From positions 310,001 to 374,000 of the forward strand of contig NZ_CP063304.1 of assembly GCF_015159595.1 (NCBI RefSeq): 64,000 nt of DNA. Reading direction: 5' to 3'. The position numbers and the translations under genes are program-made. This DNA is from Blautia liquoris. GTDB lineage: Bacteria; Bacillota; Clostridia; Lachnospirales; Lachnospiraceae. The notes under the pieces were generated by a model. The model saw nothing but the letters and a program-made list of their open reading frames with translations. It was not told the DNA's origin and searched no databases. Below are positions 1-64,000 of the stretch, in pieces (positions within the stretch are counted from its first letter, which is position 1; each line of letters opens with the position of its first letter).

Positions 1-1
1 T

Positions 2-724
2 GACGGATATGGGTTTGAAGAAGTATTAAAGAGGGCACAGGATAAAGGATATGCCGAACGGGATCCACAGGCGGATGTTGAGGGATATGATGCATGTCGG
101 AAAATTGCGATCCTGTCTTCTCTTGCTTTCGGAAATTATATCGATTATAAAGATATTTATACAGAGGGAATCACCGATATTACTGCCACAGATATAAAGT
201 ATGCAAAAGCGGCAGGCGCGGTAATTAAGCTTCTGGCCATTGGCCGTCGGACAGATCAGGGTGCATACGCACTTGTATGCCCTGTGATGATTGACGCTTC
301 GAATTCTCTATATAGTGTAAATAGTGTCTTCAATGCAGTCTCAGTACATGGCAACATGATTGGAGATGCTATGTTCTATGGAAAAGGTGCGGGGAAGCGT
401 CCGACTGCAAGTGCAGTTGTGGCAGATGTTGTGGAGGCAGCAAAGAATCCGGGTACAACTGTGATGGGAGATGGATGGAACGCAAAGAAACTGGAACTTA
501 TGCCATTGGATGATATACCAGGCCGTTTTTTTGTTCGTATACAGGGAAATATAGCCGCCTGTCTTCCTTCGGTTGAGAGCGTATTTGGAGAAGTGGATCC
601 GATTACTGTTCCAAGTATCGACCGTGAATTCGGCTTTTTCACAGGGGAAATGACTGAGGCACAATATAAAGAAAAGACAGAACGGCTGGAAGGAATTATT
701 CATATGATCCGAGTTAGATTCTAA
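2..724 (+). CDS. hom: Homoserine dehydrogenase, C-terminal part (5' end outside window)
   Basis: This open frame runs in from the left edge and covers about 240 C-terminal residues. Homoserine dehydrogenase reduces aspartate semialdehyde to homoserine with NAD(P)H in threonine/methionine synthesis. Seen in the sequence: the family block PQADVEGYDA, the catalytic-domain stretch ITDITATDIKYAKAAG, and NAVSVHGNMIGDAMFYGKGAG, which is typical of the dimerisation/catalytic region. The last 80 or so residues contain RFFVRIQGN, which resembles a short ACT-like regulatory segment; that part is inference. The stop is followed after 15 nt by the next gene, whose Shine-Dalgarno sequence overlaps the stop codon, so the two are very probably co-transcribed. 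Confidence 0.93.
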   Translation, partial: DGYGFEEVLKRAQDKGYAERDPQADVEGYDACRKIAILSSLAFGNYIDYKDIYTEGITDITATDIKYAKAAGAVIKLLAIGRRTDQGAYALVCPVMIDASNSLYSVNSVFNAVSVHGNMIGDAMFYGKGAGKRPTASAVVADVVEAAKNPGTTVMGDGWNAKKLELMPLDDIPGRFFVRIQGNIAACLPSVESVFGEVDPITVPSIDREFGFFTGEMTEAQYKEKTERLEGIIHMIRVRF

Positions 725-739
725 AGGAGGTCACACACG

Positions 740-1957
740 GTGAAAACAATTGTAATGCTGTCAGATGGCATGGCGGACGAGTCGGTTTTTGACTTCGGGG
801 GAAAAACACCCTTGGAATATGCGAGTACGCCAACTTTGGACCGCCTGGCAAAAGTGTCTGAGATTGGTATGGTCCGGACGATTCCGGAGGGGATGGCTCC
901 GGGCTCAGATGTCGCCAATCTGTCTGTGATCGGATATAATCCCAGACTATATTATACCGGGCGCTCCCCACTTGAGGCTTTAAGTATTGGTGCTAAAATG
1001 GACGAAAATGATGTGGCACTGCGCTGCAATCTGGTTACAGTTTCCGAGGAGGACAGTTTGCCTTATGAGGAGAGAAGGATGGTTGACCACAGTGCATCTG
1101 AGATCACAACCGAAGAGGCAGAGCAGCTTTTATCGGATCTGAAGAGTGAGTTTGAAAGCGATAATTGTCACTTTTATACCGGTACGTCTTATCGTCATTG
1201 CATGATCTGGAGAGGTGGGGAGATACTGCCCTTTACTCCACCCCATGATATTCTTGAACAGAAAATCGGAAGATATCTGCCAGAGAACGATTTGTTTTTG
1301 TGCATGCTAAAAAGAAGCTATGAGATTTTGAAAAATCATCCGGTAAATCAGAAAAGAAGAGCAGCCGGTTTGAATCCGGCAAACAGTTTCTGGTTTTGGG
1401 GTGCGGGAACAAAGCCTTCTCTTCCTTCTTTTTGGGGCAGATATCATAAAAAAGGAGTTATGATATCCGCTGTTGATCTACTAAAGGGGATAGCAGTGGG
1501 AATTGGACTTGACAACAGGAATGTTGAAGGGGCGACTGGAGGACTTAATACCAATTATGAGGGAAAGGCCCAGGCGGCCGCAGATGCACTTTTAGGAGAG
1601 AATTATGATTTTGCCTATATCCATCTCGAGGCACCAGATGAGATGGGACATCAGGGAAGTGCTGTGAAAAAAGCAGAAGCCATACATCGGATGGATACCC
1701 GGATTCTGGCACCGCTTCTGAGACAATTAGATGCCTCCGGTGAAGAATACAGACTGCTTGTGCTGCCGGACCACCCGACACCGGTAGGTCTGCGCACCCA
1801 TACAGCTAATCCTGTACCATACCTGTTGTATGACAGTACAAGGCATCAAAACCATGACTGGAATTACAACGAGCAAGAGGCCGTTGACAGTAAGAACCGG
1901 GTTGAACATGGGTGGGAATTGATGGACTATCTTTTTTCGGACGGCAGTTCTTTATAG
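740..1957 (+). CDS. Cofactor-independent phosphoglycerate mutase-like protein, putative homoserine kinase
   Basis: The 405-residue protein belongs to the archaeal-type (ApgM) branch of the alkaline-phosphatase-like metalloenzymes. Visible motifs are LSDGMADE at residues 7-14 (metal ligand), GSDVAN near 55-60 with the expected phospho-acceptor serine, HLEAPDEMGHQGS near 295, and LPDHPTPVGLRTHTANPVPY near 343. It starts with GTG, chosen because AAAGGAGG lies 10 nt upstream. The closest named subfamily is the proposed homoserine kinase group of this superfamily, and the position directly behind homoserine dehydrogenase supports that role (homoserine to O-phosphohomoserine) over glycolysis. The family is clear; the substrate is inferred from context only. 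Confidence 0.85.
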   Translation: MKTIVMLSDGMADESVFDFGGKTPLEYASTPTLDRLAKVSEIGMVRTIPEGMAPGSDVANLSVIGYNPRLYYTGRSPLEALSIGAKMDENDVALRCNLVTVSEEDSLPYEERRMVDHSASEITTEEAEQLLSDLKSEFESDNCHFYTGTSYRHCMIWRGGEILPFTPPHDILEQKIGRYLPENDLFLCMLKRSYEILKNHPVNQKRRAAGLNPANSFWFWGAGTKPSLPSFWGRYHKKGVMISAVDLLKGIAVGIGLDNRNVEGATGGLNTNYEGKAQAAADALLGENYDFAYIHLEAPDEMGHQGSAVKKAEAIHRMDTRILAPLLRQLDASGEEYRLLVLPDHPTPVGLRTHTANPVPYLLYDSTRHQNHDWNYNEQEAVDSKNRVEHGWELMDYLFSDGSSL

Positions 1958-2710
1958 TTCATGATTCAGCTGACGATAAAAATTTGCCACTGTCACATGG
2001 TGATATGGAGTGATCCAAAGCAGTGGAATAGAGCCGCCGATATATCCCAGAGAATAAAAACCAAAAAAGCTCAGAAAACTCACGTAGAAGTAAGCTTTCA
2101 GGTTCCCTTTCATCATTCTTGAACTGTTTCTTAAGGATTCCATTGCCGTAAGTTCTTCGTGATCTATCAGAAGGAAAGTCGACATGGAATAACGCAGAAG
2201 GATCAAAAATGTCACCAGACCTCCGATCCCCAGAATTAAGAGCAGACCCAGAGTATAAGTAAGAACAAATCGAAGGACGGACTGTAATTCAGGATTCGTA
2301 AATAGATGTTCATTTTTTTCAAAAATATAGCTCGTATAGATAATCACCGGCACGATAGTAAAAATCATACGGATTAGTCCCTTGATGGTTTCAACAATCA
2401 GGAAGCGGTCCGAATGGTGGGTAAACGCATAGAACAGATTACCAACAGAAATCGGCTGATGTCGGCTCACGGACAGAGACGATACCCAGATGCCTGTGGA
2501 CAGAAGACTCAACAGGACGTTGCAAAGGAATGCAATAACGATTCCGCTGATGACGGAGAACATCGACATGCTCCTCAGCAGATACCAGTATATAAACATG
2601 AAAACGAAGGAGCTGATTATTGAATACATGATATAAGTGCCGATATATATCCCGTAATTCCCGATTAAGGCTTCACGGGCTTCGCTCTTTAGATATTTTG
2701 ATTGACTCAT
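1952..2710 (-). CDS. DUF975-family integral membrane protein
   Basis: A 252-residue polytopic membrane protein with about five or six hydrophobic segments. Its N-terminus (SKYLKSEAREALIGNYG) and the segment LRYSMSTFLLIDHEELTAMESLRNSSRMMKGN are typical of the DUF975 family, whose function is unknown. I start it at the ATG giving MSQSKYLK because family members begin there. A longer in-frame reading to 2788 would overlap the upstream gene and has no better ribosome binding site. It follows the next upstream minus-strand gene closely (stop at 2745), so they are probably one operon. Its 3' end overlaps the preceding plus-strand gene by 6 nt, tail to tail. Confidence 0.8.
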   Translation of the reverse strand: MSQSKYLKSEAREALIGNYGIYIGTYIMYSIISSFVFMFIYWYLLRSMSMFSVISGIVIAFLCNVLLSLLSTGIWVSSLSVSRHQPISVGNLFYAFTHHSDRFLIVETIKGLIRMIFTIVPVIIYTSYIFEKNEHLFTNPELQSVLRFVLTYTLGLLLILGIGGLVTFLILLRYSMSTFLLIDHEELTAMESLRNSSRMMKGNLKAYFYVSFLSFFGFYSLGYIGGSIPLLWITPYHHVTVANFYRQLNHEL

Positions 2711-2744
2711 ATTTTGCACCAGGCCTTTCATTGTAGATTCATAA

Positions 2745-3143
2745 TCACAGGGCTGTTGTTGTATCATTAGATGGGATGTCACTGCCATTCGGAAGAATGT
2801 CCTCGTAATTCTCTATGATATCAGTCCAGTTCATCTTAGAGACGTCGTTTACTACAGAAACAAGAGAGAAGACCATGACAATACAGCCGACAATCAGACC
2901 TGCAGCAGATAATCCGACGCCTATTTTTGCAGGTTTTTGCATGCTTCCTCTTCCTCTGGACAAAAGTGCGAAGATGATTCCCAGAACGGCAAAAGTCAGT
3001 CCCAATCCATAGAGCGAAAACAAAAGTGAGCAAATTCCTAAAATAAAGGCAGCTTTTGCCATTCCGGGAGAACCAGATTCGTGATAAGAATACGGATCAG
3101 GGGATGGTTTTTGAAAGGGATCATTATAGTTGCTATTATCCAA
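2745..3143 (-). CDS. DUF4190-like small membrane protein
   Basis: A 132-residue protein with a polar, proline- and tyrosine-rich N-terminal tail, then two long hydrophobic segments (AAFILGICSLLFSLYGLGLTF and a second near residues 75-95) joined by a basic loop, then an acidic C-terminal tail. This arrangement matches DUF4190-type proteins of Firmicutes. The start is taken as TTG because GAGGAGG lies 8 nt upstream; the GTG three codons earlier overlaps that ribosome binding site and is less likely. It is the first gene of a two-gene minus-strand unit with the DUF975 protein. Function is unknown. Confidence 0.72.
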   Translation of the reverse strand: MDNSNYNDPFQKPSPDPYSYHESGSPGMAKAAFILGICSLLFSLYGLGLTFAVLGIIFALLSRGRGSMQKPAKIGVGLSAAGLIVGCIVMVFSLVSVVNDVSKMNWTDIIENYEDILPNGSDIPSNDTTTAL

Positions 3144-3223
3144 AAGTAACACCTCCTCGACCTTGGATATGATAATAGTTTATCACGGGAACCAAGGCTC
3201 CGCAAGTACAAGGTAAAGTCTTT

Positions 3224-3811
3224 TTATCCAACAAGGGAGGCGAGATGTGCAGCGAAGATGCTGTAGAATAAGATGCACCACGGTTTCATAGTCACAATAA
3301 TGAGAATGAACTTCTTTTTGGATATTGGCGTCAGTCCTGCCAGCAGACACAACTCGTCGTCGGGAGTCAGAGGCAGAAAAATTGCAAGTGCAAAAACCCA
3401 CAGGAAGGAATCTTTCATTGTCCATCCCAGATATTTATCATAGAACTTTTCACCAATCAGGCCCTTCACTACAGGGGAGCCATATTTCTTTGCTATAAAA
3501 AAAGCGGTAATTGATCCGATGCTGATAGCCAGGTAATTGATCCAGAAACCATTGACAGCTCCAAACAGAAGTGATCCGGCGATGCATCCGAAAAGGCCCG
3601 GAAGAAAAGGGATAATCACTTGGAAAAACTGGATGAAGAACAACATAATCGGTGCGAACAGTCCAAAACTGTTAATATAGTTCTTGAATGAATCTAAAGA
3701 ATGAAAATGACCATCTATGTAACTTTTTGCAAAAAAAATAATTGTCAGGACTAGAAAAGCCAGTCCTAAAATTTTACTGATTTTCTTGGCTAATAAAACC
3801 TTCTCAGACAT
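3224..3811 (-). CDS. TVP38/TMEM64 (VTT-domain) family membrane protein
   Basis: A 195-residue membrane protein with an N-terminal transmembrane helix (residues 12-32) followed by the VTT/SNARE-associated domain. Family signatures are visible: PFLPGLFGCIAGSLLFGAVNGFWINYLAISIGS (residues about 74-106, quoted here as a position with key Pro and Gly residues), then FALAIFLPLTPDDELCLLAGLT. The F-x-P-x-x-P-D-D-x-x-x-x-x-G pattern is diagnostic. The start is the second ATG (MSEK), preceded by AAGGAA. Relatives are linked to lipid scrambling or membrane homeostasis, but the role here is not known. Confidence 0.85.
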   Translation of the reverse strand: MSEKVLLAKKISKILGLAFLVLTIIFFAKSYIDGHFHSLDSFKNYINSFGLFAPIMLFFIQFFQVIIPFLPGLFGCIAGSLLFGAVNGFWINYLAISIGSITAFFIAKKYGSPVVKGLIGEKFYDKYLGWTMKDSFLWVFALAIFLPLTPDDELCLLAGLTPISKKKFILIIVTMKPWCILFYSIFAAHLASLVG

Positions 3812-3938
3812 AATATTCCTTATTCCTCTCATTCGAATGAATATAAGTATACCTTATTTCTGTGAAAAAGTGGAGAAGAAAAGATTAAGAAACATTTAAA
3901 ATTAAAAACGCTTGGCATTTTTTAGACAAATGTGGAAC

Positions 3939-3967
3939 TTGACATTATGAATTTTAGAGACTATACT
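3939..3967 (+). promoter_or_regulatory. Sigma-A-type promoter of the thiamine transporter operon
   Basis: TTGACA at 3939-3944 and TATACT at 3962-3967 are separated by 17 nt, an almost consensus vegetative promoter. It lies about 18 nt upstream of the TPP riboswitch and points toward ykoD. Confidence 0.8.
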
Positions 3968-3984
3968 TTTAAAGTAGTTTTCTA

Positions 3985-4087
3985 AAATATATTTCCGGGG
4001 TGCCGCTATGCGGCTGAGATTGGCTTTCGGGCCTGACCCGTATTACCTGATTCGGTTAATGCCGACGTAGGGAGAAGCCATATATTG
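3985..4087 (+). ncRNA. TPP riboswitch (THI box)
   Basis: The conserved THI-box core is present: GGGGTGC at 3997-4003, GCTGAGA at 4013-4019, GACCC at 4035-4039, ACCTGATTCGG at 4045-4055, TAATGCCG at 4057-4064 and CGTAGGGA at 4065-4072. A closing helix forms between ATATAT at the 5' side and ATATAT after GAAGCC. It precedes an intrinsic terminator and the ykoDCFE transporter genes, so thiamine pyrophosphate is expected to switch the operon off by premature termination. Confidence 0.96.
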
Positions 4088-4108
4088 CATCATGACTGAT
4101 AGAATGCA

Positions 4109-4147
4109 TGACCTCCTCACAGGTGATATCCCGTAAGGAGGTTTTTT
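4109..4147 (+). terminator. Riboswitch-controlled intrinsic terminator
   Basis: ACCTCCT at 4111-4117 pairs with AGGAGGT at 4136-4142, followed by a run of T. It sits between the TPP aptamer and ykoD, the expected place for a transcription-attenuation expression platform. Confidence 0.85.
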
Positions 4148-4204
4148 AATGCAGAAAATAGAAACAGTAAATCATGGCAATCCGGATGCCAAAGGAGGAG
4201 ATCT

Positions 4205-5848
4205 ATGAGCTCTGTCAGGATCAATCACCTGAATGTAGATTTAAGCGGAAAAAAGGTGCTCGAGGATCTCTGTCTGGAATTCAACACGAAAGAGCGTATC
4301 CTGATTCTGGGGGCAGGAGGATGTGGAAAGTCTACGCTGCTTCTCTCTATGATGGGGATTGTTCAGCGGATGGAAAATGCTGAAGTGACTGGAGAAGTGT
4401 TCTTCGATGATTGTCCGGTTACAAAACTAAAAGCCTTCGAAGTGGCGAAAGTTTTGGGTATTGTGTTTCAAAATCCGGAAAGTCAGTTTTGCACGCTCTA
4501 TCCGGAAAATGAAGTGGCATTCGGTCTGGAAAATCTCGGTGTGGAGCCAAAGAAGATGGACCGGATTATCAGCGATTCGCTGATGGCAATGCATTTTCCC
4601 AAGAAAAGAATTCATGCTCAGATCAATCAACTTTCCGGAGGTGAACAGCAGAGGCTGGCGTGTGCTGCAGCAGTGGCACAGGGAGCACAGATGCTTCTTC
4701 TGGATGAGCCTACTTCGAATCTAGATCCCGAGGGGAGAAGACAGGTTGCAGACGCGGCAGAAACTTTGAGCAGAAAGGGTAAAGGACTTCTTGTGGTAGA
4801 ACATAACCTGGAGAATTGGCTTCCTCTGCTGGGGCGTGTGATTGTTTTGGGGAACAACGGAAAACTTCTGGCTGACGGTGACCCAAGAGATGTTTTTGTA
4901 AAATACAAAGATCAGATGACACAGCAGGGAATCTGGCGCCCGAGGGCACTTCGCATGTTCGACGAGCTGAAAAGTCTTGGATATACGCCGGCACGGGTAC
5001 CACTTACTGCAAAAGAACTTCGCAAAGAGCAGATATCTTGGGAGCTGCTTGCAAAAGCATGGGAAAAGGCATTTCCAACTTGTGTCCGAAAAATCTCCAC
5101 CGCAAAACCACTTATTCAGACGGAACATCTTACGGGGGAATATAAAAAAGGACAGCCTGTTTTTAGGGATGTAAGCTTTCGGATGGATTGTGGAGACTTT
5201 GTAGCTTTGACGGGAAGAAATGGCAGCGGAAAATCCACGCTGGCAAAAACATTGGTTGGGCTTCATGAGGCCTCAGAAGGACGGATTATGCTGTTTGGAC
5301 AAGATACAACCGGGGAAAGGGCGAGTTCTGTTTTCAGAAGCGGTGATATTGGTTATGTGTTTCAGAATCCAGAGCATCAGTTCTTGAAGGAGACGGTCTG
5401 GGACGAACTGAAATACAGTGTCAGACAGGATTTAAGCGGGAACAGTATCGTTCACAGACTGATTCAGCAATTCGATCTACAGGGTGTGGAGAGCAGCAAT
5501 CCCTTTCGTCTTTCCGGGGGGCAGAAGCGCAGACTTTCTGTCGCCATTATGTTGTCGGGGCATCGAAAACTCCTGATCTTGGATGAGCCTACTTTTGGTC
5601 AGGATGAAAAAGCTACATATATGTTGATGGATAAGCTGATCGAATACAATCAGGGAGGAACTGGCATATTGATGATTACGCATGATTTGGATCTGGCGGC
5701 GAGATATGCTAATAAGATAGCAGTGCTTTCAGACGGCAGCCTTGCTTATTATGGGACACCAGAGGAGCTCTGGAAAAAGCCCGATGTGATTAAACACAGC
5801 GGACTGCAAATTCCTTTTTTTGCAGAACTGCGTATGGAGGATCAATAG
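4205..5848 (+). CDS. ykoD: ECF transporter double ATPase for thiamine/HMP (YkoD)
   Basis: A 547-residue protein with two ABC ATPase domains in tandem, energising uptake of a thiamine precursor. Domain 1 shows Walker A GAGGCGKST (residues 36-44), signature QLSGGEQQR (about 143) and Walker B MLLLDEPTS. Domain 2 shows GRNGSGKST (about 338), RLSGGQKRR (about 438) and LLILDEPTF. A tandem CbiO-type ATPase is normal for YkoD. AAAGGAGG precedes the ATG. It is the first gene of ykoD-C-F-E behind a TPP riboswitch, which fixes the substrate class as thiamine or its pyrimidine moiety HMP. The next start lies 4 nt after its stop. Confidence 0.92.
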   Translation: MSSVRINHLNVDLSGKKVLEDLCLEFNTKERILILGAGGCGKSTLLLSMMGIVQRMENAEVTGEVFFDDCPVTKLKAFEVAKVLGIVFQNPESQFCTLYPENEVAFGLENLGVEPKKMDRIISDSLMAMHFPKKRIHAQINQLSGGEQQRLACAAAVAQGAQMLLLDEPTSNLDPEGRRQVADAAETLSRKGKGLLVVEHNLENWLPLLGRVIVLGNNGKLLADGDPRDVFVKYKDQMTQQGIWRPRALRMFDELKSLGYTPARVPLTAKELRKEQISWELLAKAWEKAFPTCVRKISTAKPLIQTEHLTGEYKKGQPVFRDVSFRMDCGDFVALTGRNGSGKSTLAKTLVGLHEASEGRIMLFGQDTTGERASSVFRSGDIGYVFQNPEHQFLKETVWDELKYSVRQDLSGNSIVHRLIQQFDLQGVESSNPFRLSGGQKRRLSVAIMLSGHRKLLILDEPTFGQDEKATYMLMDKLIEYNQGGTGILMITHDLDLAARYANKIAVLSDGSLAYYGTPEELWKKPDVIKHSGLQIPFFAELRMEDQ

Positions 5849-5852
5849 AACG

Positions 5853-6626
5853 ATGAATAAAAATATAAACCCGACAGCAAAATTACTCGTGAATTTGGTC
5901 ATCCTTTTATGCAGTGTGTGTATCTCAGACCCATTTACGATCATTCTTCTTTTTATGACGTGTGTCATCTATGGAATCTGTTCTCGTGCATTTACTGTAA
6001 ACAGTCTCAAAACCATGATGCCGATGGGCGTCTTCGCTCTGGCAATGCTGTGGATGAACGCAGCATTTGCCCGCACAGATCATGCGCGGATCATTGGTAC
6101 ATTTGTGCTTTTTCATTTCACGGATCAGGGGCTCGCTATTGGAATATCGATATTTTTCAGGATATTGACTATCTCATTTTCCTCGATTTTATTTATTTCA
6201 ACGACAGATGCGGATGATTTATTACTGAGCCTGATTCAGCAATGTCATCTGAATCCCGCAATTGCGTATGGGGTTTTAACGGCCTTTCGCTTCTATCCTC
6301 TGATGAAATCGGATCTTGCACAGATTGATGCTGCGCATCAGATTCGGGCAGCCGTTCATGATAAAAAAGGATCCGGAAAAATTTCATGGTACCGTAAGGC
6401 AATTCCTCTTTTAGCTTCGAATATACGGCGGGCGGAGCAGGTTTCTGTGGCGATGGAGGCCAGAGGATTCGAGACAGGCATGCATCGGACTTACCACAGA
6501 TCGATTCGATGGAAAGTTTCTGATACAGCCTTTGTGACAGCGGCATGTCTTCTGATCGCAGTGATTTTGTTCGTATCATGGCAGATGGGATGGCTTCTTA
6601 TCTTTCACAGGTGGAAGGGATTTTAA
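5853..6626 (+). CDS. ykoC: ECF transporter transmembrane T component (YkoC)
   Basis: A 257-residue integral membrane protein of the CbiQ/EcfT family, coupling the YkoD ATPases to the substrate-binding YkoE subunit. Several hydrophobic helices are visible, followed by the cytoplasmic coupling region with the family motifs SNIRRAEQ and MEARGFE (A-R-G) that contact the ATPases. The start is taken at MNKN just after the ykoD stop. An upstream in-frame ATG inside ykoD would add 11 residues and lacks support. It lies within the TPP-controlled operon. Confidence 0.88.
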   Translation: MNKNINPTAKLLVNLVILLCSVCISDPFTIILLFMTCVIYGICSRAFTVNSLKTMMPMGVFALAMLWMNAAFARTDHARIIGTFVLFHFTDQGLAIGISIFFRILTISFSSILFISTTDADDLLLSLIQQCHLNPAIAYGVLTAFRFYPLMKSDLAQIDAAHQIRAAVHDKKGSGKISWYRKAIPLLASNIRRAEQVSVAMEARGFETGMHRTYHRSIRWKVSDTAFVTAACLLIAVILFVSWQMGWLLIFHRWKGF

Positions 6627-6693
6627 CATTTTATCATGAAGATGACGCCGCAAAAGAGAGTATAATTATAAGATAGAGGAGGAATAAGAAATT

Positions 6694-7323
6694 ATGTCAT
6701 CATGTAACAACAACTTAAAGAACTCGGTGGCAGGTGCCAGAATTGGTATCTATCCCATGCAGGATGATTTTGCCGATATCATCCTGAATGCTGTAAAGGA
6801 AAGTGATCATAAAGGAATTTATGTCAGAACGGATGATCTTGGCACAACAGTTCAGGGAAGACTCGGACGTGTATTTAATTATGTGAAAGAAGTTTTTTGC
6901 CGAGCAGCTTACGCCGGCGGACATGTCACGGCAGATGTTCTGTTTTCTGTCGGATGTCCCGGTGATGTGCCCGAAGACTTCGACTTTGATGTTTCCATTA
7001 ACGAAAAAGAAGATATTCCCGGATCAAAGATTCATACAGCATGTGCATGGTCATTATATCCCCTGGGAAATGAAGAATATTTTCCCATTATTATTGATGA
7101 GATTGAAAGGTTTAAAAAGGAAGCTGATGTACGGGTGACCGCCTCCCATTACTGCACAAGGATCGATGGAAAAGCACAAGACATCTTTTCGCTGCTTGAA
7201 TCTTCGATGAAAAGAGTATGTGAAAAGAATTCACACACGGTCATCCATGCGTTATTCTCGAAAGGCAGTCCCTCTAAAGAAAGAGAAACGATTGATACAG
7301 ACGAGGAGAAAAATGATGATTAA
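6694..7323 (+). CDS. ykoF: YkoF-family thiamine/HMP-binding protein
   Basis: A 209-residue soluble protein with two ACT-like ferredoxin-fold repeats of the Ykof family, which bind thiamine or HMP. Visible family features are ARIGIYPMQDDFADIIL near residue 15, TDDLGTTVQGRLGRVFNYV near 47 and the repeat-2 counterpart around ACAWSLYPLGNEEYFPIIIDEI. GAGGAGG precedes the ATG. It overlaps the start of ykoE by 11 nt. Its place between transporter subunits suggests a cytoplasmic acceptor or sensor of the imported substrate, as proposed for B. subtilis YkoF. Confidence 0.9.
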   Translation: MSSCNNNLKNSVAGARIGIYPMQDDFADIILNAVKESDHKGIYVRTDDLGTTVQGRLGRVFNYVKEVFCRAAYAGGHVTADVLFSVGCPGDVPEDFDFDVSINEKEDIPGSKIHTACAWSLYPLGNEEYFPIIIDEIERFKKEADVRVTASHYCTRIDGKAQDIFSLLESSMKRVCEKNSHTVIHALFSKGSPSKERETIDTDEEKNDD

Positions 7324-7930
7324 AAGATTCAAATGGACATTGAAAGATATTATAGTACTTTGTGTACTGGGGATTGCCTTTGGGGCACTGTATATGGGTG
7401 GCGTCGGTATCTGGGGACTTGTCAATGGTATACTTGGGCCTTACGGGTTGGAACTTGTTTATGGTATCTGGTTTACTGCATCAATCACGGCATTTTACAT
7501 TATCAGAAAACCTGGAATTGCACTTGGAGCCGAGATGCTTGCGGCCCTCGGTGAGGTACTTCTCGGAACACCGGCAGGAGTAGGGGTTTTTATCGGTGCT
7601 TTTGTACAGGGCATCGCATCAGAGGCGGTATTCGCAATTACGAAATGGAAGAATTATTCAACTCCGGTACTGGTTTTAGCGGGCATGGCACCAAGTGTCA
7701 CAACTTTTATCTATACCTATTTTCTCTATGGATATGGATCCTTCCCGGTGCCAATGCTGATTTCAATGCTGGCGATCCGTCTTGTTTCAGGTGCAATACT
7801 TGCAGGCCTGCTGGGCAAGGCCATCGGTGACGGACTCGCGGCTACAGGAGCCCTGTCAACATTTCCCTTGGGACGTGAAATGGCAGAGAAAAAGGAAAAA
7901 AAAGTTTCTGCTCAAGCTGCAGAGAAATAA
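7313..7930 (+). CDS. ykoE: ECF transporter substrate-binding (S) component YkoE
   Basis: A 205-residue integral membrane protein with about six hydrophobic segments. The segments LKDIIVLCVLGIAFGALYMG and ALGEVLLGTPAGVGVFIGAF are characteristic of YkoE, the thiamine/HMP-specific S subunit. ATG codons occur at 7313 and 7316; GAGGAG at about 7303 serves either. The reading frame extends further upstream inside ykoF but that part lacks a binding site. The polar tail carries a lysine-rich stretch. It completes the ykoDCFE set, so the operon encodes a full transporter. Confidence 0.9.
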   Translation: MMIKRFKWTLKDIIVLCVLGIAFGALYMGGVGIWGLVNGILGPYGLELVYGIWFTASITAFYIIRKPGIALGAEMLAALGEVLLGTPAGVGVFIGAFVQGIASEAVFAITKWKNYSTPVLVLAGMAPSVTTFIYTYFLYGYGSFPVPMLISMLAIRLVSGAILAGLLGKAIGDGLAATGALSTFPLGREMAEKKEKKVSAQAAEK

Positions 7931-8014
7931 AGATCAATCCATAACGAGACAGCACAGAGATATCCTGCAGCTGCCTCGTTTTTTCTTGTATAAGAAAAAA
8001 AACCTGATATAATG

Positions 8015-8171
8015 TATGATACCAGGGTCAAAAGGTTATGCGTTTCATGCTTGCATGAAAAAGCATAACTTTGGGACCCGAACAAACATGAGAATGAAGC
8101 CCGAACAGGGCGGAATTCGAATGTTTGAGGATTGCGGGAGCCCGAAAGGGCGGAGCAATCCGTGGTATCAT
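8015..8171 (+). repeat. Structured repeat element, copy A, complete with terminal inverted repeats
   Basis: The element is bounded by a perfect 9-bp inverted repeat, ATGATACCA at 8015-8023 and TGGTATCAT at 8163-8171. Inside are three helices: a long hairpin of about 20 bp at about 8031-8074 (core TTTCATGC-TT-GCATGAAA), a branched hairpin at about 8081-8129 closed by ACAAACAT/ATGTTTG and containing GCCC-GAACA-GGGC, and a hairpin at about 8130-8159 closed by GATTGC/GCAATC with GCCC-GAAA-GGGC. Copies at 29638-29784, 28452-28531 (partial) and 61231-61277 (partial) show compensatory changes. No real gene lies here. Confidence 0.85.
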
Positions 8172-8184
8172 CATCGGTGCGGAA

Positions 8185-8337
8185 CACCCCAGGGAATCTC
8201 GTGCTCTTTTTCATGTTCACATGAAAAAGGCATATCCCCGCGGCCTAGACAAACAAGAATGCAGCGCCCCAGGGAATCTCGTGCTCTTTTTCATGTTCAC
8301 ATGAAAAAGGCATATCCCTCGGCCCAGACAAACAAGA
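8185..8337 (+). repeat. Two tandem copies of an 80-bp repeat
   Basis: Two head-to-tail units with an 80-bp period (the shared block CCCCAGGGAATCTCGTGC begins at 8187 and at 8267) are nearly identical. Each carries a palindrome, CTTTTTCATG-TTCA-CATGAAAAAG, whose TTTCATG/CATGAAA core is also found in helix I of the adjacent element A. The rest of the gap from 7931 to 8353 holds element A and a short possible ykoE terminator; no gene is supported there. Confidence 0.85.
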
Positions 8338-8353
8338 GAGGATAAAAATATAG

Positions 8354-9211
8354 ATGTGGATTGCAGACAAATGGAAAGACTATGAAGTGCTGGACACTTC
8401 TGACGGAGAAAAGCTAGAGAGATGGGGAAAGTATATTTTGGTGAGACCAGATCCACAGGTGATCTGGAGCACGCCGCGTAAACATCCAGACTGGCAGAAG
8501 ATAAACGGCCATTATCACAGAAGCAGTAAAGGCGGCGGAGAATGGGAATTCTTCAATCTCCCCGAACAGTGGAAGATCTCATATCGGGATTTAAATTTTC
8601 ACTTGAAGCCTTTCAGTTTTAAGCACACGGGTCTGTTCCCGGAACAGGCGGTAAACTGGGATTGGTTTTCAGATAAGATTAAAAATGCAAACAGACCTAT
8701 AAAAGTATTGAATTTATTTGCATATACCGGAGGTGCCACCCTGGCGGCAGCACAAGCCGGTGCATCCGTGACACATGTGGATGCTTCGAAAGGTATGGTG
8801 ACCTGGGCAAAAGAAAATGCAGTAGAATCAGGACTTGAACAGGCCCCTGTACGATGGCTTGTGGATGATTGCAAGAAATTTGTGGAACGTGAAATCAGAA
8901 GGGGGCATCATTATGATGGGATTATCATGGATCCGCCCTCATATGGAAGGGGTCCCAAGGGCGAAATCTGGAAGATAGAGGAATCGATTTTTCCCTTTAT
9001 CATGCTCTGCACACAGATATTAAGTGAGGAGCCCCTGTTTTTCCTGGTGAACTCCTATACGACCGGACTTGCGCCGTCAGTTCTTGGCTATATGCTTTCC
9101 GTGGCACTTAAGAAATACGGCGGCTATGTAGAAGCTGAGGAGATCGGACTTCCAGTCATGTCTTCGGGACTGATTCTGCCCTGTGGAGCATCCGGAAGAT
9201 GGGAACGATAA
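8354..9211 (+). CDS. Class I SAM-dependent methyltransferase (RlmI/RlmK-like)
   Basis: A 285-residue protein. The SAM-binding motif I is VLNLFAYTGGATLAAAQAGA (residues about 117-136), followed by acidic motif II THVDASKGMVTWAKENA and the catalytic-type motif IMDPPSYGRGPKGE near residue 196. This combination is typical of the RlmI/RlmK-related rRNA cytosine methyltransferases and close relatives. An N-terminal PUA domain like that of RlmI is not evident, so the rRNA target is inference. GAGAGGA lies 11 nt before the ATG. It is probably monocistronic and begins just downstream of the repeat cluster. Confidence 0.82.
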   Translation: MWIADKWKDYEVLDTSDGEKLERWGKYILVRPDPQVIWSTPRKHPDWQKINGHYHRSSKGGGEWEFFNLPEQWKISYRDLNFHLKPFSFKHTGLFPEQAVNWDWFSDKIKNANRPIKVLNLFAYTGGATLAAAQAGASVTHVDASKGMVTWAKENAVESGLEQAPVRWLVDDCKKFVEREIRRGHHYDGIIMDPPSYGRGPKGEIWKIEESIFPFIMLCTQILSEEPLFFLVNSYTTGLAPSVLGYMLSVALKKYGGYVEAEEIGLPVMSSGLILPCGASGRWER

Positions 9212-9300
9212 TAAATGCAAGTTATGATAAAGAATAATTCAAAAAGCTGAGAGTAAAAGCGAGAATATAGGAAGAATATTGTGTAATATGAAAGAATACC

Positions 9301-9330
9301 TTGACAGAAGTTCAATCTGAGTAATAAAAT
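9301..9330 (+). promoter_or_regulatory. Sigma-A-type promoter for the aminotransferase gene
   Basis: TTGACA at 9301-9306 and TAAAAT at 9325-9330 with an 18-nt spacer, 48 nt upstream of the aminotransferase start. Confidence 0.6.
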
Positions 9331-9377
9331 AGATAACAATGATGTAAATGAACTTGTCAAGGAGGGAATCGTATATT

Positions 9378-10670
9378 ATGAAAGCATATAGCGAGTTAAA
9401 TAAGGAAGAATTGCTGGCTTTGAAATCACAATTGGAAGCAGAATATCAGGACATTAAGGCAAAAGGACTGTCACTTGACATGTCCAGGGGAAAGCCCTCA
9501 GTTGAGCAGCTGGATTTGGCGGAGAAAATGCTTGGCATTATAACTGATAATGAAGACGTAAAGGCTGAAAACGGTCTGGACTGTAGAAATTACGGAGCTC
9601 CGATCGGACTACCCGAAGCGAGGAAACTTCTGGGAGATATTGCCGGAGTGTCTGCGGATCGTGTGATTCTGGGAGGAAACTCAAGCCTTCAGCTGATGTT
9701 TGATACGGTATCGAGATCATATTCCCATGGTGTACTGGGAAGTATTCCATGGTCAAAATTAGATTGTGTAAAATTTCTCTGTCCGGTTCCCGGATATGAC
9801 CGCCATTTTGCAGTGACAGAATACTTTGGTGTTGAGATGATCAATATTCCGATGACAGAGGACGGTCCGGATATGGATCTTGTCGAAAAACTGGTATCAG
9901 AGGATCCCGCGGTTAAAGGTATTTGGTGTGTTCCAAAGTATTCCAATCCGCAGGGCTATGTGTATTCTGATGAGACGGTGAGGAGAATGGCATCTTTGGA
10001 CCCTGCAGCAGAGGATTTCCGCATTTACTGGGATAATGCGTATGGGATTCATCATCTGTACGAAGAGGCAGAAAAGCAGGCACAGATTCCGGACATCTTG
10101 ACAGAGTGTGAAAAAGCCCAAAAACCGGATATGGTTTATGAGTTCATATCCACATCCAAGGTTAGTTTTGCCGGAGGAGGAATCTCGGCTATTATCAGTT
10201 CTGATGCGAATTTGGAGCAGATCAAAGAGTATATGTCTTTTCAGACAATTGGAAATGATAAACTGAATCAGCTTCGCCATGTGAAATATTTTAAAAGTCT
10301 TGACGGTGTGAAGGCTCATATGAAGAAGGAGGCGGATATTCTCCGGCCAAAATTTGAAGCAGTGGAGAGCATCCTTGAAGAGTCCCTGGGGGGTCTGGGT
10401 ATCGGGAACTGGACTCGTCCGCTGGGCGGATATTTTATTTCCTTTGATGCAATGCCGGGCTGTGCGAAAGAGATTGTCGTAAAGGCGAAAGAGGCAGGAC
10501 TTGTTCTGACAGGAGCAGGGGCAACCTATCCTTACGGAAAAGACCCCAAAGATTCCAACATTCGTATTGCGCCTACCTGCCCGACACTTTCGGAATTGAT
10601 CCTGGCGGCCAAGGTGTTTGCAGTGAGTGTAAAACTGATCAGCGCAGAGCATCTTCTGAGGGAAATGTAG
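9378..10670 (+). CDS. Fold-type I PLP-dependent aminotransferase (class Ic / MocR-type aminotransferase domain)
   Basis: A 430-residue enzyme that transfers amino groups between amino and 2-oxo acids, with aspartate or alanine the likely substrate. Visible features are the N-terminal LSLDMSRGKPS block, GGNSSLQLMFDTVSR (cofactor phosphate-binding region), KYSNPQGYVYSDE with the conserved N-P, YWDNAYGIHHL with the PLP-binding aspartate, and STSKVSFAGGG with the Schiff-base lysine. The set matches the aspartate aminotransferase Ic subgroup. GGAGGG lies 12 nt before the chosen ATG; the frame extends 10 codons upstream without a better site. A terminator follows. Confidence 0.87.
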   Translation: MKAYSELNKEELLALKSQLEAEYQDIKAKGLSLDMSRGKPSVEQLDLAEKMLGIITDNEDVKAENGLDCRNYGAPIGLPEARKLLGDIAGVSADRVILGGNSSLQLMFDTVSRSYSHGVLGSIPWSKLDCVKFLCPVPGYDRHFAVTEYFGVEMINIPMTEDGPDMDLVEKLVSEDPAVKGIWCVPKYSNPQGYVYSDETVRRMASLDPAAEDFRIYWDNAYGIHHLYEEAEKQAQIPDILTECEKAQKPDMVYEFISTSKVSFAGGGISAIISSDANLEQIKEYMSFQTIGNDKLNQLRHVKYFKSLDGVKAHMKKEADILRPKFEAVESILEESLGGLGIGNWTRPLGGYFISFDAMPGCAKEIVVKAKEAGLVLTGAGATYPYGKDPKDSNIRIAPTCPTLSELILAAKVFAVSVKLISAEHLLREM

Positions 10671-10677
10671 GGAAAGG

Positions 10678-10725
10678 AAAAAGGGGCAGAGTGGATACTG
10701 GATATTCCGCGCTGTCCCTTTTTTG
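10678..10725 (+). terminator. Intrinsic terminator after the aminotransferase gene
   Basis: AAAAAGGGGCAG pairs with CTGTCCCTTTTTT (one G-U pair), giving a stem followed by T residues, just downstream of the aminotransferase stop. Confidence 0.8.
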
Positions 10726-10825
10726 CATCCTCCTTTCGAAAAGTCTTTACCGCAATCAGGACTGGTGATATACTTACGGATAAGGGGAATTAAAAGCATT
10801 AAGGTAAAGGCAAGGTATATATATT

Positions 10826-12265
10826 ATGAATAGATTAAAAAAGAAAAAGATTGTTTTGGGTATCCTTGTTGGGATCCTGATGATCCTGATTGGTGTTTAC
10901 CTTGGAATAAGCCTCTTCTTTCACTCACATTTTATAACAGGAACCACGATTAATGGTGCAGATGTAAGTAAGATGACTGTCCAGCAGGCAAAGAAAGCCC
11001 AACAAGATCACATATCAGAATATATTCTTACAATAAAAGAGCGCGGAGGAAATACCGAGAAGATTACAGCAGATCAGCTCGGTCTTACTTATGTAGATGA
11101 TAAAGGTGTAGAAAAGCTTTTGAAAGAACAAAAGGCTTTTTTGTGGCCTGTTTCTGCCGGGAAGAGAAAAAACTATGAGTTGGCGGCGAATGTTTCATAT
11201 GATAAGAGTATTGTCGATGGAATTCTTGAGGGGCTTTCCTGCCTTCAAAGCGACAATCAGACACCGCCCCAAGATGCCTTCGTTCAGCCTGAAGATAATG
11301 GTTTTGCTATCGTTCCGGAGAATCCGGGAAGTACATTAAAGCGTGATGATATGAAGAATGCGGTGATCAATGCGATCGATACCGGAAAAGAGGCACTTGA
11401 TCTTGAAAAAGAAGATCTCTATGAAAAACCTTCGGTTGTGAGTACAGATGAATCACTGAAAAAAGACATGGATCAGATGAATGCTCTTACAACTGCGAAT
11501 ATCACCTATGATTTTGGAGATGACCGGAAGTTTACGGCGGATCGCAGTGTGATCAAGGACTGGCTGGTCAAAGGCGATGACGGAAACTACACAGTGGATG
11601 AATCCGGCGCTGCCAAGTGGGTAAGGCAGATGGCATATGAGACTGATACATTCGGACTTGCCAGAGATTTTACAACACATTCAGGGCAGGTGATTCAGCT
11701 GCCCTATGGCGGAGACTATGGATGGCTGATCAACCAGAAAGAGACGACTTCTTCGTTGATAGAAGCCATTCAATCCGGCACACAGGAGACTAGAGAGCCG
11801 GAATATACATATAAGGGGATGGACCGCTCAAAGAATGATATTGGCGGCACTTATGTGGAGATCAGCATCAGTGAACAGAAGATGTGGTGTTACAAAGACG
11901 GACAGCTGATTGTGGAGACTCCCGTTATTACAGGCAATCATTCTACAGGGCATGACACACCGTCAGGCCACGTATGGGCAATCGATGCAAAAAAGCGAGA
12001 CGCAGACTTTAAAAGATATCCTGTACATGTAAATTTCTGGCTTCCTTTTAACGGGGATGTGGGAATTCACGACGCAAGCTGGCGCACTGAGGAGATGTAT
12101 ACTCCCACATTTTACCAGAATAGCGGATCACATGGGTGCATTAATACTCCAGTCGATGCCGCAGAAAAAATCTTTAATACAGTCGGCATCGGCTCTCCTG
12201 TGATCGTATATTATAGTACAGATCAGGTTGTAGGCCCGCAGCCAACCCAGGAAAACAGCATCTGA
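10826..12265 (+). CDS. L,D-transpeptidase with peptidoglycan-binding domain
   Basis: A 479-residue membrane-anchored cell-wall enzyme that forms L,D (3-3) crosslinks or attaches groups to peptidoglycan. It has a basic N-terminus and one transmembrane helix (residues about 9-32), then PG_binding_4-type repeats (TTINGADVSKMTVQQAKKAQ and the repeat around residues 150-330), and a C-terminal YkuD domain from about residue 344. The catalytic motif SHGCINTP at about residues 434-441 contains the active-site cysteine, and HVNFWLPFNGDVGIHDA precedes it. The extracellular topology is as expected. It is followed 63 nt later by ddl and murF, consistent with a wall-synthesis neighbourhood. Confidence 0.92.
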   Translation: MNRLKKKKIVLGILVGILMILIGVYLGISLFFHSHFITGTTINGADVSKMTVQQAKKAQQDHISEYILTIKERGGNTEKITADQLGLTYVDDKGVEKLLKEQKAFLWPVSAGKRKNYELAANVSYDKSIVDGILEGLSCLQSDNQTPPQDAFVQPEDNGFAIVPENPGSTLKRDDMKNAVINAIDTGKEALDLEKEDLYEKPSVVSTDESLKKDMDQMNALTTANITYDFGDDRKFTADRSVIKDWLVKGDDGNYTVDESGAAKWVRQMAYETDTFGLARDFTTHSGQVIQLPYGGDYGWLINQKETTSSLIEAIQSGTQETREPEYTYKGMDRSKNDIGGTYVEISISEQKMWCYKDGQLIVETPVITGNHSTGHDTPSGHVWAIDAKKRDADFKRYPVHVNFWLPFNGDVGIHDASWRTEEMYTPTFYQNSGSHGCINTPVDAAEKIFNTVGIGSPVIVYYSTDQVVGPQPTQENSI

Positions 12266-12328
12266 TGCTGGACGCCACAGGGAACTAGTGCAAATTTTCA
12301 TAATGAAACAAATAGGAGGAACAATAAC

Positions 12329-13372
12329 ATGAATATCGTAGTATTAGCCGGAGGAACCAGCACAGAGAGAGAAGTCTCTATTGATTCCGGCACCATGGTG
12401 TGCAGGGCATTACGAGAGAAGGGACATCAGGCAATACTTTTAGATGTATTCTTTGGGCTAGATGAGGTTACAGAACCGTTATTTGGTCCGGATTATGATA
12501 TAGATCGCGCTGCGGATAAGATGAGGGCGAATTCAGGGGAAGTTCAGAAAACTGCCAGAGAGCGAATAGAATTTTTTGGATCACATGTAATCGAGATCTG
12601 TCAGAAGGCGGATGTTGTATTTCTAGCTTTGCATGGGGCCAATGGTGAAGATGGAAAGGTGCAGGCCGCATTCGATCTTTTCGGGATTTTATATACCGGG
12701 ACCGATTATCTCAGTTCTGCTATTGCAATGGACAAAGGGCTTTCAAAAGAACTATTCGAAATTCATGGTGTTCCGACACCGAAGGGTATAACGATTAACG
12801 CAAACAAAGGATATTCTGTTCATCCGGCTGCGTATGATCTTACTTTTCCACTGGTGGTGAAGCCCTGCTGCGGCGGCTCCAGTGTGGGAGTGTCTATCGT
12901 CAATACTCAGGAAGAGTACGAAAAAGCCCTTCAGGACGCATTTTTTTATGAATCGGAAGTAGTAGTTGAGGAATATGTGTATGGCCGTGAGTTCTCTGTA
13001 GGTGTGGTCGATTCCAAGGCATATCCTGTCATCGAGATAGCACCGATACAGGGATTTTACGACTATAAGAATAAGTATGAGGCCGGCTCCACAATAGAGA
13101 CCTGCCCTGCTGACTTAGATGATGAAACGACACATAAGATGCAGGAATACGCTGTTATGGGTGCCAAGGCTCTGGGAATTAAGAGTTACTGCAGACTCGA
13201 TTTTATGATGAGAGAAGACAAAAAGATGTATTGTCTGGAAGCGAATACACTTCCGGGCATGACCAGCACCAGTCTGCTCCCGCAGGAGGCAGCAGCAATT
13301 GGAATTGACTACCCTGCACTCTGCGAAAAGCTGGTTAGCCTGTCACTACAGGCACAGGAGAAAAAAGAATGA
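12329..13372 (+). CDS. ddl: D-alanine--D-alanine ligase
   Basis: A 347-residue ATP-grasp enzyme that makes the D-Ala-D-Ala dipeptide for peptidoglycan. Visible motifs are LAGGTSTEREVS at the N-terminus, LHGANGEDGKVQAAFDLFG (residues about 99-117), TGTDYLSSAIAMDKG, PLVVKPCCGGSSVGVS (ATP-binding loop), EEYVYGREFSVGVVD, and EANTLPGMTSTSLLPQEA near the C-terminus with the metal-binding Glu and Asn. The length is usual. TAGGAGG lies upstream of the ATG. Its stop overlaps the murF start by 4 nt (ATGA), so the two are translationally coupled; MurF uses its product. Confidence 0.96.
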   Translation: MNIVVLAGGTSTEREVSIDSGTMVCRALREKGHQAILLDVFFGLDEVTEPLFGPDYDIDRAADKMRANSGEVQKTARERIEFFGSHVIEICQKADVVFLALHGANGEDGKVQAAFDLFGILYTGTDYLSSAIAMDKGLSKELFEIHGVPTPKGITINANKGYSVHPAAYDLTFPLVVKPCCGGSSVGVSIVNTQEEYEKALQDAFFYESEVVVEEYVYGREFSVGVVDSKAYPVIEIAPIQGFYDYKNKYEAGSTIETCPADLDDETTHKMQEYAVMGAKALGIKSYCRLDFMMREDKKMYCLEANTLPGMTSTSLLPQEAAAIGIDYPALCEKLVSLSLQAQEKKE

Positions 13373-14745
13373 AGAATATGACACTGGAGCATATAGCAAA
13401 CGCATGCGGCGGAAGTTATATCGGTACAGAAGGAAAAAAAACCGTCTGTGTATCGGATATCACGACAGACAGCCGAAAAGTATCAGATGGCTGTCTGTTC
13501 GTGCCGATTCAGGGAAGTCGGGTAGACGGGCATGATTTTATAGACCAGGTAATTGAAAAGGGTGCACTTGCTGTGCTCTCCGAGAAAGATCTGGGAATAC
13601 AAAACTTTCCTTACATTCGAGTTGAGTCGTCACTGAAAGCTTTGAAGGATCTGGCCGAATATTATCTTCAACAACTTAAAATCCCTGTGATTGGGATTAC
13701 CGGAAGTGTCGGAAAGACCAGTACGAAGGAGATGACGGCGGCTGTTTTATCACAGAAATATCATGTTTTAAAGACACAGGGAAACTTTAACAATGAACTG
13801 GGGCTTCCGCTCACTGTCTTTCGGCTTCGCGATGAGGATGAGATGGCGATTTTGGAGATGGGAATCAGTGATTTCGGCGAGATGCGTACACTTGCCGAGA
13901 TTGCACGTCCCAAGACGGCCATGATCACAAACATTGGATATTGTCATCTGGAAAACTTAAAGGACCGGGATGGAGTTTTCAAAGCGAAGACAGAGATATT
14001 TGAATATGTCAGAGATGACGGACATGTAATCTTGAACGGAGATGACGACAAGTTGGAGCAGGTCTGTGATGTTCATGGAATAAAGCCTGTAAAATTTGGA
14101 CTCAATCAGAAGAATGACGTCTATGCCGATGAGATAAAATCAATGGGATTTTCGGGTGTGTCCTGTACAATTCATACGCCTGCGGGCAGTTTTAAAACAC
14201 TTGTCCCGATGCCTGGAAAACATATGGTGTACAATGCCCTTGCGGGTACCTGTGCGGGTATTCTCTATGGTCTCACGCTGGAGCAAATTAAATCCGGAAT
14301 AGAAAGTTTTCAGCCGCTTGAGGGGAGATTCCATATTATCACAACCTCCAGGTATCAGATTATCGATGACTGCTACAATGCAAATCCCATGTCCATGAAG
14401 GCTTCCCTGGAAGTTCTTCAGGATGGTGAAGGACGAAAAGTGGCAATCCTCGGCGATATGGCTGAGCTTGGAAAAGACGAGAAAGATCTGCATGAAGAGG
14501 TGGGTACATTTGCCGGGAGCCTGAAACTGGATGCTCTGTACTGCACCGGACGTTTAAGTGAAAGTCTGGCCGCTGCCGCTAAAAAAAGCAATTCAAAACT
14601 GGATGTCCGCCATTTTGTGGATAAGGATGCTTTGCTTGACTGGCTGCCCATTCTGCTTAAGGACGGGGATACGATTCTTGTAAAGGCGTCACATTCCATG
14701 GAGTTTGACAAGGTCGTGAAGTATCTGGAACGAGAAGAGAAGTAG
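13369..14745 (+). CDS. murF: UDP-N-acetylmuramoyl-tripeptide--D-alanyl-D-alanine ligase
   Basis: A 458-residue cytoplasmic ligase that adds D-Ala-D-Ala to UDP-MurNAc-tripeptide. The P-loop GITGSVGKTSTKEM lies near residue 106, QGNFNNELGLPLT near 138, LEMGISDFGEM near 160 and the C-terminal Mur ligase motif DDCYNANPMSMKASL near 328, with ILGDMAELG following. The length is standard. It is coupled to ddl by a 4-nt overlap and followed after 7 nt by a lysophosphatidate acyltransferase gene. Confidence 0.96.
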   Translation: MKNMTLEHIANACGGSYIGTEGKKTVCVSDITTDSRKVSDGCLFVPIQGSRVDGHDFIDQVIEKGALAVLSEKDLGIQNFPYIRVESSLKALKDLAEYYLQQLKIPVIGITGSVGKTSTKEMTAAVLSQKYHVLKTQGNFNNELGLPLTVFRLRDEDEMAILEMGISDFGEMRTLAEIARPKTAMITNIGYCHLENLKDRDGVFKAKTEIFEYVRDDGHVILNGDDDKLEQVCDVHGIKPVKFGLNQKNDVYADEIKSMGFSGVSCTIHTPAGSFKTLVPMPGKHMVYNALAGTCAGILYGLTLEQIKSGIESFQPLEGRFHIITTSRYQIIDDCYNANPMSMKASLEVLQDGEGRKVAILGDMAELGKDEKDLHEEVGTFAGSLKLDALYCTGRLSESLAAAAKKSNSKLDVRHFVDKDALLDWLPILLKDGDTILVKASHSMEFDKVVKYLEREEK

Positions 14746-14752
14746 GAGGGAG

Positions 14753-15499
14753 ATGCAGATGCTACGATTAATATTAGTGCTGTTTTTTGCAGTTGCATAT
14801 TTAATTTTAACGATACCAGTGCTGGCTGTGGAATGGCTGATAGGTAAATTTAACCCCCATGTGAAGGATATCACCTCTTTACGCATGGTTCAGTGGATCT
14901 TCAAAGTTATCTTATGGGGTGCCGGAGTGAAACTGGATGTGATAGGCGAGGATAACGTCCCGAAGGATCAGGCAGTCCTCTATATTGGAAATCACCGCAG
15001 TAACTTTGATCCGATTATAACATATTCAAGATGTCCGGGACTGACCGGGTATGTGGCAAAGAAGGAAATGAAAAAGATCCCGCTGCTATGCACCTGGATG
15101 AAATATCTGCACTGCCATTTCCTTGACAGGAAGGATCTGAGACAAGGACTTAAGATGATCCTATCCTGTATCGAAGATATTAATAATGGTATTTCCATCT
15201 GCATCTTTCCGGAGGGGACAAGAAGCAAGCAAGAGACAGAGACTCCGCTTCTTCCTTTTCATGAGGGAAGCTTCAAGATCGCACAGAAAACAAATTGTCC
15301 GATTATACCGATGGCGCTTACAGGAACAAATCGAATTTTGGAAACACAGTTTCCGAAAATCAAATCAACACACGTGATTCTCGAATACGGAAAACCGATT
15401 ATCCCTTCTGAGTTATCCCCAGAAGAGAGAAAACATCTCGGAGGATATACTGGAAAAGTGATCGAAGAAATGCTGGAAAAAAATCGCTCCCTTTTATAG
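14753..15499 (+). CDS. plsC: 1-acyl-sn-glycerol-3-phosphate acyltransferase (PlsC family)
   Basis: A 248-residue membrane-associated acyltransferase that converts lysophosphatidate to phosphatidate. The catalytic H-x4-D motif is in NHRSNFDPI (residues about 80-88), and the glycerol-phosphate-binding motif FPEGTRS lies near 150. An N-terminal hydrophobic helix anchors it. It starts 7 nt after murF with GGAGG overlapping that gap, so it is probably the last gene of the ddl-murF-plsC unit. A terminator hairpin follows. Confidence 0.92.
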   Translation: MQMLRLILVLFFAVAYLILTIPVLAVEWLIGKFNPHVKDITSLRMVQWIFKVILWGAGVKLDVIGEDNVPKDQAVLYIGNHRSNFDPIITYSRCPGLTGYVAKKEMKKIPLLCTWMKYLHCHFLDRKDLRQGLKMILSCIEDINNGISICIFPEGTRSKQETETPLLPFHEGSFKIAQKTNCPIIPMALTGTNRILETQFPKIKSTHVILEYGKPIIPSELSPEERKHLGGYTGKVIEEMLEKNRSLL

Positions 15500-15522
15500 A
15501 GGACAGGATAAACAATTGTTAT

Positions 15523-15566
15523 GCACTGCTGTATGGCCGATTTCATTTGGTCTGCGGCAGTTTTTT
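15523..15566 (+). terminator. Intrinsic terminator after plsC
   Basis: CTGC...GGCC pairs imperfectly with GGTC...GCAG and is followed by TTTTTT, immediately after the plsC stop. Confidence 0.65.
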
Positions 15567-15625
15567 ATTCTAATCATCGGGTATCATGCATACAATACCA
15601 ATAAAGAGCGGGTAGAGGCCAAAGA

Positions 15626-16096
15626 TTGAAGAAAATTGCCTACTTATTAATATGTGCACTGTTTGTGGCAGCAGCTATCAGCTGCTCTCCAAAAAAGAAT
15701 GACGGGGATGAGTACAAGGCTTGCGACTTTACCGTGCTGAAAACAGGGGAGATTCCAGATGAAGTGAGTCAGCTGATTGAAAAGCAGGGCGATGAGGCAT
15801 TCCAGATGGTCTACAGAAGTGACGGATGGCTCTTTTGCATGCGTGGATATGGAAAACAGAAAACCGGAGGTTATTCCATCCGTATTCTGGATGTAGGTAT
15901 TCGTGGTGAGATGCTGCGCATAAAAAGTGAACTGCTTGGCCCCCAAACCAAAGAAGAACAAAAAGGCGTCGGGTCCAGGCCATATTTTGTTTTAAAATTG
16001 GAAGATCCGGGATACCCGGTGATGTTTGAAGAATCAGGAGGGGAAATGAATGGAATTAACGAAGAAAAATCTGCATCAGATTTGCAGAAAAAGTGA
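15626..16096 (+). CDS. PrcB-like C-terminal-domain lipoprotein
   Basis: A 156-residue predicted lipoprotein. The N-terminus has a basic start, a hydrophobic core and the lipobox-like AISC (cysteine at about residue 20). The segment MRGYGKQKTGGYSIRI is characteristic of the PrcB_C domain, found in secreted or lipid-anchored proteins of uncertain function. It uses a TTG start, chosen because TAGAGG lies 7 nt upstream and the signal peptide begins there. It overlaps the next gene by 47 nt, so translation of that gene is probably coupled. Confidence 0.75.
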   Translation: MKKIAYLLICALFVAAAISCSPKKNDGDEYKACDFTVLKTGEIPDEVSQLIEKQGDEAFQMVYRSDGWLFCMRGYGKQKTGGYSIRILDVGIRGEMLRIKSELLGPQTKEEQKGVGSRPYFVLKLEDPGYPVMFEESGGEMNGINEEKSASDLQKK

Positions 16097-17609
16097 TGCG
16101 AATACCCAGATTACGTTTGATGAAGATTACAATGTGCCAGATTCTAAACCAGATGTAGGGCGCATGATACAAAAAAAAGGAGAAGTCAATCTTACGGAAG
16201 TTGTTGTCAGTGACGGGCACGCTCACATCACCGGATCTTTGGACTTCCATCTGCTTTACGTCTCTGACGGTGATATCAGAAGAATATACAATCTGGACGG
16301 CTCACTTCCGATTGATGAGAATATCAATCTCGATGGAGCTGCAAGCGGTGATAAGATCTGTCTAAGATGGGATATGGAAGACCTCAGTATCCGATTGATC
16401 AACTCCCGAAAACTGAACGTGCGTGCCCTGATTACGTTTCATGCTTATGTGGAGGAGTTACAGGATATCTCTCTGCCGATCGACGTCAAAGAGTCGGACA
16501 GTGTATCGGTAAAAAAAGCAGAGATACCGCTGTTGGAGCTTAGCGTACATAAAAAAGACACCATGAGGATAAAAAAAGAACTGACACTTGCCTCGAATAA
16601 GCCGAATATTCATACAGTGCTCTGGAAGGATATGCAGGTACGTGCTTTGGATATCAGGGGACTGGATGGGAAGATAGAGGTAAAAGGCGAGTTGTTTCTG
16701 TTTACCCTATATTCCGGTGACGATGAAGATCATCCTCTGCAGTATCTGGAACAGGCACTCCCATGGCATCAGGAGGTAGAGTGTGACGGCTGTACGATGG
16801 ATATGATTCCAAATATCGAGGTAAATATGAGCCAAAGTGACCTGGAGGTTGCACCCGATGCCGACGGAGAAGAACGTGTCCTGCAGATGGATGTCGTGCT
16901 GGAACTCGATATCAAGATGTATAAGGAAAATAATTGCCAGATTGTGGAGGATGTGTACACTCCAAATAAGAAGTTTGTGCTGGACACAAAGCCTGAAGTA
17001 TTAGAGAGCCTTTTGGTTAAAAATTATTCGAAGTGCCGTGTGGAAGATAAGATAAATGTACCGGAGCCGGCGAATAAGATTCTGCAGATCTGCCACAGCG
17101 AGGGAAGCGTAAAAATAGATTCCGCACAGGTGGCAGAGAAAGGGATCAATGTAGAAGGTATTGTACAGCTTCGTATTCTGTATATTATCAGCGACGACGA
17201 TATGCCGTTTTATTCTATGGAGACAGCAATTCCATTCAGCCATGTGGTAGAGGCACAGGGGATCAGCCAGGACTGCCGCTATTACCTGCAAAGTGATATC
17301 GAGCAGCTGTCCACGATGATGCTCGACAGTAATGATATCGAGGTAAAAGTGGTAATCAATCTGAATGCCCTTGTGATGCGTGAGCATAAGAAAGCTGTTG
17401 TAAATGCCATAAGGGAAGAACCGCTTGATGTAGAAGAAGTAAGGGCAATGCCGGGTATTGTATGCTATATGGTCCAGGACAATGACACACTTTGGGATAT
17501 CGCCAAGAGATTTTATACTACTGTGGATGAAATCATAAAATTAAATGACCTGCCGTCAGAGAATGTCAAACCTATGGATTCCCTGCTGCTGGTTAAGAAG
17601 GTAGAGTAA
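16050..17609 (+). CDS. sipL: SipL-like spore coat morphogenesis protein (DUF3794 repeats plus LysM)
   Basis: A 519-residue protein with three DUF3794/SPOCS repeats (for example ITFDEDYNVPDSKPDVGRMI near residue 22, and two further repeats around 175-300 and 315-450) followed by a C-terminal LysM domain (MVQDNDTLWDIAKRFYTTVDE near 470). This architecture is that of SipL, which in C. difficile binds SpoIVA and is needed for spore coat assembly. That the gene is sipL itself rather than a paralogue is inferred from the domain order. GGAGG lies upstream of the ATG, inside the preceding lipoprotein gene. Confidence 0.85.
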   Translation: MELTKKNLHQICRKSDANTQITFDEDYNVPDSKPDVGRMIQKKGEVNLTEVVVSDGHAHITGSLDFHLLYVSDGDIRRIYNLDGSLPIDENINLDGAASGDKICLRWDMEDLSIRLINSRKLNVRALITFHAYVEELQDISLPIDVKESDSVSVKKAEIPLLELSVHKKDTMRIKKELTLASNKPNIHTVLWKDMQVRALDIRGLDGKIEVKGELFLFTLYSGDDEDHPLQYLEQALPWHQEVECDGCTMDMIPNIEVNMSQSDLEVAPDADGEERVLQMDVVLELDIKMYKENNCQIVEDVYTPNKKFVLDTKPEVLESLLVKNYSKCRVEDKINVPEPANKILQICHSEGSVKIDSAQVAEKGINVEGIVQLRILYIISDDDMPFYSMETAIPFSHVVEAQGISQDCRYYLQSDIEQLSTMMLDSNDIEVKVVINLNALVMREHKKAVVNAIREEPLDVEEVRAMPGIVCYMVQDNDTLWDIAKRFYTTVDEIIKLNDLPSENVKPMDSLLLVKKVE

Positions 17610-17613
17610 CAGG

Positions 17614-17653
17614 ATGCAGGCACGCGGTTAAAAAATCGCGTGCTTGCATTTTG
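17614..17653 (+). terminator. Intrinsic terminator after the SipL-like gene
   Basis: ATGCAGGCACGCG pairs with CGCGTGCTTGCAT and is followed by TTTT. Confidence 0.85.
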
Positions 17654-17700
17654 AATATAAATCAGTTACTATATTTGTATAGCAAAAGATGAGGTGAATT

Positions 17701-18567
17701 ATGAAATTACGGGCTATGGCGAAGATCAATCTGGGCCTTGATGTGGTGAAAAAGCGTGAGGATGGCTACCATGAGGTCCGCATGATTATGCAGACTATTC
17801 ATATGTATGACCAGATTGAGCTGCATAAAAGTGATATTGTCGGGATCCATATCAAAACGAATCTGCCCTATCTGCCGACAGGGGAGAATAACCTGGTTTA
17901 CAGAGCAGCCAAACTTCTGATGGATGAATACCATATCACGAAAGGTCTGGATATCAATCTTGTAAAATTTATCCCTGTTGCAGCAGGTCTCGGAGGGGGA
18001 AGCTCAGATGCTGCGGCGGTTCTTGTAGGAGTGAATCGGATGTTTGGCCTTGGTCTTTCCCAAAAACAATTGGAAGATAAGGGTGCCAAAATTGGTGCGG
18101 ACGTTCCCTATTGTATTTTAAGGGGAACGGCACTCGCCGAGGGAATCGGCGAGGTGCTCACACCGCTTTGCTTGATGCCGCCTTGTTATATTTTGGTTGC
18201 TAAACCCGGAATTAATGTTTCAACCCGGTATGTATATAAAAATCTGGATCTTGAAAAAGTAAAAAATCATCCAGATATAGACGGGATGATCACTGCCATA
18301 AGCAAGGGATCTCTTACAGGCGTGACATCACGTATGTCGAATGTGCTGGAGAATGTGACTGCAGGCGAATATCCCATTATTCATGAGATTGAGACAAAGA
18401 TGATAGAATTAGGAGCGTTAAGCGCTATGATGAGTGGAAGCGGTCCGTCTGTGTTTGGAATCTTTGAGGATGAGAAGAAGGCGCAGCGCGCTTATCGTAA
18501 ACTGAAACATACAAGTCTGGTAAGACAGATTTTTTTAACAAAGCCTTTTGGGCGAAGAGGAAAATGA
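17701..18567 (+). CDS. ispE: 4-diphosphocytidyl-2-C-methyl-D-erythritol kinase
   Basis: A 288-residue GHMP-family kinase of the MEP isoprenoid pathway, phosphorylating CDP-methylerythritol. Visible motifs are AKINLGLDVVKKREDGYHEV at residues 7-26, the ATP-binding loop PVAAGLGGGSSDAAA near 93-107, GADVPYCI near 134, and the C-terminal motif MMSGSGPSVFGIF near 243. GAGGTG lies upstream of the ATG. The gap of 3 nt to the GntR-type regulator suggests co-transcription, an arrangement I also associate with related Clostridia. Confidence 0.95.
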   Translation: MKLRAMAKINLGLDVVKKREDGYHEVRMIMQTIHMYDQIELHKSDIVGIHIKTNLPYLPTGENNLVYRAAKLLMDEYHITKGLDINLVKFIPVAAGLGGGSSDAAAVLVGVNRMFGLGLSQKQLEDKGAKIGADVPYCILRGTALAEGIGEVLTPLCLMPPCYILVAKPGINVSTRYVYKNLDLEKVKNHPDIDGMITAISKGSLTGVTSRMSNVLENVTAGEYPIIHEIETKMIELGALSAMMSGSGPSVFGIFEDEKKAQRAYRKLKHTSLVRQIFLTKPFGRRGK

Positions 18568-18570
18568 GGA

Positions 18571-19278
18571 ATGGATAAAGATACGTTAACTTTAAGCATG
18601 GGGGATTACCAATATATGCCGCTCCGGGACGTGGTATTTCATACGCTTCGAGATGCGATTCTAAAGGGAGAACTGCAGCCTGGTGAGAGACTGATGGAGA
18701 TCAGACTGGCGGACCGCATGGGTGTGTCAAGGACACCGGTTCGCGAGGCGATTCGCATGCTGGAACTAGAGGGGCTTGTGATCATGATTCCGAGAAGGGG
18801 AGCACAAGTTGCGCAGATCACCGAAAAGGATCTGAAGGATGTGCTGGAAGTACGGATGGGTCTTGAAGAGCTGGCAGTGAAATTTGCCTGTGAGAGAATT
18901 ACACCGGAGCAGTTAAAGAAGTTGAAAGATGCCTCCCTGCAGTTTGAAGAGCAGGTGAATACTGTGAAAGAAGATGACATCACCGCCCTTGCAGAAGCGG
19001 ATGTACACTTTCATGATCTTATCTATCAGGCGACAGATAACCAGAGACTGGTACAGCTTCTGGGAAACTTAAGAGAACAGATGTATCGTTATCGTGTAGA
19101 ATATTTAAAGGATGTGGAAATTCGTTCATCCCTGATAAAAGAACACAATGAGATCTGTAAGGCACTTGAGAATCATGATGAGAAAGAAGCCTATGCCTAT
19201 ACAATAACTCATATTAAAAGACAGCAGGATACCATCATGAGCATGATGAAAGAGGGGAAAAGAGAGAATCCTGACTGA
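18571..19278 (+). CDS. GntR-family transcriptional regulator (FadR/FCD subfamily)
   Basis: A 235-residue regulator with an N-terminal winged-helix domain (residues about 16-84: PLRDVVFHTLRDAILKGEL, then the recognition region RMGVSRTPVREAIRMLELEG) and a C-terminal FCD ligand-binding domain. Candidate FCD residues are in EVRMGLEELAVKFACERI and EADVHFHDLIYQATDN. Family members respond to small carboxylic acids or lipids, often through a bound metal; the effector here is unknown. It follows ispE closely and is followed by a strong terminator. Confidence 0.9.
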   Translation: MDKDTLTLSMGDYQYMPLRDVVFHTLRDAILKGELQPGERLMEIRLADRMGVSRTPVREAIRMLELEGLVIMIPRRGAQVAQITEKDLKDVLEVRMGLEELAVKFACERITPEQLKKLKDASLQFEEQVNTVKEDDITALAEADVHFHDLIYQATDNQRLVQLLGNLREQMYRYRVEYLKDVEIRSSLIKEHNEICKALENHDEKEAYAYTITHIKRQQDTIMSMMKEGKRENPD

Positions 19279-19299
19279 AAAGGCAGAATAGAAGCAGTG

Positions 19300-19343
19300 G
19301 AAAAGGGCTGTGCACCATTCAATTGGTGTGCAGCCCTTTTTCT
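19300..19343 (+). terminator. Intrinsic terminator after the ispE-GntR unit
   Basis: AAAAGGGCTGTGCACC pairs perfectly with GGTGTGCAGCCCTTTT across an 8-nt loop, with T residues following. Confidence 0.92.
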
Positions 19344-19411
19344 CGTATGAATTTCCATAAACAGGAAATACTGTTGACAGAGGGACTCAAAAAATGAAAG
19401 GGATACATTCA

Positions 19412-20908
19412 ATGTCTGAGAAAATAAGTCACGATATAGGAGTAAATGAAAGATACATTCGAGAGAGATGTGAGGGATGTGCTGATATTATCATCCGTCC
19501 GATGAAACTCGGAGCTGGGGTAAAAGTAAGATGTCTTGTGGTGTATATAGAGGTTGCAGTCAGTAACATGACTCTGGAAGATTCCGTGATCGGAAAGCTG
19601 ATCAATCATCTCTGGGAGATCCCGGGGGATAAAATCAAGGAATTTGTCGCAGATAACGGTCTTGGAATCTCGGATACAGCAGAATTTACGGAGATGGAAC
19701 CTGCCTTTAAGGCAATGCTGGCCGGAAACGCAATCTTCTTCCTTGACGGATATGATAAAGCTATAAAGATCAGCAGCAAAGGTTATCCGAACATGGGAGT
19801 GTCCAAAGCGGAGTCCGAAAAAGTCTTAAGAGGTTCCCAGGAAGGGTTTTCAGATTCGGAAAAGGTGAATACCGCACTGATACGTAAGAGAGTCAGAAGT
19901 ACGGATCTGAAGGTAGAGGAGATGATGATCGGTGTACGCTCCGATACGATGGTCGCATTGGTTTATATGAAAGAATTGATGCCGCCTCACCTTCTTACAG
20001 AGGTGAAGGAGAAACTTGAGAACTTTGAGATTGATGGAGTCCTAGATTCTGGAATGCTCGAACAACTGACAGAAAACAACTGGAAATCTCCATTTCCGCA
20101 GTTTGAGACGACGGAACGCCCAGATCGTGCAGCCATGGAGGTTTTAAACGGCAGGATGGTTATCATCTGTGATAATTCTCCGATGGCGGTCATGATTCCC
20201 ACGACTTTTGACAGTTTTTTGAAAGTGAGCGAGGACCGCTATAATCGTTTCGAGATTGTCACGTTTCAGAGACTTATTCGATATGTGGCGGTTTTTATTG
20301 CAATGGGCTTATCAGGGAGTTATCTTGCTGTAATCAATTTTCATACACAGGTGGTTCCGACTAATCTGCTCCTTTCCTTTGCTCAGTCGCGCCGGGGAGT
20401 TCCATTTCCCAGCATGGTGGAGATTATTCTTATGGAACTTGCCTTTGAACTCATCCGTGAAGCCAGTATCCGTATGCCCGGACCACTGGGCGGAACGATC
20501 GGTATCGTGGGTGGGTTGATTATCGGTGATGCGGCAGTGAGCGCAAATCTTGTAAGTCCGATGACGGTTGTTGTGGTTGCAGTAAGTGCTCTCTCTTCCT
20601 TTGCAATTCCGAATGAAGAGTTTTCAGCGGCTTTTCGGATTCTAAAGTTTGGATTTATATTGTTGGGGGGACTGTTTGGAACTTTTGGACTCGTATTAGG
20701 AGGTTTCCTGCTGTTAGGACACCTGAGTGCCCTGAGCAGTTTTCAGATTCCATATCTGATTCCGTTTGTCGGACGGGACAAACCGGATTATGTTAATGAA
20801 GGCGACAGCATGATCAGAGCACCTCTTCGAAGGATGCGATATCGTCCGGTATATGCGAATAAAGGACAAAGGGTGAGACTGAAGGAGAAGAAACATGAAT
20901 CAAAATAA
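19412..20908 (+). CDS. Spore germination protein, GerA family A subunit
   Basis: A 498-residue inner-spore-membrane protein of the GerAA/GerKA family, part of a nutrient germinant receptor. The soluble N-terminal half carries LIRKRVRSTDLKVEEMMIG near residue 170 and MFYMKEL-like family blocks; the C-terminal half has several membrane helices including LIRYVAVFIAMGLSGSYLAV and the signature IRMPGPLGGTIGIVGGLIIG. The start is taken at MSEK because AAAGGGA lies 8 nt upstream. It begins a gerA-gerB-gerC-spoIIR run, with each gene overlapping the next. Forespore-specific expression is expected, but I could not assign a clear sigma-G promoter. Confidence 0.92.
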   Translation: MSEKISHDIGVNERYIRERCEGCADIIIRPMKLGAGVKVRCLVVYIEVAVSNMTLEDSVIGKLINHLWEIPGDKIKEFVADNGLGISDTAEFTEMEPAFKAMLAGNAIFFLDGYDKAIKISSKGYPNMGVSKAESEKVLRGSQEGFSDSEKVNTALIRKRVRSTDLKVEEMMIGVRSDTMVALVYMKELMPPHLLTEVKEKLENFEIDGVLDSGMLEQLTENNWKSPFPQFETTERPDRAAMEVLNGRMVIICDNSPMAVMIPTTFDSFLKVSEDRYNRFEIVTFQRLIRYVAVFIAMGLSGSYLAVINFHTQVVPTNLLLSFAQSRRGVPFPSMVEIILMELAFELIREASIRMPGPLGGTIGIVGGLIIGDAAVSANLVSPMTVVVVAVSALSSFAIPNEEFSAAFRILKFGFILLGGLFGTFGLVLGGFLLLGHLSALSSFQIPYLIPFVGRDKPDYVNEGDSMIRAPLRRMRYRPVYANKGQRVRLKEKKHESK

Positions 20909-21998
20909 AAAGGAAAGTACAGCATCGGAGAATACAGGGATTTCAAACCGCCATATGAAACGGCAGCTGGTCATCACTTTTGGCGGTGCTCTAATCCTCC
21001 TCCTGTCCGGTGAAGCAGCAGGAGGAGGGCGCAATGCGATACTTGGGATTGTACTGGGATATGGCGTGCTTTTGGCATACTTATGGATCCTCGTGAAAAA
21101 TCGAAAGGAAATACAGGATCTGGTTGTTTCCGGTAACATATTAAAGTGGTTGATGCGTTTATTCTATGGAAGCTTTTTAGTTTTGACAGGGAGCTTTCTT
21201 CTTGAGAAAACCAGTCAAATCACAAAAATCTATCTGTCTGCGAATATGAATCAGAATCTTGTTAGGATCCTCATTCTGACAGCTGCTGTCATCGGCATGG
21301 GCAGCGATACGAGGAAGAGAGCACGCATGGGGGAGATGGCTTTTTCACTGATTTTCTGGGGTTTTGTTTTGCTTTTAATCCTGTCGGCAGTTCATATGCG
21401 GGTTCCGGATGGCACACAGATGCCACCTTTGGATGCCCGATCTGTATTTTTTTATGGGTATCAATATTTTTGCGTCGGAAGCATCACAAGTCTTTATCCT
21501 TTTGCGTATACAAAGATAAAAGGTGATCCGAATCAGACGTGGTCAATTGGAAAGGCATGGATGACTTTGAGTATTCTCTTTGGGGCCACAGTTCTGATTC
21601 TTCTTGGAACGTATGGATACCCAGGGGTGAAATCTATGGAACTTCCAGTACTAAACTTGATGGCCGGGACGAATCTTCCGGGGGGATTTCTCGATCGGTT
21701 TGATATTATCTGGATGGCGCTGCTTTTGTTTTCACTGCTATTTTCTATCGGAAGTCTGATGTTTTACTGTGTAAAGATCTTTCTTCCCGAGAACTGCGGG
21801 CTTGATTCTGAGAAAAGGGAAGGTTATACCAGAGGCATTCTTGTAGCGGCGACTTTGATTATATGGGTGTTATCTATAGTGAATTTTCGGGGAATGGTAA
21901 TAGAGGATGTATATATGCGGCTGTTGAAGTTTTTTTATGGACCACTTTTTGTGATCATCACTTTGCTGGCCGGATTTCGAAAAAAAGGAGATCAGTGA
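20895..21998 (+). CDS. Spore germination permease, GerA family B subunit
   Basis: A 367-residue integral membrane protein with about ten hydrophobic helices, of the GerAB/amino-acid-permease-like family that forms the germinant-binding subunit of the receptor. Typical parts are the glycine-rich first helices (ITFGGALILLLSGEAAGGGRNAIL, described by position 28-51) and a tail ending in a helix followed by FRKKGDQ. It overlaps the A subunit gene by 14 nt and the next gene by one base, indicating one translational unit. Confidence 0.88.
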   Translation: MNQNKKESTASENTGISNRHMKRQLVITFGGALILLLSGEAAGGGRNAILGIVLGYGVLLAYLWILVKNRKEIQDLVVSGNILKWLMRLFYGSFLVLTGSFLLEKTSQITKIYLSANMNQNLVRILILTAAVIGMGSDTRKRARMGEMAFSLIFWGFVLLLILSAVHMRVPDGTQMPPLDARSVFFYGYQYFCVGSITSLYPFAYTKIKGDPNQTWSIGKAWMTLSILFGATVLILLGTYGYPGVKSMELPVLNLMAGTNLPGGFLDRFDIIWMALLLFSLLFSIGSLMFYCVKIFLPENCGLDSEKREGYTRGILVAATLIIWVLSIVNFRGMVIEDVYMRLLKFFYGPLFVIITLLAGFRKKGDQ

Positions 21999-22621
21999 TG
22001 AGAGAGATATTAAAAAGAACGGGAATCATAGGAGTCGGCATGTTAGCCCTGTTTCTTGTCGGCTGTGGGGGTGTCGAGCCTGAAAAGAGAGACTACCCTA
22101 TGACTCTGGCTTTCGGCCATGAGGATGGCAGTAACTATGTGATCTACGGAATGGCAAATCTGAATGAAGTAACCGAGCAGGGAAAAGGTGAGCAGGATAC
22201 ACCAGAAGTTCTGAAAATAAGAGGAGAGTCCATGAGCGAGATTCATGAAGAATATGCGAAAACACAGCAGTATTATCTGGATCTTGGGCATGTACAGGCG
22301 GTGATCTTCGATAAGAGTCTTCTTGATGATAAGGAGTCATATGGAAAGATCGTTGAAGAGATGCAGGGCATACCGGAGATTGGGAAGAATGCCTATGTGT
22401 TTCGTACCACCCGGCTGGAAGAGATTATGATAACCGGTCAGGAAAAGGAGGACAGTCTTGGAGAGTATCTGCGAGGAATGTATGAAAATCATATGAAAAT
22501 TAAAAAAAAGGGCCTTACGCTGGAAGACCTGTATTACGAATGGAATAACTTTGGCGTCATTTCGAAGATTCCGACATTGAATGTAAAAGATGGGCAGGTG
22601 GTATTATGCGAAGATCTGTAA
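21998..22621 (+). CDS. Short GerC-type germination lipoprotein (N-terminal domain only)
   Basis: A 207-residue predicted lipoprotein with signal sequence and lipobox FLVGC (cysteine at about residue 23), followed by a Ger(x)C-like N-terminal domain (DYPMTLAFGHEDG and QYYLDLGHVQAVIFDKSLL are family-like). Usual GerAC proteins are about 370-400 residues, so this one lacks the large C-terminal domain. It ends cleanly overlapping spoIIR by 16 nt, with no sign of a recent frameshift. It likely completes the receptor with the two genes upstream. Confidence 0.8.
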   Translation: MREILKRTGIIGVGMLALFLVGCGGVEPEKRDYPMTLAFGHEDGSNYVIYGMANLNEVTEQGKGEQDTPEVLKIRGESMSEIHEEYAKTQQYYLDLGHVQAVIFDKSLLDDKESYGKIVEEMQGIPEIGKNAYVFRTTRLEEIMITGQEKEDSLGEYLRGMYENHMKIKKKGLTLEDLYYEWNNFGVISKIPTLNVKDGQVVLCEDL

Positions 22622-23217
22622 TCACCTGGGCGGCGGCCATATTCATGGGCATTTTTGCAGCGATATTTGCAGGAGAAACACAAGGAAAAGAGGCGGCATT
22701 GCAGCAGGAAATCGCAAAAGAGGTGATACGTTTCCATGTACTTGCAGACAGCGATCAGGTGAAAGATCAAGAAATAAAATTAGAGGTGAAAGAGTGCCTG
22801 CTTGACCATATCAATTTCTTGATCCGTGATGCAGGTTCCCTGGAAGAGACAAAAGCAATCCTAAAAAATAACACCGATTATCTTCAGCGTGAGGCAAAAA
22901 AGTGTCTGAAAAAGAAAGGAAACATGGATTCTGTCACTGTGAGTTACGAGACAGATCATTTTCCCGTGAAAAGTTATGGTGAGTATACATTTCCGGCCGG
23001 GCAATACGAAGCACTTCGTGTGAAAATTGGCCGTGCTAGGGGCCATAACTGGTGGTGCATGCTTTATCCATCTTTATGTTTTCAGGACTCTCTCCACCCC
23101 GTGCTGAAAGAGGAAAAATTGGATCAGGTACTAAGTGACGATGCCTATGACAGCATATTAAAAACAGAAAAGCCGCATTTTACTTTTCGATGGTTTGACT
23201 TGAAATTGCCCGAATAA
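22606..23217 (+). CDS. spoIIR: Stage II sporulation protein R
   Basis: A 203-residue secreted signalling protein that triggers SpoIIGA to process pro-sigma-E in the mother cell. It has an N-terminal hydrophobic signal (residues about 6-24), the conserved IRFHVLADSDQVKDQEIKL region near 42-60, and RARGHNWWCMLYPSLCF near residue 140, all diagnostic of SpoIIR. The ATG lies inside the end of the GerC-like gene. Co-transcription with germination genes may simply reflect compartment-shared forespore expression. Confidence 0.95.
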   Translation: MRRSVITWAAAIFMGIFAAIFAGETQGKEAALQQEIAKEVIRFHVLADSDQVKDQEIKLEVKECLLDHINFLIRDAGSLEETKAILKNNTDYLQREAKKCLKKKGNMDSVTVSYETDHFPVKSYGEYTFPAGQYEALRVKIGRARGHNWWCMLYPSLCFQDSLHPVLKEEKLDQVLSDDAYDSILKTEKPHFTFRWFDLKLPE

Positions 23218-23324
23218 CAAGGTATGATAGAGAAGATAAAAAAATACCCTGGGACTTAAGGGGCACAGTACGTATGTGCAAAAAAGCCCGTAAGAGGCAT
23301 AACAGACTAGGAGTAATTGCAGCT

Positions 23325-24161
23325 ATGATAATAGACAAATATGCGCCAATCGGCGTGTTTGATTCTGGTGTGGGCGGGCTCACGGTGGTGCGTGAACTCA
23401 TGCGGAATCTTCCTCAGGAGAACATTGTATATTTTGGAGATACCGCCAGGGTTCCCTATGGAAATAAATCGAAGGAGACGGTTTTGCGCTATTCCAGGCA
23501 GATTATTCGCTTTCTTGAGACAAAGGATGTGAAGGCGATTGTTGTGGCATGCAATACAGCAAGCGCACTTGCAATGGACACGATTGAAAAGGAAATCAAT
23601 ATTCCGATTATCGGGGTGGTAATTCCGGGAGTTCATACAGCACTTCGGACGACGAGAAACAACAGGATTGGTGTGATAGCGACAGACAGTACGATTAAGA
23701 GCAATCTTTATCAGACGCTGCTTCGCAGTAATAACAGCGAAATCACAGTTTTTGGCAAGGCTTGTCCTCTCTTTGTACCCCTTGTAGAAGAGGGATGGAC
23801 CAAGGATAGGATTACATATGAGATAGCCTGCCGTTATCTGGATGATGTTTTGGATAAAGATATCGATACACTGATTATGGGTTGTACGCATTATCCACTG
23901 ATGCGTTCGCTTTTGAAAAAGGTAGTCGGTGATGATGTGACACTTGTCAATCCGGCATATGAGACCTCGGTGGCACTGAAAAAGCTGTTAGAGGACCTAA
24001 ATCTTCAAAATCCCGGTGATTTTGTGAAAGAGAAGAAATTTCAGTGCGGCAGATACCGCTTTTTTGCCAGTGACGCAGTTGAACGATTTAATACATTCGC
24101 TGATACGGTGCTCCCCTGCGAAGTGGAATCTGCCGAACTTGTGCAGATTGAGGATTTCTGA
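23325..24161 (+). CDS. murI: Glutamate racemase
   Basis: A 278-residue cofactor-independent racemase giving D-glutamate for peptidoglycan. Both catalytic cysteines are visible, in VACNTASALA (residues about 73-82) and GCTHYPLM (about 187-194), along with the N-terminal IGVFDSGVGGLTV and YFGDTARVPYG. The start is taken at MIIDKYAP because AGGAG lies 12 nt upstream; the frame extends 17 codons further without a better site. It is followed after 23 nt by a DUF1934 gene. Confidence 0.95.
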   Translation: MIIDKYAPIGVFDSGVGGLTVVRELMRNLPQENIVYFGDTARVPYGNKSKETVLRYSRQIIRFLETKDVKAIVVACNTASALAMDTIEKEINIPIIGVVIPGVHTALRTTRNNRIGVIATDSTIKSNLYQTLLRSNNSEITVFGKACPLFVPLVEEGWTKDRITYEIACRYLDDVLDKDIDTLIMGCTHYPLMRSLLKKVVGDDVTLVNPAYETSVALKKLLEDLNLQNPGDFVKEKKFQCGRYRFFASDAVERFNTFADTVLPCEVESAELVQIEDF

Positions 24162-24184
24162 TTGGGAAGAAAGGGAAATTTCTG

Positions 24185-24622
24185 ATGAAAAAAGATGTTA
24201 TGATCAGTATGTCGGGACTTCAGTATATGGCAGGAGATGATTTGGATGCCCGTCCGGTTGAAGTAATGATACCGGGAACGTATTATATAAAAAACGGAAA
24301 AGGTTATCTGGTCTATGATGAGGTCATGGAGGGTTTTGAGAACAAGACCCATAATATCATGAAGTTTAATCAGGAAAAGATTGAACTACATAGAAAAGGG
24401 CTGATCGATGTACAGATGATTTTTGAAAAAAACAAGAAAAATCTCTCGCTATACAAAACTCCTTATGGAATGATGAATATGGGAATTGCAGCGACAGACA
24501 TACAGGTCGATGAACAGGAAGATGCTATAGATGTGTCCGTGGATTATACATTGGATATGAATGGCTCTTATGCCGCAGACTGTACGCTTTCTATGAAGAT
24601 ACGTTCCAGAGTTTCTGATTAA
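24185..24622 (+). CDS. DUF1934 beta-barrel protein (YwiB-like)
   Basis: A 145-residue soluble protein with alternating short strands. The features YYIKNGKGYLVYDEV, KIELHRKG and YKTPYGMMNMGI match the DUF1934 family, a calycin-like small beta barrel with no established function. It lies 23 nt behind murI and ends at a strong terminator, so it is probably the second gene of that unit. Confidence 0.85.
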   Translation: MKKDVMISMSGLQYMAGDDLDARPVEVMIPGTYYIKNGKGYLVYDEVMEGFENKTHNIMKFNQEKIELHRKGLIDVQMIFEKNKKNLSLYKTPYGMMNMGIAATDIQVDEQEDAIDVSVDYTLDMNGSYAADCTLSMKIRSRVSD

Positions 24623-24626
24623 AAAT

Positions 24627-24671
24627 AAAATCCCCCGAATCTGCCACGCTGTGGTATCCGGGGGTGATTTT
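24627..24671. terminator. Bidirectional intrinsic terminator between convergent genes
   Basis: ATCCCCCGAAT pairs with ATCCGGGGGTGAT around an inner CCAC-GCT-GTGG hairpin, with A residues on one side and T on the other. It lies between the DUF1934 gene and the convergent hypothetical gene. Confidence 0.85.
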
Positions 24672-24683
24672 ACGATATTGTAT

Positions 24684-25136
24684 TCAGCTGTTTCCTCTTG
24701 CCTTGTCAAGAGTTCGCTTCCAGAATCCTTTTTTCTTTGCCGGCGCGGTCAGAGGGCCTCGAATTCCCCTGACATCTGTGATATAGATGCCACTGATGGT
24801 TGCCTTTACCTCTTTCTTTACGGGAATGAGATCGAAGATCTTCTCGTCAGCTACCATGGTCATGATTCTTGGTCCGATTTTAGCCTTGACGATCGGCAGT
24901 TTTGAACGTTTCATCAATTTTGGAGTCTGATCAATTACCATCTGCGGAAGGCCTGATTCTGTTATCTTTAATCGTTTCTTATCTATGATCAGCATAGAAA
25001 CCGTTTGCTTTGCCGCTTCAATCTGTTCTTGCTGTGCGGCCTGTTTCCGCTCTGCCTTCTTTCCGAAATAATACAGTACCACCAGTAATACTGCCAGTAC
25101 GGCAAGAATAATCAATAAAATCTGCCAGACTTTCAT
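24684..25136 (-). CDS. Hypothetical single-span membrane protein
   Basis: A 150-residue protein I do not recognise. It has one N-terminal transmembrane helix (residues about 4-25), a charged Gln/Glu/Ala-rich probable coiled coil (KKAERKQAAQQEQIEAAKQT, residues about 26-45), a globular part with LIIDKKRLKITESGLP and KAKIGPRIMTMVADEKIFDLIPV, and a basic C-terminus. Being a good-sized frame with AGGAGGT just upstream of the ATG on the minus strand and flanked by terminators, it is likely real. Confidence 0.72.
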   Translation of the reverse strand: MKVWQILLIILAVLAVLLVVLYYFGKKAERKQAAQQEQIEAAKQTVSMLIIDKKRLKITESGLPQMVIDQTPKLMKRSKLPIVKAKIGPRIMTMVADEKIFDLIPVKKEVKATISGIYITDVRGIRGPLTAPAKKKGFWKRTLDKARGNS

Positions 25137-25243
25137 ACCTTAACCTCCTATGATATACCGGATCTGATATCTGCGGATTGCCCGCATTTATGCCCGAGAT
25201 GTATAAAGTGTATCATTTTTTTAATTAAATGGCAAATAAATTT

Positions 25244-25273
25244 TTGACGGAAATCATGAGCCTGTGATACAAT
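25244..25273 (+). promoter_or_regulatory. Sigma-A-type promoter
   Basis: TTGACG at 25244-25249 and TACAAT at 25268-25273 with an 18-nt spacer, 27 nt upstream of the NodB-like gene. Confidence 0.7.
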
Positions 25274-25300
25274 GGGTGTACGAATACGAAGGAGAAAATC

Positions 25301-26659
25301 ATGGCTGTAAATAACGAGCATAAGACGGAGGACAGGCTGCGAAGGCAGAGGCAGGCACGTCTTGCAAGGGAGAGAAGGCGCAGAAAAAAGAGACAGAAAG
25401 CAATAATGATTCGTGCCGCCTGCGTAGTTGTATTTCTTTTGCTTATCATAGGTATCGTCTTTGGAGTCAGGGGGTGCCTGCGCTACAACAACAGGCGGGA
25501 ACAGCAGCAAAAGGAGAGACAACAGGAGCAGGCGAAGAGGGAAGAAAAAAGGATACAAAAGAGTCAGGACGCACTCGCAGAGGCACAAAAGATGGCAGCC
25601 GGTTACGACTATGACGGTGCGATTCGCCTCCTCAAAGGAATTGACAATTACGAGGAAGATGACGCAATAAGTGCGGCGGTTACGGCACTGAAAAAAGACG
25701 AGGCCGGTATGGTGACATATCAGGTGGATCAGGTAGAACATTATTATTTTAATACACTGGTTGTGGATGAAGATGCCGCTGCGTCCTCTGATAAGGAATC
25801 TGTTCTGCAGGCAAATCAGGAGACGATGACGGTAGATGCGTTTAATCAGACAATTCAGAAGATGTATGAAGATGGATATGTACTGGTCAGCATACACGAT
25901 CTTGTGAAAGAGTCTGAGAGTAAAGACAAGAAACAAACGTTTAAGAATGGGACATTACGACTTCCTGCAGGGAAAAAACCTTTTGTATTGTCCCAGAATG
26001 ATGTGAGCTATCCGTTTGAACTTTCCAAAAGCGGCCGCGGGTCGAAGATGATAGTCGGACAGGATGGAAAGGTTCTTGTACAATATGAAAAACCCGATGG
26101 GAGTGTGGAAGACGGGGATTATGATGTAGTACCATGTCTGGATACATTTATCGAAAATCATCCCGACTTTTCTTACCACGGTGCCAGAGGAATTCTGGGG
26201 CTTTCCGGGTATAACGGTGTCCTTGGCTACCGCACAGATGAAACACTGGGAAAAAGCATGGAAGATGGAAATGTCTATGGGGATTACGGGATCTTTGATG
26301 TTCCTTCCGAGACGGAAGGAGCAAAAGAAGTTATAAAGGCACTTGCAGAAGAAGGCTGGGAATTTGCATGTAATGGTTATGAAAAGATCAGCTATGCGAG
26401 TACTTTTGACAGAGTAAAAGCAGATGTTGAAAAATGGGAAGAATACGTAGGGCCTTTGATTGAGGGAACGGATATCCTTTTATATCCCGGCGGATACGAT
26501 ATAGACAGTTGGACCGATTATTCCTCCGGAAATCAGAAGTACAAGTATCTGAAATCACAGGGATTTAAGTTTTTCTGCAATATCGATCAGACGAATGATT
26601 ACTGGCTTCAGATCAGGAGCGGTTATCTACGTCAGGCAAGGAAAAAAACTGGAATGTAA
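25301..26659 (+). CDS. NodB/polysaccharide-deacetylase-like membrane protein lacking catalytic residues
   Basis: A 452-residue protein with a very basic N-terminal tail, one transmembrane helix (residues about 36-54), a charged coiled coil (about 60-100), and a C-terminal domain resembling the polysaccharide deacetylase fold of Clostridia (MTVDAFNQTIQKMYEDGYVLVS, AEEGWEFACNGYEKISY, TDILLYPGGYDIDSW). The usual first motif with two aspartates reads LSQNDVSYP here, and the usual His-rich metal motif after GWEFA reads CNGYEKIS, so the metal ligands appear lost. It may be a binding or structural protein. AAGGAG precedes the ATG. Confidence 0.75.
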   Translation: MAVNNEHKTEDRLRRQRQARLARERRRRKKRQKAIMIRAACVVVFLLLIIGIVFGVRGCLRYNNRREQQQKERQQEQAKREEKRIQKSQDALAEAQKMAAGYDYDGAIRLLKGIDNYEEDDAISAAVTALKKDEAGMVTYQVDQVEHYYFNTLVVDEDAAASSDKESVLQANQETMTVDAFNQTIQKMYEDGYVLVSIHDLVKESESKDKKQTFKNGTLRLPAGKKPFVLSQNDVSYPFELSKSGRGSKMIVGQDGKVLVQYEKPDGSVEDGDYDVVPCLDTFIENHPDFSYHGARGILGLSGYNGVLGYRTDETLGKSMEDGNVYGDYGIFDVPSETEGAKEVIKALAEEGWEFACNGYEKISYASTFDRVKADVEKWEEYVGPLIEGTDILLYPGGYDIDSWTDYSSGNQKYKYLKSQGFKFFCNIDQTNDYWLQIRSGYLRQARKKTGM

Positions 26660-26728
26660 GCGCTCTTTGATTTCGCAATGAGATAAAACTTACATTTGAC
26701 AGCAAAACAAATCTGAATGGAGACTATA

Positions 26729-27919
26729 ATGAAGAAAAAATTAGTTACGATATTGGCTGTACTTTGCACCGGAGCACTTGTCTTTTCCGGGTGCGGAAAG
26801 AAAGATTCAAAAGAAAAGAACACGACAAGTTCTGCAAGCACCCAGACGAAAGACAAGGATAAGGACGGCGGCAAATCATCAGACAGCCAGGAGGTCCCAA
26901 AAGATGATGATCTTCCAATTGTGGATGAAAAAGATGTCACTAAGTGTATTGAAATTGGTGATTATAAAGGCCTGAAACTGGAGAAAACAGTGACCCAAGT
27001 GACGGACAAGGATATTGATGATGCGGTAAAATCAAATTACAGTAATACGCCGATTAAAGATGAACCCGCTAAGATGGGGGACACAGCATACATCAGCTAT
27101 GTCGGTAAGATTGACGGAAAAGAATTTGACGGCGGAAGTGCTGACTCGGTTCCGCTGACACTTGGATCGAAGAGCTTTATCGAGGGATTTGAAGAAGGAG
27201 TAGTCGGAATGAAAGCCGGTGATACGAAAGATTTGAATTTGACATTTCCGGATCCATATGAGAGTAACAAAGATTTATCCGGTAAGCCAGTAGTCTTTAC
27301 AGTTACAGTAGGCAACGTCACACGTCCGTTTACAGAGCTTTCAGAGGAATGGGTAAAGCAATACACAAAATCGTCAAATATTGATGAGTATAAGGATACG
27401 ATTAAAAAACAGCTGACGGATCAGGCGGCCGCCACAGATGAAAATGCTCTTAAGAATGTGGCATGGCAGAAGGTTTTGGAGAACAGCAACGTAAAGCAGT
27501 ATCAGAAAGAAGAACTTGAATCTTCGAAAAAAGAGATGGAGGACTATATCTCGCAGTATGCTGCAATGATGGGCACAGATCTGGATGGATATAAAAAGCA
27601 GGCTGGAATCTCGGATGAAGATTATGAGACACAGCTAATCGTCGGTGCGAAAGAGACTGCAAAGAGTAAGATGGCCATGAAAGCAATAGCTGAAAAAGAA
27701 AAATTCACAAAGAAAGACCAGGAATATAAAGATTTGCTTGCAAAGACAGCAAAAGAGTATGGTGTATCGGAAGATGATTTTATTAAGCAGATGGGTCAGG
27801 ATCAGGTGGATGCCTATATTGAAAGCGAACGTATCATGAAGGTGATTCTGGATTCCGCAGAGATTAAGGAAGTACCGGCTGAGACGAAAGACACTGCGTC
27901 GACTTCGTCAGACAAGTGA
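26729..27919 (+). CDS. Trigger-factor-like FKBP lipoprotein (extracytoplasmic foldase)
   Basis: A 396-residue predicted lipoprotein: signal peptide and lipobox VFSGC (cysteine near residue 21), a Ser/Lys/Asp-rich linker (to about 60), an FKBP-type PPIase domain (about 100-190, with GDTAYISYVGKIDGKEFDGG and FIEGFEEGVVGMKAGD), then a helical C-terminal region laid out like trigger factor (LSEEWVKQYTKSSNIDEYKD onward). It lacks the ribosome-binding N-terminal domain. This suggests a prolyl isomerase/chaperone acting outside the membrane. A downstream gene starts 12 nt later. Confidence 0.87.
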   Translation: MKKKLVTILAVLCTGALVFSGCGKKDSKEKNTTSSASTQTKDKDKDGGKSSDSQEVPKDDDLPIVDEKDVTKCIEIGDYKGLKLEKTVTQVTDKDIDDAVKSNYSNTPIKDEPAKMGDTAYISYVGKIDGKEFDGGSADSVPLTLGSKSFIEGFEEGVVGMKAGDTKDLNLTFPDPYESNKDLSGKPVVFTVTVGNVTRPFTELSEEWVKQYTKSSNIDEYKDTIKKQLTDQAAATDENALKNVAWQKVLENSNVKQYQKEELESSKKEMEDYISQYAAMMGTDLDGYKKQAGISDEDYETQLIVGAKETAKSKMAMKAIAEKEKFTKKDQEYKDLLAKTAKEYGVSEDDFIKQMGQDQVDAYIESERIMKVILDSAEIKEVPAETKDTASTSSDK

Positions 27920-27931
27920 GGATAAAGGGAT

Positions 27932-28423
27932 ATGGCAGACGGCTTTCTATCACCAGAAGGTGAGTTTTTTGAAAAAAATGAAAAAGAAGATTTTCATAGT
28001 ATGACGGCAAGAAGGATTCTTGGACCGGATTACAGCGATACGGATCCGGTAAGCGAACTGATTCGCCGTGGCTATCTGTCACTGATAGAGTTCCGGGCGC
28101 CCGGCGGATTAAAAAGTATCCAGCCAGATCTTGATTATGTGATCGGTAAGAGATCGGGGATGCTGACCGATGCACAGAAAGAATGGCTTGAGCTGCATCA
28201 AGATTGGCTTACCAGACATCAGCAATATACGATCAATATGGACGAGAATGGTATTTTCAAAGATTACGAATTAAATGATGTCAAAATGTATCTCGTCTGT
28301 GATGTCTGCCCTCTTCGGGATACCCGGAAGTTATGGTGCGACGGAAGAAACATAAAAGAACCGGATGACTGTGGGGCATGTGATAAGATTGTACCGGAGC
28401 CGTTAAAACACCGACAGAGATAA
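27932..28423 (+). CDS. Conserved-type hypothetical protein with a C-terminal cysteine cluster
   Basis: A 163-residue cytoplasmic-looking protein I cannot name. The N-terminal half contains FHSMTARRILGPDYSDTDPV and LIRRGYLSLIEFRAPGGL. The C-terminus has CDVCPLRDTRKLWCDG and DDCGACDKIV, giving five cysteines after a leading pair (C-x2-C, C, C-x2-C) that could bind zinc or form disulfides. It starts 12 nt after the trigger-factor-like lipoprotein gene, so it is probably in the same transcript. It is followed by a partial structured repeat that can act as terminator. Confidence 0.7.
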   Translation: MADGFLSPEGEFFEKNEKEDFHSMTARRILGPDYSDTDPVSELIRRGYLSLIEFRAPGGLKSIQPDLDYVIGKRSGMLTDAQKEWLELHQDWLTRHQQYTINMDENGIFKDYELNDVKMYLVCDVCPLRDTRKLWCDGRNIKEPDDCGACDKIVPEPLKHRQR

Positions 28424-28451
28424 TCCGTATGGATTCTACTGGAATCGAGTT

Positions 28452-28531
28452 ACGTATCTATGGTTATTCGGATCAAAAAGGTTATGGTTTTCATGCAAGT
28501 ATGAAAAGCATAACCTTTTGACTCTAGTATC
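28452..28531 (-). repeat. Structured repeat element, copy B (partial; helix I), likely also a terminator
   Basis: The hairpin at 28473-28521 has a stem of about 20 bp (AAAAGGTTATG with CATAACCTTTT) and the core TTTCATGC/TATGAAA, matching helix I of copies A and C. Read on the minus strand it is preceded by GATACTAGAG, comparable with GATACCAAGAG at the start of copy C, and followed by a short stretch like the segment after helix I. Helices II and III are missing. It lies between two convergent genes and can terminate both. Confidence 0.7.
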
Positions 28532-28535
28532 CTGT

Positions 28536-29540
28536 TTATCTCACTGCTTCTTTTGCATATTTGGTAGTGACCAGTTTGTCATAGGGAGCGCGCCTGGACA
28601 ACTCTTTGCTGCTTTCGAGGATATCCTGCAGAAGTTCGAAACTTTCTTTTTCGTATATCAGATCGGATTTCCATGTCTCCTGGTCATAATAACGTTTTAC
28701 AATGGTAGTGATAGTCTCCAGTTTCGTTTCTTTAAACTGAGGGGCAATCACTTTGGCGATCTCTTCTGGAGTATGATTTTGGACATAATCCATTCCTTTT
28801 TGAAGTGCGTTTGTGAAAGAATGAATAATCTCAGGATGATCCTTGATATAACTCGATTTGGCACTGTAAGAAGTGTAAGGAACATATCCAGAGTCTGTTC
28901 CGAGGGATGCAACGACATATCCATCGCCCTCTTCTTCCAGAGCGGTCGCGGATGGTTCAAACTCAACCGTGTAATCGCCGCTGCCTCCAGAGAATGCAGC
29001 TGCAGTGGAACCGAAATCAATACTCTGATTGATGTCAAGGTCTTTAAAAGGGTCAATATTGTTCTGCTTCAAGACATATTCGAAGACCATCTCAGGCATT
29101 CCGCCCTTTCGTCCTCCAAGTACATCTTTTCCTTTGATGTCCTCCCACGTAAAGTCGGGCTCTTTTTGTCTGGACACCAAAAAGTTTCCGGCTCGCTGTG
29201 TGAGCTGGGCAAAGTTTGTGATGACATCATTCGCACCTTCAAGATAAGCGTAGATGGATGACTCACCGCCCATAAACCCAATATCAGCCTCACCGGAGAT
29301 CAAAGAAGTCAATACCTTGTCAGCCCCGAACCCCGTCACCAGTTCCAGATCAATCCCCTCTTCCTTGAAGTAGCCCTTCTCAATAGCCACATACTGTGGA
29401 GCATAGAAAATCGAATGTGCGACTTCATTGAGCGTGACATGTGTGACCTTCGAAGAAGAATCTCTCTTCCCTGAACAACCAGAGAGAATAAGGCCTGTCA
29501 GAAGTGTAAATATTAGTAAACTTAACGTTTTTCTTCTCAT
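28536..29540 (-). CDS. ABC transporter substrate-binding lipoprotein (NMT1/SsuA/ThiY type), orphan
   Basis: A 334-residue predicted lipoprotein with lipobox LILSGC (cysteine near residue 22). The mature part starts with TLNEVAHSIFYAPQYVAIEKGYFKEEGIDLEL, the standard N-terminal motif of the nitrate/taurine/thiamine-precursor binding protein family, followed by GFGADKVLTSLISGEADIGFMG. The ligand cannot be read from sequence; nitrogen or sulfur compounds or the thiamine pyrimidine are all possible. No permease or ATPase gene adjoins it, so it must work with a transporter encoded elsewhere. AGGAGG precedes the ATG on the minus strand. Confidence 0.85.
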   Translation of the reverse strand: MRRKTLSLLIFTLLTGLILSGCSGKRDSSSKVTHVTLNEVAHSIFYAPQYVAIEKGYFKEEGIDLELVTGFGADKVLTSLISGEADIGFMGGESSIYAYLEGANDVITNFAQLTQRAGNFLVSRQKEPDFTWEDIKGKDVLGGRKGGMPEMVFEYVLKQNNIDPFKDLDINQSIDFGSTAAAFSGGSGDYTVEFEPSATALEEEGDGYVVASLGTDSGYVPYTSYSAKSSYIKDHPEIIHSFTNALQKGMDYVQNHTPEEIAKVIAPQFKETKLETITTIVKRYYDQETWKSDLIYEKESFELLQDILESSKELSRRAPYDKLVTTKYAKEAVR

Positions 29541-29637
29541 AAAATCCTCCTGTTAGATATATTACGGTGCTATATTCTATGAGAAACCAGGGCAAATGGT
29601 GCCCTCCACTTGCCACCCAAAGAAAAAAAGAGTATAG

Positions 29638-29784
29638 TGATACCAAGAGTTTCAAAGTCATGCTTTTTCATGCTTGCATGGAAAAGCATGACCTTGAAAC
29701 TCGCAACAGCATGAAAAGGAAGCCCGCCAGGGCGGACTTAGAATGCTGTTAGGATTGCGTGAGCGCAAAGCGCGGAGCAACTTA
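29638..29784 (+). repeat. Structured repeat element, copy C
   Basis: It begins TGATACCA (left terminal repeat) and contains all three helices of copy A in order: helix I at about 29650-29700 (GTCATGC...TTTTTCATGC-TT-GCATGGAAAA...GCATGAC), helix II closed by AACAGCAT/ATGCTGTT with GCCC-GCCA-GGGC, and helix III with GCGC-AAA-GCGC. Base changes relative to copy A fall on both sides of stems. Similarity ends at GGAGCAA (29780), 2 nt before the stop codon of the minus-strand CYTH gene; the right terminal repeat is absent. Confidence 0.82.
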
Positions 29785-30237
29785 CACAGCCCCTTGCCCT
29801 CTACTTAAAGTGCTATTCTGATATTTTGCAGAGAAAGTCACATCCTTACCGAACCAAGACGGCGGTATGAACTTGCGTGCACTTTCCTCATCTGGGAATT
29901 CCACTTCTGCGAGATAAAGAGTCTCATAGGGTTTATGAAAGTGATCCAGTTCGATCTTAAGCTTCTGGCCAAGAGGGAGGACATACCGGGTTTTTGATAT
30001 CAAAATACCATCTGTTTTGGGGCGCATATGTTCATATGCTTCTTTTGTAAGCGGAAGATTGTATTCTTCTCTGGACAGAAACCCCTTTGATTTATAGGTA
30101 AGAACATACTCATCACCCTGACGGCGGATGCGGACAACGGGTTCCGTATTCAGGTAGCCTTGTTCAATTTCATAATGGGGATACCGATTTATGTTTTCCG
30201 GCAGTTGATGTATCAGATATTTACGTTCAATTTCCAT
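29782..30237 (-). CDS. CYTH-domain protein (triphosphate tunnel metalloenzyme family)
   Basis: A 151-residue protein with the defining EIERKYLI motif at residues 2-9 and the expected basic and acidic strand motifs GYLNTEPVVRIRRQGDEYVLTYKSKG (positions about 27-52) and LKIELDHFHKPYETLYLAEVEFPDEE (about 93-118). Members hydrolyse inorganic triphosphate or related nucleotides, or act as class IV adenylate cyclases; bacterial short forms are mostly triphosphatases. The activity here is inferred. The stop codon lies right at the edge of structured repeat copy C. Confidence 0.88.
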   Translation of the reverse strand: MEIERKYLIHQLPENINRYPHYEIEQGYLNTEPVVRIRRQGDEYVLTYKSKGFLSREEYNLPLTKEAYEHMRPKTDGILISKTRYVLPLGQKLKIELDHFHKPYETLYLAEVEFPDEESARKFIPPSWFGKDVTFSAKYQNSTLSRGQGAV

Positions 30238-30372
30238 ATAAGTTCCTCGCTTTCGTTTTGATATTCATGATGTCCAGGGCGGAAGTTGTTGGATTGATTA
30301 TAACACAACAGTAAAAAGAAGAGAAGATGATGGGTAATGATTGTAAGAGTCATTACAGAAAGGATGAAGAAG

Positions 30373-30921
30373 ATGGCAAAAGCATATATATTTTTGGCGG
30401 ATGGATGTGAAGAGGTGGAGGCACTGACGCCGGCCGATCTGTTTCGAAGGGCAGGCATCACAGTGTCTACGGTTTCTATTATGGGATCACAGACAATCGA
30501 AGGGGCACACAAGATTAAGTTCAAAGCAGACCAGTTGTATATGGATACGGACTTTGAAGATGGGGACCTCTTCATGCTTCCCGGAGGAATGCCGGGCACG
30601 AAGAATCTTGCGGATTACAGCCCTCTGATTCAACTTCTGAAAGACAAAAACAATGAGGGGAAGCGTCTTGCAGCAATCTGTGCGGCACCTGCACTCATAT
30701 TGGGTGAACACAGTTTTTTGGACGGAAAAAAGGCTGTCTGCTATCCGGGTATGGAGGAAAAGCTGCTTAAAGCTGAGGTTCATACCGAGCCGGTGATCAC
30801 AGATGGCAATATCACGACCAGCCGGGGAGTCGGCACGGTAATCGACTATAGTTTGGAACTTATACGGCTGCTCAAAGATGAGAGGACTGCACAAGAGATA
30901 AAAAAGAGCATTGTTTATTAA
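30373..30921 (+). CDS. DJ-1/PfpI family protein
   Basis: A 182-residue protein of the DJ-1/ThiJ/PfpI class I glutamine amidotransferase-like fold. Visible are YIFLADGCEEVEALTPADLFRRAG at residues 3-26, the nucleophile-elbow region LAAICAAPALILGEH near 99 with the conserved cysteine, and TSRGVGTVIDYSLELI near 154. Family members act as deglycases, chaperones or stress proteins; the role here is not fixed. The start is the ATG 9 nt after AAAGG; earlier in-frame ATGs are too close to it. A hairpin terminator overlaps its end. Confidence 0.88.
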   Translation: MAKAYIFLADGCEEVEALTPADLFRRAGITVSTVSIMGSQTIEGAHKIKFKADQLYMDTDFEDGDLFMLPGGMPGTKNLADYSPLIQLLKDKNNEGKRLAAICAAPALILGEHSFLDGKKAVCYPGMEEKLLKAEVHTEPVITDGNITTSRGVGTVIDYSLELIRLLKDERTAQEIKKSIVY

Positions 30922-30935
30922 AAAAGGCTCTTTTC
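30901..30935 (+). terminator. Intrinsic terminator overlapping the end of the DJ-1 gene
   Basis: AAAAAGAGC pairs with GCTCTTTT across a 17-nt loop that contains the stop codon, followed by further T-rich sequence. Confidence 0.65.
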
Positions 30936-31030
30936 ATTTTTCTATGTTTATGCTATACTGCAATAATGACTGTAAGTTTGAGATGATGCGAGCATTACTT
31001 TATAGATTTCAAGGAGGAATAAAAAAAGAC

Positions 31031-32317
31031 ATGAGTGTACAGGTCGAAAAATTAGAGCACAATATGGCGAAACTTACAATAGAAGTTTCAGCTGCAGATT
31101 TTGATAAAGCAATCCAGAAAGTATATGAGAAACAAAAAAGTAAAATCAGTATTCCGGGATTTCGTAAAGGAAAAACTCCCAGAGCTGTCATTGAAAAGAT
31201 GTATGGCACAGGTATCTTTTATGAAGATGCGGCAAATGACACGATTCAGCAGAACTATCCGGCAGCAGTATCCGAATCTGAACTATCAATCGTATCGCAG
31301 CCTGATATTCAGGTTGTTCAGATCGAAAAAGGAAAACCGTTTATCTTCACGGCAGAAGTTGCTGTAAAACCAGAAGTTACTCTCGGGGAATATAAGGGGT
31401 TAGAAGTTTCGAAGTCAGACCTTACTGTGACCGATGAGGACGTGGATGAAGAAATAAAAAAAGAGCAGGACAAGAATGCCAGAACTATTACAATCGAGGA
31501 CAGATTTTCCCAGGAAGGGGATACTGTTACGATCGATTTTGACGGTTCGATAGACGGGGTTGCCTTTGACGGTGGTTCCGCAAAAGATTATCCTTTGACT
31601 TTAGGCGCTCACCAGTTTATTCCCGGATTCGAGGAACAGCTTGTCGGAAGGAATCCGGAAGAAACTGTCGATGTACATGTAACGTTCCCTGAGGACTATC
31701 AGGCAGAAGAACTGCGGGGAAAAGAAGCAGTGTTTCAATGTGTCATCCACAAAATTGAAGCGAAAGAGCTTCCCGAATTAGATGATGAATTCGCCCAGGA
31801 CGTCTCAGAGTTTGACACGATGGAAGAATATAAAGCCGATATCAGGAAAAATCTGGAAAGTAAAAAAGAAGAAGAAGCAAAACGCGCAAAAGAGGATGCA
31901 GCGGTTGACAAAGCAATTGAGAATGCCACAATGGATATTCCGGATGCCATGGTCGACACGCAGGTAAATCAGATGGTCGATGATTTTGCAAAAAGAATCC
32001 AGTCTCAGGGACTTACCATGGAGCAGTACATGCAGTTTACCGGTTCAACGATGGACAGCGTCCGTGAGCAGATGAAGCCGCAGGCACTCAAGAGCATCCA
32101 GTCCAGACTGGTACTTGAGAAAATAGCTGAGGCAGAGAAGATTGAAATCGGCGATGACAGGTTGGATGAAGAAATCAAAAACATGGCAGAGATGTACAAG
32201 ATGGAACCGGATAAATTCAAAGACCTCATCGGCGATTATGAAAAAGAGCAGATGAAACAGGATCTGTCCGTTCAGGAGGCAATTACATTTCTGGCAGACA
32301 GTGCAGTAGAAAAATAA
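31031..32317 (+). CDS. tig: Trigger factor
   Basis: A 428-residue ribosome-associated chaperone and prolyl isomerase. The N-terminal ribosome-binding domain includes the signature PGFRKGKTPRAVIEKMYG (residues about 41-58, key G-F-R-K-G-K), then the FKBP domain with FDGSIDGVAFDGGSAKDYPL near 167 and FIPGFEEQLVG, then the helical C-terminal domain from LDDEFAQDVSEFDTMEEYK. AAGGAGG lies 12 nt before the ATG; the frame continues 40 codons upstream without a binding site. It leads directly to clpP, clpX and lon, a protein quality-control block conserved in Firmicutes. Confidence 0.97.
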   Translation: MSVQVEKLEHNMAKLTIEVSAADFDKAIQKVYEKQKSKISIPGFRKGKTPRAVIEKMYGTGIFYEDAANDTIQQNYPAAVSESELSIVSQPDIQVVQIEKGKPFIFTAEVAVKPEVTLGEYKGLEVSKSDLTVTDEDVDEEIKKEQDKNARTITIEDRFSQEGDTVTIDFDGSIDGVAFDGGSAKDYPLTLGAHQFIPGFEEQLVGRNPEETVDVHVTFPEDYQAEELRGKEAVFQCVIHKIEAKELPELDDEFAQDVSEFDTMEEYKADIRKNLESKKEEEAKRAKEDAAVDKAIENATMDIPDAMVDTQVNQMVDDFAKRIQSQGLTMEQYMQFTGSTMDSVREQMKPQALKSIQSRLVLEKIAEAEKIEIGDDRLDEEIKNMAEMYKMEPDKFKDLIGDYEKEQMKQDLSVQEAITFLADSAVEK

Positions 32318-32350
32318 CAATAGATGTTTTTTTCAAAAGGAGGCTATAGT

Positions 32351-32932
32351 ATGAGCTTAGTACCTTATGTCATAGAACAGACAAGCAGAGGCGAAAGAAG
32401 TTACGATATATATTCAAGATTGTTAAAAGATCGCATCATTTTTCTCGGTGAAGAGGTCAATGATGCAAGTGCAAGCGTGATTGTCGCTCAGCTTTTATTC
32501 CTTGAGGCAGAAGATCCGGGAAAAGACATTCACCTGTATATCAACAGTCCGGGCGGTTCTGTTACATCCGGATTCGCAATTTACGATACGATGAAGTACA
32601 TTAAGTGCGATATTGAGACTATTTGTGTTGGAATGGCAGCCAGCATGGGGGCATTTTTGCTGACAGCCGGAACAAAAGGAAAACGTCTTGCACTGCCAAA
32701 TGCCGAAATCATGATTCACCAGCCTTCCGGCGGTGCCCAGGGACAGGCTACAGAAATTGGGATTGTGGCAGATCATATCATGAAAACGAAACAAAAGCTA
32801 AATAAGATCTTATCGGAAAGTACAGGGCAGCCAATTGAGAAAATTCAGGCTGACACCGAGCGTGATAACTATATGTCCGCTCAGGAAGCTCTGGACTATG
32901 GTCTGATTGATAAAGTAATTACGAACAGATAA
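32351..32932 (+). CDS. clpP: ATP-dependent Clp protease proteolytic subunit
   Basis: A 193-residue serine peptidase of the usual length. The catalytic serine is in [11 protein letters not shown] (about residue 97), the histidine in [11 protein letters not shown] (about 122), and the aspartate in the DRDN-like segment near 171. [10 protein letters not shown] and the N-terminal [13 protein letters not shown] are also typical. The start is chosen for the AAAAGGAGG upstream; the longer reading would begin before that site. It partners ClpX, encoded next. Confidence 0.97.
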
Positions 32933-32941
32933 GAATTGTCA

Positions 32942-32973
32942 GAAAGGGGTACTGCATTCGCAGCGCCCTTTTG
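32942..32973 (+). terminator. Weak intra-operon terminator/attenuator between clpP and clpX
   Basis: AAAGGGG-TA-CTGC pairs with GCAG-CG-CCCTTTT around an ATTC loop, followed by a short T-run. The next gene belongs functionally with clpP, so partial read-through is expected. Confidence 0.55.
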
Positions 32974-33006
32974 TTAAAAAAATGGAAGGGAAAGGATACG
33001 TAAAAT

Positions 33007-34293
33007 ATGGCAGTAAAGGGAAATGACAGAGTCAGATGCTCATTTTGCGGAAAGACCGACGAACAGGTCAGAAAGATGATTGCGGGTCCCGACGGAGCTT
33101 ATATCTGTGATGAATGCGTAGGGATATGTTCCGAGATCATCGAAGAAGATTATGAGCCGGAGATGACTGATTCAGATGATATTAATCTTATGAAACCAAA
33201 AGAGATTAAGGAATATCTCGACGAATATGTCATAGGACAAGACGAGGCAAAGCGTGTGCTGTCCGTGGCTGTATATAATCACTATAAGAGAATTTTAGCT
33301 CAGGAGGCATCGGAAGTGGAGCTTCAAAAGAGCAATGTTCTAATGCTTGGACCGACAGGATCTGGAAAGACATTGCTGGCCCAGACACTCGCAAAGCTTT
33401 TGAATGTGCCGTTTGCGATCGGCGATGCTACGGCTCTTACCGAGGCCGGATATGTCGGCGAAGATGTGGAGAACATTCTGCTAAAATTGATTCAGGCTGC
33501 TGATTATGATATGGAACGTGCACAGCACGGCATCATATATATCGATGAGATTGATAAAATAACAAGGAAATCGGAGAATGCATCCATCACCCGGGATGTC
33601 TCTGGTGAGGGTGTGCAGCAGGCACTCCTTAAGATTCTGGAGGGAACCGTGGCAAGTGTGCCGCCGCAGGGAGGAAGAAAGCATCCACATCAGGAGTTTA
33701 TTCAGATTGATACGACGAATATTCTGTTCATCTGCGGTGGAGCTTTCGACGGAATCGAAAAGGTGATCGCATCTCGTCAGGATACGAAAGCCATCGGATT
33801 CGGCGGAAATATCTCGGAGAAGACAGATGAGAATGTAGGAAAACTGTTAAAGCAGATCATGCCGCAGGATTTTGTAAAATACGGGATGATTCCGGAATTT
33901 ATCGGGCGTGTGCCGGTGGTTGTATCGCTGGATGCTTTGGATGAAGATGCATTGATTCAGATTCTCACAAAGCCTAAAAATTCACTGGTAAACCAGTATC
34001 GCAAGCTGTTTGAACTGGATGGTGTCAGACTGGAATTTGATGAAGATGCACTGAAAGCGATGGCGAAAAAGGCGATGGATCAAAAGACCGGTGCCAGGGG
34101 ATTAAGATCCATCATGGAAGGAACTGTGATGGATCTGATGTATGAGACTCCGTCAGACAACACGATTAAGTCCTGCAAAATCACCGCTGATGTGGTGGGC
34201 AGGAAGGGAGAACCCGTTATCGAATATGGAGAGGCCGCTCCTATCCCGAGAAGGAAACAAAGCAGACGCAAAGGCAGACCGGAAACGGCTTGA
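33007..34293 (+). CDS. clpX: ATP-dependent Clp protease ATP-binding subunit ClpX
   Basis: A 428-residue AAA+ unfoldase. The N-terminal zinc-binding domain shows CSFCGKT (residues about 12-18) and CDECVG. Walker A is [12 protein letters not shown] near 118, Walker [11 protein letters not shown] near 182, and a GFGGNI loop matching the IGF-type ClpP-binding region follows near 261. The sensor-2/C-terminal region includes [13 protein letters not shown]. The C-terminus ends in a short basic tail. It unfolds substrates for ClpP, encoded just upstream. Confidence 0.97.
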
Positions 34294-34313
34294 TGAAGAA
34301 TTGAGGAGTACAG

Positions 34314-36659
34314 ATGAGTAACCTGATTAGAGTGATGCCGGCGGTTACACTTCGAGGTGTAACGATCTTGCCGGATATGATTGTTCATTTTGATGTGAGC
34401 AGAGATAAATCCGTGAAAGCGGTTCAATCCGCTATGAGTTCTGATCAGAAAGTGTTCTTAATTACGCAGCGTGACCCGGAGGTTGAACATCCGGGTCTGT
34501 TTGACGTGTATAAAGTTGGTACCATAGCTAAGATTAAACAGATTGTAAAGATGCCGGAAGGTGTACTGCGGATTCTGGCGGAGGGCGAAGATCGGGCAGA
34601 ATTGAAACAACTCAGGGAGAAAGAGGAATATCTTGAGGCCGAGATTGAAAAGATAAAGGATTGTGAAAGAATCGAGGATGACGATGTCAAAGAAGCCATG
34701 CTTCGCAGTATGAAAGAACTTTTTATTGTTTATGGGAAGGATAATCCTCGGATCAGCAAACAACTGCAAAAAGAGATTCTTAAAAATGATGACATTGTGC
34801 AGCTGATGAATCAGATCTCGATCAATATCCCGGTGACGTATCAGCAGAGGCAGAAGATCTTAGAGGCAGCAAGTCTTGCTGACCGGTATGAACAGCTGGG
34901 GTTGATTTTGACAAAAGAGATTCAGATCAGAGGAATACAAAGTGAACTTCAGCAGAAGATGCAAAGTCAGATTGATAAGAACCAGAAAGACTACATCTTA
35001 AGAGAGCAGATGAAGGTGATTCGCGAGGAACTCGGTGACGGTGCAAAAGCCGATATTGACCGATTTCGGGAGGAAACCGAAAAACTTACGGCATCGAAAG
35101 AAGTAATGGATCAGATTTATAAAGAAATCGATCACTATGAAAACGTGAGCAATAACCCTGCAGAGGGAGCAGTAAGCAGAGGGTATATTGAAAACCTGCT
35201 GGGTCTTCCCTGGAATAAAACCTCCAGAGAAACGAAAGATCTGTCAAGGGCCAGAAAAATCCTCGAGGAGGATCATTATGGACTTATTAAGGTAAAAGAA
35301 CGGATACTGGAAACACTGGCAGTCCGCATGCTCACACGCAAAGGGGATGCGCCGATTATATGTCTGGTGGGACCTCCCGGAACAGGAAAAACTTCCATCG
35401 CAAAGTCTGTCGCGAGGGCACTGAAGAAGCGATACATCCGCATCAGCCTGGGCGGAGTCCGCGATGAGGCTGAGATCAGAGGACACAGGCGAACCTATGT
35501 GGGAGCCATGCCGGGAAGAATTGCCGCAGGTTTGCATCAGGCCGGAGTGAAGAATCCATTGATGCTTCTGGATGAAATCGATAAAATTGGTTCAGACTAT
35601 AAAGGAGATCCCTCTTCAGCACTTCTGGAAGTCCTGGATTCGGAACAGAACAGTAAGTTTATCGATCACTATATTGAGATCCCGATTGATCTGTCGGATG
35701 TTCTGTTCATTGCCACAGCGAATGATATCCAGACAATTCCGCGGCCCCTTGTCGATCGAATGGAAATCATAGAGATTTCAAGTTATACAGAAAACGAGAA
35801 GATGCATATCGCAAAAGAACATCTGATCTCAAAGCAGATGAAGGCAAATGGTATAAAAAAGGGGCAGCTGATTATCCACGATGATGCTCTGGAACACATG
35901 ATTTCTTCCTATACACGAGAAGCAGGTGTCAGAGGTCTGGAACGCAGCATTGCCCAGATCTGCAGAAGATCTGCGCGTCTGATACTGGAAGAAAAAAAGA
36001 CAGTGTCCGATGTGCGCACAGATAATCTGGAAGCCTATCTTGGAAAGCCCAGATATACGATTCCAAAGATGGGTAAGAATCCCGAAATTGGAATCGTGAA
36101 CGGACTGGCCTGGACGAGCGTGGGAGGTGTCACACTGGAGGTTGAGGTGAATGTTATGCCTGGCAAAGGTGCATTTCTCCTGACCGGAAGTCTCGGAGAT
36201 ATTATGAAAGAATCCGCACAGACTGGAATCAGCTATATTCGCTCCGTCGCAAAAAGGTATGGTATCTTTGATGATTTTTTTAAAGAAAATGACATTCATA
36301 TACATATTCCGGAAGGGGCAGTTCCAAAAGACGGTCCGTCTGCCGGCGTGACAATGGTGACAGCCATGATATCTGCGATCACAAAGAATCCCATTCGGCA
36401 GGATGTGGCAATGACCGGAGAGATTACGCTGCGAGGAAGAGTGCTTCCAATCGGCGGGCTGAAGGAAAAACTTCTGGCTGCAAAAAAGGCCGGAATTACA
36501 ACTGCATTTGTCCCCGATGAAAATCGTCCGGATGTGGAAGAATTGGATAAAGAAATAACAGATGGCCTTGCGATCTGCTTTGTAAAGTCGATAGATCAGA
36601 TTTTAGAAAAAGTAGTGATATGGCCCAAGACCGAGAAAATAGAGGAAAATGTATCATGA
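34314..36659 (+). CDS. lon: ATP-dependent protease La (Lon)
   Basis: A 781-residue Lon protease. It has an N-terminal substrate-binding domain (residues about 8-200), a coiled region, the AAA+ module with Walker A VGPPGTGKTSIAKS near 350 and Walker B LMLLDEIDKIG near 420, and a C-terminal serine-lysine peptidase domain with PKDGPSAGVTM (catalytic Ser, near 676) and LPIGGLKEKLLAAKKAG (catalytic Lys, near 718). The length is normal. Its stop overlaps the engB start by 4 nt. Confidence 0.97.
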   Translation: MSNLIRVMPAVTLRGVTILPDMIVHFDVSRDKSVKAVQSAMSSDQKVFLITQRDPEVEHPGLFDVYKVGTIAKIKQIVKMPEGVLRILAEGEDRAELKQLREKEEYLEAEIEKIKDCERIEDDDVKEAMLRSMKELFIVYGKDNPRISKQLQKEILKNDDIVQLMNQISINIPVTYQQRQKILEAASLADRYEQLGLILTKEIQIRGIQSELQQKMQSQIDKNQKDYILREQMKVIREELGDGAKADIDRFREETEKLTASKEVMDQIYKEIDHYENVSNNPAEGAVSRGYIENLLGLPWNKTSRETKDLSRARKILEEDHYGLIKVKERILETLAVRMLTRKGDAPIICLVGPPGTGKTSIAKSVARALKKRYIRISLGGVRDEAEIRGHRRTYVGAMPGRIAAGLHQAGVKNPLMLLDEIDKIGSDYKGDPSSALLEVLDSEQNSKFIDHYIEIPIDLSDVLFIATANDIQTIPRPLVDRMEIIEISSYTENEKMHIAKEHLISKQMKANGIKKGQLIIHDDALEHMISSYTREAGVRGLERSIAQICRRSARLILEEKKTVSDVRTDNLEAYLGKPRYTIPKMGKNPEIGIVNGLAWTSVGGVTLEVEVNVMPGKGAFLLTGSLGDIMKESAQTGISYIRSVAKRYGIFDDFFKENDIHIHIPEGAVPKDGPSAGVTMVTAMISAITKNPIRQDVAMTGEITLRGRVLPIGGLKEKLLAAKKAGITTAFVPDENRPDVEELDKEITDGLAICFVKSIDQILEKVVIWPKTEKIEENVS

Positions 36660-37237
36660 TTATAAAACAGGTATCGCTGGGATTTGTATGCGGAATTACA
36701 AGCACGCTTCCTGACACAGGGCAGCCTGAGATTGCATTCGCCGGGAAGTCGAATGTGGGAAAATCATCGCTTATCAACGCGCTGATGAACAGAAAAGCTC
36801 TGGCAAGGACAAGCGGACAGCCGGGTAAAACACAGACGATCAACTATTATCATGTAAATGAAGAGATGTATCTGGTTGACCTTCCAGGCTATGGTTATGC
36901 GAAGGTTTCTGAGAGCGTTAAGGAAAAGTGGGGAAATATGATAGAATCCTATCTGCATTCCTCGCAGACCTTAAAAGCTGTATTCCTTCTGATTGATATC
37001 CGTCATGATCCCTCAGCAAATGACAAGACGATGTATGACTGGATCAGTTATCAGGGATATCAGCCGGTGATTATTGCGACAAAACTAGATAAGATTAAGC
37101 GCAGCCAGATACAAAAACAGGTGAAACGAATCCGCGAAGGGCTGGATGTGGCGGAGAAAACACCAATTATTCCATTCTCCGCCCAGACAAAACAGGGCCG
37201 TGATGAGATCTGGGACTTAATCGAGGAGTTCTGCTGA
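36656..37237 (+). CDS. engB: Ribosome biogenesis GTP-binding protein EngB (YsxC/YihA)
   Basis: A 193-residue small GTPase needed for 50S ribosomal subunit assembly. G1 is [15 protein letters not shown] (residues about 30-44), G3 [13 protein letters not shown] near 75, G4 TKLDKIK near 142 and G5 FSAQTKQG near 173. The ATGA overlap with lon selects this start over an ATG 12 codons upstream. The next gene overlaps its stop by one base, so lon, engB and the ECF ATPase gene are probably translated together. Confidence 0.96.
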
Positions 37238-39072
37238 TGGGGATTATTAGAGCGTCAAAATTAGGATTTGAGTATTACAAATACAATGATGAAGATCAGG
37301 ATCCAGAAGTTACCCGTGCGATCGAGGATGTGAACTTAGATATCAGGGCAGGACAGTTTATCGCAATTCTTGGTCATAACGGCAGCGGGAAATCAACACT
37401 GGCAAAACACATGAACGGACTTCTTGTTCCCACGGAAGGGACACTTTGGGTCGAGAACATGGATACTTCCGAAGAGGAGGATGTCTGGAAGATCCGCCAG
37501 AGAGCTGGAATGGTTTTTCAAAATCCAGATAATCAGATTATCGGCACGGTTGTGGAGGAAGATGTGGGATTTGGCCCTGAGAATATGGGTGTGCCCACAG
37601 ACGAAATTTGGAAACGGGTTGATGAAAGTCTTGAAAAAGTTGGAATGGTTGCCTACAGACACCAGTCTCCGAATAAACTCTCAGGAGGACAAAAACAGAG
37701 GGTTGCGATCGCAGGGGTCATGGCGATGCGGCCGAAGTGCATCGTGCTCGATGAGCCAACGGCCATGTTGGATCCCAATGGAAGAAAAGAAGTACTGCAG
37801 GCTGTCCTCGATTTGAATCAGGAAGAGGGTGTGACCGTGATACTGATCACACACTATATGGAGGAAGTCGTCCATTCGGATCATCTATTTGTGATGGATA
37901 AGGGGCGGATTGTCATGCAGGGAACACCCAGAGAGATCTTCTCACAGGTCGACCGATTAAAGGAGCTTCGTCTTGATGTCCCGCAGGTAACTTTGTTGGC
38001 CCATGAACTGGGAAAGTCCGGGCTTGACATTCCGGAAGGAGTTCTTACAATTGAAGAACTGATCAAAAGTCCCGGTATTCAAAGTGCGCAAGAGAAAGCC
38101 CGTGCAAAAGATACAGAAGTTGATGGAGCGAAGAACCGTGTTTTGGATCATGCACTGGAATCCCAAGAGGATTCAAGTGATGATCAGGGATCTTTGCGGT
38201 TGGAAGATGTGACGTATACCTACAGTCCGGGCACCGTATATGAGATTCATGCCCTGGATCATGTGAATCTTAAGATACCGCAAGGGCAGTTTCTGGGAAT
38301 TATCGGTCATACGGGAAGTGGAAAGTCGACTTTGATTCAGCATTTGAATGGTCTGATCCGACCAACCGGTGGTAAAGTTTTGTACAGCGGAGAAGACATC
38401 TGGGCAGAAGACTATGATCTCAGAAGCCTGCGGTTTCATGTAGGACTCGTATTTCAGTATCCGGAGCATCAGCTCTTTGAGACTGACGTACTGACCGATG
38501 TGTGCTTTGGACCGAAGAATGAAGGGCTGACATCGGATGAGTGCAAGGCACGGGCGATCGAGGCACTCGAACATGTCGGAGTGGGAGAGGATTTATATGA
38601 GAAGTCTCCGTTTGAACTGTCAGGCGGACAGAAACGAAGAGTGGCAATTGCCGGCGTTCTGGCCATGAATCCGGACGTTCTCGTGCTGGATGAACCCACT
38701 GCAGGTCTAGATCCGAGAGGAAGAGATGAGATCCTTGATCAGATCGCCCTGCTGCATAGGACGCGGGGAATCACGATCGTGCTGGTCTCACACAGCATGG
38801 AGGATATTGCAAAGTATGTAGAGCGTCTTGTTGTCATGAATGAAGGAAAAAAGGCGTTTGACGGGGCCCCAAAAGAGGTTTTCTCTCATTATAAAGAGTT
38901 GGAAAAGATGGGACTTGCGGCGCCGCAAGTGACTTACATCATGCATGCACTAAAAGATCAGGGACTGTCTGTGGATGTCACCTGCGATAAGGTGCAGGAG
39001 GCAAAGGAGTCAATTCTTAAAGCCGTCAATCAATTCGAAAAAAAGATACAGATGGGACAAACGAATGATTAG
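37237..39072 (+). CDS. ecfA: Fused EcfA1-EcfA2 energy-coupling factor ATPase
   Basis: A 611-residue protein containing both ATPases of the shared vitamin-uptake ECF module, normally two separate proteins. Domain 1 (residues about 1-275) has [27 protein letters not shown] and [13 protein letters not shown] polar linker (about 276-325) follows. Domain 2 (about 326-600) has [27 protein letters not shown] and [12 protein letters not shown]. Each half ends in the EcfA-type C-terminal extension. Both halves look functional. It starts overlapping engB and overlaps ecfT by 8 nt. Confidence 0.92.
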
Positions 39073-39868
39073 AGATATTACATTAGGACAATACTACCCG
39101 GCAGATTCTGTTCTGCACAGACTGGATCCCAGAGTCAAGTTTATCGGGACAATTGTGTATATCATATCGCTTTTTCTGTTTAAGAGCTGGGGCTACATTC
39201 TTGGAACTATGTTCTTAGGCGGCGTTATCATACTTTCGAAGGTGCCCTTTCGCTTCATGGTCAAAGGTTTAAAGACGATTGTGGTACTTCTTGTAATCAC
39301 GCTGTTCTTTAACATGATTTTTACACCCGGGGAGGTACTTGTAAAGATTGGTATTATCAAGATCACAAAGGAAGGACTCAGCCTTGCAGCGAGAATGGGG
39401 ATTCGCCTGATCTATCTGATTATGGGATCTTCAGTGATGACACTTACTACGACCCCAAACCAGCTTACAGACGGTCTGGAGCGTCTTATGAAACCATTGG
39501 ATGTGATCCACGTACCCGTGCATGAGATTTCGATGATTATGTCGATTGCACTTCGCTTTATCCCGATCCTTCTGGAAGAAACTGATAAGATTATGAAAGC
39601 GCAGATTGCAAGAGGAGCTGATTTTGAGACCGGTAATATATTTAAAAAGGTAAAAAACATGGTACCGCTTTTAGTACCGCTCTTCGTGTCAGCATTTCGC
39701 AGGGCAAATGATCTGGCACTTGCCATGGAAGCCCGTTGCTATCACGGTGGCTTTGGAAGGACGCAGATGAAACCGTTAAGATATAAGAGGAGAGATTACG
39801 CCGCCTATGGCGTGCTCGCCGCCTATCTGGGCCTTAGTATCACCTGCCGTGTGGTACTTGGATGGTAG
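39065..39868 (+). CDS. ecfT: Energy-coupling factor transporter transmembrane protein EcfT
   Basis: A 267-residue integral membrane scaffold of the ECF transporter that connects the ATPases to interchangeable substrate-binding S subunits. The N-terminal [22 protein letters not shown] (position 2-23) is a family hallmark, and the two coupling-helix motifs are [10 protein letters not shown] near 180 and [10 protein letters not shown] near 220. The start is chosen at the overlap with the ATPase gene. The order ecfA-ecfT-truA-rplM-rpsI is the conserved Firmicutes arrangement. Confidence 0.95.
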
Positions 39869-39879
39869 AGGTGAAAACC

Positions 39880-40623
39880 ATGCGTGTGAAACTGACAATT
39901 GCCTATGACGGCACAAATTACAGTGGGTGGCAGATTCAGTCCAATGGCATTACAGTTCAGGATGTTTTGAATCAGGCACTTAAGAATCTTTTGGGTGAAG
40001 ATGTCAGGACAATAGGGGCCAGTAGGACGGATGCAGGTGTCCATGCCCTGGGAAATGTAGCAGTATTTGACACGACATCTCAGATACCGGCGGAGAAGTT
40101 CTCATATGCCCTGAATGCAAGACTCCCGGAGGATATCCGAATCCAGAGATCGGAAGAAGTGCCGACGGATTTTCATCCCAGATTCACGACGACTATCAAA
40201 ACTTACGAATATCAGATTCTGAACCGAACCTTTGCAGATCCCACGAGAAGGCTTTACTCCTTCCACTGGTATGGAAAACTGGATCTTGAAGCGATGCAGC
40301 AGGCAGCCCTTTATCTTGTGGGGGAGCACGATTTCAAGAGCTTTGCGACGGAATCCCCAGATGTGACAACCACTGTTCGTACCATCAATTCTATACGGTT
40401 GTGGAAGGAGAACGATATGATTCATATTCGGGTCACGGGAAATGGATTCCTCTATCATATGGTTCGCATTATAGCGGGAACCCTGCTCGAAGTAGGAAAA
40501 GCAAACTACAGACCCGAACAGATCCAAAAGATTCTCACTGCAAAAGATCGAAGAGCGGCAGGACCGACCGCACGAGCGCAAGGACTGACTTTGGTTGAAA
40601 TTTGTTATCCCGACTGGGAATAG
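39880..40623 (+). CDS. truA: tRNA pseudouridine synthase A
   Basis: A 247-residue enzyme that makes pseudouridine at positions 38-40 of the tRNA anticodon arm. The catalytic aspartate lies in GASRTDAGVHALGNV (residues about 47-61); KLTIAYDGTNYSGWQIQ at the N-terminus and GNGFLYHMVRIIAGTLLEVG near 186 are typical. The start is the ATG 8 nt after GAGG; an in-frame ATG six codons earlier overlaps the ecfT stop and lacks a site. It lies between ecfT and the L13-S9 operon. Confidence 0.95.
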   Translation: MRVKLTIAYDGTNYSGWQIQSNGITVQDVLNQALKNLLGEDVRTIGASRTDAGVHALGNVAVFDTTSQIPAEKFSYALNARLPEDIRIQRSEEVPTDFHPRFTTTIKTYEYQILNRTFADPTRRLYSFHWYGKLDLEAMQQAALYLVGEHDFKSFATESPDVTTTVRTINSIRLWKENDMIHIRVTGNGFLYHMVRIIAGTLLEVGKANYRPEQIQKILTAKDRRAAGPTARAQGLTLVEICYPDWE

Positions 40624-40664
40624 AAGAATATACCTCAGGACCTGGCGAAAGGTGAAGAAAACAG

Positions 40665-40693
40665 TTGACACGCCCGGCTGAGTATAATATAAT
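40665..40693 (+). promoter_or_regulatory. Sigma-A-type promoter of the rplM-rpsI operon
   Basis: TTGACA at 40665-40670 and TATAAT at 40688-40693 with a 17-nt spacer form a consensus vegetative promoter. Confidence 0.85.
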
Positions 40694-40794
40694 GTATTAT
40701 TGTGACAATGTATGTAAATACCTAAGCCAAGCCCCGGTGGGTGTTTTAACATATATCTGAAAAGTGAAGGAAAATGATTACAGGAGGTAAATCC
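40694..40794 (+). promoter_or_regulatory. Candidate ribosomal protein L13 leader
   Basis: The transcript leader between the promoter and rplM contains AATACC at 40717-40722 and GGTGGGTGTTTTAAC at 40736-40750, which can pair around a CCAAGCCCC loop. Firmicutes rplM genes often have an autoregulatory L13 leader here; the assignment rests on position and a possible stem, not a verified match. Confidence 0.4.
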
Positions 40795-41223
40795 ATGAAT
40801 ACTTTTATGGCTAATCCAGATAAGATTGAAAAAAAATGGTATGTAGTTGACGCCGCTGGTTGTACTCTGGGTCGTTTGGCATCAGAGGTAGCGAAGGTTT
40901 TAAGAGGAAAGAATAAACCGGAATATACTCCTCATGTTGATACAGGAGATTATGTAGTTGTTATAAATGCTGACAAGATCAATGTAACCGGTAAGAAATT
41001 AGACCAGAAAATATATTATCAGCATTCCGGATATGTCGGTGGAATGAAAGAAACCACACTGAGAGATATGATGGAAAAGAAACCAGAGAAGGTTATTGAG
41101 AATGCAGTCAAAGGTATGCTTCCAAAAGGACCTCTGGGAAGACAGATGATTACGAAACTTCATATATACGCTGGTGCTGAGCATCCTCATGCGGCTCAGA
41201 AACCGGAAGTATTAACATTTTAA
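40795..41223 (+). CDS. rplM: 50S ribosomal protein L13
   Basis: The 142-residue product has the standard length of L13. Recognisable parts are [25 protein letters not shown] at residues 14-38 (key G-R-L-A-S), [12 protein letters not shown] near 76 and [14 protein letters not shown] near 101. AGGAGGT lies 8 nt before the ATG. It is followed 18 nt later by rpsI in the usual two-gene operon. Confidence 0.98.
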
Positions 41224-41241
41224 GGAGGAGGTAAAAAAACA

Positions 41242-41634
41242 TTGGATAGCACAAGATTCTACGGAACTGGAAGAAGAAAAACATCGGTTGCAAGAGTTTA
41301 CTTAGTACCAGGTACAGGTAAAGTTACAATCAATAAAAGAAGTATAGATGATTATTTTGGACTTGAGACATTAAAGACAATCGTACGCCAGCCACTCGTT
41401 GCGACAGAGACAGCTGACAAGTTCGATGTTCTGGTTAATGTATATGGTGGAGGATACACTGGACAGGCCGGTGCCATCAGACATGGTATCTCAAGAGCAC
41501 TGCTTCAGGCAGATGCCGATTACAGACCGACCCTTAAGAAGGCCGGATTCCTGACAAGAGATCCAAGAATGAAAGAAAGAAAGAAATACGGTCTCAAGGC
41601 AGCACGTAGAGCGCCGCAGTTCAGCAAGAGATAA
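41242..41634 (+). CDS. rpsI: 30S ribosomal protein S9
   Basis: The 130-residue product has the standard length of S9. It contains [15 protein letters not shown] near the N-terminus, the [20 protein letters not shown] region near 69 and the invariant C-terminal KSR-type end KKAR(R)APQFSKR. The start codon is TTG, supported by AAGGAGGAGG upstream and by the conserved length. A terminator hairpin follows. Confidence 0.98.
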
Positions 41635-41651
41635 TCAAAGCCCCAAAGGCT

Positions 41652-41691
41652 CGACAAACCCCGGAAAATCAATGGTTTCCGGGGTTTGTCT
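41652..41691 (+). terminator. Terminator hairpin after rpsI
   Basis: GACAAACCCCGGAAA pairs perfectly with TTTCCGGGGTTTGTC across an 8-nt loop. The T-run after the stem is weak, but the place and stability fit termination. Confidence 0.75.
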
Positions 41692-41783
41692 ATGTCCGGA
41701 GATATCAAAGATAAGAGATTGAACTTAATCAGCTAAACTGATTTATCTGCATTTATAAGATTTGAAAAAGGAGGAATCATTCT

Positions 41784-42191
41784 ATGACCGGACCAGACAA
41801 GAAAAAACTTTATCCGAATAAAAATATAAAGACAGTTTGCTATATAAGTAACCTGCCTAAAAGACCCAATGTTGAGATTGGAGAATATACCTATTATAGC
41901 GATAATCAGAATTCTCCGGAGAAATTTTATGATAATATAGAGCACCACTACGAATTTCTGGGGGATAAACTCATAATAGGCAGGTTCTGTGCAATAGCCG
42001 AGGGTGTCAAGTTTATCATGAATGGAGCAAACCACAGGATGGACGGAATTACAACCTATCCGTTTAATATCTTTGGATGCGGGTGGGAAAAGGTTACCCC
42101 TGCAATATGGTGGAACTGGGACGAAGAGAAGATATTTAATAATCTTGAAAAGCTAACATCGGAAGCAGGGTTAGATAAATTAATGAAATAA
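41784..42191 (+). pseudogene. Vat-type streptogramin/xenobiotic acetyltransferase with core deleted
   Basis: A 135-residue frame. Residues 1-106 match the N-terminal half of Vat/CatB-like acetyltransferases (NVEIGEYTYYSDNQNSPEKF, GDKLIIGRFCAIAEGVKFIM, NGANHRMDGITTYPFNIFGCGWEK). It then jumps directly to the family's C-terminal WWNWDEEKIFNNLEKL. About 70 residues that normally lie between, the hexapeptide left-handed beta-helix after GWEK with the CoA-binding coils, are absent, so acetyl transfer is unlikely. The deletion is in frame, and AAAAAGGAGG and ATG are intact, so a stump protein may still be made. First gene of the accessory region after rpsI. Confidence 0.82.
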
Positions 42192-42263
42192 ATAGTTCTT
42201 TTATAAAGCATGTAGACAAATAGGAATTTATTAATATCAATATTTAGTAGATAGGAGAAAAGA

Positions 42264-43094
42264 ATGAAGTCATTTTTACTAATTGGACAATCAAATATGG
42301 CAGGTCGTGGATTTACACATGAAGTGCCTCCGATTTATAATGAAAGAATTATGATGTTGAGAAATGGCAGATGGCAAATGATGACTGAACCAATTCATTT
42401 TGATAGACCAGTTGCGGGCGTGGGGCTTGCGGCATCATTTGCAGAAGCTTGGTGTAAGGATAATAAGGGAGAAAAAATTGGTCTCATTCCATGTGCAGAA
42501 GGTGGTAGCTCCATTGATGAGTGGTCGATAGATGGAACATTATTTCGTCACGCAATAAATGAAGCTAAATTTGCAATGGAAGATAGCGAATTGGCAGGAA
42601 TACTATGGCATCAGGGGGAAAGTGATAGCCAAGATGGAAAATACAAAGAATACTATGAAAAAATATTAAGAATCTTTAATGAAATAAGAAGAGAATTATC
42701 TGTACCTAATATTCCATTTATTATAGGTGGTTTGGGCAATTATTTGGGTAAGGTGGCATTTGGTGCAGGGTGTGTGGAATATCAACTCATTAACGAAGAA
42801 CTAAAAAAATATGCACAGGGTAAAGAAAATTGCTATTATGTTACTGCTAAAGGACTTACATCTAACCCAGACGGTATCCATATCAATGCTATGTCACAGA
42901 GAATATTTGGCATAAGATACTATGAAGCATATCATAAAAAAGAGCATATATATGAACCATTAACAAATGAAAAAGAGTTAGTGGATAAATGTCATAATAG
43001 AGTGAATACTTCAGCGGAAAAAACATATATAACACTAGAAAGATTTACCTTGGGAAAGATTTCTTATGAAGAGTTGATGAAGGCTTTTTCGTAG
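42264..43094 (+). CDS. SGNH-type carbohydrate esterase (sialate O-acetylesterase/SASA family)
   Basis: A 276-residue protein without signal peptide. The nucleophile block LIGQSNMAGRG sits at residues 6-16, the G and N blocks of the SGNH fold are in AEGGSSIDEWS and LWHQGESDSQDGKYKEYYEKIL, and the C-terminal Asp-x-x-His dyad is in NPDGIHINAMSQ. These are typical of the SASA (DUF303) family, which removes acetyl groups from sugars. The natural substrate is unknown. It is noticeably more AT-rich than the housekeeping genes, and lies in the accessory region. AGGAG precedes the ATG. Confidence 0.85.
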   Translation: MKSFLLIGQSNMAGRGFTHEVPPIYNERIMMLRNGRWQMMTEPIHFDRPVAGVGLAASFAEAWCKDNKGEKIGLIPCAEGGSSIDEWSIDGTLFRHAINEAKFAMEDSELAGILWHQGESDSQDGKYKEYYEKILRIFNEIRRELSVPNIPFIIGGLGNYLGKVAFGAGCVEYQLINEELKKYAQGKENCYYVTAKGLTSNPDGIHINAMSQRIFGIRYYEAYHKKEHIYEPLTNEKELVDKCHNRVNTSAEKTYITLERFTLGKISYEELMKAFS

Positions 43095-43178
43095 GGATAT
43101 GGCAGCAACAAATTCCAATTTATCGGGTGGGATTATTTCTATAACACGAAGATAAATAGAAATATAAGGAGAATCTAA

Positions 43179-43691
43179 ATGATAATTCGTCAAGAACAAA
43201 GAAACGATTATGAAGAAATATATCAAGTAGTTCAGAAAGCCTTTGAGGAAGTAGAGCATCGGGATGGCAACGAGCAGGATTTGGTTGTTGCTTTGCGAAA
43301 AGGGGTGGCATTTGTGCCGGAATTATCTTTGGTAGCAGAAAAAAACAACAAGATTGTTGGACATATCATGTTTACCGAAATTCACATAAATGATATAACA
43401 CAACTTGCTTTAGCACCGCTTTCGGTTTTACCTGAATATCAAAACCAAGGGGTGGGTAAAGCGTTGATGGCTCAAGGGCATAAAATCGCCACTCAAATGG
43501 GATATGGGTTCTCAGTAGTATTGGGTAGTGAAAAATATTATCCGAAAGCAGGGTATGTACCTGCCGAGCAATATGGTATAAAAGCACCATTTGATGTTCC
43601 AAGCAAGAATTTTATGGCACTTGATCTACAAGGTAATTCGCACAAACTGAATGGTATAGTGGATTATGCCAAGGAATTTTTTGAAGTATAA
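43179..43691 (+). CDS. GNAT-family N-acetyltransferase
   Basis: A 170-residue acetyltransferase. Motif A, LAPLSVLPEYQNQGVGKALMAQGH (position about 85-108, key Q-x-x-G-x-G), is the acetyl-CoA pyrophosphate-binding loop, and VVLGSEKYYPKAGYVPA is typical of the YhbS-like branch. It is a single-domain cytoplasmic enzyme; the acceptor is unknown. AAGGAGA precedes the ATG. Neighbours are accessory genes with no evident shared pathway. Confidence 0.87.
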   Translation: MIIRQEQRNDYEEIYQVVQKAFEEVEHRDGNEQDLVVALRKGVAFVPELSLVAEKNNKIVGHIMFTEIHINDITQLALAPLSVLPEYQNQGVGKALMAQGHKIATQMGYGFSVVLGSEKYYPKAGYVPAEQYGIKAPFDVPSKNFMALDLQGNSHKLNGIVDYAKEFFEV

Positions 43692-43766
43692 CGAAGATCG
43701 AATGTTTATATACCCCGCATATAAACAGGAATTTATCATTAAGATAAAGTTACTATGCTGTAATGA

Positions 43767-44132
43767 ATACAGGGACTTATCTGCTGCTTTTTTCTGTTTT
43801 TATTTTGTAAGCAGATACAATATGGCTATGTTGGACGAAAGGGCATATTTCAAATAAGAGTACCAGATATTCTATACGCAATCAAAATTCTAACCCCATT
43901 TGGTTTTCCACATGCAGGATTTCGGTCAAGCGACTATTTTCCTCTGTTGCCTTGGATATTTTTGTATCTATGCGGATTTTTCTTTCATCAAATTTTTATG
44001 GAGCATGAGACTTGGAAAAGGTTTGCACATTATAAGCTCCCCTGCTTGTCGGTCATAGGAAGTAAAACGATATGGATTTACCTGTTACATCAGCCGCTAA
44101 GTATGTTGATTTGCAGTTTGCTCTTTCATTAA
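43767..44132 (+). pseudogene. 3' relic of a DUF1624 (HGSNAT-like) membrane acyltransferase
   Basis: The frame encodes only the C-terminal part of a DUF1624 protein: QYGYVGRKGIFQIRVPDILY, then FGFPHAGFRSSDYFPLLPWIFLYLCGFFF (position about 43902-43985, key S-S-D-Y-F-P-L-L-P-W) and the terminal SKTIWIYLLHQPLSMLI. An in-frame stop at 43764 lies upstream and no start codon or N-terminal domain is present, so the gene has lost its 5' part. It sits just before the IS605 element. The remaining stretch to 44272 shows nothing else I can name. Confidence 0.7.
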
Positions 44133-44485
44133 AGGCGCAGCGATAATTAACAATGACCTTATGAATGTCCAAGCGTTTTCGCAAATACAAAAGCGCTTAT
44201 GAGATGTGACAGAACAAAGTAAATACTGTTTAAAATCATGCTTGATGATAGATAAAAATTATACTATTTTTTAACATAAATTAGCAAGAATTCCCCTTCC
44301 TCTTCAGGTGGCGGGATGAATTGCCATAATGTCCAAATCTTTGGAAAAGATTATATACAGCGACCAGTATAGGGATCGTTGCTTTTTGCACTGTATCCTC
44401 CAAAACTTTTTCTAAAACGTGGAGAGAACACTTGTTCTTATGACAAAAATGTGTTATGCTATCATCAGTCGATAAGAGAAAAGAG

Positions 44486-44899
44486 ATGATCAATGTGAAT
44501 AAATTGGACAATAATGCACATTCAGTATTCCTCCTGTATTACCATCTGATTATGGTCGTAAAATACAGGAGAAAAGTGATTGATGATGATAGTTCTAAAA
44601 GGGCGGAGGAGATTTTTTCTTATATTGCACCCAAGTATGGAATTACCTTGGAAGAATGGAATCATGACAGAGATCATGTTCATGTGATGTTCCGGGCTCA
44701 GCCGAAAAGCGAACTCAGCAAATTTATCAATGCCTATAAGAGTGCAAGCAGTCGGTTAATTAAGAAAGAATATCCACAGATTCGAGAGAAACTTTGGAAA
44801 GAAGCATTCTGGAGCCAGAGTTTTTGTCTGCTCAGTGCAGGAGGAGCACCAATCGAAACCATACGGGCTTATATTGAAAGTCAGGGTGAAAAAGCATGA
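44486..44899 (+). CDS. tnpA: IS200/IS605 TnpA, HUH-type single-strand transposase
   Basis: A 137-residue Y1 transposase. The metal-binding HUH motif is in RDHVHVMFRA (residues about 61-70) and the catalytic tyrosine in IRAYIESQGEKA close to the C-terminus. VFLLYYHLIMVVKYRRKV near the N-terminus is also typical. The start is taken at MINV, after AAAGAGATG-type spacing; the frame runs 10 codons further upstream. It cuts and joins single-stranded element ends. Its last codons overlap the tnpB start. Confidence 0.92.
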   Translation: MINVNKLDNNAHSVFLLYYHLIMVVKYRRKVIDDDSSKRAEEIFSYIAPKYGITLEEWNHDRDHVHVMFRAQPKSELSKFINAYKSASSRLIKKEYPQIREKLWKEAFWSQSFCLLSAGGAPIETIRAYIESQGEKA

Positions 44900-45990
44900 A
44901 CAAAGCCATAAAATTTCGTATCTATCCAAATAAAGAGCAGGGAGAACAGTTTGCAAGAACCTTTGGATGCTGCCGGTTTCTATACAACGTGATGTTGGAA
45001 GATAAGATGAAAGAATATCAAAAAAGTAAAAAGCGGTTGAAGAATACGCCGGCTTTTTATAAAAAACAGTATCCGTGGCTGAAAGAGGTGGATTCACTGG
45101 CACTAGCCAATGTGCAGCTTCATCTGGAAAGGGCATATCAGAACTTTTTTAGAAATCCGCAGAGTGGTTTTCCAAAGTTCAAATCAAAACACAGAAGCCG
45201 TGCAAGTTATACGACGAATGTAGTAAATGGAAATATCAAACTGGAAGAAGGAAAGCTGAAGCTTCCGAAAATGTCTCATGTAAAACTGGTACAGCACCGA
45301 CAGATACCGAAAGAATATCAATTGAAATCGGTGACGGTCACTCAGGAACCGTCCGGAAAATATTATGCCAGTCTTCTCTATACCTATGAGAGCCAAATAA
45401 GTGAGGAGAAAGAGGCGGTAGAAAAGATGTTGGGAATGGACTTTGCCATGAGCGGTATGGCGGTGTTTTCAGACGGAAGCCGGGCAGAGTACCCGATGTA
45501 TTACCGGAAGTCAGAAAAGAAATTGTGCAAAGAGCAGAGAAAGTTGTCTCACTGTGTAAAAGGAAGCAGAAATCACGAAAAGCAGAGACGAAAAGTGGCT
45601 GTCTGTCACGAAAAGGTAAAAAATCAGAGAAAAGATTTTCAGCATAAGCTGAGCAGAAAATTGGCGGACAGTTATGATGCAGTGTGCGTAGAAGATCTGA
45701 ACATGAAAACCATGAGCCGGAGTCTGCACTTTGGGAAGAGTGTTATGGATAATGGATATGGAATGTTTCTGGGAATGCTGGAATACAAGCTAACGGATCA
45801 GGGAAAGAGGCTGGTGAGAATAGATAGGTTCTATCCATCAAGTAAGACATGCTGTCAATGTGGAGCAGTAAAAAAAGAACTAAAATTATCGGAGCGGATA
45901 TATGAGTGTCGTTGTGGAAACCGGATGGACAGGGATGTCAACGCGGCAATCAATATCCGTGAAGAGGGAAGAAAAATATTATGTGCATAA
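44896..45990 (+). CDS. tnpB: IS605 TnpB, RNA-guided endonuclease family (OrfB)
   Basis: A 364-residue TnpB. The three RuvC acidic residues appear in LGMDFAMSGMAVF (Asp, near 178), VCVEDLNMKTM (Glu, near 262) and RMDRDVNAAINI (Asp, near 346). The zinc ribbon has CCQCG and CRCG between RuvC II and III. The N-terminal helix-turn-helix IKFRIYPNKEQGEQFARTFGCCRFLYN is present. All catalytic positions are intact, so this could be an active RNA-guided nuclease using an RNA from the element's right end. Confidence 0.93.
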   Translation: MNKAIKFRIYPNKEQGEQFARTFGCCRFLYNVMLEDKMKEYQKSKKRLKNTPAFYKKQYPWLKEVDSLALANVQLHLERAYQNFFRNPQSGFPKFKSKHRSRASYTTNVVNGNIKLEEGKLKLPKMSHVKLVQHRQIPKEYQLKSVTVTQEPSGKYYASLLYTYESQISEEKEAVEKMLGMDFAMSGMAVFSDGSRAEYPMYYRKSEKKLCKEQRKLSHCVKGSRNHEKQRRKVAVCHEKVKNQRKDFQHKLSRKLADSYDAVCVEDLNMKTMSRSLHFGKSVMDNGYGMFLGMLEYKLTDQGKRLVRIDRFYPSSKTCCQCGAVKKELKLSERIYECRCGNRMDRDVNAAINIREEGRKILCA

Positions 45991-46146
45991 CTTCACCGAA
46001 AAAATGCCCGTAACCGGGCAAAAACCGTGGGGCACACGGGGATAGCCTGCAGATACTTAGCCCGTTGGGGCTATTGAACAGGAAGCCCTCACTTCAAAAT
46101 CATGAGATTTAAGTGGTGGGAGTAGGTCACAGAAGCATGGTATAAT
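45991..46146 (+). ncRNA. Candidate omega RNA (right-end RNA) of the IS605 element
   Basis: Downstream of tnpB lie stacked hairpins: TGCCCG/CGGGCA at 46004-46020, CCGTG/CACGG near 46026-46040, AGCCC/GGGCT near 46058-46073, and the right-end hairpin at 46084-46120, ending in TAGGTCAC. This is where TnpB guide RNAs are encoded in this family. The guide would be the flank from 46131 onward (first 16 nt AGAAGCATGGTATAAT). The RNA and its 5' limit, which may reach into tnpB, are inferred. From 46147 to 46392 I see no gene. Confidence 0.5.
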
Positions 46147-46392
46147 CTCTCTAAGAAGGATACTATCAATTATCAGATATGATAACTGAGCAAGCAATGA
46201 TAATGTCACCCGATATTTGACGTGGCCAGCGCATACTTCACATAATCCAAATTCGGGGAAGGTAATGACGAAATCAGGGCTTTTGTATGAAGGAACGTTA
46301 TTAGAGGCAGGAAAAAATAATACAGGTATATGTGATATGGCCGTATATGGAATTAGCAGGAACGTGTATAGTATGGAAAAGGGGGAGGAGAA

Positions 46393-47412
46393 ATGAGTAT
46401 TCTTGAGATTAATCATTTCAGCAAGACTTACAAGGGAGCAAAGAAGGCAGTAGATAACCTGACGCTTACCGTGGAGCCCGGTGATATATATGTGTTTATC
46501 GGACACAATGGTGCCGGAAAGTCTACGACAATGCGAGCGATAGCTGGTATTCTGGATTTTGAAGAAGGGGATATCCGGATTGATGGAATGTCCATTAAGA
46601 GCCAGCCTTTAGAATGTAAATCAATCTTCGCATATATACCAGATAACCCTGATTTATATGAACATCTTACGGGAATTGGCTATCTGAATTTTATTGGGGA
46701 TATCTTTGGATTATCTGCTAAGAGCCGGGAGCAGGATATTAGAAAATATGGAGATGAATTTGAAATTACAGCAAATACGGTAACAGGTGTGATGATGGCC
46801 ATTCTTTTATCAGGGGGATTGATGCTGTTGGGCCCGGACAAGCTGGCGGAGATTCTTAAAGAACCGGCAGCAGCGAAATATATGTTACAGGCAAGCCCAT
46901 ATGCAGCAGCAGCGTTTCTTGGCATGTGTTGCACAACGATGGCCTCTGTCTCGCTGGAGGGCAAAAGTCTCTGGATTCTTCAGAGTATGCCTGTAAATAT
47001 GAAGGATATTATGAACAGTAAAATTCTGGTCAACCTCACAGCTACGGTTCCGGGAGCGCTGATCAGTGCCACAATGCTTGTGATTGGCATGAAACCGGGA
47101 TTGGCGGGAGGGGTTGTTTATTATCTGCTCCTTCTGGCCTTTGGTGTTGGTACCGCTGTATGGGGGCTGCTCATTAACTTGATGATACCAAATTATGAAT
47201 GGGAAAGTGAGACACAGGTTGTAAAACAAAGTCTTCCAGCATTTTTAGGGATGTTTCCGCTTATGCTGCTTGGAGTTCTGCTTGGAGCAGTCGCTGCGGT
47301 GCTGCCGGTGGATTACAGGCTGACAGGGCTTGGCGTTTCCCTGCTGTTATTTGGCGGTTCCTATATCTTGTATCTATACATGATGAAAAAATATAAAAAG
47401 ATGCCAGTGTGA
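46393..47412 (+). pseudogene. Deletion chimera of an ABC ATPase and its ABC-2-type permease
   Basis: A 339-residue frame. Residues 1-124 are the N-terminal half of an ABC exporter ATPase (FSKTYKGAKKAVDNLTL, Walker A GHNGAGKSTTMRA, IPDNPDLYEHLTGIGYLNF). The signature motif and Walker B that should follow are missing. From about residue 125 (TANTVTGVMMAILLSGG) it becomes the C-terminal half of a polytopic permease with about six membrane helices (FLGMCCTTMASVSLEGKSLWIL, YEWESETQVVKQSLPAF). The simplest reading is a deletion spanning the 3' end of an ATPase gene and the 5' part of the permease gene, in frame. Transport activity is not expected. Confidence 0.8.
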
Positions 47413-47437
47413 TAGAAGAGAAATCTCTGCAATATAC

Positions 47438-47536
47438 CGGTTGACTTTGACGCTGCGTAAGCTTGATAAGTACGGGGAGGGTACGGCTCGATTTATGAGT
47501 GATGCCATCAGGATTTACTGTAGCAGCGGCTTGTAG
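47438..47536 (+). pseudogene. Possible 3' relic of a TipAS-domain (MerR-type) regulator
   Basis: A short open stretch ends with LDKYGEGTARFMSDAIRIYC, which resembles the C-terminal end of TipAS/Mta-type drug-binding domains (a glycine, then an aromatic residue, then DAI-x-x-YC). No start codon or further domain is present. The assignment rests on about 20 residues. Confidence 0.4.
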
Positions 47537-47593
47537 AAAGAAAAGTAATAAAAAAAACCATAATAATTGAGAAGAAAGTTGGGCAGCACCATA

Positions 47594-48982
47594 ATGAAGA
47601 AAATTATCAGACTACAAATTGAAAATCCCAAAAGTTTAGATCCAATATATGGGATTGATACCGTTTCTGGCGATATAATAAATGCATGTTATGATAGACT
47701 TTTTCATTTTGAAAATGATCATTTTGAGCCATTACTGCTTGAAGAATATTTTAGTAATGGAAGAAGTATCTATTGTAAGTTGAAAAAAGAAGTTTTATTT
47801 AGCAATAATAAAGAGTGTACATCTGATCACGTAGTGACCTCGCTGAAAAGATGTATTACTAAGTGTGAAAAAATAAAAACATATATTCATGAAGATATTC
47901 ATACAACAGATATCCAAAGAGTTGATAGCCATGTCTTAAAAATCAATACAAAAATGCAGCTAAAAGATTTTGTCAAAATTTTTTCAAGTAATGCAACATC
48001 CATTGTGAATTTAATTGACTATAACGAAAATTTTTTTAAACGAAATACCTGTGGAACAGGACCCTATGTGTTTTCAAGCTATAAAAATAACACTCTGAGA
48101 CTGATAAAACACTTGAATTGGTGGGGGAAGGAAGAGCTGTTAGATGAAATAGTTATAATTTCAAATTATAATTATGAGATATTAAAAAGGATGTTCCTAG
48201 AGGGTGAGGCAGATATCATGTATGCTCTCCCTTCTGATGTTGGATCATTTATAAATAAGCGTAATATCAGAGTTGAGTATTTCCCCTCTTTAGATACATG
48301 TTGTTTTGTGCTTAATCAAGCATCAGGAAGATTGAGAGATTATGAGCTTCGTAGATTTATTTGTAATATAGTTAACAAAAAAGAGATAGTAGATAGCATT
48401 CACAGGGAAAATATATACGATTTAAACTGTGTGATACCTGCAGGACTTGGGTATAGTTATAATAAATGTAATGGAAGTATATTTGATTCAGGAAAAATGA
48501 TGTGTAAGACAACAAATGATGATAAGCCAATTAAAATTTTAAGTGTCAATGGGCTAAATGACGCTGAAGTTATGTGTCAAAATTTAAAAGAACAATTATA
48601 TAAATATGGAATAAACAGTCATATCTGCTCTCTTGATTTTAACAGTTATTGTGATGAATTTGATAAAGGGAAATTTGATATAGCTTTTCTGTCTTGGGCA
48701 GTTGACATTGTAGATCCGATAGGGTATTTATATGATTTTTACCATTCAAAGGGAGAAGTATCAAGAGCGATTCGATATAACAACAAAAAAATTGATCAGA
48801 TGATTGAGAGTAATAAATCCAACAATTTTGATTCAATTATTCAAAAAGCAGAAAGCGAGCATCTATACATATGGTTATATCAGGGCAACAATCTAAAGAT
48901 ATATAAAAACAGGATTATAAAATTAAAACATTCATTAATGGATGGAGATTATTCTTTCAGACATATACGGGTTAAATCATGA
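47594..48982 (+). CDS. Family 5 extracellular solute-binding protein lacking a signal peptide
   Basis: A 462-residue protein of the oligopeptide/nickel binding-protein fold. It begins almost directly with the mature family motif (IENPKSLDPIYGIDTVSGDII) and contains NTCGTGPYVFSSYKNNTLRLIK and FDIAFLSWAVDIVDPIGYLYDFYHSKG. There is no hydrophobic signal or lipobox; upstream in-frame codons (TTG at 47567) add only nine polar residues. No transporter subunits adjoin it. Base composition is much more AT-rich than the flanking core genes. It may be a cytoplasmic binding protein, or a gene that lost its 5' end. Confidence 0.75.
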   Translation: MKKIIRLQIENPKSLDPIYGIDTVSGDIINACYDRLFHFENDHFEPLLLEEYFSNGRSIYCKLKKEVLFSNNKECTSDHVVTSLKRCITKCEKIKTYIHEDIHTTDIQRVDSHVLKINTKMQLKDFVKIFSSNATSIVNLIDYNENFFKRNTCGTGPYVFSSYKNNTLRLIKHLNWWGKEELLDEIVIISNYNYEILKRMFLEGEADIMYALPSDVGSFINKRNIRVEYFPSLDTCCFVLNQASGRLRDYELRRFICNIVNKKEIVDSIHRENIYDLNCVIPAGLGYSYNKCNGSIFDSGKMMCKTTNDDKPIKILSVNGLNDAEVMCQNLKEQLYKYGINSHICSLDFNSYCDEFDKGKFDIAFLSWAVDIVDPIGYLYDFYHSKGEVSRAIRYNNKKIDQMIESNKSNNFDSIIQKAESEHLYIWLYQGNNLKIYKNRIIKLKHSLMDGDYSFRHIRVKS

Positions 48983-49140
48983 AGATGCTGAATTTAATAG
49001 AAAGTTCAAGTAAACATATAAGCGACAACCGGATAACTTCGCATAGTGAAGACGGATGCATATGCTTCGGCATACGTATATTGAGCAAAGGTATATTGCT
49101 GATTTTCAGGAAAAAGATAAGCACATAAATGTAAGATAAT

Positions 49141-49190
49141 AGAGCACCATCTCATTCTTTATAAAATAAAGAATGAGATGGTGTTTTTTG
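49141..49190. terminator. Strong bidirectional terminator hairpin
   Basis: CACCATCTCATTCTTTAT pairs perfectly with ATAAAGAATGAGATGGTG across AAA, followed by TTTTTT. It separates the binding-protein gene from the convergent allH gene. The stretch from 48983 to 49140 has a small ATGC-TTCG-GCAT hairpin and no gene. Confidence 0.9.
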
Positions 49191-49218
49191 TGCTCGAATC
49201 TGGGTGTAAAGACAAAAA

Positions 49219-50139
49219 TCATGGCTTTGGGGTGTATAAAGAAATGGCATAGAAAATGCCACAGAGAGAATCAATACCGGAAGAATGTCCAATTGCTTCA
49301 AACGCCGGAAGAATATCCTGGACGGAGGCGGCGGAACTAAGATTCATAACAGCCTGACCAAAGTGTCCCCTCAGGGCACATTTCAGAAACTCCTGGCTGA
49401 TGTCGTTTGTATTATCCAGATGTCTTTCCAGTTGTTCTTTTAAGGAACGAGAAAAAGGATGGAGCCATTGGCTGCATAAGATTAGCCCGGCTAAAACTCC
49501 ACAAAGGAAGTCATCCCCGCTGGGCGTCAGACCAATACCCAGTCCCACCAGGCTAACTAATTCAGAAGCGGCATCGCCATAATTGTATTGCTTAAAAAAG
49601 GCAGTGCATTGATTGATCTTTGTCTGAGCAAAAGTTAAAAATAAAAGTGAATCCAAGCTGGAAAAGACTATTCCCTCAGCTGCTGTTTCAGAAAAGATTG
49701 GACGAAAACCATTGAGGTGTGATTCATCTAAAGCCTGTTGTAAAACCGGCACAATTTTATTGGGATAGGTCATCGGTAATAACCTGGTGAATGTTATGAA
49801 GGCATTACGGTAGTTAAAAGTAATGGTTTCTCCAGAAGTGGCGATGTTGATCCCCAAAGCTGTAGTTGTTACCTGTTGTCCAGGTATAACAGGCAGCTTT
49901 TCCATACTGGCTTCATCCAGAGTGGTTATCAGACTGATTGGAGAAATTGGAGAAGCGGTTGCCTGCAGAGCAAGAAGAAAAGAGTCTATCTTTAGATTTA
50001 TTGTTTTGCTATATACCGAATGAACGGTTCCTTTTTTACGGGAAACGAGAATCTTAGCTATGTAATCAGTGGTGTGGGAAATAGCATAAACCATATCTTT
50101 TATGTATCCTTTCGTATAGCCTATCTTATATTTTATCAA
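49219..50139 (-). CDS. allH: DUF2877 protein, oxamate carbamoyltransferase subunit AllH
   Basis: A 306-residue cytoplasmic protein. LVGLGIGLTPSGDDFLCGVLAGL at about residues 191-213 is the diagnostic DUF2877 signature. E. coli AllH (YlbF) is a DUF2877 protein that with AllF and AllG forms the enzyme splitting oxalurate phosphorolytically to oxamate and carbamoyl phosphate. Here the gene is transcribed away from the rest of the cluster, with the NCS1 permease gene starting 181 nt away in the opposite direction, so a shared divergent regulatory region is likely. AGGATACAT rather than a strong AGGAGG precedes the ATG. Confidence 0.87.
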   Translation of the reverse strand: MIKYKIGYTKGYIKDMVYAISHTTDYIAKILVSRKKGTVHSVYSKTINLKIDSFLLALQATASPISPISLITTLDEASMEKLPVIPGQQVTTTALGINIATSGETITFNYRNAFITFTRLLPMTYPNKIVPVLQQALDESHLNGFRPIFSETAAEGIVFSSLDSLLFLTFAQTKINQCTAFFKQYNYGDAASELVSLVGLGIGLTPSGDDFLCGVLAGLILCSQWLHPFSRSLKEQLERHLDNTNDISQEFLKCALRGHFGQAVMNLSSAASVQDILPAFEAIGHSSGIDSLCGIFYAISLYTPKP

Positions 50140-50320
50140 AAAATGGGATAAAATACAAAAGTTATTTAGAATTACAAATGAATTTATACACTTTGGACAA
50201 AAAATAAGTTTATAATTTCGTTTTTAGGCAATTGTTTTTGTGAAACTTTCTATTTAAAATAATAAAAAGTGCTATTTTAATAGCAACCTTTGGTAATAAA
50301 ATTGTTAAAGGAGGAAATAC

Positions 50321-51808
50321 GTGGAAAATCATGATTTTCAAATTAGTGATGAGGATTTAAACAATTTCCGTGAACGAGGTTACAATGACGATTTACTGCC
50401 AAAACGTCAATCCGAAAGAAATATGGGAATTCGGAACTATTTTACACTGTGGATGGGATCGATCCATAACATTCCCAACTATGCAGCAGTAGGAGGTTTT
50501 TTATTCCTGGGACTCTCCCCAATTAATGTTGTTTTTGCATTAATATTAAGTGCTGTTGTTGTTGCAGTATTTTTGTCTCTTAACGGAGTGGCCGGGTCTA
50601 AGTATGGAATACCATTTTCCATACATTTAAGGTCAACTTACGGAGCACTTGGAGCAAAGTTACCTGGTTTTCTGAGGGGCTGTGTGGCGGCAATTGCATG
50701 GTTTGGCCTGCAAAACTATACTGGGTCCCAGGCTTTATTAATTTTAATTGGAAAACTGTGGCCTGGTTTCTTACGTCTGGGGGGAGAGACTAAGTTTTTT
50801 GGAATCAGTATTCCCGGATTGATTTCCTTTACAATATTTTGGGCCATCAATGTTTTAATTGGATTGGGCGGAGGCAAGATACTTAATCGGTTTACTGCAA
50901 TTTTAAGCCCGCTGATTTACATAGTTTTTGGTGGTATGGCAATTTGGGCAGTCAATGCAGCCGGAGGAATCGGTGCTATCTTTTCGTATCGCGCTGTTGA
51001 GACAAGCAGTAGTGTACCACCAGTTCTTATTTATCTGATGATTATTAACTCGGTTCTTGCAGTCTGGGCAGCACCTGGAGCAAGTGTGGCGGATTTCACT
51101 CAGAATGCAAAATCAACCAAGGCTCAGATGATCGGGCAGATGTTAAGTATGGTAGTTGGATATGCAATATTTGCATTGTTTAGTGTTGTGATCTTAATCG
51201 GAGGATCCATTCGCTATGGTACACAGGAATGGAATGTTCTTAACATTATTGAGCAGTGGGATAATCTGCCGGCTGTAATCCTGACGATGGCTGTTTTTCT
51301 TTTGACTACAATTTCCACCAATGCCACAGGTAATATTATCCCCGCCGGCTATCAGATACTTGCTTTATTGCCGAAAAAAATTAATTATCGAAAAGGTGTT
51401 ATTATTGCAGGGATTATCAGTTTTGTTATTATGCCATGGAAACTGATGGAACGTTCCGACAGTATCTATGTGTTTTTAAATGCAATCGGGGCAATACTGG
51501 GACCGGTAGCCGGGGTCATGATTGCACATTTCTTTTTCAGCGAAAAGCAAGAACTGGACCTGAACCAGTTATATATGGATAAAACAACAGATAATACGGA
51601 AAATCCCTATGTGGGAATAAATCGGAATTCGTATATCGCAACTATTATAGCCGTAGTATTGTGTTTAAGCGGTCAGTTTATACCAGTATTATCGGGGATA
51701 TCGGATTACCTATGGCTGGTCGGCTTCTTCTTTGCCTTTGTACTGTATCTGATTTTAGATAAGCTATGGCCAGTGAAACGAACAGGTGTAACCAGCAACA
51801 AAAAATAA
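50321..51808 (+). CDS. NCS1-family permease, probable allantoin transporter
   Basis: A 495-residue integral membrane protein of the nucleobase:cation symporter-1 family with about 12 membrane helices. Family features include FTLWMGSIHNIPNYAAVGGF near residue 42, GVAGSKYGIPFSIHLRSTYGALGAKLPG near 90 and WFGLQNYTGSQAL near 127. The location upstream of allantoinase suggests allantoin as substrate, but cytosine or hydantoin specificity is not excluded by sequence. The start is GTG with AAAGGAGG 6 nt upstream. It leads the plus-strand part of the cluster. Confidence 0.88.
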   Translation: MENHDFQISDEDLNNFRERGYNDDLLPKRQSERNMGIRNYFTLWMGSIHNIPNYAAVGGFLFLGLSPINVVFALILSAVVVAVFLSLNGVAGSKYGIPFSIHLRSTYGALGAKLPGFLRGCVAAIAWFGLQNYTGSQALLILIGKLWPGFLRLGGETKFFGISIPGLISFTIFWAINVLIGLGGGKILNRFTAILSPLIYIVFGGMAIWAVNAAGGIGAIFSYRAVETSSSVPPVLIYLMIINSVLAVWAAPGASVADFTQNAKSTKAQMIGQMLSMVVGYAIFALFSVVILIGGSIRYGTQEWNVLNIIEQWDNLPAVILTMAVFLLTTISTNATGNIIPAGYQILALLPKKINYRKGVIIAGIISFVIMPWKLMERSDSIYVFLNAIGAILGPVAGVMIAHFFFSEKQELDLNQLYMDKTTDNTENPYVGINRNSYIATIIAVVLCLSGQFIPVLSGISDYLWLVGFFFAFVLYLILDKLWPVKRTGVTSNKK

Positions 51809-51831
51809 ATTCTTGATAGGAGGAACACAAG

Positions 51832-53205
51832 ATGAGCTATGATTTAATTATTAAAAACGGGTTGGTGATCTTAGAAGGGGGTGAAGTAAAAACCGATATC
51901 GGTGTAAAGGATGGGATTATTACCGGTATTGGACATGGTTTAACAGATGGTGAAACAATTCTTGATGCAACTGGGCTGATCGTAAGCCCAGGTATGGTAG
52001 ATGCTCATGTACACATTACAGAGCCGGGAGGAAGCTATCGTGACCAGTGGGAGGGGTATGAAACCGGTACGGCGGCCTGTGCAAAAGGTGGGGTGACGTC
52101 TTTTGTAGAGATGCCTTTAAATCAGATTCCGGCCACTACAGATGGAAAAACTCTTGAGATCAAGTACAATGCCGGAAAAGGGAAACTAAAGGTTGATGTG
52201 GCCTCCTTTGGCGGCCTGGTACCTTTTAATCTGGATAACGGCGGAATCAAGGAACAGCATGAAGGTGGTGTTGCAGCATATAAATGTTTCATGGCAACCT
52301 GTGGAAACCGAGATATTGATTTTGATTTTATGAATGTGGATGACTATTCGCTTTATGAAGGAATGCGCCAAATTGCCAAAACCGGAAAAGTACTGGCGAT
52401 TCATGCAGAAAATGCTGCTCTTACAGATACTCTGGGAGATTTAGCTTATAAAAGTGGAGAGACATCTTTAAAATCTTATGTTGAAAGCCGCCCTGTATTT
52501 ACAGAAGTTGAGGCAATTCGCAGAGCAATCTTCTTTGCGAAAGAAACAGGATGTCGGATTCATATCTGCCATGTGACCTGCCCGGAAGGTGTTGCGGAAG
52601 TGACGAAGGCAAGAGCAGAAGGTGTTTGCGTTACCTGTGAAACATGTCCACATTATTTGTATTTTAATACAGATGAGTTGGATGCTATCGGGCAGGTAAC
52701 AAAATGTTCACCACCAATCCGCGATAAAGAGAATCAGAAGGAACTGTGGAAAAAGGTGCTGCACGGAGAAGTGGATTTTGTTGTTTCCGATCATTCTCCT
52801 TGTACGCCAGATTTAAAAGAAAGTGAAAATGCTTTTGAGGCTTGGGGTGGAATTTCAGCGGTTCAAAATAGTGTGGATGTTTTCTATGATGAAGCAGTTC
52901 AAAAAAGAGGGATGCCGCTAACGCAATTTGCGGATCTTATTGCAGCAAATCCGGCTGACTTATATAAGCTCAATCAAAAAGGAAGAATTAGTATTGGTAA
53001 GGACGGAGATTTCGTGTTAATTAAACCGGATGCTCCGTATACTCTGAAGGCAGAGGATCTGGAATATCGTAATAAGATCAGTGCCTATGTAGGACGCAAG
53101 ATCGGTGCTCAGGTGGTTCAAACGATTTTGAGGGGTAAGGTTATTTATAATAAGGACAGCGGCGTAACGAAAGAATTCTCCGGTAACTACATAAAAGTAA
53201 AATAA
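51832..53205 (+). CDS. allB: Allantoinase
   Basis: A 457-residue metal-dependent amidohydrolase that opens the allantoin ring to give allantoate. Metal ligands are visible: DAHVHITEPG (residues about 58-67), the carboxylated-lysine position in VAAYKCFMA near 149, IHAEN near 186, HICHVT near 243 and VSDHSPCTPD near 313. Ring-opening residues and the neighbours (allE, allD, allC) select allantoinase over dihydroorotase or dihydropyrimidinase. It lies 23 nt behind the permease gene with AGGAGG before the ATG. Confidence 0.93.
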   Translation: MSYDLIIKNGLVILEGGEVKTDIGVKDGIITGIGHGLTDGETILDATGLIVSPGMVDAHVHITEPGGSYRDQWEGYETGTAACAKGGVTSFVEMPLNQIPATTDGKTLEIKYNAGKGKLKVDVASFGGLVPFNLDNGGIKEQHEGGVAAYKCFMATCGNRDIDFDFMNVDDYSLYEGMRQIAKTGKVLAIHAENAALTDTLGDLAYKSGETSLKSYVESRPVFTEVEAIRRAIFFAKETGCRIHICHVTCPEGVAEVTKARAEGVCVTCETCPHYLYFNTDELDAIGQVTKCSPPIRDKENQKELWKKVLHGEVDFVVSDHSPCTPDLKESENAFEAWGGISAVQNSVDVFYDEAVQKRGMPLTQFADLIAANPADLYKLNQKGRISIGKDGDFVLIKPDAPYTLKAEDLEYRNKISAYVGRKIGAQVVQTILRGKVIYNKDSGVTKEFSGNYIKVK

Positions 53206-53251
53206 CATAGACGATAAGTCTGAAATGGCTGGCAGCGGATGAATATAGTGT

Positions 53252-53295
53252 GAATGAAGGGACGGATTGTTTTTGGGCACTCCGTTCCTTCATTC
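53252..53295. terminator. Hairpin between convergent allB and hydrolase genes
   Basis: GAATGAAGGGACGGA pairs with TCCGTTCCTTCATTC (one G-U pair) across a loop of about 14 nt. There is no clear T-run on either side, so it may be a stalling hairpin rather than a full terminator. Confidence 0.5.
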
Positions 53296-53328
53296 GATGA
53301 GAAAGATAAAAGTAAATATTCTATTATT

Positions 53329-54177
53329 TTAAAGCCTTTTTTTGATGAAACAAAGGGTTGATTCCAAAAGCCGCACGGTATCAGGATGATCTGGTTGACG
53401 GTCAAAATCATGGATTATTCCTGATACTACAAAACGTTTCGGCTGATACTTTTTACACAGCTCAAGGAATTCTGCATAAGGCACATCTGGATCACTGGTA
53501 CTATGAGCACAAAATAACGGGCAAGGCAGCTGCTGATATGCTCTTAAAGAATACTGCAGAAAGAAATCTTTTTCTCTGCCTTGATAAAAAAGGGATCGCC
53601 ATAGTCCCGTTTGCCGAGCATATACATAAGCACTGTAATGAGTATCCAGACTGCCTGATCCATGTATTTCGGATGGCAGGGATTTGAGACAGGATTTATC
53701 GACAGGCGGGAATGAGCAGTAATATGATGTGGGACTGTCAAACCAGCCGTCACTTACAAAACCATACCCATAATAGGAGATAATCCCATTTGGCGGGTTC
53801 AGTAGTCTGTTTCCAGATGCAGCTATGAGGCACAGATAAGCTCCGGCAGAACGCCCCCATAGAAAATAGGGGAGCCTTTCTTTCGTATATGCCTGTGGCC
53901 TCTTTATGTAATCGTTTACGGAGTCGATAACATCCTCAAGAATCATGGAAATCCTGGCGGCAGGAGCAAGAGGATAATCAAAGGCGATAATGGTATATCC
54001 AGCTTTTGTAAGGATCTGCAGATGAGGCTGTGGCAAGTCATCTCTGCTGCCATATAACAGACCACCACCATGAAAATATAGAATACAGGCAGTTTGTCTT
54101 ATTTTTGGATCACAGTAGATGGTGGCATGTTTTAAATAAGGGGTTTCACTTAACAAAAGCTTATATTGTTCCAGCAT
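53329..54177 (-). CDS. Alpha/beta hydrolase (hormone-sensitive-lipase-like esterase)
   Basis: A 282-residue cytoplasmic hydrolase. The oxyanion-hole motif HGGGLLYGS lies near residues 35-43, the nucleophile elbow WGRSAGAYLC near 107 (serine in G-R-S-A-G), the acidic residue in HSTSDPDVPYAEFLEL near 226 and the histidine in GIIHDFDR near 254. The triad is complete. It sits inside the allantoin cluster on the opposite strand, between allB and allE, so a role in ureide metabolism is possible but not shown. GGAGAG precedes the ATG. Confidence 0.85.
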   Translation of the reverse strand: MLEQYKLLLSETPYLKHATIYCDPKIRQTACILYFHGGGLLYGSRDDLPQPHLQILTKAGYTIIAFDYPLAPAARISMILEDVIDSVNDYIKRPQAYTKERLPYFLWGRSAGAYLCLIAASGNRLLNPPNGIISYYGYGFVSDGWFDSPTSYYCSFPPVDKSCLKSLPSEIHGSGSLDTHYSAYVYARQTGLWRSLFYQGREKDFFLQYSLRAYQQLPCPLFCAHSTSDPDVPYAEFLELCKKYQPKRFVVSGIIHDFDRQPDHPDTVRLLESTLCFIKKRL

Positions 54178-54303
54178 AATGGCTCTCCTTTAAAATTATA
54201 AACTTATTATAACACAAATAATAGTGTTAAATATTAAACAAAGGTGAATAAAAGAGATAAAAAATATCTATTCTTTTATCTCTTCTGTTAGTTGAAAAAG
54301 CAC

Positions 54304-54332
54304 TTGAAAAAGGGGGATAATCAGGGTATATA
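54304..54332 (+). promoter_or_regulatory. Promoter for the allE-allD-allFG transcript
   Basis: TTGAAA at 54304-54309 and TATATA at 54327-54332 with a 17-nt spacer. An inverted repeat, AAGAGATAAAA at about 54258-54268 and TTTTATCTCTT at about 54275-54285, lies just upstream and could be an operator. Confidence 0.6.
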
Positions 54333-54378
54333 AACTTGTTAACACTGCACAATATGGTAAAAAAAGAAAGGATAAGTT

Positions 54379-55167
54379 ATGAGTTATTTAAATGGACAAA
54401 CAGGTTACAGAGAAGATTTACTGGATACACGTTCTATCGTAAAAAAGGAAAATTATGTTTTGATTGAGCCTGATGGAATTGTCAAAAATGCTATTCCCGG
54501 ATACGAGAATTGTGATGTAACAATTCTCGGTTCACCGGAACTGGGTGCTTCTTTTGCAGATTATTTGATTACCGTAAATAAAGGCGGTATGAATTCTGGT
54601 TTTGGCGGAGCGGGTCTGGAATCTTTTCTCTATGTTTTGGAAGGAGAAGTTACTGTCAAAAATGCGGATAAGGAGGCAGTACTGACAGGTGGAGGATATA
54701 TTTATTCTTCTGCGGGCAATCTGGTATCTTTTGTGAACACTGGTAATGAACCTGCTAAGATTTTCGGATATAAGCGCAGGTATGAGGAGATAGAAGGGTT
54801 CTGCGCTCATACGGTTGTTGGAAATGCCAAAGACCTTCCATGGGTTCCATACGAAGGAATGGAAAATTGTTATGTGAAAGATTTTCTTCCGGCAGCCGGA
54901 GATTTTGGATTCGATATGAATTTCCATATTCTAAAATTCCATCCGGGTGCATCGCACGGATATATTGAGACCCACGTACAGGAGCATGGAGCCCTGATTC
55001 TGACTGGCAAAGCTATGTACAGATTAGATCAGGACTGGGTTCCGGTAAAGAAAGGAGATTACATCTTTATGGATGCGTATTGTCCTCAGGCTTGTTACGG
55101 TGTGGGTAAAGATGAGGATCTGACCTATCTCTATTCCAAAGATTGTAACAGAGATGTTAAATTATAA
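54379..55167 (+). CDS. allE: (S)-ureidoglycine aminohydrolase
   Basis: A 262-residue bicupin that converts (S)-ureidoglycine, formed by AllC, to (S)-ureidoglycolate with release of ammonia. The N-terminus YLNGQTGYREDLLDTRSIVK and the C-terminal block HGYIETHVQEHGALILTGKAMYRLD (about 191-215, with the His/Glu Mn ligands) closely follow E. coli AllE in order and length (about 261 residues), including the terminal YSKDCNRDV. It heads the allE-allD-allFG run, separated from allD by 25 nt. A ribosome binding site AAAGAAAGGA precedes the ATG. Confidence 0.95.
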   Translation: MSYLNGQTGYREDLLDTRSIVKKENYVLIEPDGIVKNAIPGYENCDVTILGSPELGASFADYLITVNKGGMNSGFGGAGLESFLYVLEGEVTVKNADKEAVLTGGGYIYSSAGNLVSFVNTGNEPAKIFGYKRRYEEIEGFCAHTVVGNAKDLPWVPYEGMENCYVKDFLPAAGDFGFDMNFHILKFHPGASHGYIETHVQEHGALILTGKAMYRLDQDWVPVKKGDYIFMDAYCPQACYGVGKDEDLTYLYSKDCNRDVKL

Positions 55168-55192
55168 AACTATATTGGAGGAGAATTAATAA

Positions 55193-56245
55193 ATGAAACT
55201 TTCAAGAGCAGAGCTGAAAAGTCTGATGAAAAACAAACTGATGAGAGCCGGCCTTAAAGAGGAACATGCAGAAATTACAGCCGAAATTCTGACATGGTCA
55301 GATGAACGGGGATACCATTCCCACGGAGCTGTTCGGGTGGAGTACTACAGTGAAAGAATCTCAAAAGGAGGTATTACGATAGAGCCAAATTTCCAATTCA
55401 AAGAAACAGGTCCCTGTTCAGCAATCTTTGAAGGAGACAATGGCAGTGGGTATGTTGCTGCCAAGTTAGCTATGGATAAAGCAATCGAAATGGCTAAGAA
55501 GAACGGAATTGCAGTTGTAGGAATACGCAATATCTCCCACAGTGGGTCGATTGGTTATTATACCGAAATGGCGGCGAAAAAGAATCTTGCTGCAATTTCT
55601 TTTTGTCAGTCAGACCCGATGGCTGTACCTGTAGGCGGATCAGAGCCCTATTACGGTACCAACCCGATTTCTTTTGCAGCCCCTACTGCAGATGGCAGGA
55701 CCGTTGTCTTTGATATGGCCACAACCGTTCAGGCGTGGGGCAAGATTCTGGATAAGCGCTCCCGGGGTGAGTCTATCCCGAATACGTGGGCAGTAGATGC
55801 TAAAGGGAATCCGGTAACAGATCCGAACCTTGTGAATGCACTGCTTCCTATGGCCGGAGCCAAAGGCTACGGACTAATGATGATGGTGGATGTATTTTCC
55901 GGGATTCTCCTGGGTGTTCCTTTTGGGAAACACGTTAGTTCCATGTATCATGACTGTTCCAAAGGCCGGGAACTTGGACAGATGCATATTGTTATAGATC
56001 CGGCCCGATTTGTGGGGATCGAGGAGTTTAAAAAGAATATGTCCCAATGCTGTGATGAACTAAACTCCATAACTCCGGCAGATGGATATGACAAGGTGTA
56101 TTATCCGGGTGAGCGGGCAGAACTTCGAAAAGAAAAAGCATATGCCTCAGGTGGTATTGAAATTGTTGATGAAATATACGAATATTTAAAAAGTGATGAT
56201 ATTCATTTTAACAGATATGATCATAAGAACAGATTTGCGGATTAA
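55193..56245 (+). CDS. allD: Ureidoglycolate dehydrogenase (NAD)
   Basis: A 350-residue member of the malate/L-sulfolactate/ureidoglycolate dehydrogenase family, oxidising (S)-ureidoglycolate to oxalurate. Visible are WSDERGYHSHGAVRVEYY near residue 31 with the catalytic histidine, GIRNISHSGSIGYYTEMA near 108, YGTNPISFAAP near 150 and AKGYGLMMMVDVFSGILLG near 222. The length equals E. coli AllD. It is preceded by GGAGG and followed after 12 nt by the allF-allG fusion, whose product consumes oxalurate. Confidence 0.95.
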   Translation: MKLSRAELKSLMKNKLMRAGLKEEHAEITAEILTWSDERGYHSHGAVRVEYYSERISKGGITIEPNFQFKETGPCSAIFEGDNGSGYVAAKLAMDKAIEMAKKNGIAVVGIRNISHSGSIGYYTEMAAKKNLAAISFCQSDPMAVPVGGSEPYYGTNPISFAAPTADGRTVVFDMATTVQAWGKILDKRSRGESIPNTWAVDAKGNPVTDPNLVNALLPMAGAKGYGLMMMVDVFSGILLGVPFGKHVSSMYHDCSKGRELGQMHIVIDPARFVGIEEFKKNMSQCCDELNSITPADGYDKVYYPGERAELRKEKAYASGGIEIVDEIYEYLKSDDIHFNRYDHKNRFAD

Positions 56246-56257
56246 GGAGAAAAAAAT

Positions 56258-59200
56258 ATGTTAAAAACGCTTGTAAAGAAAGGCAGTTATCATGATTCTG
56301 TAGTATTGATGCTTTTGACAAACCACATTGCCGCAATTAAAGGGGTTAAGACAGTTTCAATTATGATGGCAACGCCTGCGAATAAGGATATCTTTAAGCA
56401 GAGCGGCCTGGATACTGAAGAATTAATGGCAGCTACTGCAAATGACATGGTTGTTGTAGCGGATGTAGATGATGATAGTCTGTTGGATACCATTATGTCA
56501 GAAGTAGATCTGTTTTTTCAGAATCAGTCCGCAAAGAGTGCAGATAAAAAGAGCAGTAAAAGTGTAAAGTCCTGGGATAAAGCACTTGAAAACCTTCCCA
56601 ATGCAAATCTTGCAGTTATATCTATTCCGGGAGCATATGCGGCATTAGAAGCAGACCGTGCCCTTGATGAGGGAATGAATGTATTTATGTTCAGCGATAA
56701 TGTGACGATTGAGGATGAAAAAAAGCTAAAAGAAAAAGCCCATGAAAAAGGTTTGGTTGTTATGGGACCAGACTGTGGTACCGGAATTATTCAAGGGGTT
56801 CCTGTTGCATTTACCAATAACGTTGCACCCGGTCCTATTGGGATCATTGGTGCATCGGGAACAGGAATTCAGGAACTGACTACGATTATTGACCGCCTGG
56901 GTGAAGGCGTAACAAATGCCATTGGAACAGGAGGCCGTGACCTTTCGGCGAAGGTTGGCGGAATTACGATGATGGACATAATCAATGCCATGGAAAGTGA
57001 TGAGCATGTGAAAGTCCTGATTGTCATATCAAAACCACCACAAAAAGCAGTGCGGGAAAAAATTTCAGCTCGGCTGAGTATTTGTAAAAAGCCTGTTATT
57101 ACGTTATTCCTGGGAGAAAAACCAGAATATCACGAAGAAAATTTTTATCATGCCTATACACTGGATGAAGCAGCTCGTCTGGCCGTTAGTCTTGTCCGCA
57201 AAGAAGCAGTCAAAGAGGGTATGGTAAATGTTGACAATTCCCAGTTCTATTGTGCTGATGAGAAGAAGACAATTAAAGCATATTATTCCGGCGGTACTCT
57301 TGCCGGAGAAGCAGCAATGCTGATTAAAGATGCTTTGCAGATGCGGATTCCACCACAAAAAGCAGAAGGGTATATGCTTAAGACAGCAGGACATATTGTA
57401 GTTGACCTGGGAGATGACGTTTATACACAGGGAAAACCACATCCCATGATTGATCCGGCAAAACGGATTGAATGTATGCAGGAAGCAGTAGATGATGAAT
57501 CAACAGGGGTGGTTCTTTTAGATATCATGCTAGGCTATGGTTCTCATGAGGATATGGCAGGTGCGTTGATTCCCACAATTAAGAAGCTTCAGGAGAAGGC
57601 TACTGCAGAAGGCAGAAAAGTATTTTTCATTGCGACAGTATGTGGAACCAGAAGAGATTTTCAGGGATATGATGAAGCTGTCAGTAAATTAACTAATGCA
57701 GGGGTGATTGTCTGTGAGACAAATAAACTGGCTGTGCGTACCGCAATCCAGGCTATCGGCCTTGATTTTTCTGATCCAGAAAAAGAAATTCGGGCAAAGG
57801 AGGTAAAAAAAGTAACTGCGGGTCAGACTTCAGAAAAGTTACTGCAGATGTTATCCGGGAAACCAAGGATTATTAATCTGGGACTGAAAAGCTTTGCAGA
57901 AGTAGCAGAAAAGTTTGGCTGTGAAACAATACAGTATGACTGGACGCCCCCGGCAGGCGGAAATGTTGAGTTAATTAAAACATTAAGCTTTTTGCGTCAT
58001 TATGAGGGATTTGACATTGATGAGGCCAACCGCAAAGTAGTTGCCAAAATAGTATCCGGCCAGCCAGTTATTAAAGATGTGGCGGCGGCAAAAACAGTCA
58101 TCAAGGAATTGGAAAAAGGTAAAGTGATTCTTCATGCCGGCCCCCCTATTGCATATCGTGATATGCCGGATACGGTACAGGGATCTTGCGTTGGGGCAGT
58201 GCTTTTTGAAGAGTGGGCCGATAATGAAGATGATGCAAGAAGATTATTAGAATCCGGTGAAGTTACATTTATTCCCTGCCATCATGTCAAGGCTGTGGGA
58301 CCCATGGGGGGAATTACTACTGCCAATATGGCCGTTTTTGTTGTGGAAAATGAAACGGATGGAAATGAAGCTTATTGTACATTGAATGAAGGTATCGGCA
58401 AGGTTCTTCGCTTTGGTGCATATTCAAAAGAGGTCGTTGAGCGGCTTCGCTGGATGAGAGATGTGCTGGGGCCAACACTTGGAAAAGCAATTAGATTATT
58501 AGGCGGAATCAGTGTTAATCCGATTGTTGCAAAAGCCATTGCAATGGGTGATGAATTCCATCAGAGAAATATCGCCGCTTCGCTGGCTTTTTTGAAAGAG
58601 GTGGCACCAACCATTGTGAAAATGGACATGGATGAAAAACAACGTGGCGATGTTATCCAATTTTTATCGGATACAGATCAGTTCTTCCTGAATATTATGA
58701 TGGCGTCAGGCAAAGCGGTTATGGATGGAGCCCGGATGGTAACCGAAGGAACAATTGTAACTGCAATGTGTCGTAATGGCGTGGAGTTCGGGATTCGCAT
58801 TGCAGGTATGGGAGATGAATGGTTTACCGGTCCGGTTAATACTCCTTCGGGGTTGTACTTTACCGGATATGACGGAGAGGATGCCTGCCCGGATATTGGC
58901 GACAGCTCTATAACAGAAACTTTAGGTGTTGGCGGAATGGCAATGATCGCGGCACCGGCTGTTACCCGATTTGTTGGAGCGGGAGGGTATGAAGATGCCC
59001 TCCGAACCAGTACAGAAATGACGGAAATCACAATTGATAGGAATCCAAACTTTATTATTCCAAACTGGAGCTTTAAAGGCACATGTCTTGGAATTGATGC
59101 TAGACTTGTTGTTGAAAAAGGAATAACACCGGTTATTAATACCGGAATTGCACATAAAATTGCCGGTTACGGACAGATTGGGGCAGGTACGGTTCATCCT

Positions 59201-59263
59201 CCATTGGAATGCTTTGAAAAGGCAGTCCGGGCATATGCAGAGAAACTCGGGTTTAGTCTGTAA
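56258..59263 (+). CDS. allFG: Fused AllF-AllG: FdrA and DUF1116 subunits of oxamate carbamoyltransferase
   Basis: A 1001-residue protein joining two subunits that are separate in E. coli. Residues 1 to about 515 are FdrA/AllF, an acyl-CoA synthetase-like protein (MGPDCGTGIIQGVPVAF near 168, GIIGASGTGIQEL near 196, GYGSHEDMAGALIPTI near 425). From about 535 to the end is DUF1116/AllG (KPRIINLGLKSFAEVAEKF, GPMGGITTANMAVFVVEN, GDEWFTGPVNTPSGLYF, GIAHKIAGYGQIGAGTVHPP). With AllH the complex performs oxalurate plus phosphate to oxamate plus carbamoyl phosphate. There is no frameshift or stop at the junction. AAGGAG precedes the ATG. Confidence 0.92.
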   Translation: MLKTLVKKGSYHDSVVLMLLTNHIAAIKGVKTVSIMMATPANKDIFKQSGLDTEELMAATANDMVVVADVDDDSLLDTIMSEVDLFFQNQSAKSADKKSSKSVKSWDKALENLPNANLAVISIPGAYAALEADRALDEGMNVFMFSDNVTIEDEKKLKEKAHEKGLVVMGPDCGTGIIQGVPVAFTNNVAPGPIGIIGASGTGIQELTTIIDRLGEGVTNAIGTGGRDLSAKVGGITMMDIINAMESDEHVKVLIVISKPPQKAVREKISARLSICKKPVITLFLGEKPEYHEENFYHAYTLDEAARLAVSLVRKEAVKEGMVNVDNSQFYCADEKKTIKAYYSGGTLAGEAAMLIKDALQMRIPPQKAEGYMLKTAGHIVVDLGDDVYTQGKPHPMIDPAKRIECMQEAVDDESTGVVLLDIMLGYGSHEDMAGALIPTIKKLQEKATAEGRKVFFIATVCGTRRDFQGYDEAVSKLTNAGVIVCETNKLAVRTAIQAIGLDFSDPEKEIRAKEVKKVTAGQTSEKLLQMLSGKPRIINLGLKSFAEVAEKFGCETIQYDWTPPAGGNVELIKTLSFLRHYEGFDIDEANRKVVAKIVSGQPVIKDVAAAKTVIKELEKGKVILHAGPPIAYRDMPDTVQGSCVGAVLFEEWADNEDDARRLLESGEVTFIPCHHVKAVGPMGGITTANMAVFVVENETDGNEAYCTLNEGIGKVLRFGAYSKEVVERLRWMRDVLGPTLGKAIRLLGGISVNPIVAKAIAMGDEFHQRNIAASLAFLKEVAPTIVKMDMDEKQRGDVIQFLSDTDQFFLNIMMASGKAVMDGARMVTEGTIVTAMCRNGVEFGIRIAGMGDEWFTGPVNTPSGLYFTGYDGEDACPDIGDSSITETLGVGGMAMIAAPAVTRFVGAGGYEDALRTSTEMTEITIDRNPNFIIPNWSFKGTCLGIDARLVVEKGITPVINTGIAHKIAGYGQIGAGTVHPPLECFEKAVRAYAEKLGFSL

Positions 59264-59370
59264 CAAAAACAGTGTGAAGGGGTGCGAATGCAATGAGTCT
59301 ATAATCTCTTTACATAGTGGGACTAGTAAGTATCTGGGCAATCTGACACATACATCTTGGGAGTTGGAAA

Positions 59371-60981
59371 ATGAATATACCAGTTAATTTATTCATGTGG
59401 ATTATGGCATTTCTGCCAATCATTGTTCTATTGGTTTTAATGATGAAATTTCATTGGGGTGCAACGGAAGCAGCCCCAGTGGGACTTTTGATTACAATTA
59501 TTACCGGTGTCTTTTTTTATAAGGCGGATATTCGGTTAATTGCTTCTGAAAGTGCAAAAGGAATTTGGAATGCATTGATTATTATATTAATTGTGTGGAC
59601 CGCAATTTTAATGTATCAGGTAGGAGACGAGGCCAGGGCATTTTTGGTAATACGTAACGGAATGCGCAAATTATTGCCGAATGAGCTGCTATTAATATTG
59701 GCAATGGGATGGATTTTTGAAAGTTTCTTACAGGGAATCACAGGTTTTGGCGTTCCGGTAGCTGTGGGTGCTCCACTGCTGATTGGAATTGGTGTAAAAC
59801 CTATGTGGGCGGTTATTATTCCTTTGCTCGGACAAGCCTGGGGCAACACCTTTGGGACTTTGGGGGCGGCATGGGATTCTCTTGCGATGGGTACCAATCT
59901 GATTCCGGGAAGCGGCGAATATCTCATGACTGCTTTATGGGCAGGCGTGTTTATCTGGATTTGGAACGTAATTGGAGGGCTTGCCACCTGCTGGTTTTAC
60001 GGCAAAGGCAGAGCCTTAAAAAAGGGTTTTGCAGCAGTTCTTATTCTGTCCGTAATCCAAGGCGGCGGAGAACTTTTACTGACCCAGATCAACACCACAA
60101 TATCATGTTTTGTACCAGCATGTATCTCTTTGATTGTAATTTTAATCCTTGGCAGGACAAAATGGTACCGGGAAGAATGGAGTCTTAAGGATAGCCCCAT
60201 TATGAACCGTGACTATGCTTCACAGGGAGGGGAGGAGGCTCCTTTGGACATGAGTCTTATCCAGGCGTTTGTTCCTTATTTCCTGCTTTCTTTCATTACT
60301 TTGGCAGTGTTGTTGATAAAACCAGTTTACAATTTTTTGGGACAAGTTGAATTTGGCTTATCTTTCCCTAAAACAGTGACCGGTTATGGCCATGTTAATG
60401 AGGCATATGAGAGTTTTTCACCACTGACTCCTTTTAATCATGCCAGTATGTTCTTGCTTGCTTCGTCATTAATTGGACTGGTATATTATAAAAAACATGG
60501 CTGGATCAAAAAGGGCGGTGCTCAAAGGATATTTGTTAAATCCATATCGATGACAATGCCTTCAGGAATCGCAGTGATATGTCTGGTTATTATGTCGAAG
60601 ATAATGGATGGAACCGGTCAGACAATTGTACTGGCAAATGGAATAGTCAGCGTCCTTGGAAGAATCTATACTGCACTGGCGCCTTTTGTGGGATTTTTAG
60701 GGACCTTTATGACTGGAAGCACTATGAGTTCCAACATTTTATTTGGAGGATTCCAGATGACCACTGCAAACCTCCTGCAAGTTGATCCTTCACAAATTAT
60801 GGGTGCGCAGACAGCCGGCGCGACCATCGGCAGTGCCATCAGTCCCAGCAAGATTATTCTGGGGACAACAACAGCAAGCATTCTTGGCAGTGAAGGTGAT
60901 ATTATGAAAAAAATTCTGCTTATCACGCTTCCGGCCACTATTCTGATTGGATTGATTCTGTTTGTAATTACAATCATATGA
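59371..60981 (+). CDS. LctP (L-lactate permease) family transporter
   Basis: A 536-residue polytopic membrane protein with about 12-14 helices. Typical LctP features are WIFESFLQGITGFGVPVAVGAPLLIGIGVKP (about 113-143, key G-I-T-G-F-G-V-P), LLGQAWGNTFGTLGAAWDSL near 151 and the C-terminal AGATIGSAISPSKIILGTTT region. LctP proteins move lactate, glycolate and similar short 2-hydroxy acids. Located between allFG and allC, it could move oxamate, glyoxylate or glycolate; oxamate resembles lactate most closely among the pathway products. The direction of transport is not known. GGGAG precedes the ATG. Confidence 0.87.
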   Translation: MNIPVNLFMWIMAFLPIIVLLVLMMKFHWGATEAAPVGLLITIITGVFFYKADIRLIASESAKGIWNALIIILIVWTAILMYQVGDEARAFLVIRNGMRKLLPNELLLILAMGWIFESFLQGITGFGVPVAVGAPLLIGIGVKPMWAVIIPLLGQAWGNTFGTLGAAWDSLAMGTNLIPGSGEYLMTALWAGVFIWIWNVIGGLATCWFYGKGRALKKGFAAVLILSVIQGGGELLLTQINTTISCFVPACISLIVILILGRTKWYREEWSLKDSPIMNRDYASQGGEEAPLDMSLIQAFVPYFLLSFITLAVLLIKPVYNFLGQVEFGLSFPKTVTGYGHVNEAYESFSPLTPFNHASMFLLASSLIGLVYYKKHGWIKKGGAQRIFVKSISMTMPSGIAVICLVIMSKIMDGTGQTIVLANGIVSVLGRIYTALAPFVGFLGTFMTGSTMSSNILFGGFQMTTANLLQVDPSQIMGAQTAGATIGSAISPSKIILGTTTASILGSEGDIMKKILLITLPATILIGLILFVITII

Positions 60982-61005
60982 TACAAAAACACAGGAGAAT
61001 ACAGG

Positions 61006-61221
61006 ATGGAACATAACAGTTTTTTTCATACTAAGGAAGGTTCGCTTACCTTGGCTTTTGTTGTAATTATGGTCGCTTTTGTTATAATTATGCTAGGTCT
61101 AAATATAGCAAATGATGTAATATGTCTGATTGGGTTCGGATTGGCTCTTTGCGGAATGCTCTATTCGCCGACCGATGTATATATTTTAAAACCATTAAAA
61201 AGATGTTGGGGTCAAAAGTAA
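61006..61221 (+). CDS. Small two-helix membrane protein
   Basis: A 71-residue protein with two transmembrane segments (residues about 15-35 and 38-53) and a short cytoplasmic basic end (LKPLKRCWGQK). I do not recognise the family. It starts 24 nt after the LctP-type transporter stop, with AGGAG-like sequence before the ATG, so it is co-transcribed and may be a small partner of that transporter. Confidence 0.65.
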   Translation: MEHNSFFHTKEGSLTLAFVVIMVAFVIIMLGLNIANDVICLIGFGLALCGMLYSPTDVYILKPLKRCWGQK

Positions 61222-61230
61222 TTTTGCCTC

Positions 61231-61277
61231 CATGATACACGGATTACTCCGCACTTTGTGCTCGCGCAACCCAGGTA
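61231..61277 (-). repeat. Structured repeat element, copy D (helix III only, with terminal repeats)
   Basis: On the minus strand, this short element matches the right end of copy A: ATGATACACGGATTACTCCG at 61231-61250 against ATGATACCACGGATTGCTCC in copy A's reverse complement. The helix III loop region reads GCAC-TTT-GTGC, where A has GCCC/GGGC and C has GCGC/GCGC. It ends with GGTATC at 61272-61277, so it keeps both ends and lacks helices I and II. It lies between the small membrane protein and allC. Confidence 0.72.
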
Positions 61278-61314
61278 TCTTTAAAAATAAATAATAGAAA
61301 AAGAGGATGAGTGT

Positions 61315-62556
61315 ATGGCAATAGAAGAAATTGTTGGGAGAATAGCCGAAGATCTGGAACATTTAAAGCAATATACAGCTACTCAAGGAGAGGGATGTAC
61401 GAGACTTCCCTTTACCAAAGAAGCACAAGGAGCAGTGGAGTTCCTAAAAAGTACTATGCAAGAAGCGGGATTGTGTGTAACAGAGGATGCTGCCGGAAAT
61501 GTCATTGGCGTTTTGGAGGGCGTAGACTCGGAAGCACCCTGTGTGATGATGGGATCCCATTATGATTCTGTTGTAAATGGCGGTGATTTCGATGGAGTTG
61601 CAGGAATTGTATGTGCGATTGAAGTTGCAAGACAGTTAAAGGAAAAAGAAATTGTTCCACAACGTAATTTTGTAGTTGTAGGTTTTTGTGATGAAGAAGG
61701 AATGCGTTTTGGGACTGGATATTTTGGCTCCGGTGCAATTTTAGGCAATCGCGATGTTGCGTACTGTAAGCGATTTAAAGATGTCAATGGGGTATCCATT
61801 TACGATGCCATGAATAGCTATGGTCTGGATCCCGAAAAGATCGAGGAAGCAAAATGGCCAAAAGGCTCCATTGGATGTTTTCTGGAAGCACATATTGAAC
61901 AAGGACCCGTTCTGGATGCCATGGGTATAGAAATCGGCCTTGTTGATTGCATTGTTGGAATCCAGAGACATATGGTTACCGTTCATGGAAGAGCAGACCA
62001 TGCAGGTACAACACCTATGGATATGCGGATAGATGCTGTTGAAGCAGCTGCAAAAGTAATTTCAAAAATACCTGACTGGGCCAGAGAAAAGGCGGATGGA
62101 ACCGTTGCTACGATAGGATATATTAATACCGTTCCTGGAGGAGTAAATATAGTTCCGGAAAAATGTGAATTTACTGTGGACATCCGTTCTAAGAACAATG
62201 ATAATATTAATGATATTAGTAAACGAATGGAAGCTGCCCTGGAGAGGGAAGTAAAGGCTATCGGCGGAAGCTTCGAGATTAAAAACACGTTAACGATTAC
62301 ATCGGTAGACTTGTCTAAAGATATGCTGAAGATTATGGAAGAAAGCTGTAAAGATCATCAATATAGCTACAAATATCTTCCAAGCGGAGCAGGTCATGAT
62401 GCCCTGGAAATAGGGCAGGTGATTCCCACAGCAATGATTTTTGTACCAAGTGAAGGGGGAAGAAGCCATTGCCCAGTTGAATTCACCAAATACAGCGATT
62501 TTGCAAAAGCAGCAACTGTTATGACGGATCTGGCCATAACATTGTTGGAAAAATAA
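61315..62556 (+). CDS. allC: Allantoate amidohydrolase
   Basis: A 413-residue dimetal M20-family amidase that hydrolyses allantoate to (S)-ureidoglycine, CO2 and ammonia. Metal ligands are visible in GSHYDSVVNGGDFDG (residues about 81-95), the catalytic glutamate pair in CDEEGMRFG near 125, EAHIEQGPVLD near 190, HAGTTPMDMRIDAVEA in the dimerisation domain near 227, and GAGHDALEIG near 356. Length and motifs match the AllC/hydantoinase-carbamoylase family; the neighbours select AllC. AAGAGG precedes the ATG. Confidence 0.93.
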   Translation: MAIEEIVGRIAEDLEHLKQYTATQGEGCTRLPFTKEAQGAVEFLKSTMQEAGLCVTEDAAGNVIGVLEGVDSEAPCVMMGSHYDSVVNGGDFDGVAGIVCAIEVARQLKEKEIVPQRNFVVVGFCDEEGMRFGTGYFGSGAILGNRDVAYCKRFKDVNGVSIYDAMNSYGLDPEKIEEAKWPKGSIGCFLEAHIEQGPVLDAMGIEIGLVDCIVGIQRHMVTVHGRADHAGTTPMDMRIDAVEAAAKVISKIPDWAREKADGTVATIGYINTVPGGVNIVPEKCEFTVDIRSKNNDNINDISKRMEAALEREVKAIGGSFEIKNTLTITSVDLSKDMLKIMEESCKDHQYSYKYLPSGAGHDALEIGQVIPTAMIFVPSEGGRSHCPVEFTKYSDFAKAATVMTDLAITLLEK

Positions 62557-62671
62557 TTGGTAAAGAGCCTGCCTTGGGTCATATTGCAGTGCTGTCTCTG
62601 AGTTTTTATGGTATAATGAAAAACACAGTTACTGCTGAATTTAGTTATAATATTCTTATTGTAGGTGGAGT

Positions 62672-64000
62672 ATGGGATTTACGGTAGAAGAACTCCTTAA
62701 AATTGAGGAAGTAAAAAATCTGTCTGTAATCTGCGGACAAGATGGACTTAAAAATGAAATAAAAGGTGTCACTATTATTGAAGCTCCTGATATTGCTAAG
62801 TTTATCAATGGAGGGGAGTTGCTGCTGACCGGATTATTTGCTTTTAAAACCTGTAGTGTAGATGAATACAAAGACTTTCTTCGGGAATTGGGAAAAAAAG
62901 AGATCAGTGGTCTGGCTTTAAAAAGGGGCAGAACAGTAAAAGAGGCAGATGTTAAAATTGAACTGCTCAAAGAATTTGCCCGGGATAACCATATACCATT
63001 AATTGAAGTTCCTTTTGAACTGTCTTTTCAGGTTATAATTGGTCTGGTTATGGAACATCTGTTTAGTGATGAAGTTACTCAGCTGAAGTACTACAAAACA
63101 ACCCATGACAATTTTTCAGCATTGACCTTGTCAAATGGATTTAACGAGAATAAAATTCGAGACATCTTGGGGCTGTTAGATAAGATGATTTGTAATCCGG
63201 TATCACTTTATGATCAATATATGTCTTGTTATGAGACAACAGCAGGTGAAAAAAATCAAAGACTAAAGATTGCTGCTGATGCCACGAAGTATGATCCTGG
63301 AATTTTAACTAATTATATTTATTTGAAGCAGGAAGATGAACATAATCGGTATATTGTTGAAATTAACCTGAATGTGGGGCTCCGGATGTATCTGGTGGTG
63401 ACAGAGATGATGTCAACATTTAGTCTGATGGATTGTATTGCATTAGAAAATGCTATTATCGCACTTCAATATGAGTTTTCAAGAATATTCGCTGTTTCAG
63501 AGCTGGAAAAGAAGTTTCAAAATGATCTTCTGCATAATATTTTGAGCGGTAATATAGAATCAATAGAAGAACTGAAGAAGAGTTCGAGCCTTCTAGATGT
63601 CAATATTGATGGCTATTATCGTGTGGTTGTATTTGGCGTAACAAATGAAAAAAGCTCTCGCAAAGATACGATTAATGAAAAGATGCACCACATTGATTTG
63701 CTGGAAGAAACAGTTGCCCATAAGCTTCCGAAAAGCAAGGTATACAGGGATCTGGATAAGATTGTAGTTGTCATGGAAGTTAACTCTGATTCCTCACAGA
63801 TTGAATATCGGGAAGAGTTGAAGGATATCCTGAAGCAGATTCAGGCGTTTATGACTGTCCAAAATAAATATCTGAAGGTAAAAGCCGGGGTGGGAAGAAT
63901 TGTACAAGGGATACTACAATTGCCCAAAACCTATAAAGAGGCAAATGATGCCTTTTTGTTTGTCGATATTGCCGGTGACATAGTGGGAGAAAGTGCCGTG
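62672..64000 (+). CDS. PucR-family transcriptional regulator (3' end outside window)
   Basis: 443 residues are visible and the frame runs off the right edge. The N-terminal PucR purine-catabolism domain (FTVEELLKIEEVKNLSVICG, VTIIEAPDIAKFINGGELLLTG) spans about 1-125, and a middle GGDEF-like region leads to VKAGVGRIVQGILQLPKTYKEANDAF near 420, typical just before the C-terminal helix-turn-helix. An extended -10 box (TGGTATAAT) at 62609-62617 and GGTGGAG lie upstream. PucR proteins control purine/ureide catabolism, so it is the natural regulator of the allantoin cluster. Confidence 0.9.
   Translation, partial: MGFTVEELLKIEEVKNLSVICGQDGLKNEIKGVTIIEAPDIAKFINGGELLLTGLFAFKTCSVDEYKDFLRELGKKEISGLALKRGRTVKEADVKIELLKEFARDNHIPLIEVPFELSFQVIIGLVMEHLFSDEVTQLKYYKTTHDNFSALTLSNGFNENKIRDILGLLDKMICNPVSLYDQYMSCYETTAGEKNQRLKIAADATKYDPGILTNYIYLKQEDEHNRYIVEINLNVGLRMYLVVTEMMSTFSLMDCIALENAIIALQYEFSRIFAVSELEKKFQNDLLHNILSGNIESIEELKKSSSLLDVNIDGYYRVVVFGVTNEKSSRKDTINEKMHHIDLLEETVAHKLPKSKVYRDLDKIVVVMEVNSDSSQIEYREELKDILKQIQAFMTVQNKYLKVKAGVGRIVQGILQLPKTYKEANDAFLFVDIAGDIVGESAV

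Follow-up and report, generated by a model that had tools for sequence, protein, structure and literature searches.

The closest described system is Clostridiales-1 RNA (Rfam RF01699), which a table of Weinberg et al. (2010; PMC2864571) gives as a probable RNA, not cis-regulatory, and which Rfam types as an sRNA gene with its function listed as unknown. Beyond that 2010 table, the literature searched yielded nothing on Clostridiales-1 and no account of its mobility, which may still be reported elsewhere. The BOX elements of Streptococcus pneumoniae are short, dispersed and modular, with variable tandem parts, a fold adopted when transcribed, a presumed MITE-type mobility and ends that resemble ISSpn2 (Croucher et al. 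2011; PMC3049150). QMITE2 of Coxiella burnetii, about 180 bp long, possesses terminal inverted repeats, direct repeats of 7–9 bp and stable stem-loops (reviewed in PMC10969869).

The element considered here occurs as four copies, A to D, in a 64,000-nucleotide stretch of the Blautia liquoris genome (the window; positions 310001-374000 of a single contig of 3,518,434 bp, hereafter G000). Its ends, its target duplications, its empty sites and the same anatomy in other genera make it very probably a non-autonomous MITE-like DNA transposon, whose core encodes the conserved Clostridiales-1 RNA fold. The RNA family itself is already named, catalogued and unexplained, and the mobility is the new part. 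Copies A and C belong to Clostridiales-1 by score and are alike in fold and conserved loops, and to the public entry are added here an outer transposon unit, a right-end hairpin, target duplications, tandem-tailed forms and a promoter-proximal placement. All the features listed above for BOX recur except the partner insertion sequence, which was not found, whereas the 7-8 bp target duplication sets the present element apart; this comparison concerns architecture only, and no common sequence or modules (boxA, boxB, boxC) are claimed. With QMITE2 the element shares size, inverted repeats, direct repeats and stem-loops, but it differs in having as its core a multibranched RNA fold that is conserved between genera and possesses conserved internal loops.

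Identity and Distribution of the Family

Membership in RF01699 was defined by a covariance-model score of at least 48 bits, the cut-off of the family, and copies A and C reach 133.6 and 92.3 bits, respectively. The preliminary description had recognized a structured RNA family without a name; the structure stands, but the name exists. Its view of a dispersed, non-coding element is borne out by 93 matches in the own genome, 66 of them above the cut-off, and, of the three places it had proposed to search, the genome and the relatives contain further copies and Rfam a matching family. The family is present in 28 of the 61 genomes searched (the own genome and 60 relatives), several genera harbouring many copies, and the copy number among relatives ranges from 0 to 93. 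Among 149 genomes sampled evenly across the phylum, the own included, it occurs only in the own genome and in one other of the same taxonomic family. Named matches to a strict hairpin pattern come mostly from Lachnospiraceae-type genomes, e.g., Muricomes, Faecalicatena, Anaerobium and Candidatus Pelethocola, and the viral contigs searched with the same pattern gave zero matches.

Copies in the Window

Copy A contains a complete Clostridiales-1 core on the + strand (8017..8170; 133.6 bits, E 1.9e-30), delimited by the Rfam alignment and the predicted fold. The core consists of a closing helix (8017-8024/8163-8170), hairpin 1 (8025..8079), the 5' side of which overlaps the left terminal inverted repeat GATACCAGGGTCAAAAG (8018-8034), hairpin 2 (8083..8127) with the conserved internal loops ATGAG and CGAAT, and hairpin 3 (8129..8161) with the conserved internal loop GGGA/GGA. 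The 9-bp inverted repeat initially taken to bound the copy is present (ATGATACCA, 8016-8024; TGGTATCAT, 8163-8171), but it corresponds to the closing helix of the RNA and does not mark where the mobile unit stops. The ends first perceived are internal; intact copies extend about 30 bp further, to an additional hairpin. In copy A the right end is replaced by a tail (8171..8343, + strand) containing two 52-bp repeats that resemble hairpin 1 (8187-8238 and 8267-8318). Neither a recognisable right end nor a target duplication was found for this copy, which appears to represent an older, right-truncated form and to be no longer intact as a transposon. According to the predicted fold, the two tail repeats anneal to form a single, very long hairpin within the leader of the SAM-dependent methyltransferase gene located downstream in the same sense (8354..9211, + strand; PF10672). 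In two congeners this gene occurs in a different context devoid of the element, so that copy A offers no clean empty site.

Upstream of copy A, a promoter-like sequence TTGTAT-16-TATAAT (7986..8013, + strand) ends 4 nt 5' of GATACC; its -10 box (TATAAT, 8008-8013) is exact and its -35 box weak (3/6), and it was not called by a consensus promoter scan, its assignment drawing on the sequence and on a family-wide enrichment. No intrinsic terminator (hairpin plus U-run) was called on the + strand between 7800 and 8500.

Copy C (29638..29788, + strand; 92.3 bits) still has all three helices, but the right half of its closing helix is missing. Copy D (61202..61279, - strand) is an internally deleted element of 78 bp with both transposon ends, flanked by ATTAAAAA and TTTAAAAA, which are identical in 7/8 positions. 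Copy B (28488..28531, - strand) is a left-end fragment comprising GATACTAGAGTCAAAAGG and part of hairpin 1; of the two copies formerly considered as internally deleted with their ends kept, only D is of this type. The window also contains a TPP riboswitch (3986-4090; RF00059, 78 bits) upstream of an open reading frame (4205-5848), and a complete-looking IS200/IS605-type element (44456-45990) in which a Y1 transposase gene (PF01797) is followed by a TnpB gene with OrfB_IS605 and Cas12f1-like domains. The segment that follows a related TnpB is found at several sites of the genome with 98-99% identity.

RNA Fold and Covariation

The minimum-energy fold of copy A is made of three helices and the closing helix (z -9.3 for 8017-8353), an arrangement identical to the Rfam consensus, the match spanning the entire model; with the three helices of copy C, it upholds the order of helices first recognized in both copies. 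In an alignment of 48 copies from the own and related genomes, 38 of the 45 consensus pairs have changed on both sides, compared to 12-20 in slid controls, and 94.6% of the cells are paired versus 81% in shuffled alignments, none of 500 shuffles attaining the observed values. The covariation, for which the preliminary description had asked for a test, is far above chance. The letters of the internal loops (ATGAG, CGAAT, GGGA/GGA) hardly change from one genus to another, unlike those of the stems, and in some distant copies the closing helix is preserved with different letters (AAAGCCC/GGGCTTT, GGAAAGTC/GACTTTCC). G-U pairs are infrequent (28 of 1865 cells) and exceed A-C mismatches on the sense strand (28 to 14, p 0.044), an excess that leans weakly towards selection on the RNA strand.

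Outer Ends and Target Duplications

Intact copies measure 182-237 bp and run from GATACCAGGGTCAAAAG to an extra hairpin ending in CTTTTGACCCCAACATC, the two ends forming an imperfect inverted repeat. The Rfam model covers part of this mobile unit: many copies continue through the hairpin GGGGTCAAATTACTTTTGACCCC, and the units running past the model end on the right in AACATC or AACCTC. At 13/17 positions, GATACCAGGGTCAAAAG and GATGTTGGGGTCAAAAG, the two outer ends, are identical. The ends follow the pattern GAT-N4-G-N-GTCAAAAG; a search with a relaxed end pattern yielded nothing further. A perfect, AT-rich direct repeat borders 23 of the 29 copies with both ends (7 bp in 15 copies, 8 bp in 8), whereas left flanks shuffled against the right flanks of other copies gave 0.42 repeats on average, with a maximum of 4. 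The target consensus ATNNN(N)AT was derived from 63 flanks: position -1 is T in 62 of them, position -2 is A in 53 and position -6 is T in 49. The element accordingly shows the attributes of a MITE, i.e., a length below 600 bp, no coding capacity, dozens of copies, terminal inverted repeats and a target site duplication. The outer hairpin, with the same ends and 7-8 bp duplications, is also found at seven loci (L099, L101, L105, L125, L031, L032, L035) belonging to four relative genomes (G002, G007, G013, G032).

Depending on the copy, intact units are of two sizes: shorter units of 182-185 bp, with a mean identity of 92% and values up to 99.5%, and longer units of 234-237 bp with an extra hairpin inside hairpin 3. 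This insertion of about 50 bp (GGGTGCTGAACATCC...GGATGTTCGTTTAGCACC) characterizes a subfamily of ten copies in G000 (26048, 49445, 1239252, 1373803, 1798432, 2135662, 2547962, 2560188, 3003148 and 3261493), several of which possess perfect target duplications, which suggests that this longer form is likewise mobile. A second form, which includes copy A, is devoid of the right end, in place of which stand partial repeats in tandem or a hairpin tail (GGTGCGG...CATG); at G000 2403040-2403674, this right-truncated form makes up a tandem array of three units of about 159 bp behind a full core, adjoining the downstream gene. Very short units of about 65-100 bp, with little beyond the two outer ends, also occur in G000 (983281-983374, 737846-737941, 1081565-1081666, 2316596-2316660 and 1538721-1538790).

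Empty Sites and Orthologous Copies

For eight copies, both flanks were joined, with one copy of the duplication kept where known, and searched in congeners. Four of the eight joined flanks (sites 2257934, 98503, 1076645 and 2041291) match congeners across the junction without any element, some with small local differences or insertions. These congeners are different species with 65-79% identity, and the empty sites therefore support insertions but do not time them. Together with the direct repeats, they support the mobile, MITE-like nature suggested at the outset. At site 1076645 the element interrupts the 3' end of a coding region that reads on for a few codons in the congener, so that the insertion probably altered the last residues of the protein. 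The right-truncated copy 1305337 has an occupied counterpart at the orthologous position of the congener G005, with flanks 80-87% identical, and is consequently old. Muricomes intestini, considered as a second strain of the same species, was rejected at only ~72% identity.

Position Relative to Genes

According to crude gene calls, the downstream gene has the same sense as the element for 40 of 55 copies (40 versus 15, p 0.001), and in regions of tandem genes sense copies outnumber antisense copies by 21 to 8 (p 0.024). An exact TATAAT at most 15 nt upstream was seen in nine copies on the sense side only and in none on the antisense side only. As judged from these sequences, many copies probably sit just behind promoters at gene starts. 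Since the target ATNNNAT accommodates ATATAAT, an insertion at a -10 box would duplicate the box and leave the promoter in place.

Search for a Helper Transposase

Neither an autonomous copy nor a transposase with matching ends was found in the own genome, which was searched for five transposase families and for long end pairs. The ISL3, DDE_Tnp_1 and IS1595 transposases (PF01610, PF01609, PF12762) are absent from it, and the IS256-type and UPF0236 transposases (PF00872, PF06782), with one copy each, have other ends. Three candidate autonomous copies (1904639-1908742, 3261493-3264852 and 3001262-3003351) turned out to be decayed end fragments around host genes, and all end pairs 0.7-4.5 kb apart in the loci scanned enclose, from their inspected translations, host genes only, e.g., an aldolase, a DeoR-type regulator and a radical-SAM activase. 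In Muricomes intestini (L187, 6608-7957), an aldolase-like gene lies between a left and a right element end as in a composite unit, with flanks devoid of an obvious duplication. A parent transposon that shares the ends is usual for MITEs, but it need not have survived. The helper may have been lost, may belong to another family or may be brought by visiting elements.

Discussion

Mobility, as deduced from the comparison of copies and sites, would proceed as follows. The outer ends GATACCAGGGTCAAAAG and CTTTTGACCCCAACATC would be used by a DDE-type transposase supplied in trans, with insertion at ATN3AT or ATN4AT and duplication of those 7-8 bp. Between the ends, the four-way fold of the Clostridiales-1 RNA would be kept by selection across genera. 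A sense copy just behind a promoter probably becomes part of the transcript, as a folded 5' leader, and such promoter-proximal copies would often be retained after loss of the right end and growth of a tandem tail, as in copy A.

An ordinary family of RNA genes or leaders, spread by descent and segmental duplication, would agree with the sRNA gene type in Rfam, with the probable RNA of the 2010 table (PMC2864571), with the strong covariation and with copy 1305337 at its orthologous place in G005. It is nevertheless an improbable account, facing the 7-8 bp direct repeats that border 23 of the 29 intact copies, the congener empty sites and a copy number of 0 to 93 among relatives; the target duplications refute it for the intact copies, and it could hold for right-truncated ones such as A. 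Target duplications are also produced by retroposition, and a SINE-like element, the transcript of which is itself reverse transcribed and inserted, would agree with a folded-RNA unit that starts just behind -10 boxes in several copies and with the lack of a DNA transposase partner among the five transposase families searched in the own genome. The two ends, which form an inverted repeat, and the precise 3' end are instead those of a DNA transposon, no poly(A)-like tail is present, and this origin is very unlikely. Least credible of all is a REP/BIME-like element moved by a Y1 (IS200/IS605-type) transposase, in spite of hairpins typical of Y1-moved elements and of the intact-looking Y1 and TnpB genes at 44456-45990. 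Y1 transposition does not duplicate its target, and the 7-8 bp duplications and the inverted-repeat ends conflict with such an element, including the REP-like option of the preliminary description.

A weightier alternative keeps the same MITE but gives its hairpins a role as DNA only, in transposase binding, strand extrusion or the correction of palindromes during replication, the RNA having no role. The copies are numerous, G-U pairs are rare, and other MITEs form hairpins without a known RNA function (PMC10969869). Against it stand the internal-loop letters conserved across genera while stems change, the excess of G-U over A-C on the sense strand, the sense bias and the upstream -10 boxes, none of them decisive, and this possibility, while doubtful, deserves serious consideration. 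That the folded RNA is active in mobility itself, as a guide, a transposase cofactor or a copied intermediate, is a speculative and improbable idea; if true, the transposon class would be that of a stand-alone RNA element moving via its own transcript.

As a MITE-like transposon with an RNA core, a catalogued RNA family of unknown function would gain a concrete nature: it would travel as a small transposon whose target and ends are both defined. The mobile-element reading would correct the boundaries of the family and account for its uneven copy number, from 0 to 93, and it warns that covariation in RNA databases can belong to DNA that moves. The element is likewise a tractable example of a transposon landing behind promoters, which may give genes a ready-made folded leader.

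Follow-up and report, generated by a model that had tools for sequence, protein, structure and literature searches.

Since the 1960s, allantoin fermentation has been known to yield oxamate as an end product. Oxamate is isosteric with lactate and pyruvate, and L-lactate dehydrogenase is its classical target. As a strong acid that is fully ionized at neutral pH, it needs a carrier to leave the cell, and we know of no further use to which it is put. E. coli converts 21 mM allantoin to 16.6 mM oxamate, which is not consumed, and oxamate is an effective inhibitor of lactate dehydrogenase (PMC8550087). The enzyme that produces it, oxamic transcarbamylase, is AllFGH, whose genes received their names as late as 2024 (PMC11326118). 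No oxamate exporter is named in the allantoin literature that we searched, nor did we find there any prior link of allantoin to a lactate permease. The stretch of Blautia liquoris DNA analyzed here, 64,000 nucleotides long and called the window below, holds an allantoin cluster for which a preliminary description had proposed that an LctP-family permease and a 71-residue partner export oxamate.

Results

All three subunits of AllFGH are encoded in the window. The oxamate-forming gene is a fusion of AllF and AllG, oxamate carbamoyltransferase subunits, 1001 residues long (56258..59263, plus strand; AllG PF06545, 323 bits; FdrA PRK06091, 706 bits), and AllH, the third subunit, is encoded divergently from it (49219..50139, minus strand; PF11392 AllH, 83 bits). 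Between them, on the plus strand, lie genes for an NCS1 allantoin permease for uptake (50321..51808; NF008476, 799 bits), the allantoinase AllB (51832..53205; NF005960, 746 bits), the ureidoglycine aminohydrolase AllE (54379..55167; TIGR03214, 331 bits), and AllD, the ureidoglycolate dehydrogenase that makes oxalurate (55193..56245; TIGR03175, 579 bits), all four scoring over the model cut-offs. The fusion is followed on the same strand by the LctP-family permease and the small membrane protein described below, then by an AllC-type allantoate amidohydrolase (61315..62556; NF006771, 455 bits, over cut-off) and a PucR-type regulator that runs off the window (62672..64000; PF07905, 88 bits). The window's NCS1 permease and AllB are of the E. 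coli type, the versions of its relatives being only about 26% and 33% identical. A divergent alpha/beta hydrolase next to AllE (53329-54177, minus strand) is kept in nearly all clusters that combine allantoin genes with LctP, at 46-63% identity, and is missing from the E. coli locus. Just upstream of AllH is a gene for a nickel/peptide-type ABC solute-binding protein (47567-48982).

We found no terminator-like site on the plus strand in the gaps at 59264-59370, 60982-61005, and 61222-61314, so it is plausible that the permease, the small protein, and the flanking genes share one transcript. The last of these gaps, ahead of AllC, contains CCGCACTTTGTGCTC; a palindrome resembling it occurs in L090, which lacks the small-protein gene.

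The host genome (3.5 Mb, one contig) gives no match to AllA (PF04115), and hence no glyoxylate branch was found. Among 30 cluster genomes, AllA is likewise missing from 25, with weak matches of 30-38 bits in the other 5. Oxamate, not glycolate, is therefore the expected carbon end product. AllD in the window, a carbamate kinase encoded elsewhere in the genome, and the lack of an AllA match together place the host on the oxamate branch. The single ArcC carbamate kinase over cut-off lies 1.4 Mb away (C1:1763274), beside a purine-type permease, and the genome encodes one L-lactate dehydrogenase (L-LDH equivalog).

The candidate oxamate exporter is a 536-residue protein (59371..60981, plus strand) that matches Pfam Lactate_perm (PF02652) with an E value of 1.3e-63 and 216 bits, as compared to a gathering score of 27. 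The match covers positions 4-521 of the 522-position profile, which bears out the earlier assignment of an LctP-type permease. On the NCBIfam model TIGR00795 lctP, the permease scores 208.9 bits, below the subfamily cut-off of 341. No second LctP was found in the host genome. A sequence search of the PDB returned nothing to an E value of 1, so that by sequence no solved structure can be recognized as related to this transporter family.

By its phylogeny, the permease is a member of a distinct, allantoin-specific LctP clade. The 54 cluster permeases form a single group with support of 100/99 and a stem 2.6 changes per site in length. The sister group consists of three LctPs of unrelated context (L191-L193), whose neighborhoods give no clue to substrate. 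E. coli LldP and GlcA are distant, with 21-22% identity to clade members. Within the clade, the permeases of Pasteurellaceae (L054, L055, L056, and L058) nest inside the Bacillota set. The Pasteurellaceae also have the small-protein gene with the permease, and the two genes therefore appear to have moved between phyla together, as a cassette.

All 54 clade members carry changes at sites that are fixed in canonical LctPs. All 23 of the canonical LctPs aligned have a glutamate at 121, ahead of the GxxGFG motif; in its place, every clade member (54/54) and every sister sequence (3/3) has Q121. Other clade-wide fixed changes are D104 to N, R106 to L, and E243 to T, and new acidic residues appear at E117 and D169, while the glycine-rich GFG motif is retained. 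Judged from the alignment, the charge pattern of the clade is remodeled relative to canonical LctPs, and these changes may set the coupling or the substrate. The AlphaFold model of the permease adopts the IT-superfamily fold, with Q121 directly preceding a helix break. The top 37 structural matches to this predicted model are whole-chain matches to that superfamily (VIA Z about 12-22 over 361-434 residues), among them NaS1 (Z 21.8), a model of MleN (Z 21.3, 420 residues, rmsd 4.3), and TRAP SiaQM (Z 16.3).

The association of the permease with the oxamate branch was examined by scanning 84,980 species genomes, which yielded 53 loci with relatives of the permease. All 53 lie in oxamate-branch clusters. 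AllG is upstream in 45; the other 8 end at a contig edge within about 1.2 kb, and 3 of these show carbamate kinase before the contig ends. AllC is downstream in all except L070 and four loci that end first. The usual gene order is AllE, AllD, AllFG, carbamate kinase, LctP, small protein, and AllC. Carbamate kinase thus separates AllFG from LctP in nearly all relatives and is missing from this position in the window (59264-59370) and in L047, so that the direct succession of oxamate-forming gene and permease noted earlier holds for the window and not for most of its relatives.

Sampling of genomes irrespective of the permease shows that the association is confined to one form of the enzyme. AllG occurs in 19 of 392 genomes of the order, 7 with fused AllFG and 12 with the unfused form. 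All 7 fused genomes carry the clade permease, which adjoins AllFG in the window; in the other six it lies downstream of carbamate kinase, at a distance of about 1 kb from AllFG. No LctP is found near any of the 12 unfused AllG genes. The difference gives a Fisher p of 2e-5, and the co-presence in 7 of 7, given 50 genomes with an LctP of any kind, a p of 4e-7, both without correction for kinship. True AllD scores above cut-off in 6 of 382 genomes, all within the fused set. A sample of the phylum (398 genomes) contains 60 AllG genomes, in which full-length fusions occur only in the window and in G703, which also has the clade permease and the small protein; LctP is absent from the 39 other AllG loci that were read. 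The association of the permease with fused AllFG clusters is not due to chance, and the permease is the partner of one pathway lineage rather than of allFGH in general. The proposed co-occurrence of LctP with allFG consequently stands for all 7 fused clusters and 53 of 53 relatives and fails for the unfused AllFGH clusters and the E. coli locus. Absence of LctP from every other allFGH cluster, which had been named as evidence against export, is not what the 7 fused clusters display. The second, unfused AllF/AllG/AllH system is widespread in Bacillota (L075-L087, L128-L166). Its clusters mostly lack AllC, AllD, and AllE, often have PucR-like regulators, and probably serve other substrates.

The small protein (61006..61221, plus strand), a candidate accessory subunit of the permease, begins 24 nt past the permease stop. 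Its 71 residues include two hydrophobic segments, and two helices are predicted, in agreement with the two-helix protein described previously. Neither Pfam nor NCBIfam contains a model that matches it. Its homologues comprise 54 sequences of 62-83 residues (the window and 53 loci, a few being re-fetched copies of the same genome), each 3′ of a clade LctP at a distance of 9-379 nt from the permease stop (median 22.5). The median dN/dS is 0.09 over 184 pairs, none of which exceeds 0.5. The homologues and the low dN/dS indicate a real gene under purifying selection. Conserved residues include F6, G12, T15, F18, F25, G43, and P55, and those in helix 1 recur at every three or four positions; a test for helical-face periodicity was not significant (p 0.07).

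Three known families were considered and set aside. A PDB search with the small-protein profile gave matches at chance level only, to complex I ND3. In a Pfam scan, DUF3040 was matched by 35 of 36 sequences, with a best E value of 5e-4 and the window protein below cut-off, which we judge to be an artifact of the hydrophobic segments. The DctQ-type TRAP small subunits gave no family match of useful score, and the window protein has two helices only.

The small protein follows the clade permease closely. A profile search of the 392 order genomes returned six strong matches, all 3′ of a clade permease, and no further match below an E value of 0.001, though dozens of these genomes carry other LctPs; one of them, G335, has three LctPs and one small protein. 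In L070, the small protein is kept 3′ of LctP although AllC is gone, and a stem-loop sequence and a GntR-like regulator lie downstream. This order, together with the exclusivity to the clade permease, favors the small protein as the permease's partner. Two genomes have the permease without the small protein (L059/G802 and L090/G381), and the subunit is therefore not strictly needed. L059 is the deepest permease branch under midpoint rooting, and the sister of L090 has the small protein; the gene would either have been gained after the L059 split and lost in L090 or been lost twice. Positions changed in these two permeases are scattered, with no interface readable. An AlphaFold pseudo-fusion of permease and small protein, in which the stop was read through as a residue, again showed an IT-superfamily fold and gave a pTM of 0.76 as compared to 0.80 for the permease alone, with a linker pLDDT of about 50 and docking without confidence.

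Discussion

Oxamate export is the best-supported reading of the permease, and we hold it with moderate confidence. We infer oxamate as the substrate, the outward direction, the coupling ion, and the subunit role of the small protein. In the proposed mechanism, allantoin would enter through the NCS1 permease and be converted to oxalurate by AllB, AllC, AllE, and AllD. Phosphorolysis by AllFGH would then give carbamoyl phosphate, worth one ATP via carbamate kinase, and oxamate, one of which would be formed per allantoin. A dedicated, remodeled elevator transporter of the LctP type would carry the oxamate out of the cell, and this efflux would pull the transcarbamylase step forward and keep lactate dehydrogenase free. 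The two-helix protein would pack on the permease in the membrane, stabilizing it or tuning its gating. A fuller version, which we offer tentatively, is a two-component oxamate efflux system in which an LctP-fold permease with rewired coupling residues works with a two-helix subunit, the outward gradient possibly conserves energy, and the cassette has moved between Bacillota and Pasteurellaceae.

Some observations speak against export: the characterized members of the LctP family, LldP and GlcA, are importers, and E. coli forms oxamate with no LctP in its allantoin locus, LldP and GlcA being encoded elsewhere. The main rival is that the permease imports a pathway intermediate, be it allantoate, ureidoglycolate, or oxalurate, with or without releasing oxamate in return. 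Besides the uptake role of characterized relatives, it draws on the E121-to-Q change (54/54) and the new E117 and D169, which suggest altered coupling or substrate, and on the appearance among the structural matches of a model of MleN, a malate/lactate antiporter. We nevertheless regard import or exchange as unlikely. The cluster already encodes a permease for allantoin and all enzymes from allantoin onward, the ureido acids are much bigger than lactate or glycolate, and AllFGH clusters without the upstream enzymes would need such uptake, yet they do not have the clade permease. Export of another acid, for example, glycolate from glyoxylate reduction as a redox sink for the NADH of AllD, would fit a family for which glycolate is an established substrate (GlcA and LldP, by their annotation). 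We find this quite improbable, as AllA, and with it an enzymatic route to glyoxylate, was not found in the host or in most of the cluster genomes (25 of 30), and the allantoin clade is far from GlcA. That an ordinary lactate/pyruvate permease has landed in the operon by chance would account for the Lactate_perm match but can hardly be reconciled with a score under the TIGR00795 lctP cut-off, a separate clade in which 54/54 members share changes at canonical fixed sites, and a gene context conserved across phyla.

Oxamate export by the permease does not depend on the role of the small protein, which is probably an accessory subunit. The alternative, compatible with an oxamate-exporting permease, is that this peptide acts in the membrane on its own or partners AllC or the regulator. 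It adjoins AllC in most loci, is nearer AllC than LctP in L034 and L041, and is missing from two permease genomes. This alternative seems doubtful, given that L070 keeps the order of LctP and small protein without AllC, that the small protein is the only membrane protein other than the permease in the AllE-to-AllC gene run, and that conservation recurs along helix 1, albeit short of significance.

If oxamate export is correct, a dedicated exporter would complete the oxamate branch of the allantoin pathway and explain how self-poisoning of lactate dehydrogenase by oxamate is avoided. Oxamate release by gut bacteria would also become genetically accessible, and the LctP transporter family would gain a type of small subunit.

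Comparison with Known Systems

The predicted fold of the permease is common to the IT-superfamily elevators (NaS1, NaDC, VcINDY, ArsB, TRAP M subunits, and MleN). Sequence identity to these is 7-16% and their substrates differ, so that function cannot be read from the common fold. The gene arrangement resembles that of TRAP transporters (DctQ/SiaQ) and of others with a small partner, in which a small membrane protein accompanies an IT-fold permease. DctQ is larger, with roughly four helices and at least 150 residues; the small protein here comprises two helices in 62-83 residues and gave no sequence match. With the E. coli allantoin locus (allA, allW-allB, allE-allC-allD, fdrA-ylbE-ylbF-ybcF), the window shares the oxamate-branch enzymes; that locus differs in encoding AllA, with the glyoxylate branch, in keeping AllF and AllG unfused, and in containing no LctP. 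The lactate/glycolate:H+ symporters LldP and GlcA of E. coli share Lactate_perm over their full length and the GFG motif with the permease, which differs from them in its identity of 21-22%, its separate clade, its residue changes, its small partner gene, and its allantoin context.
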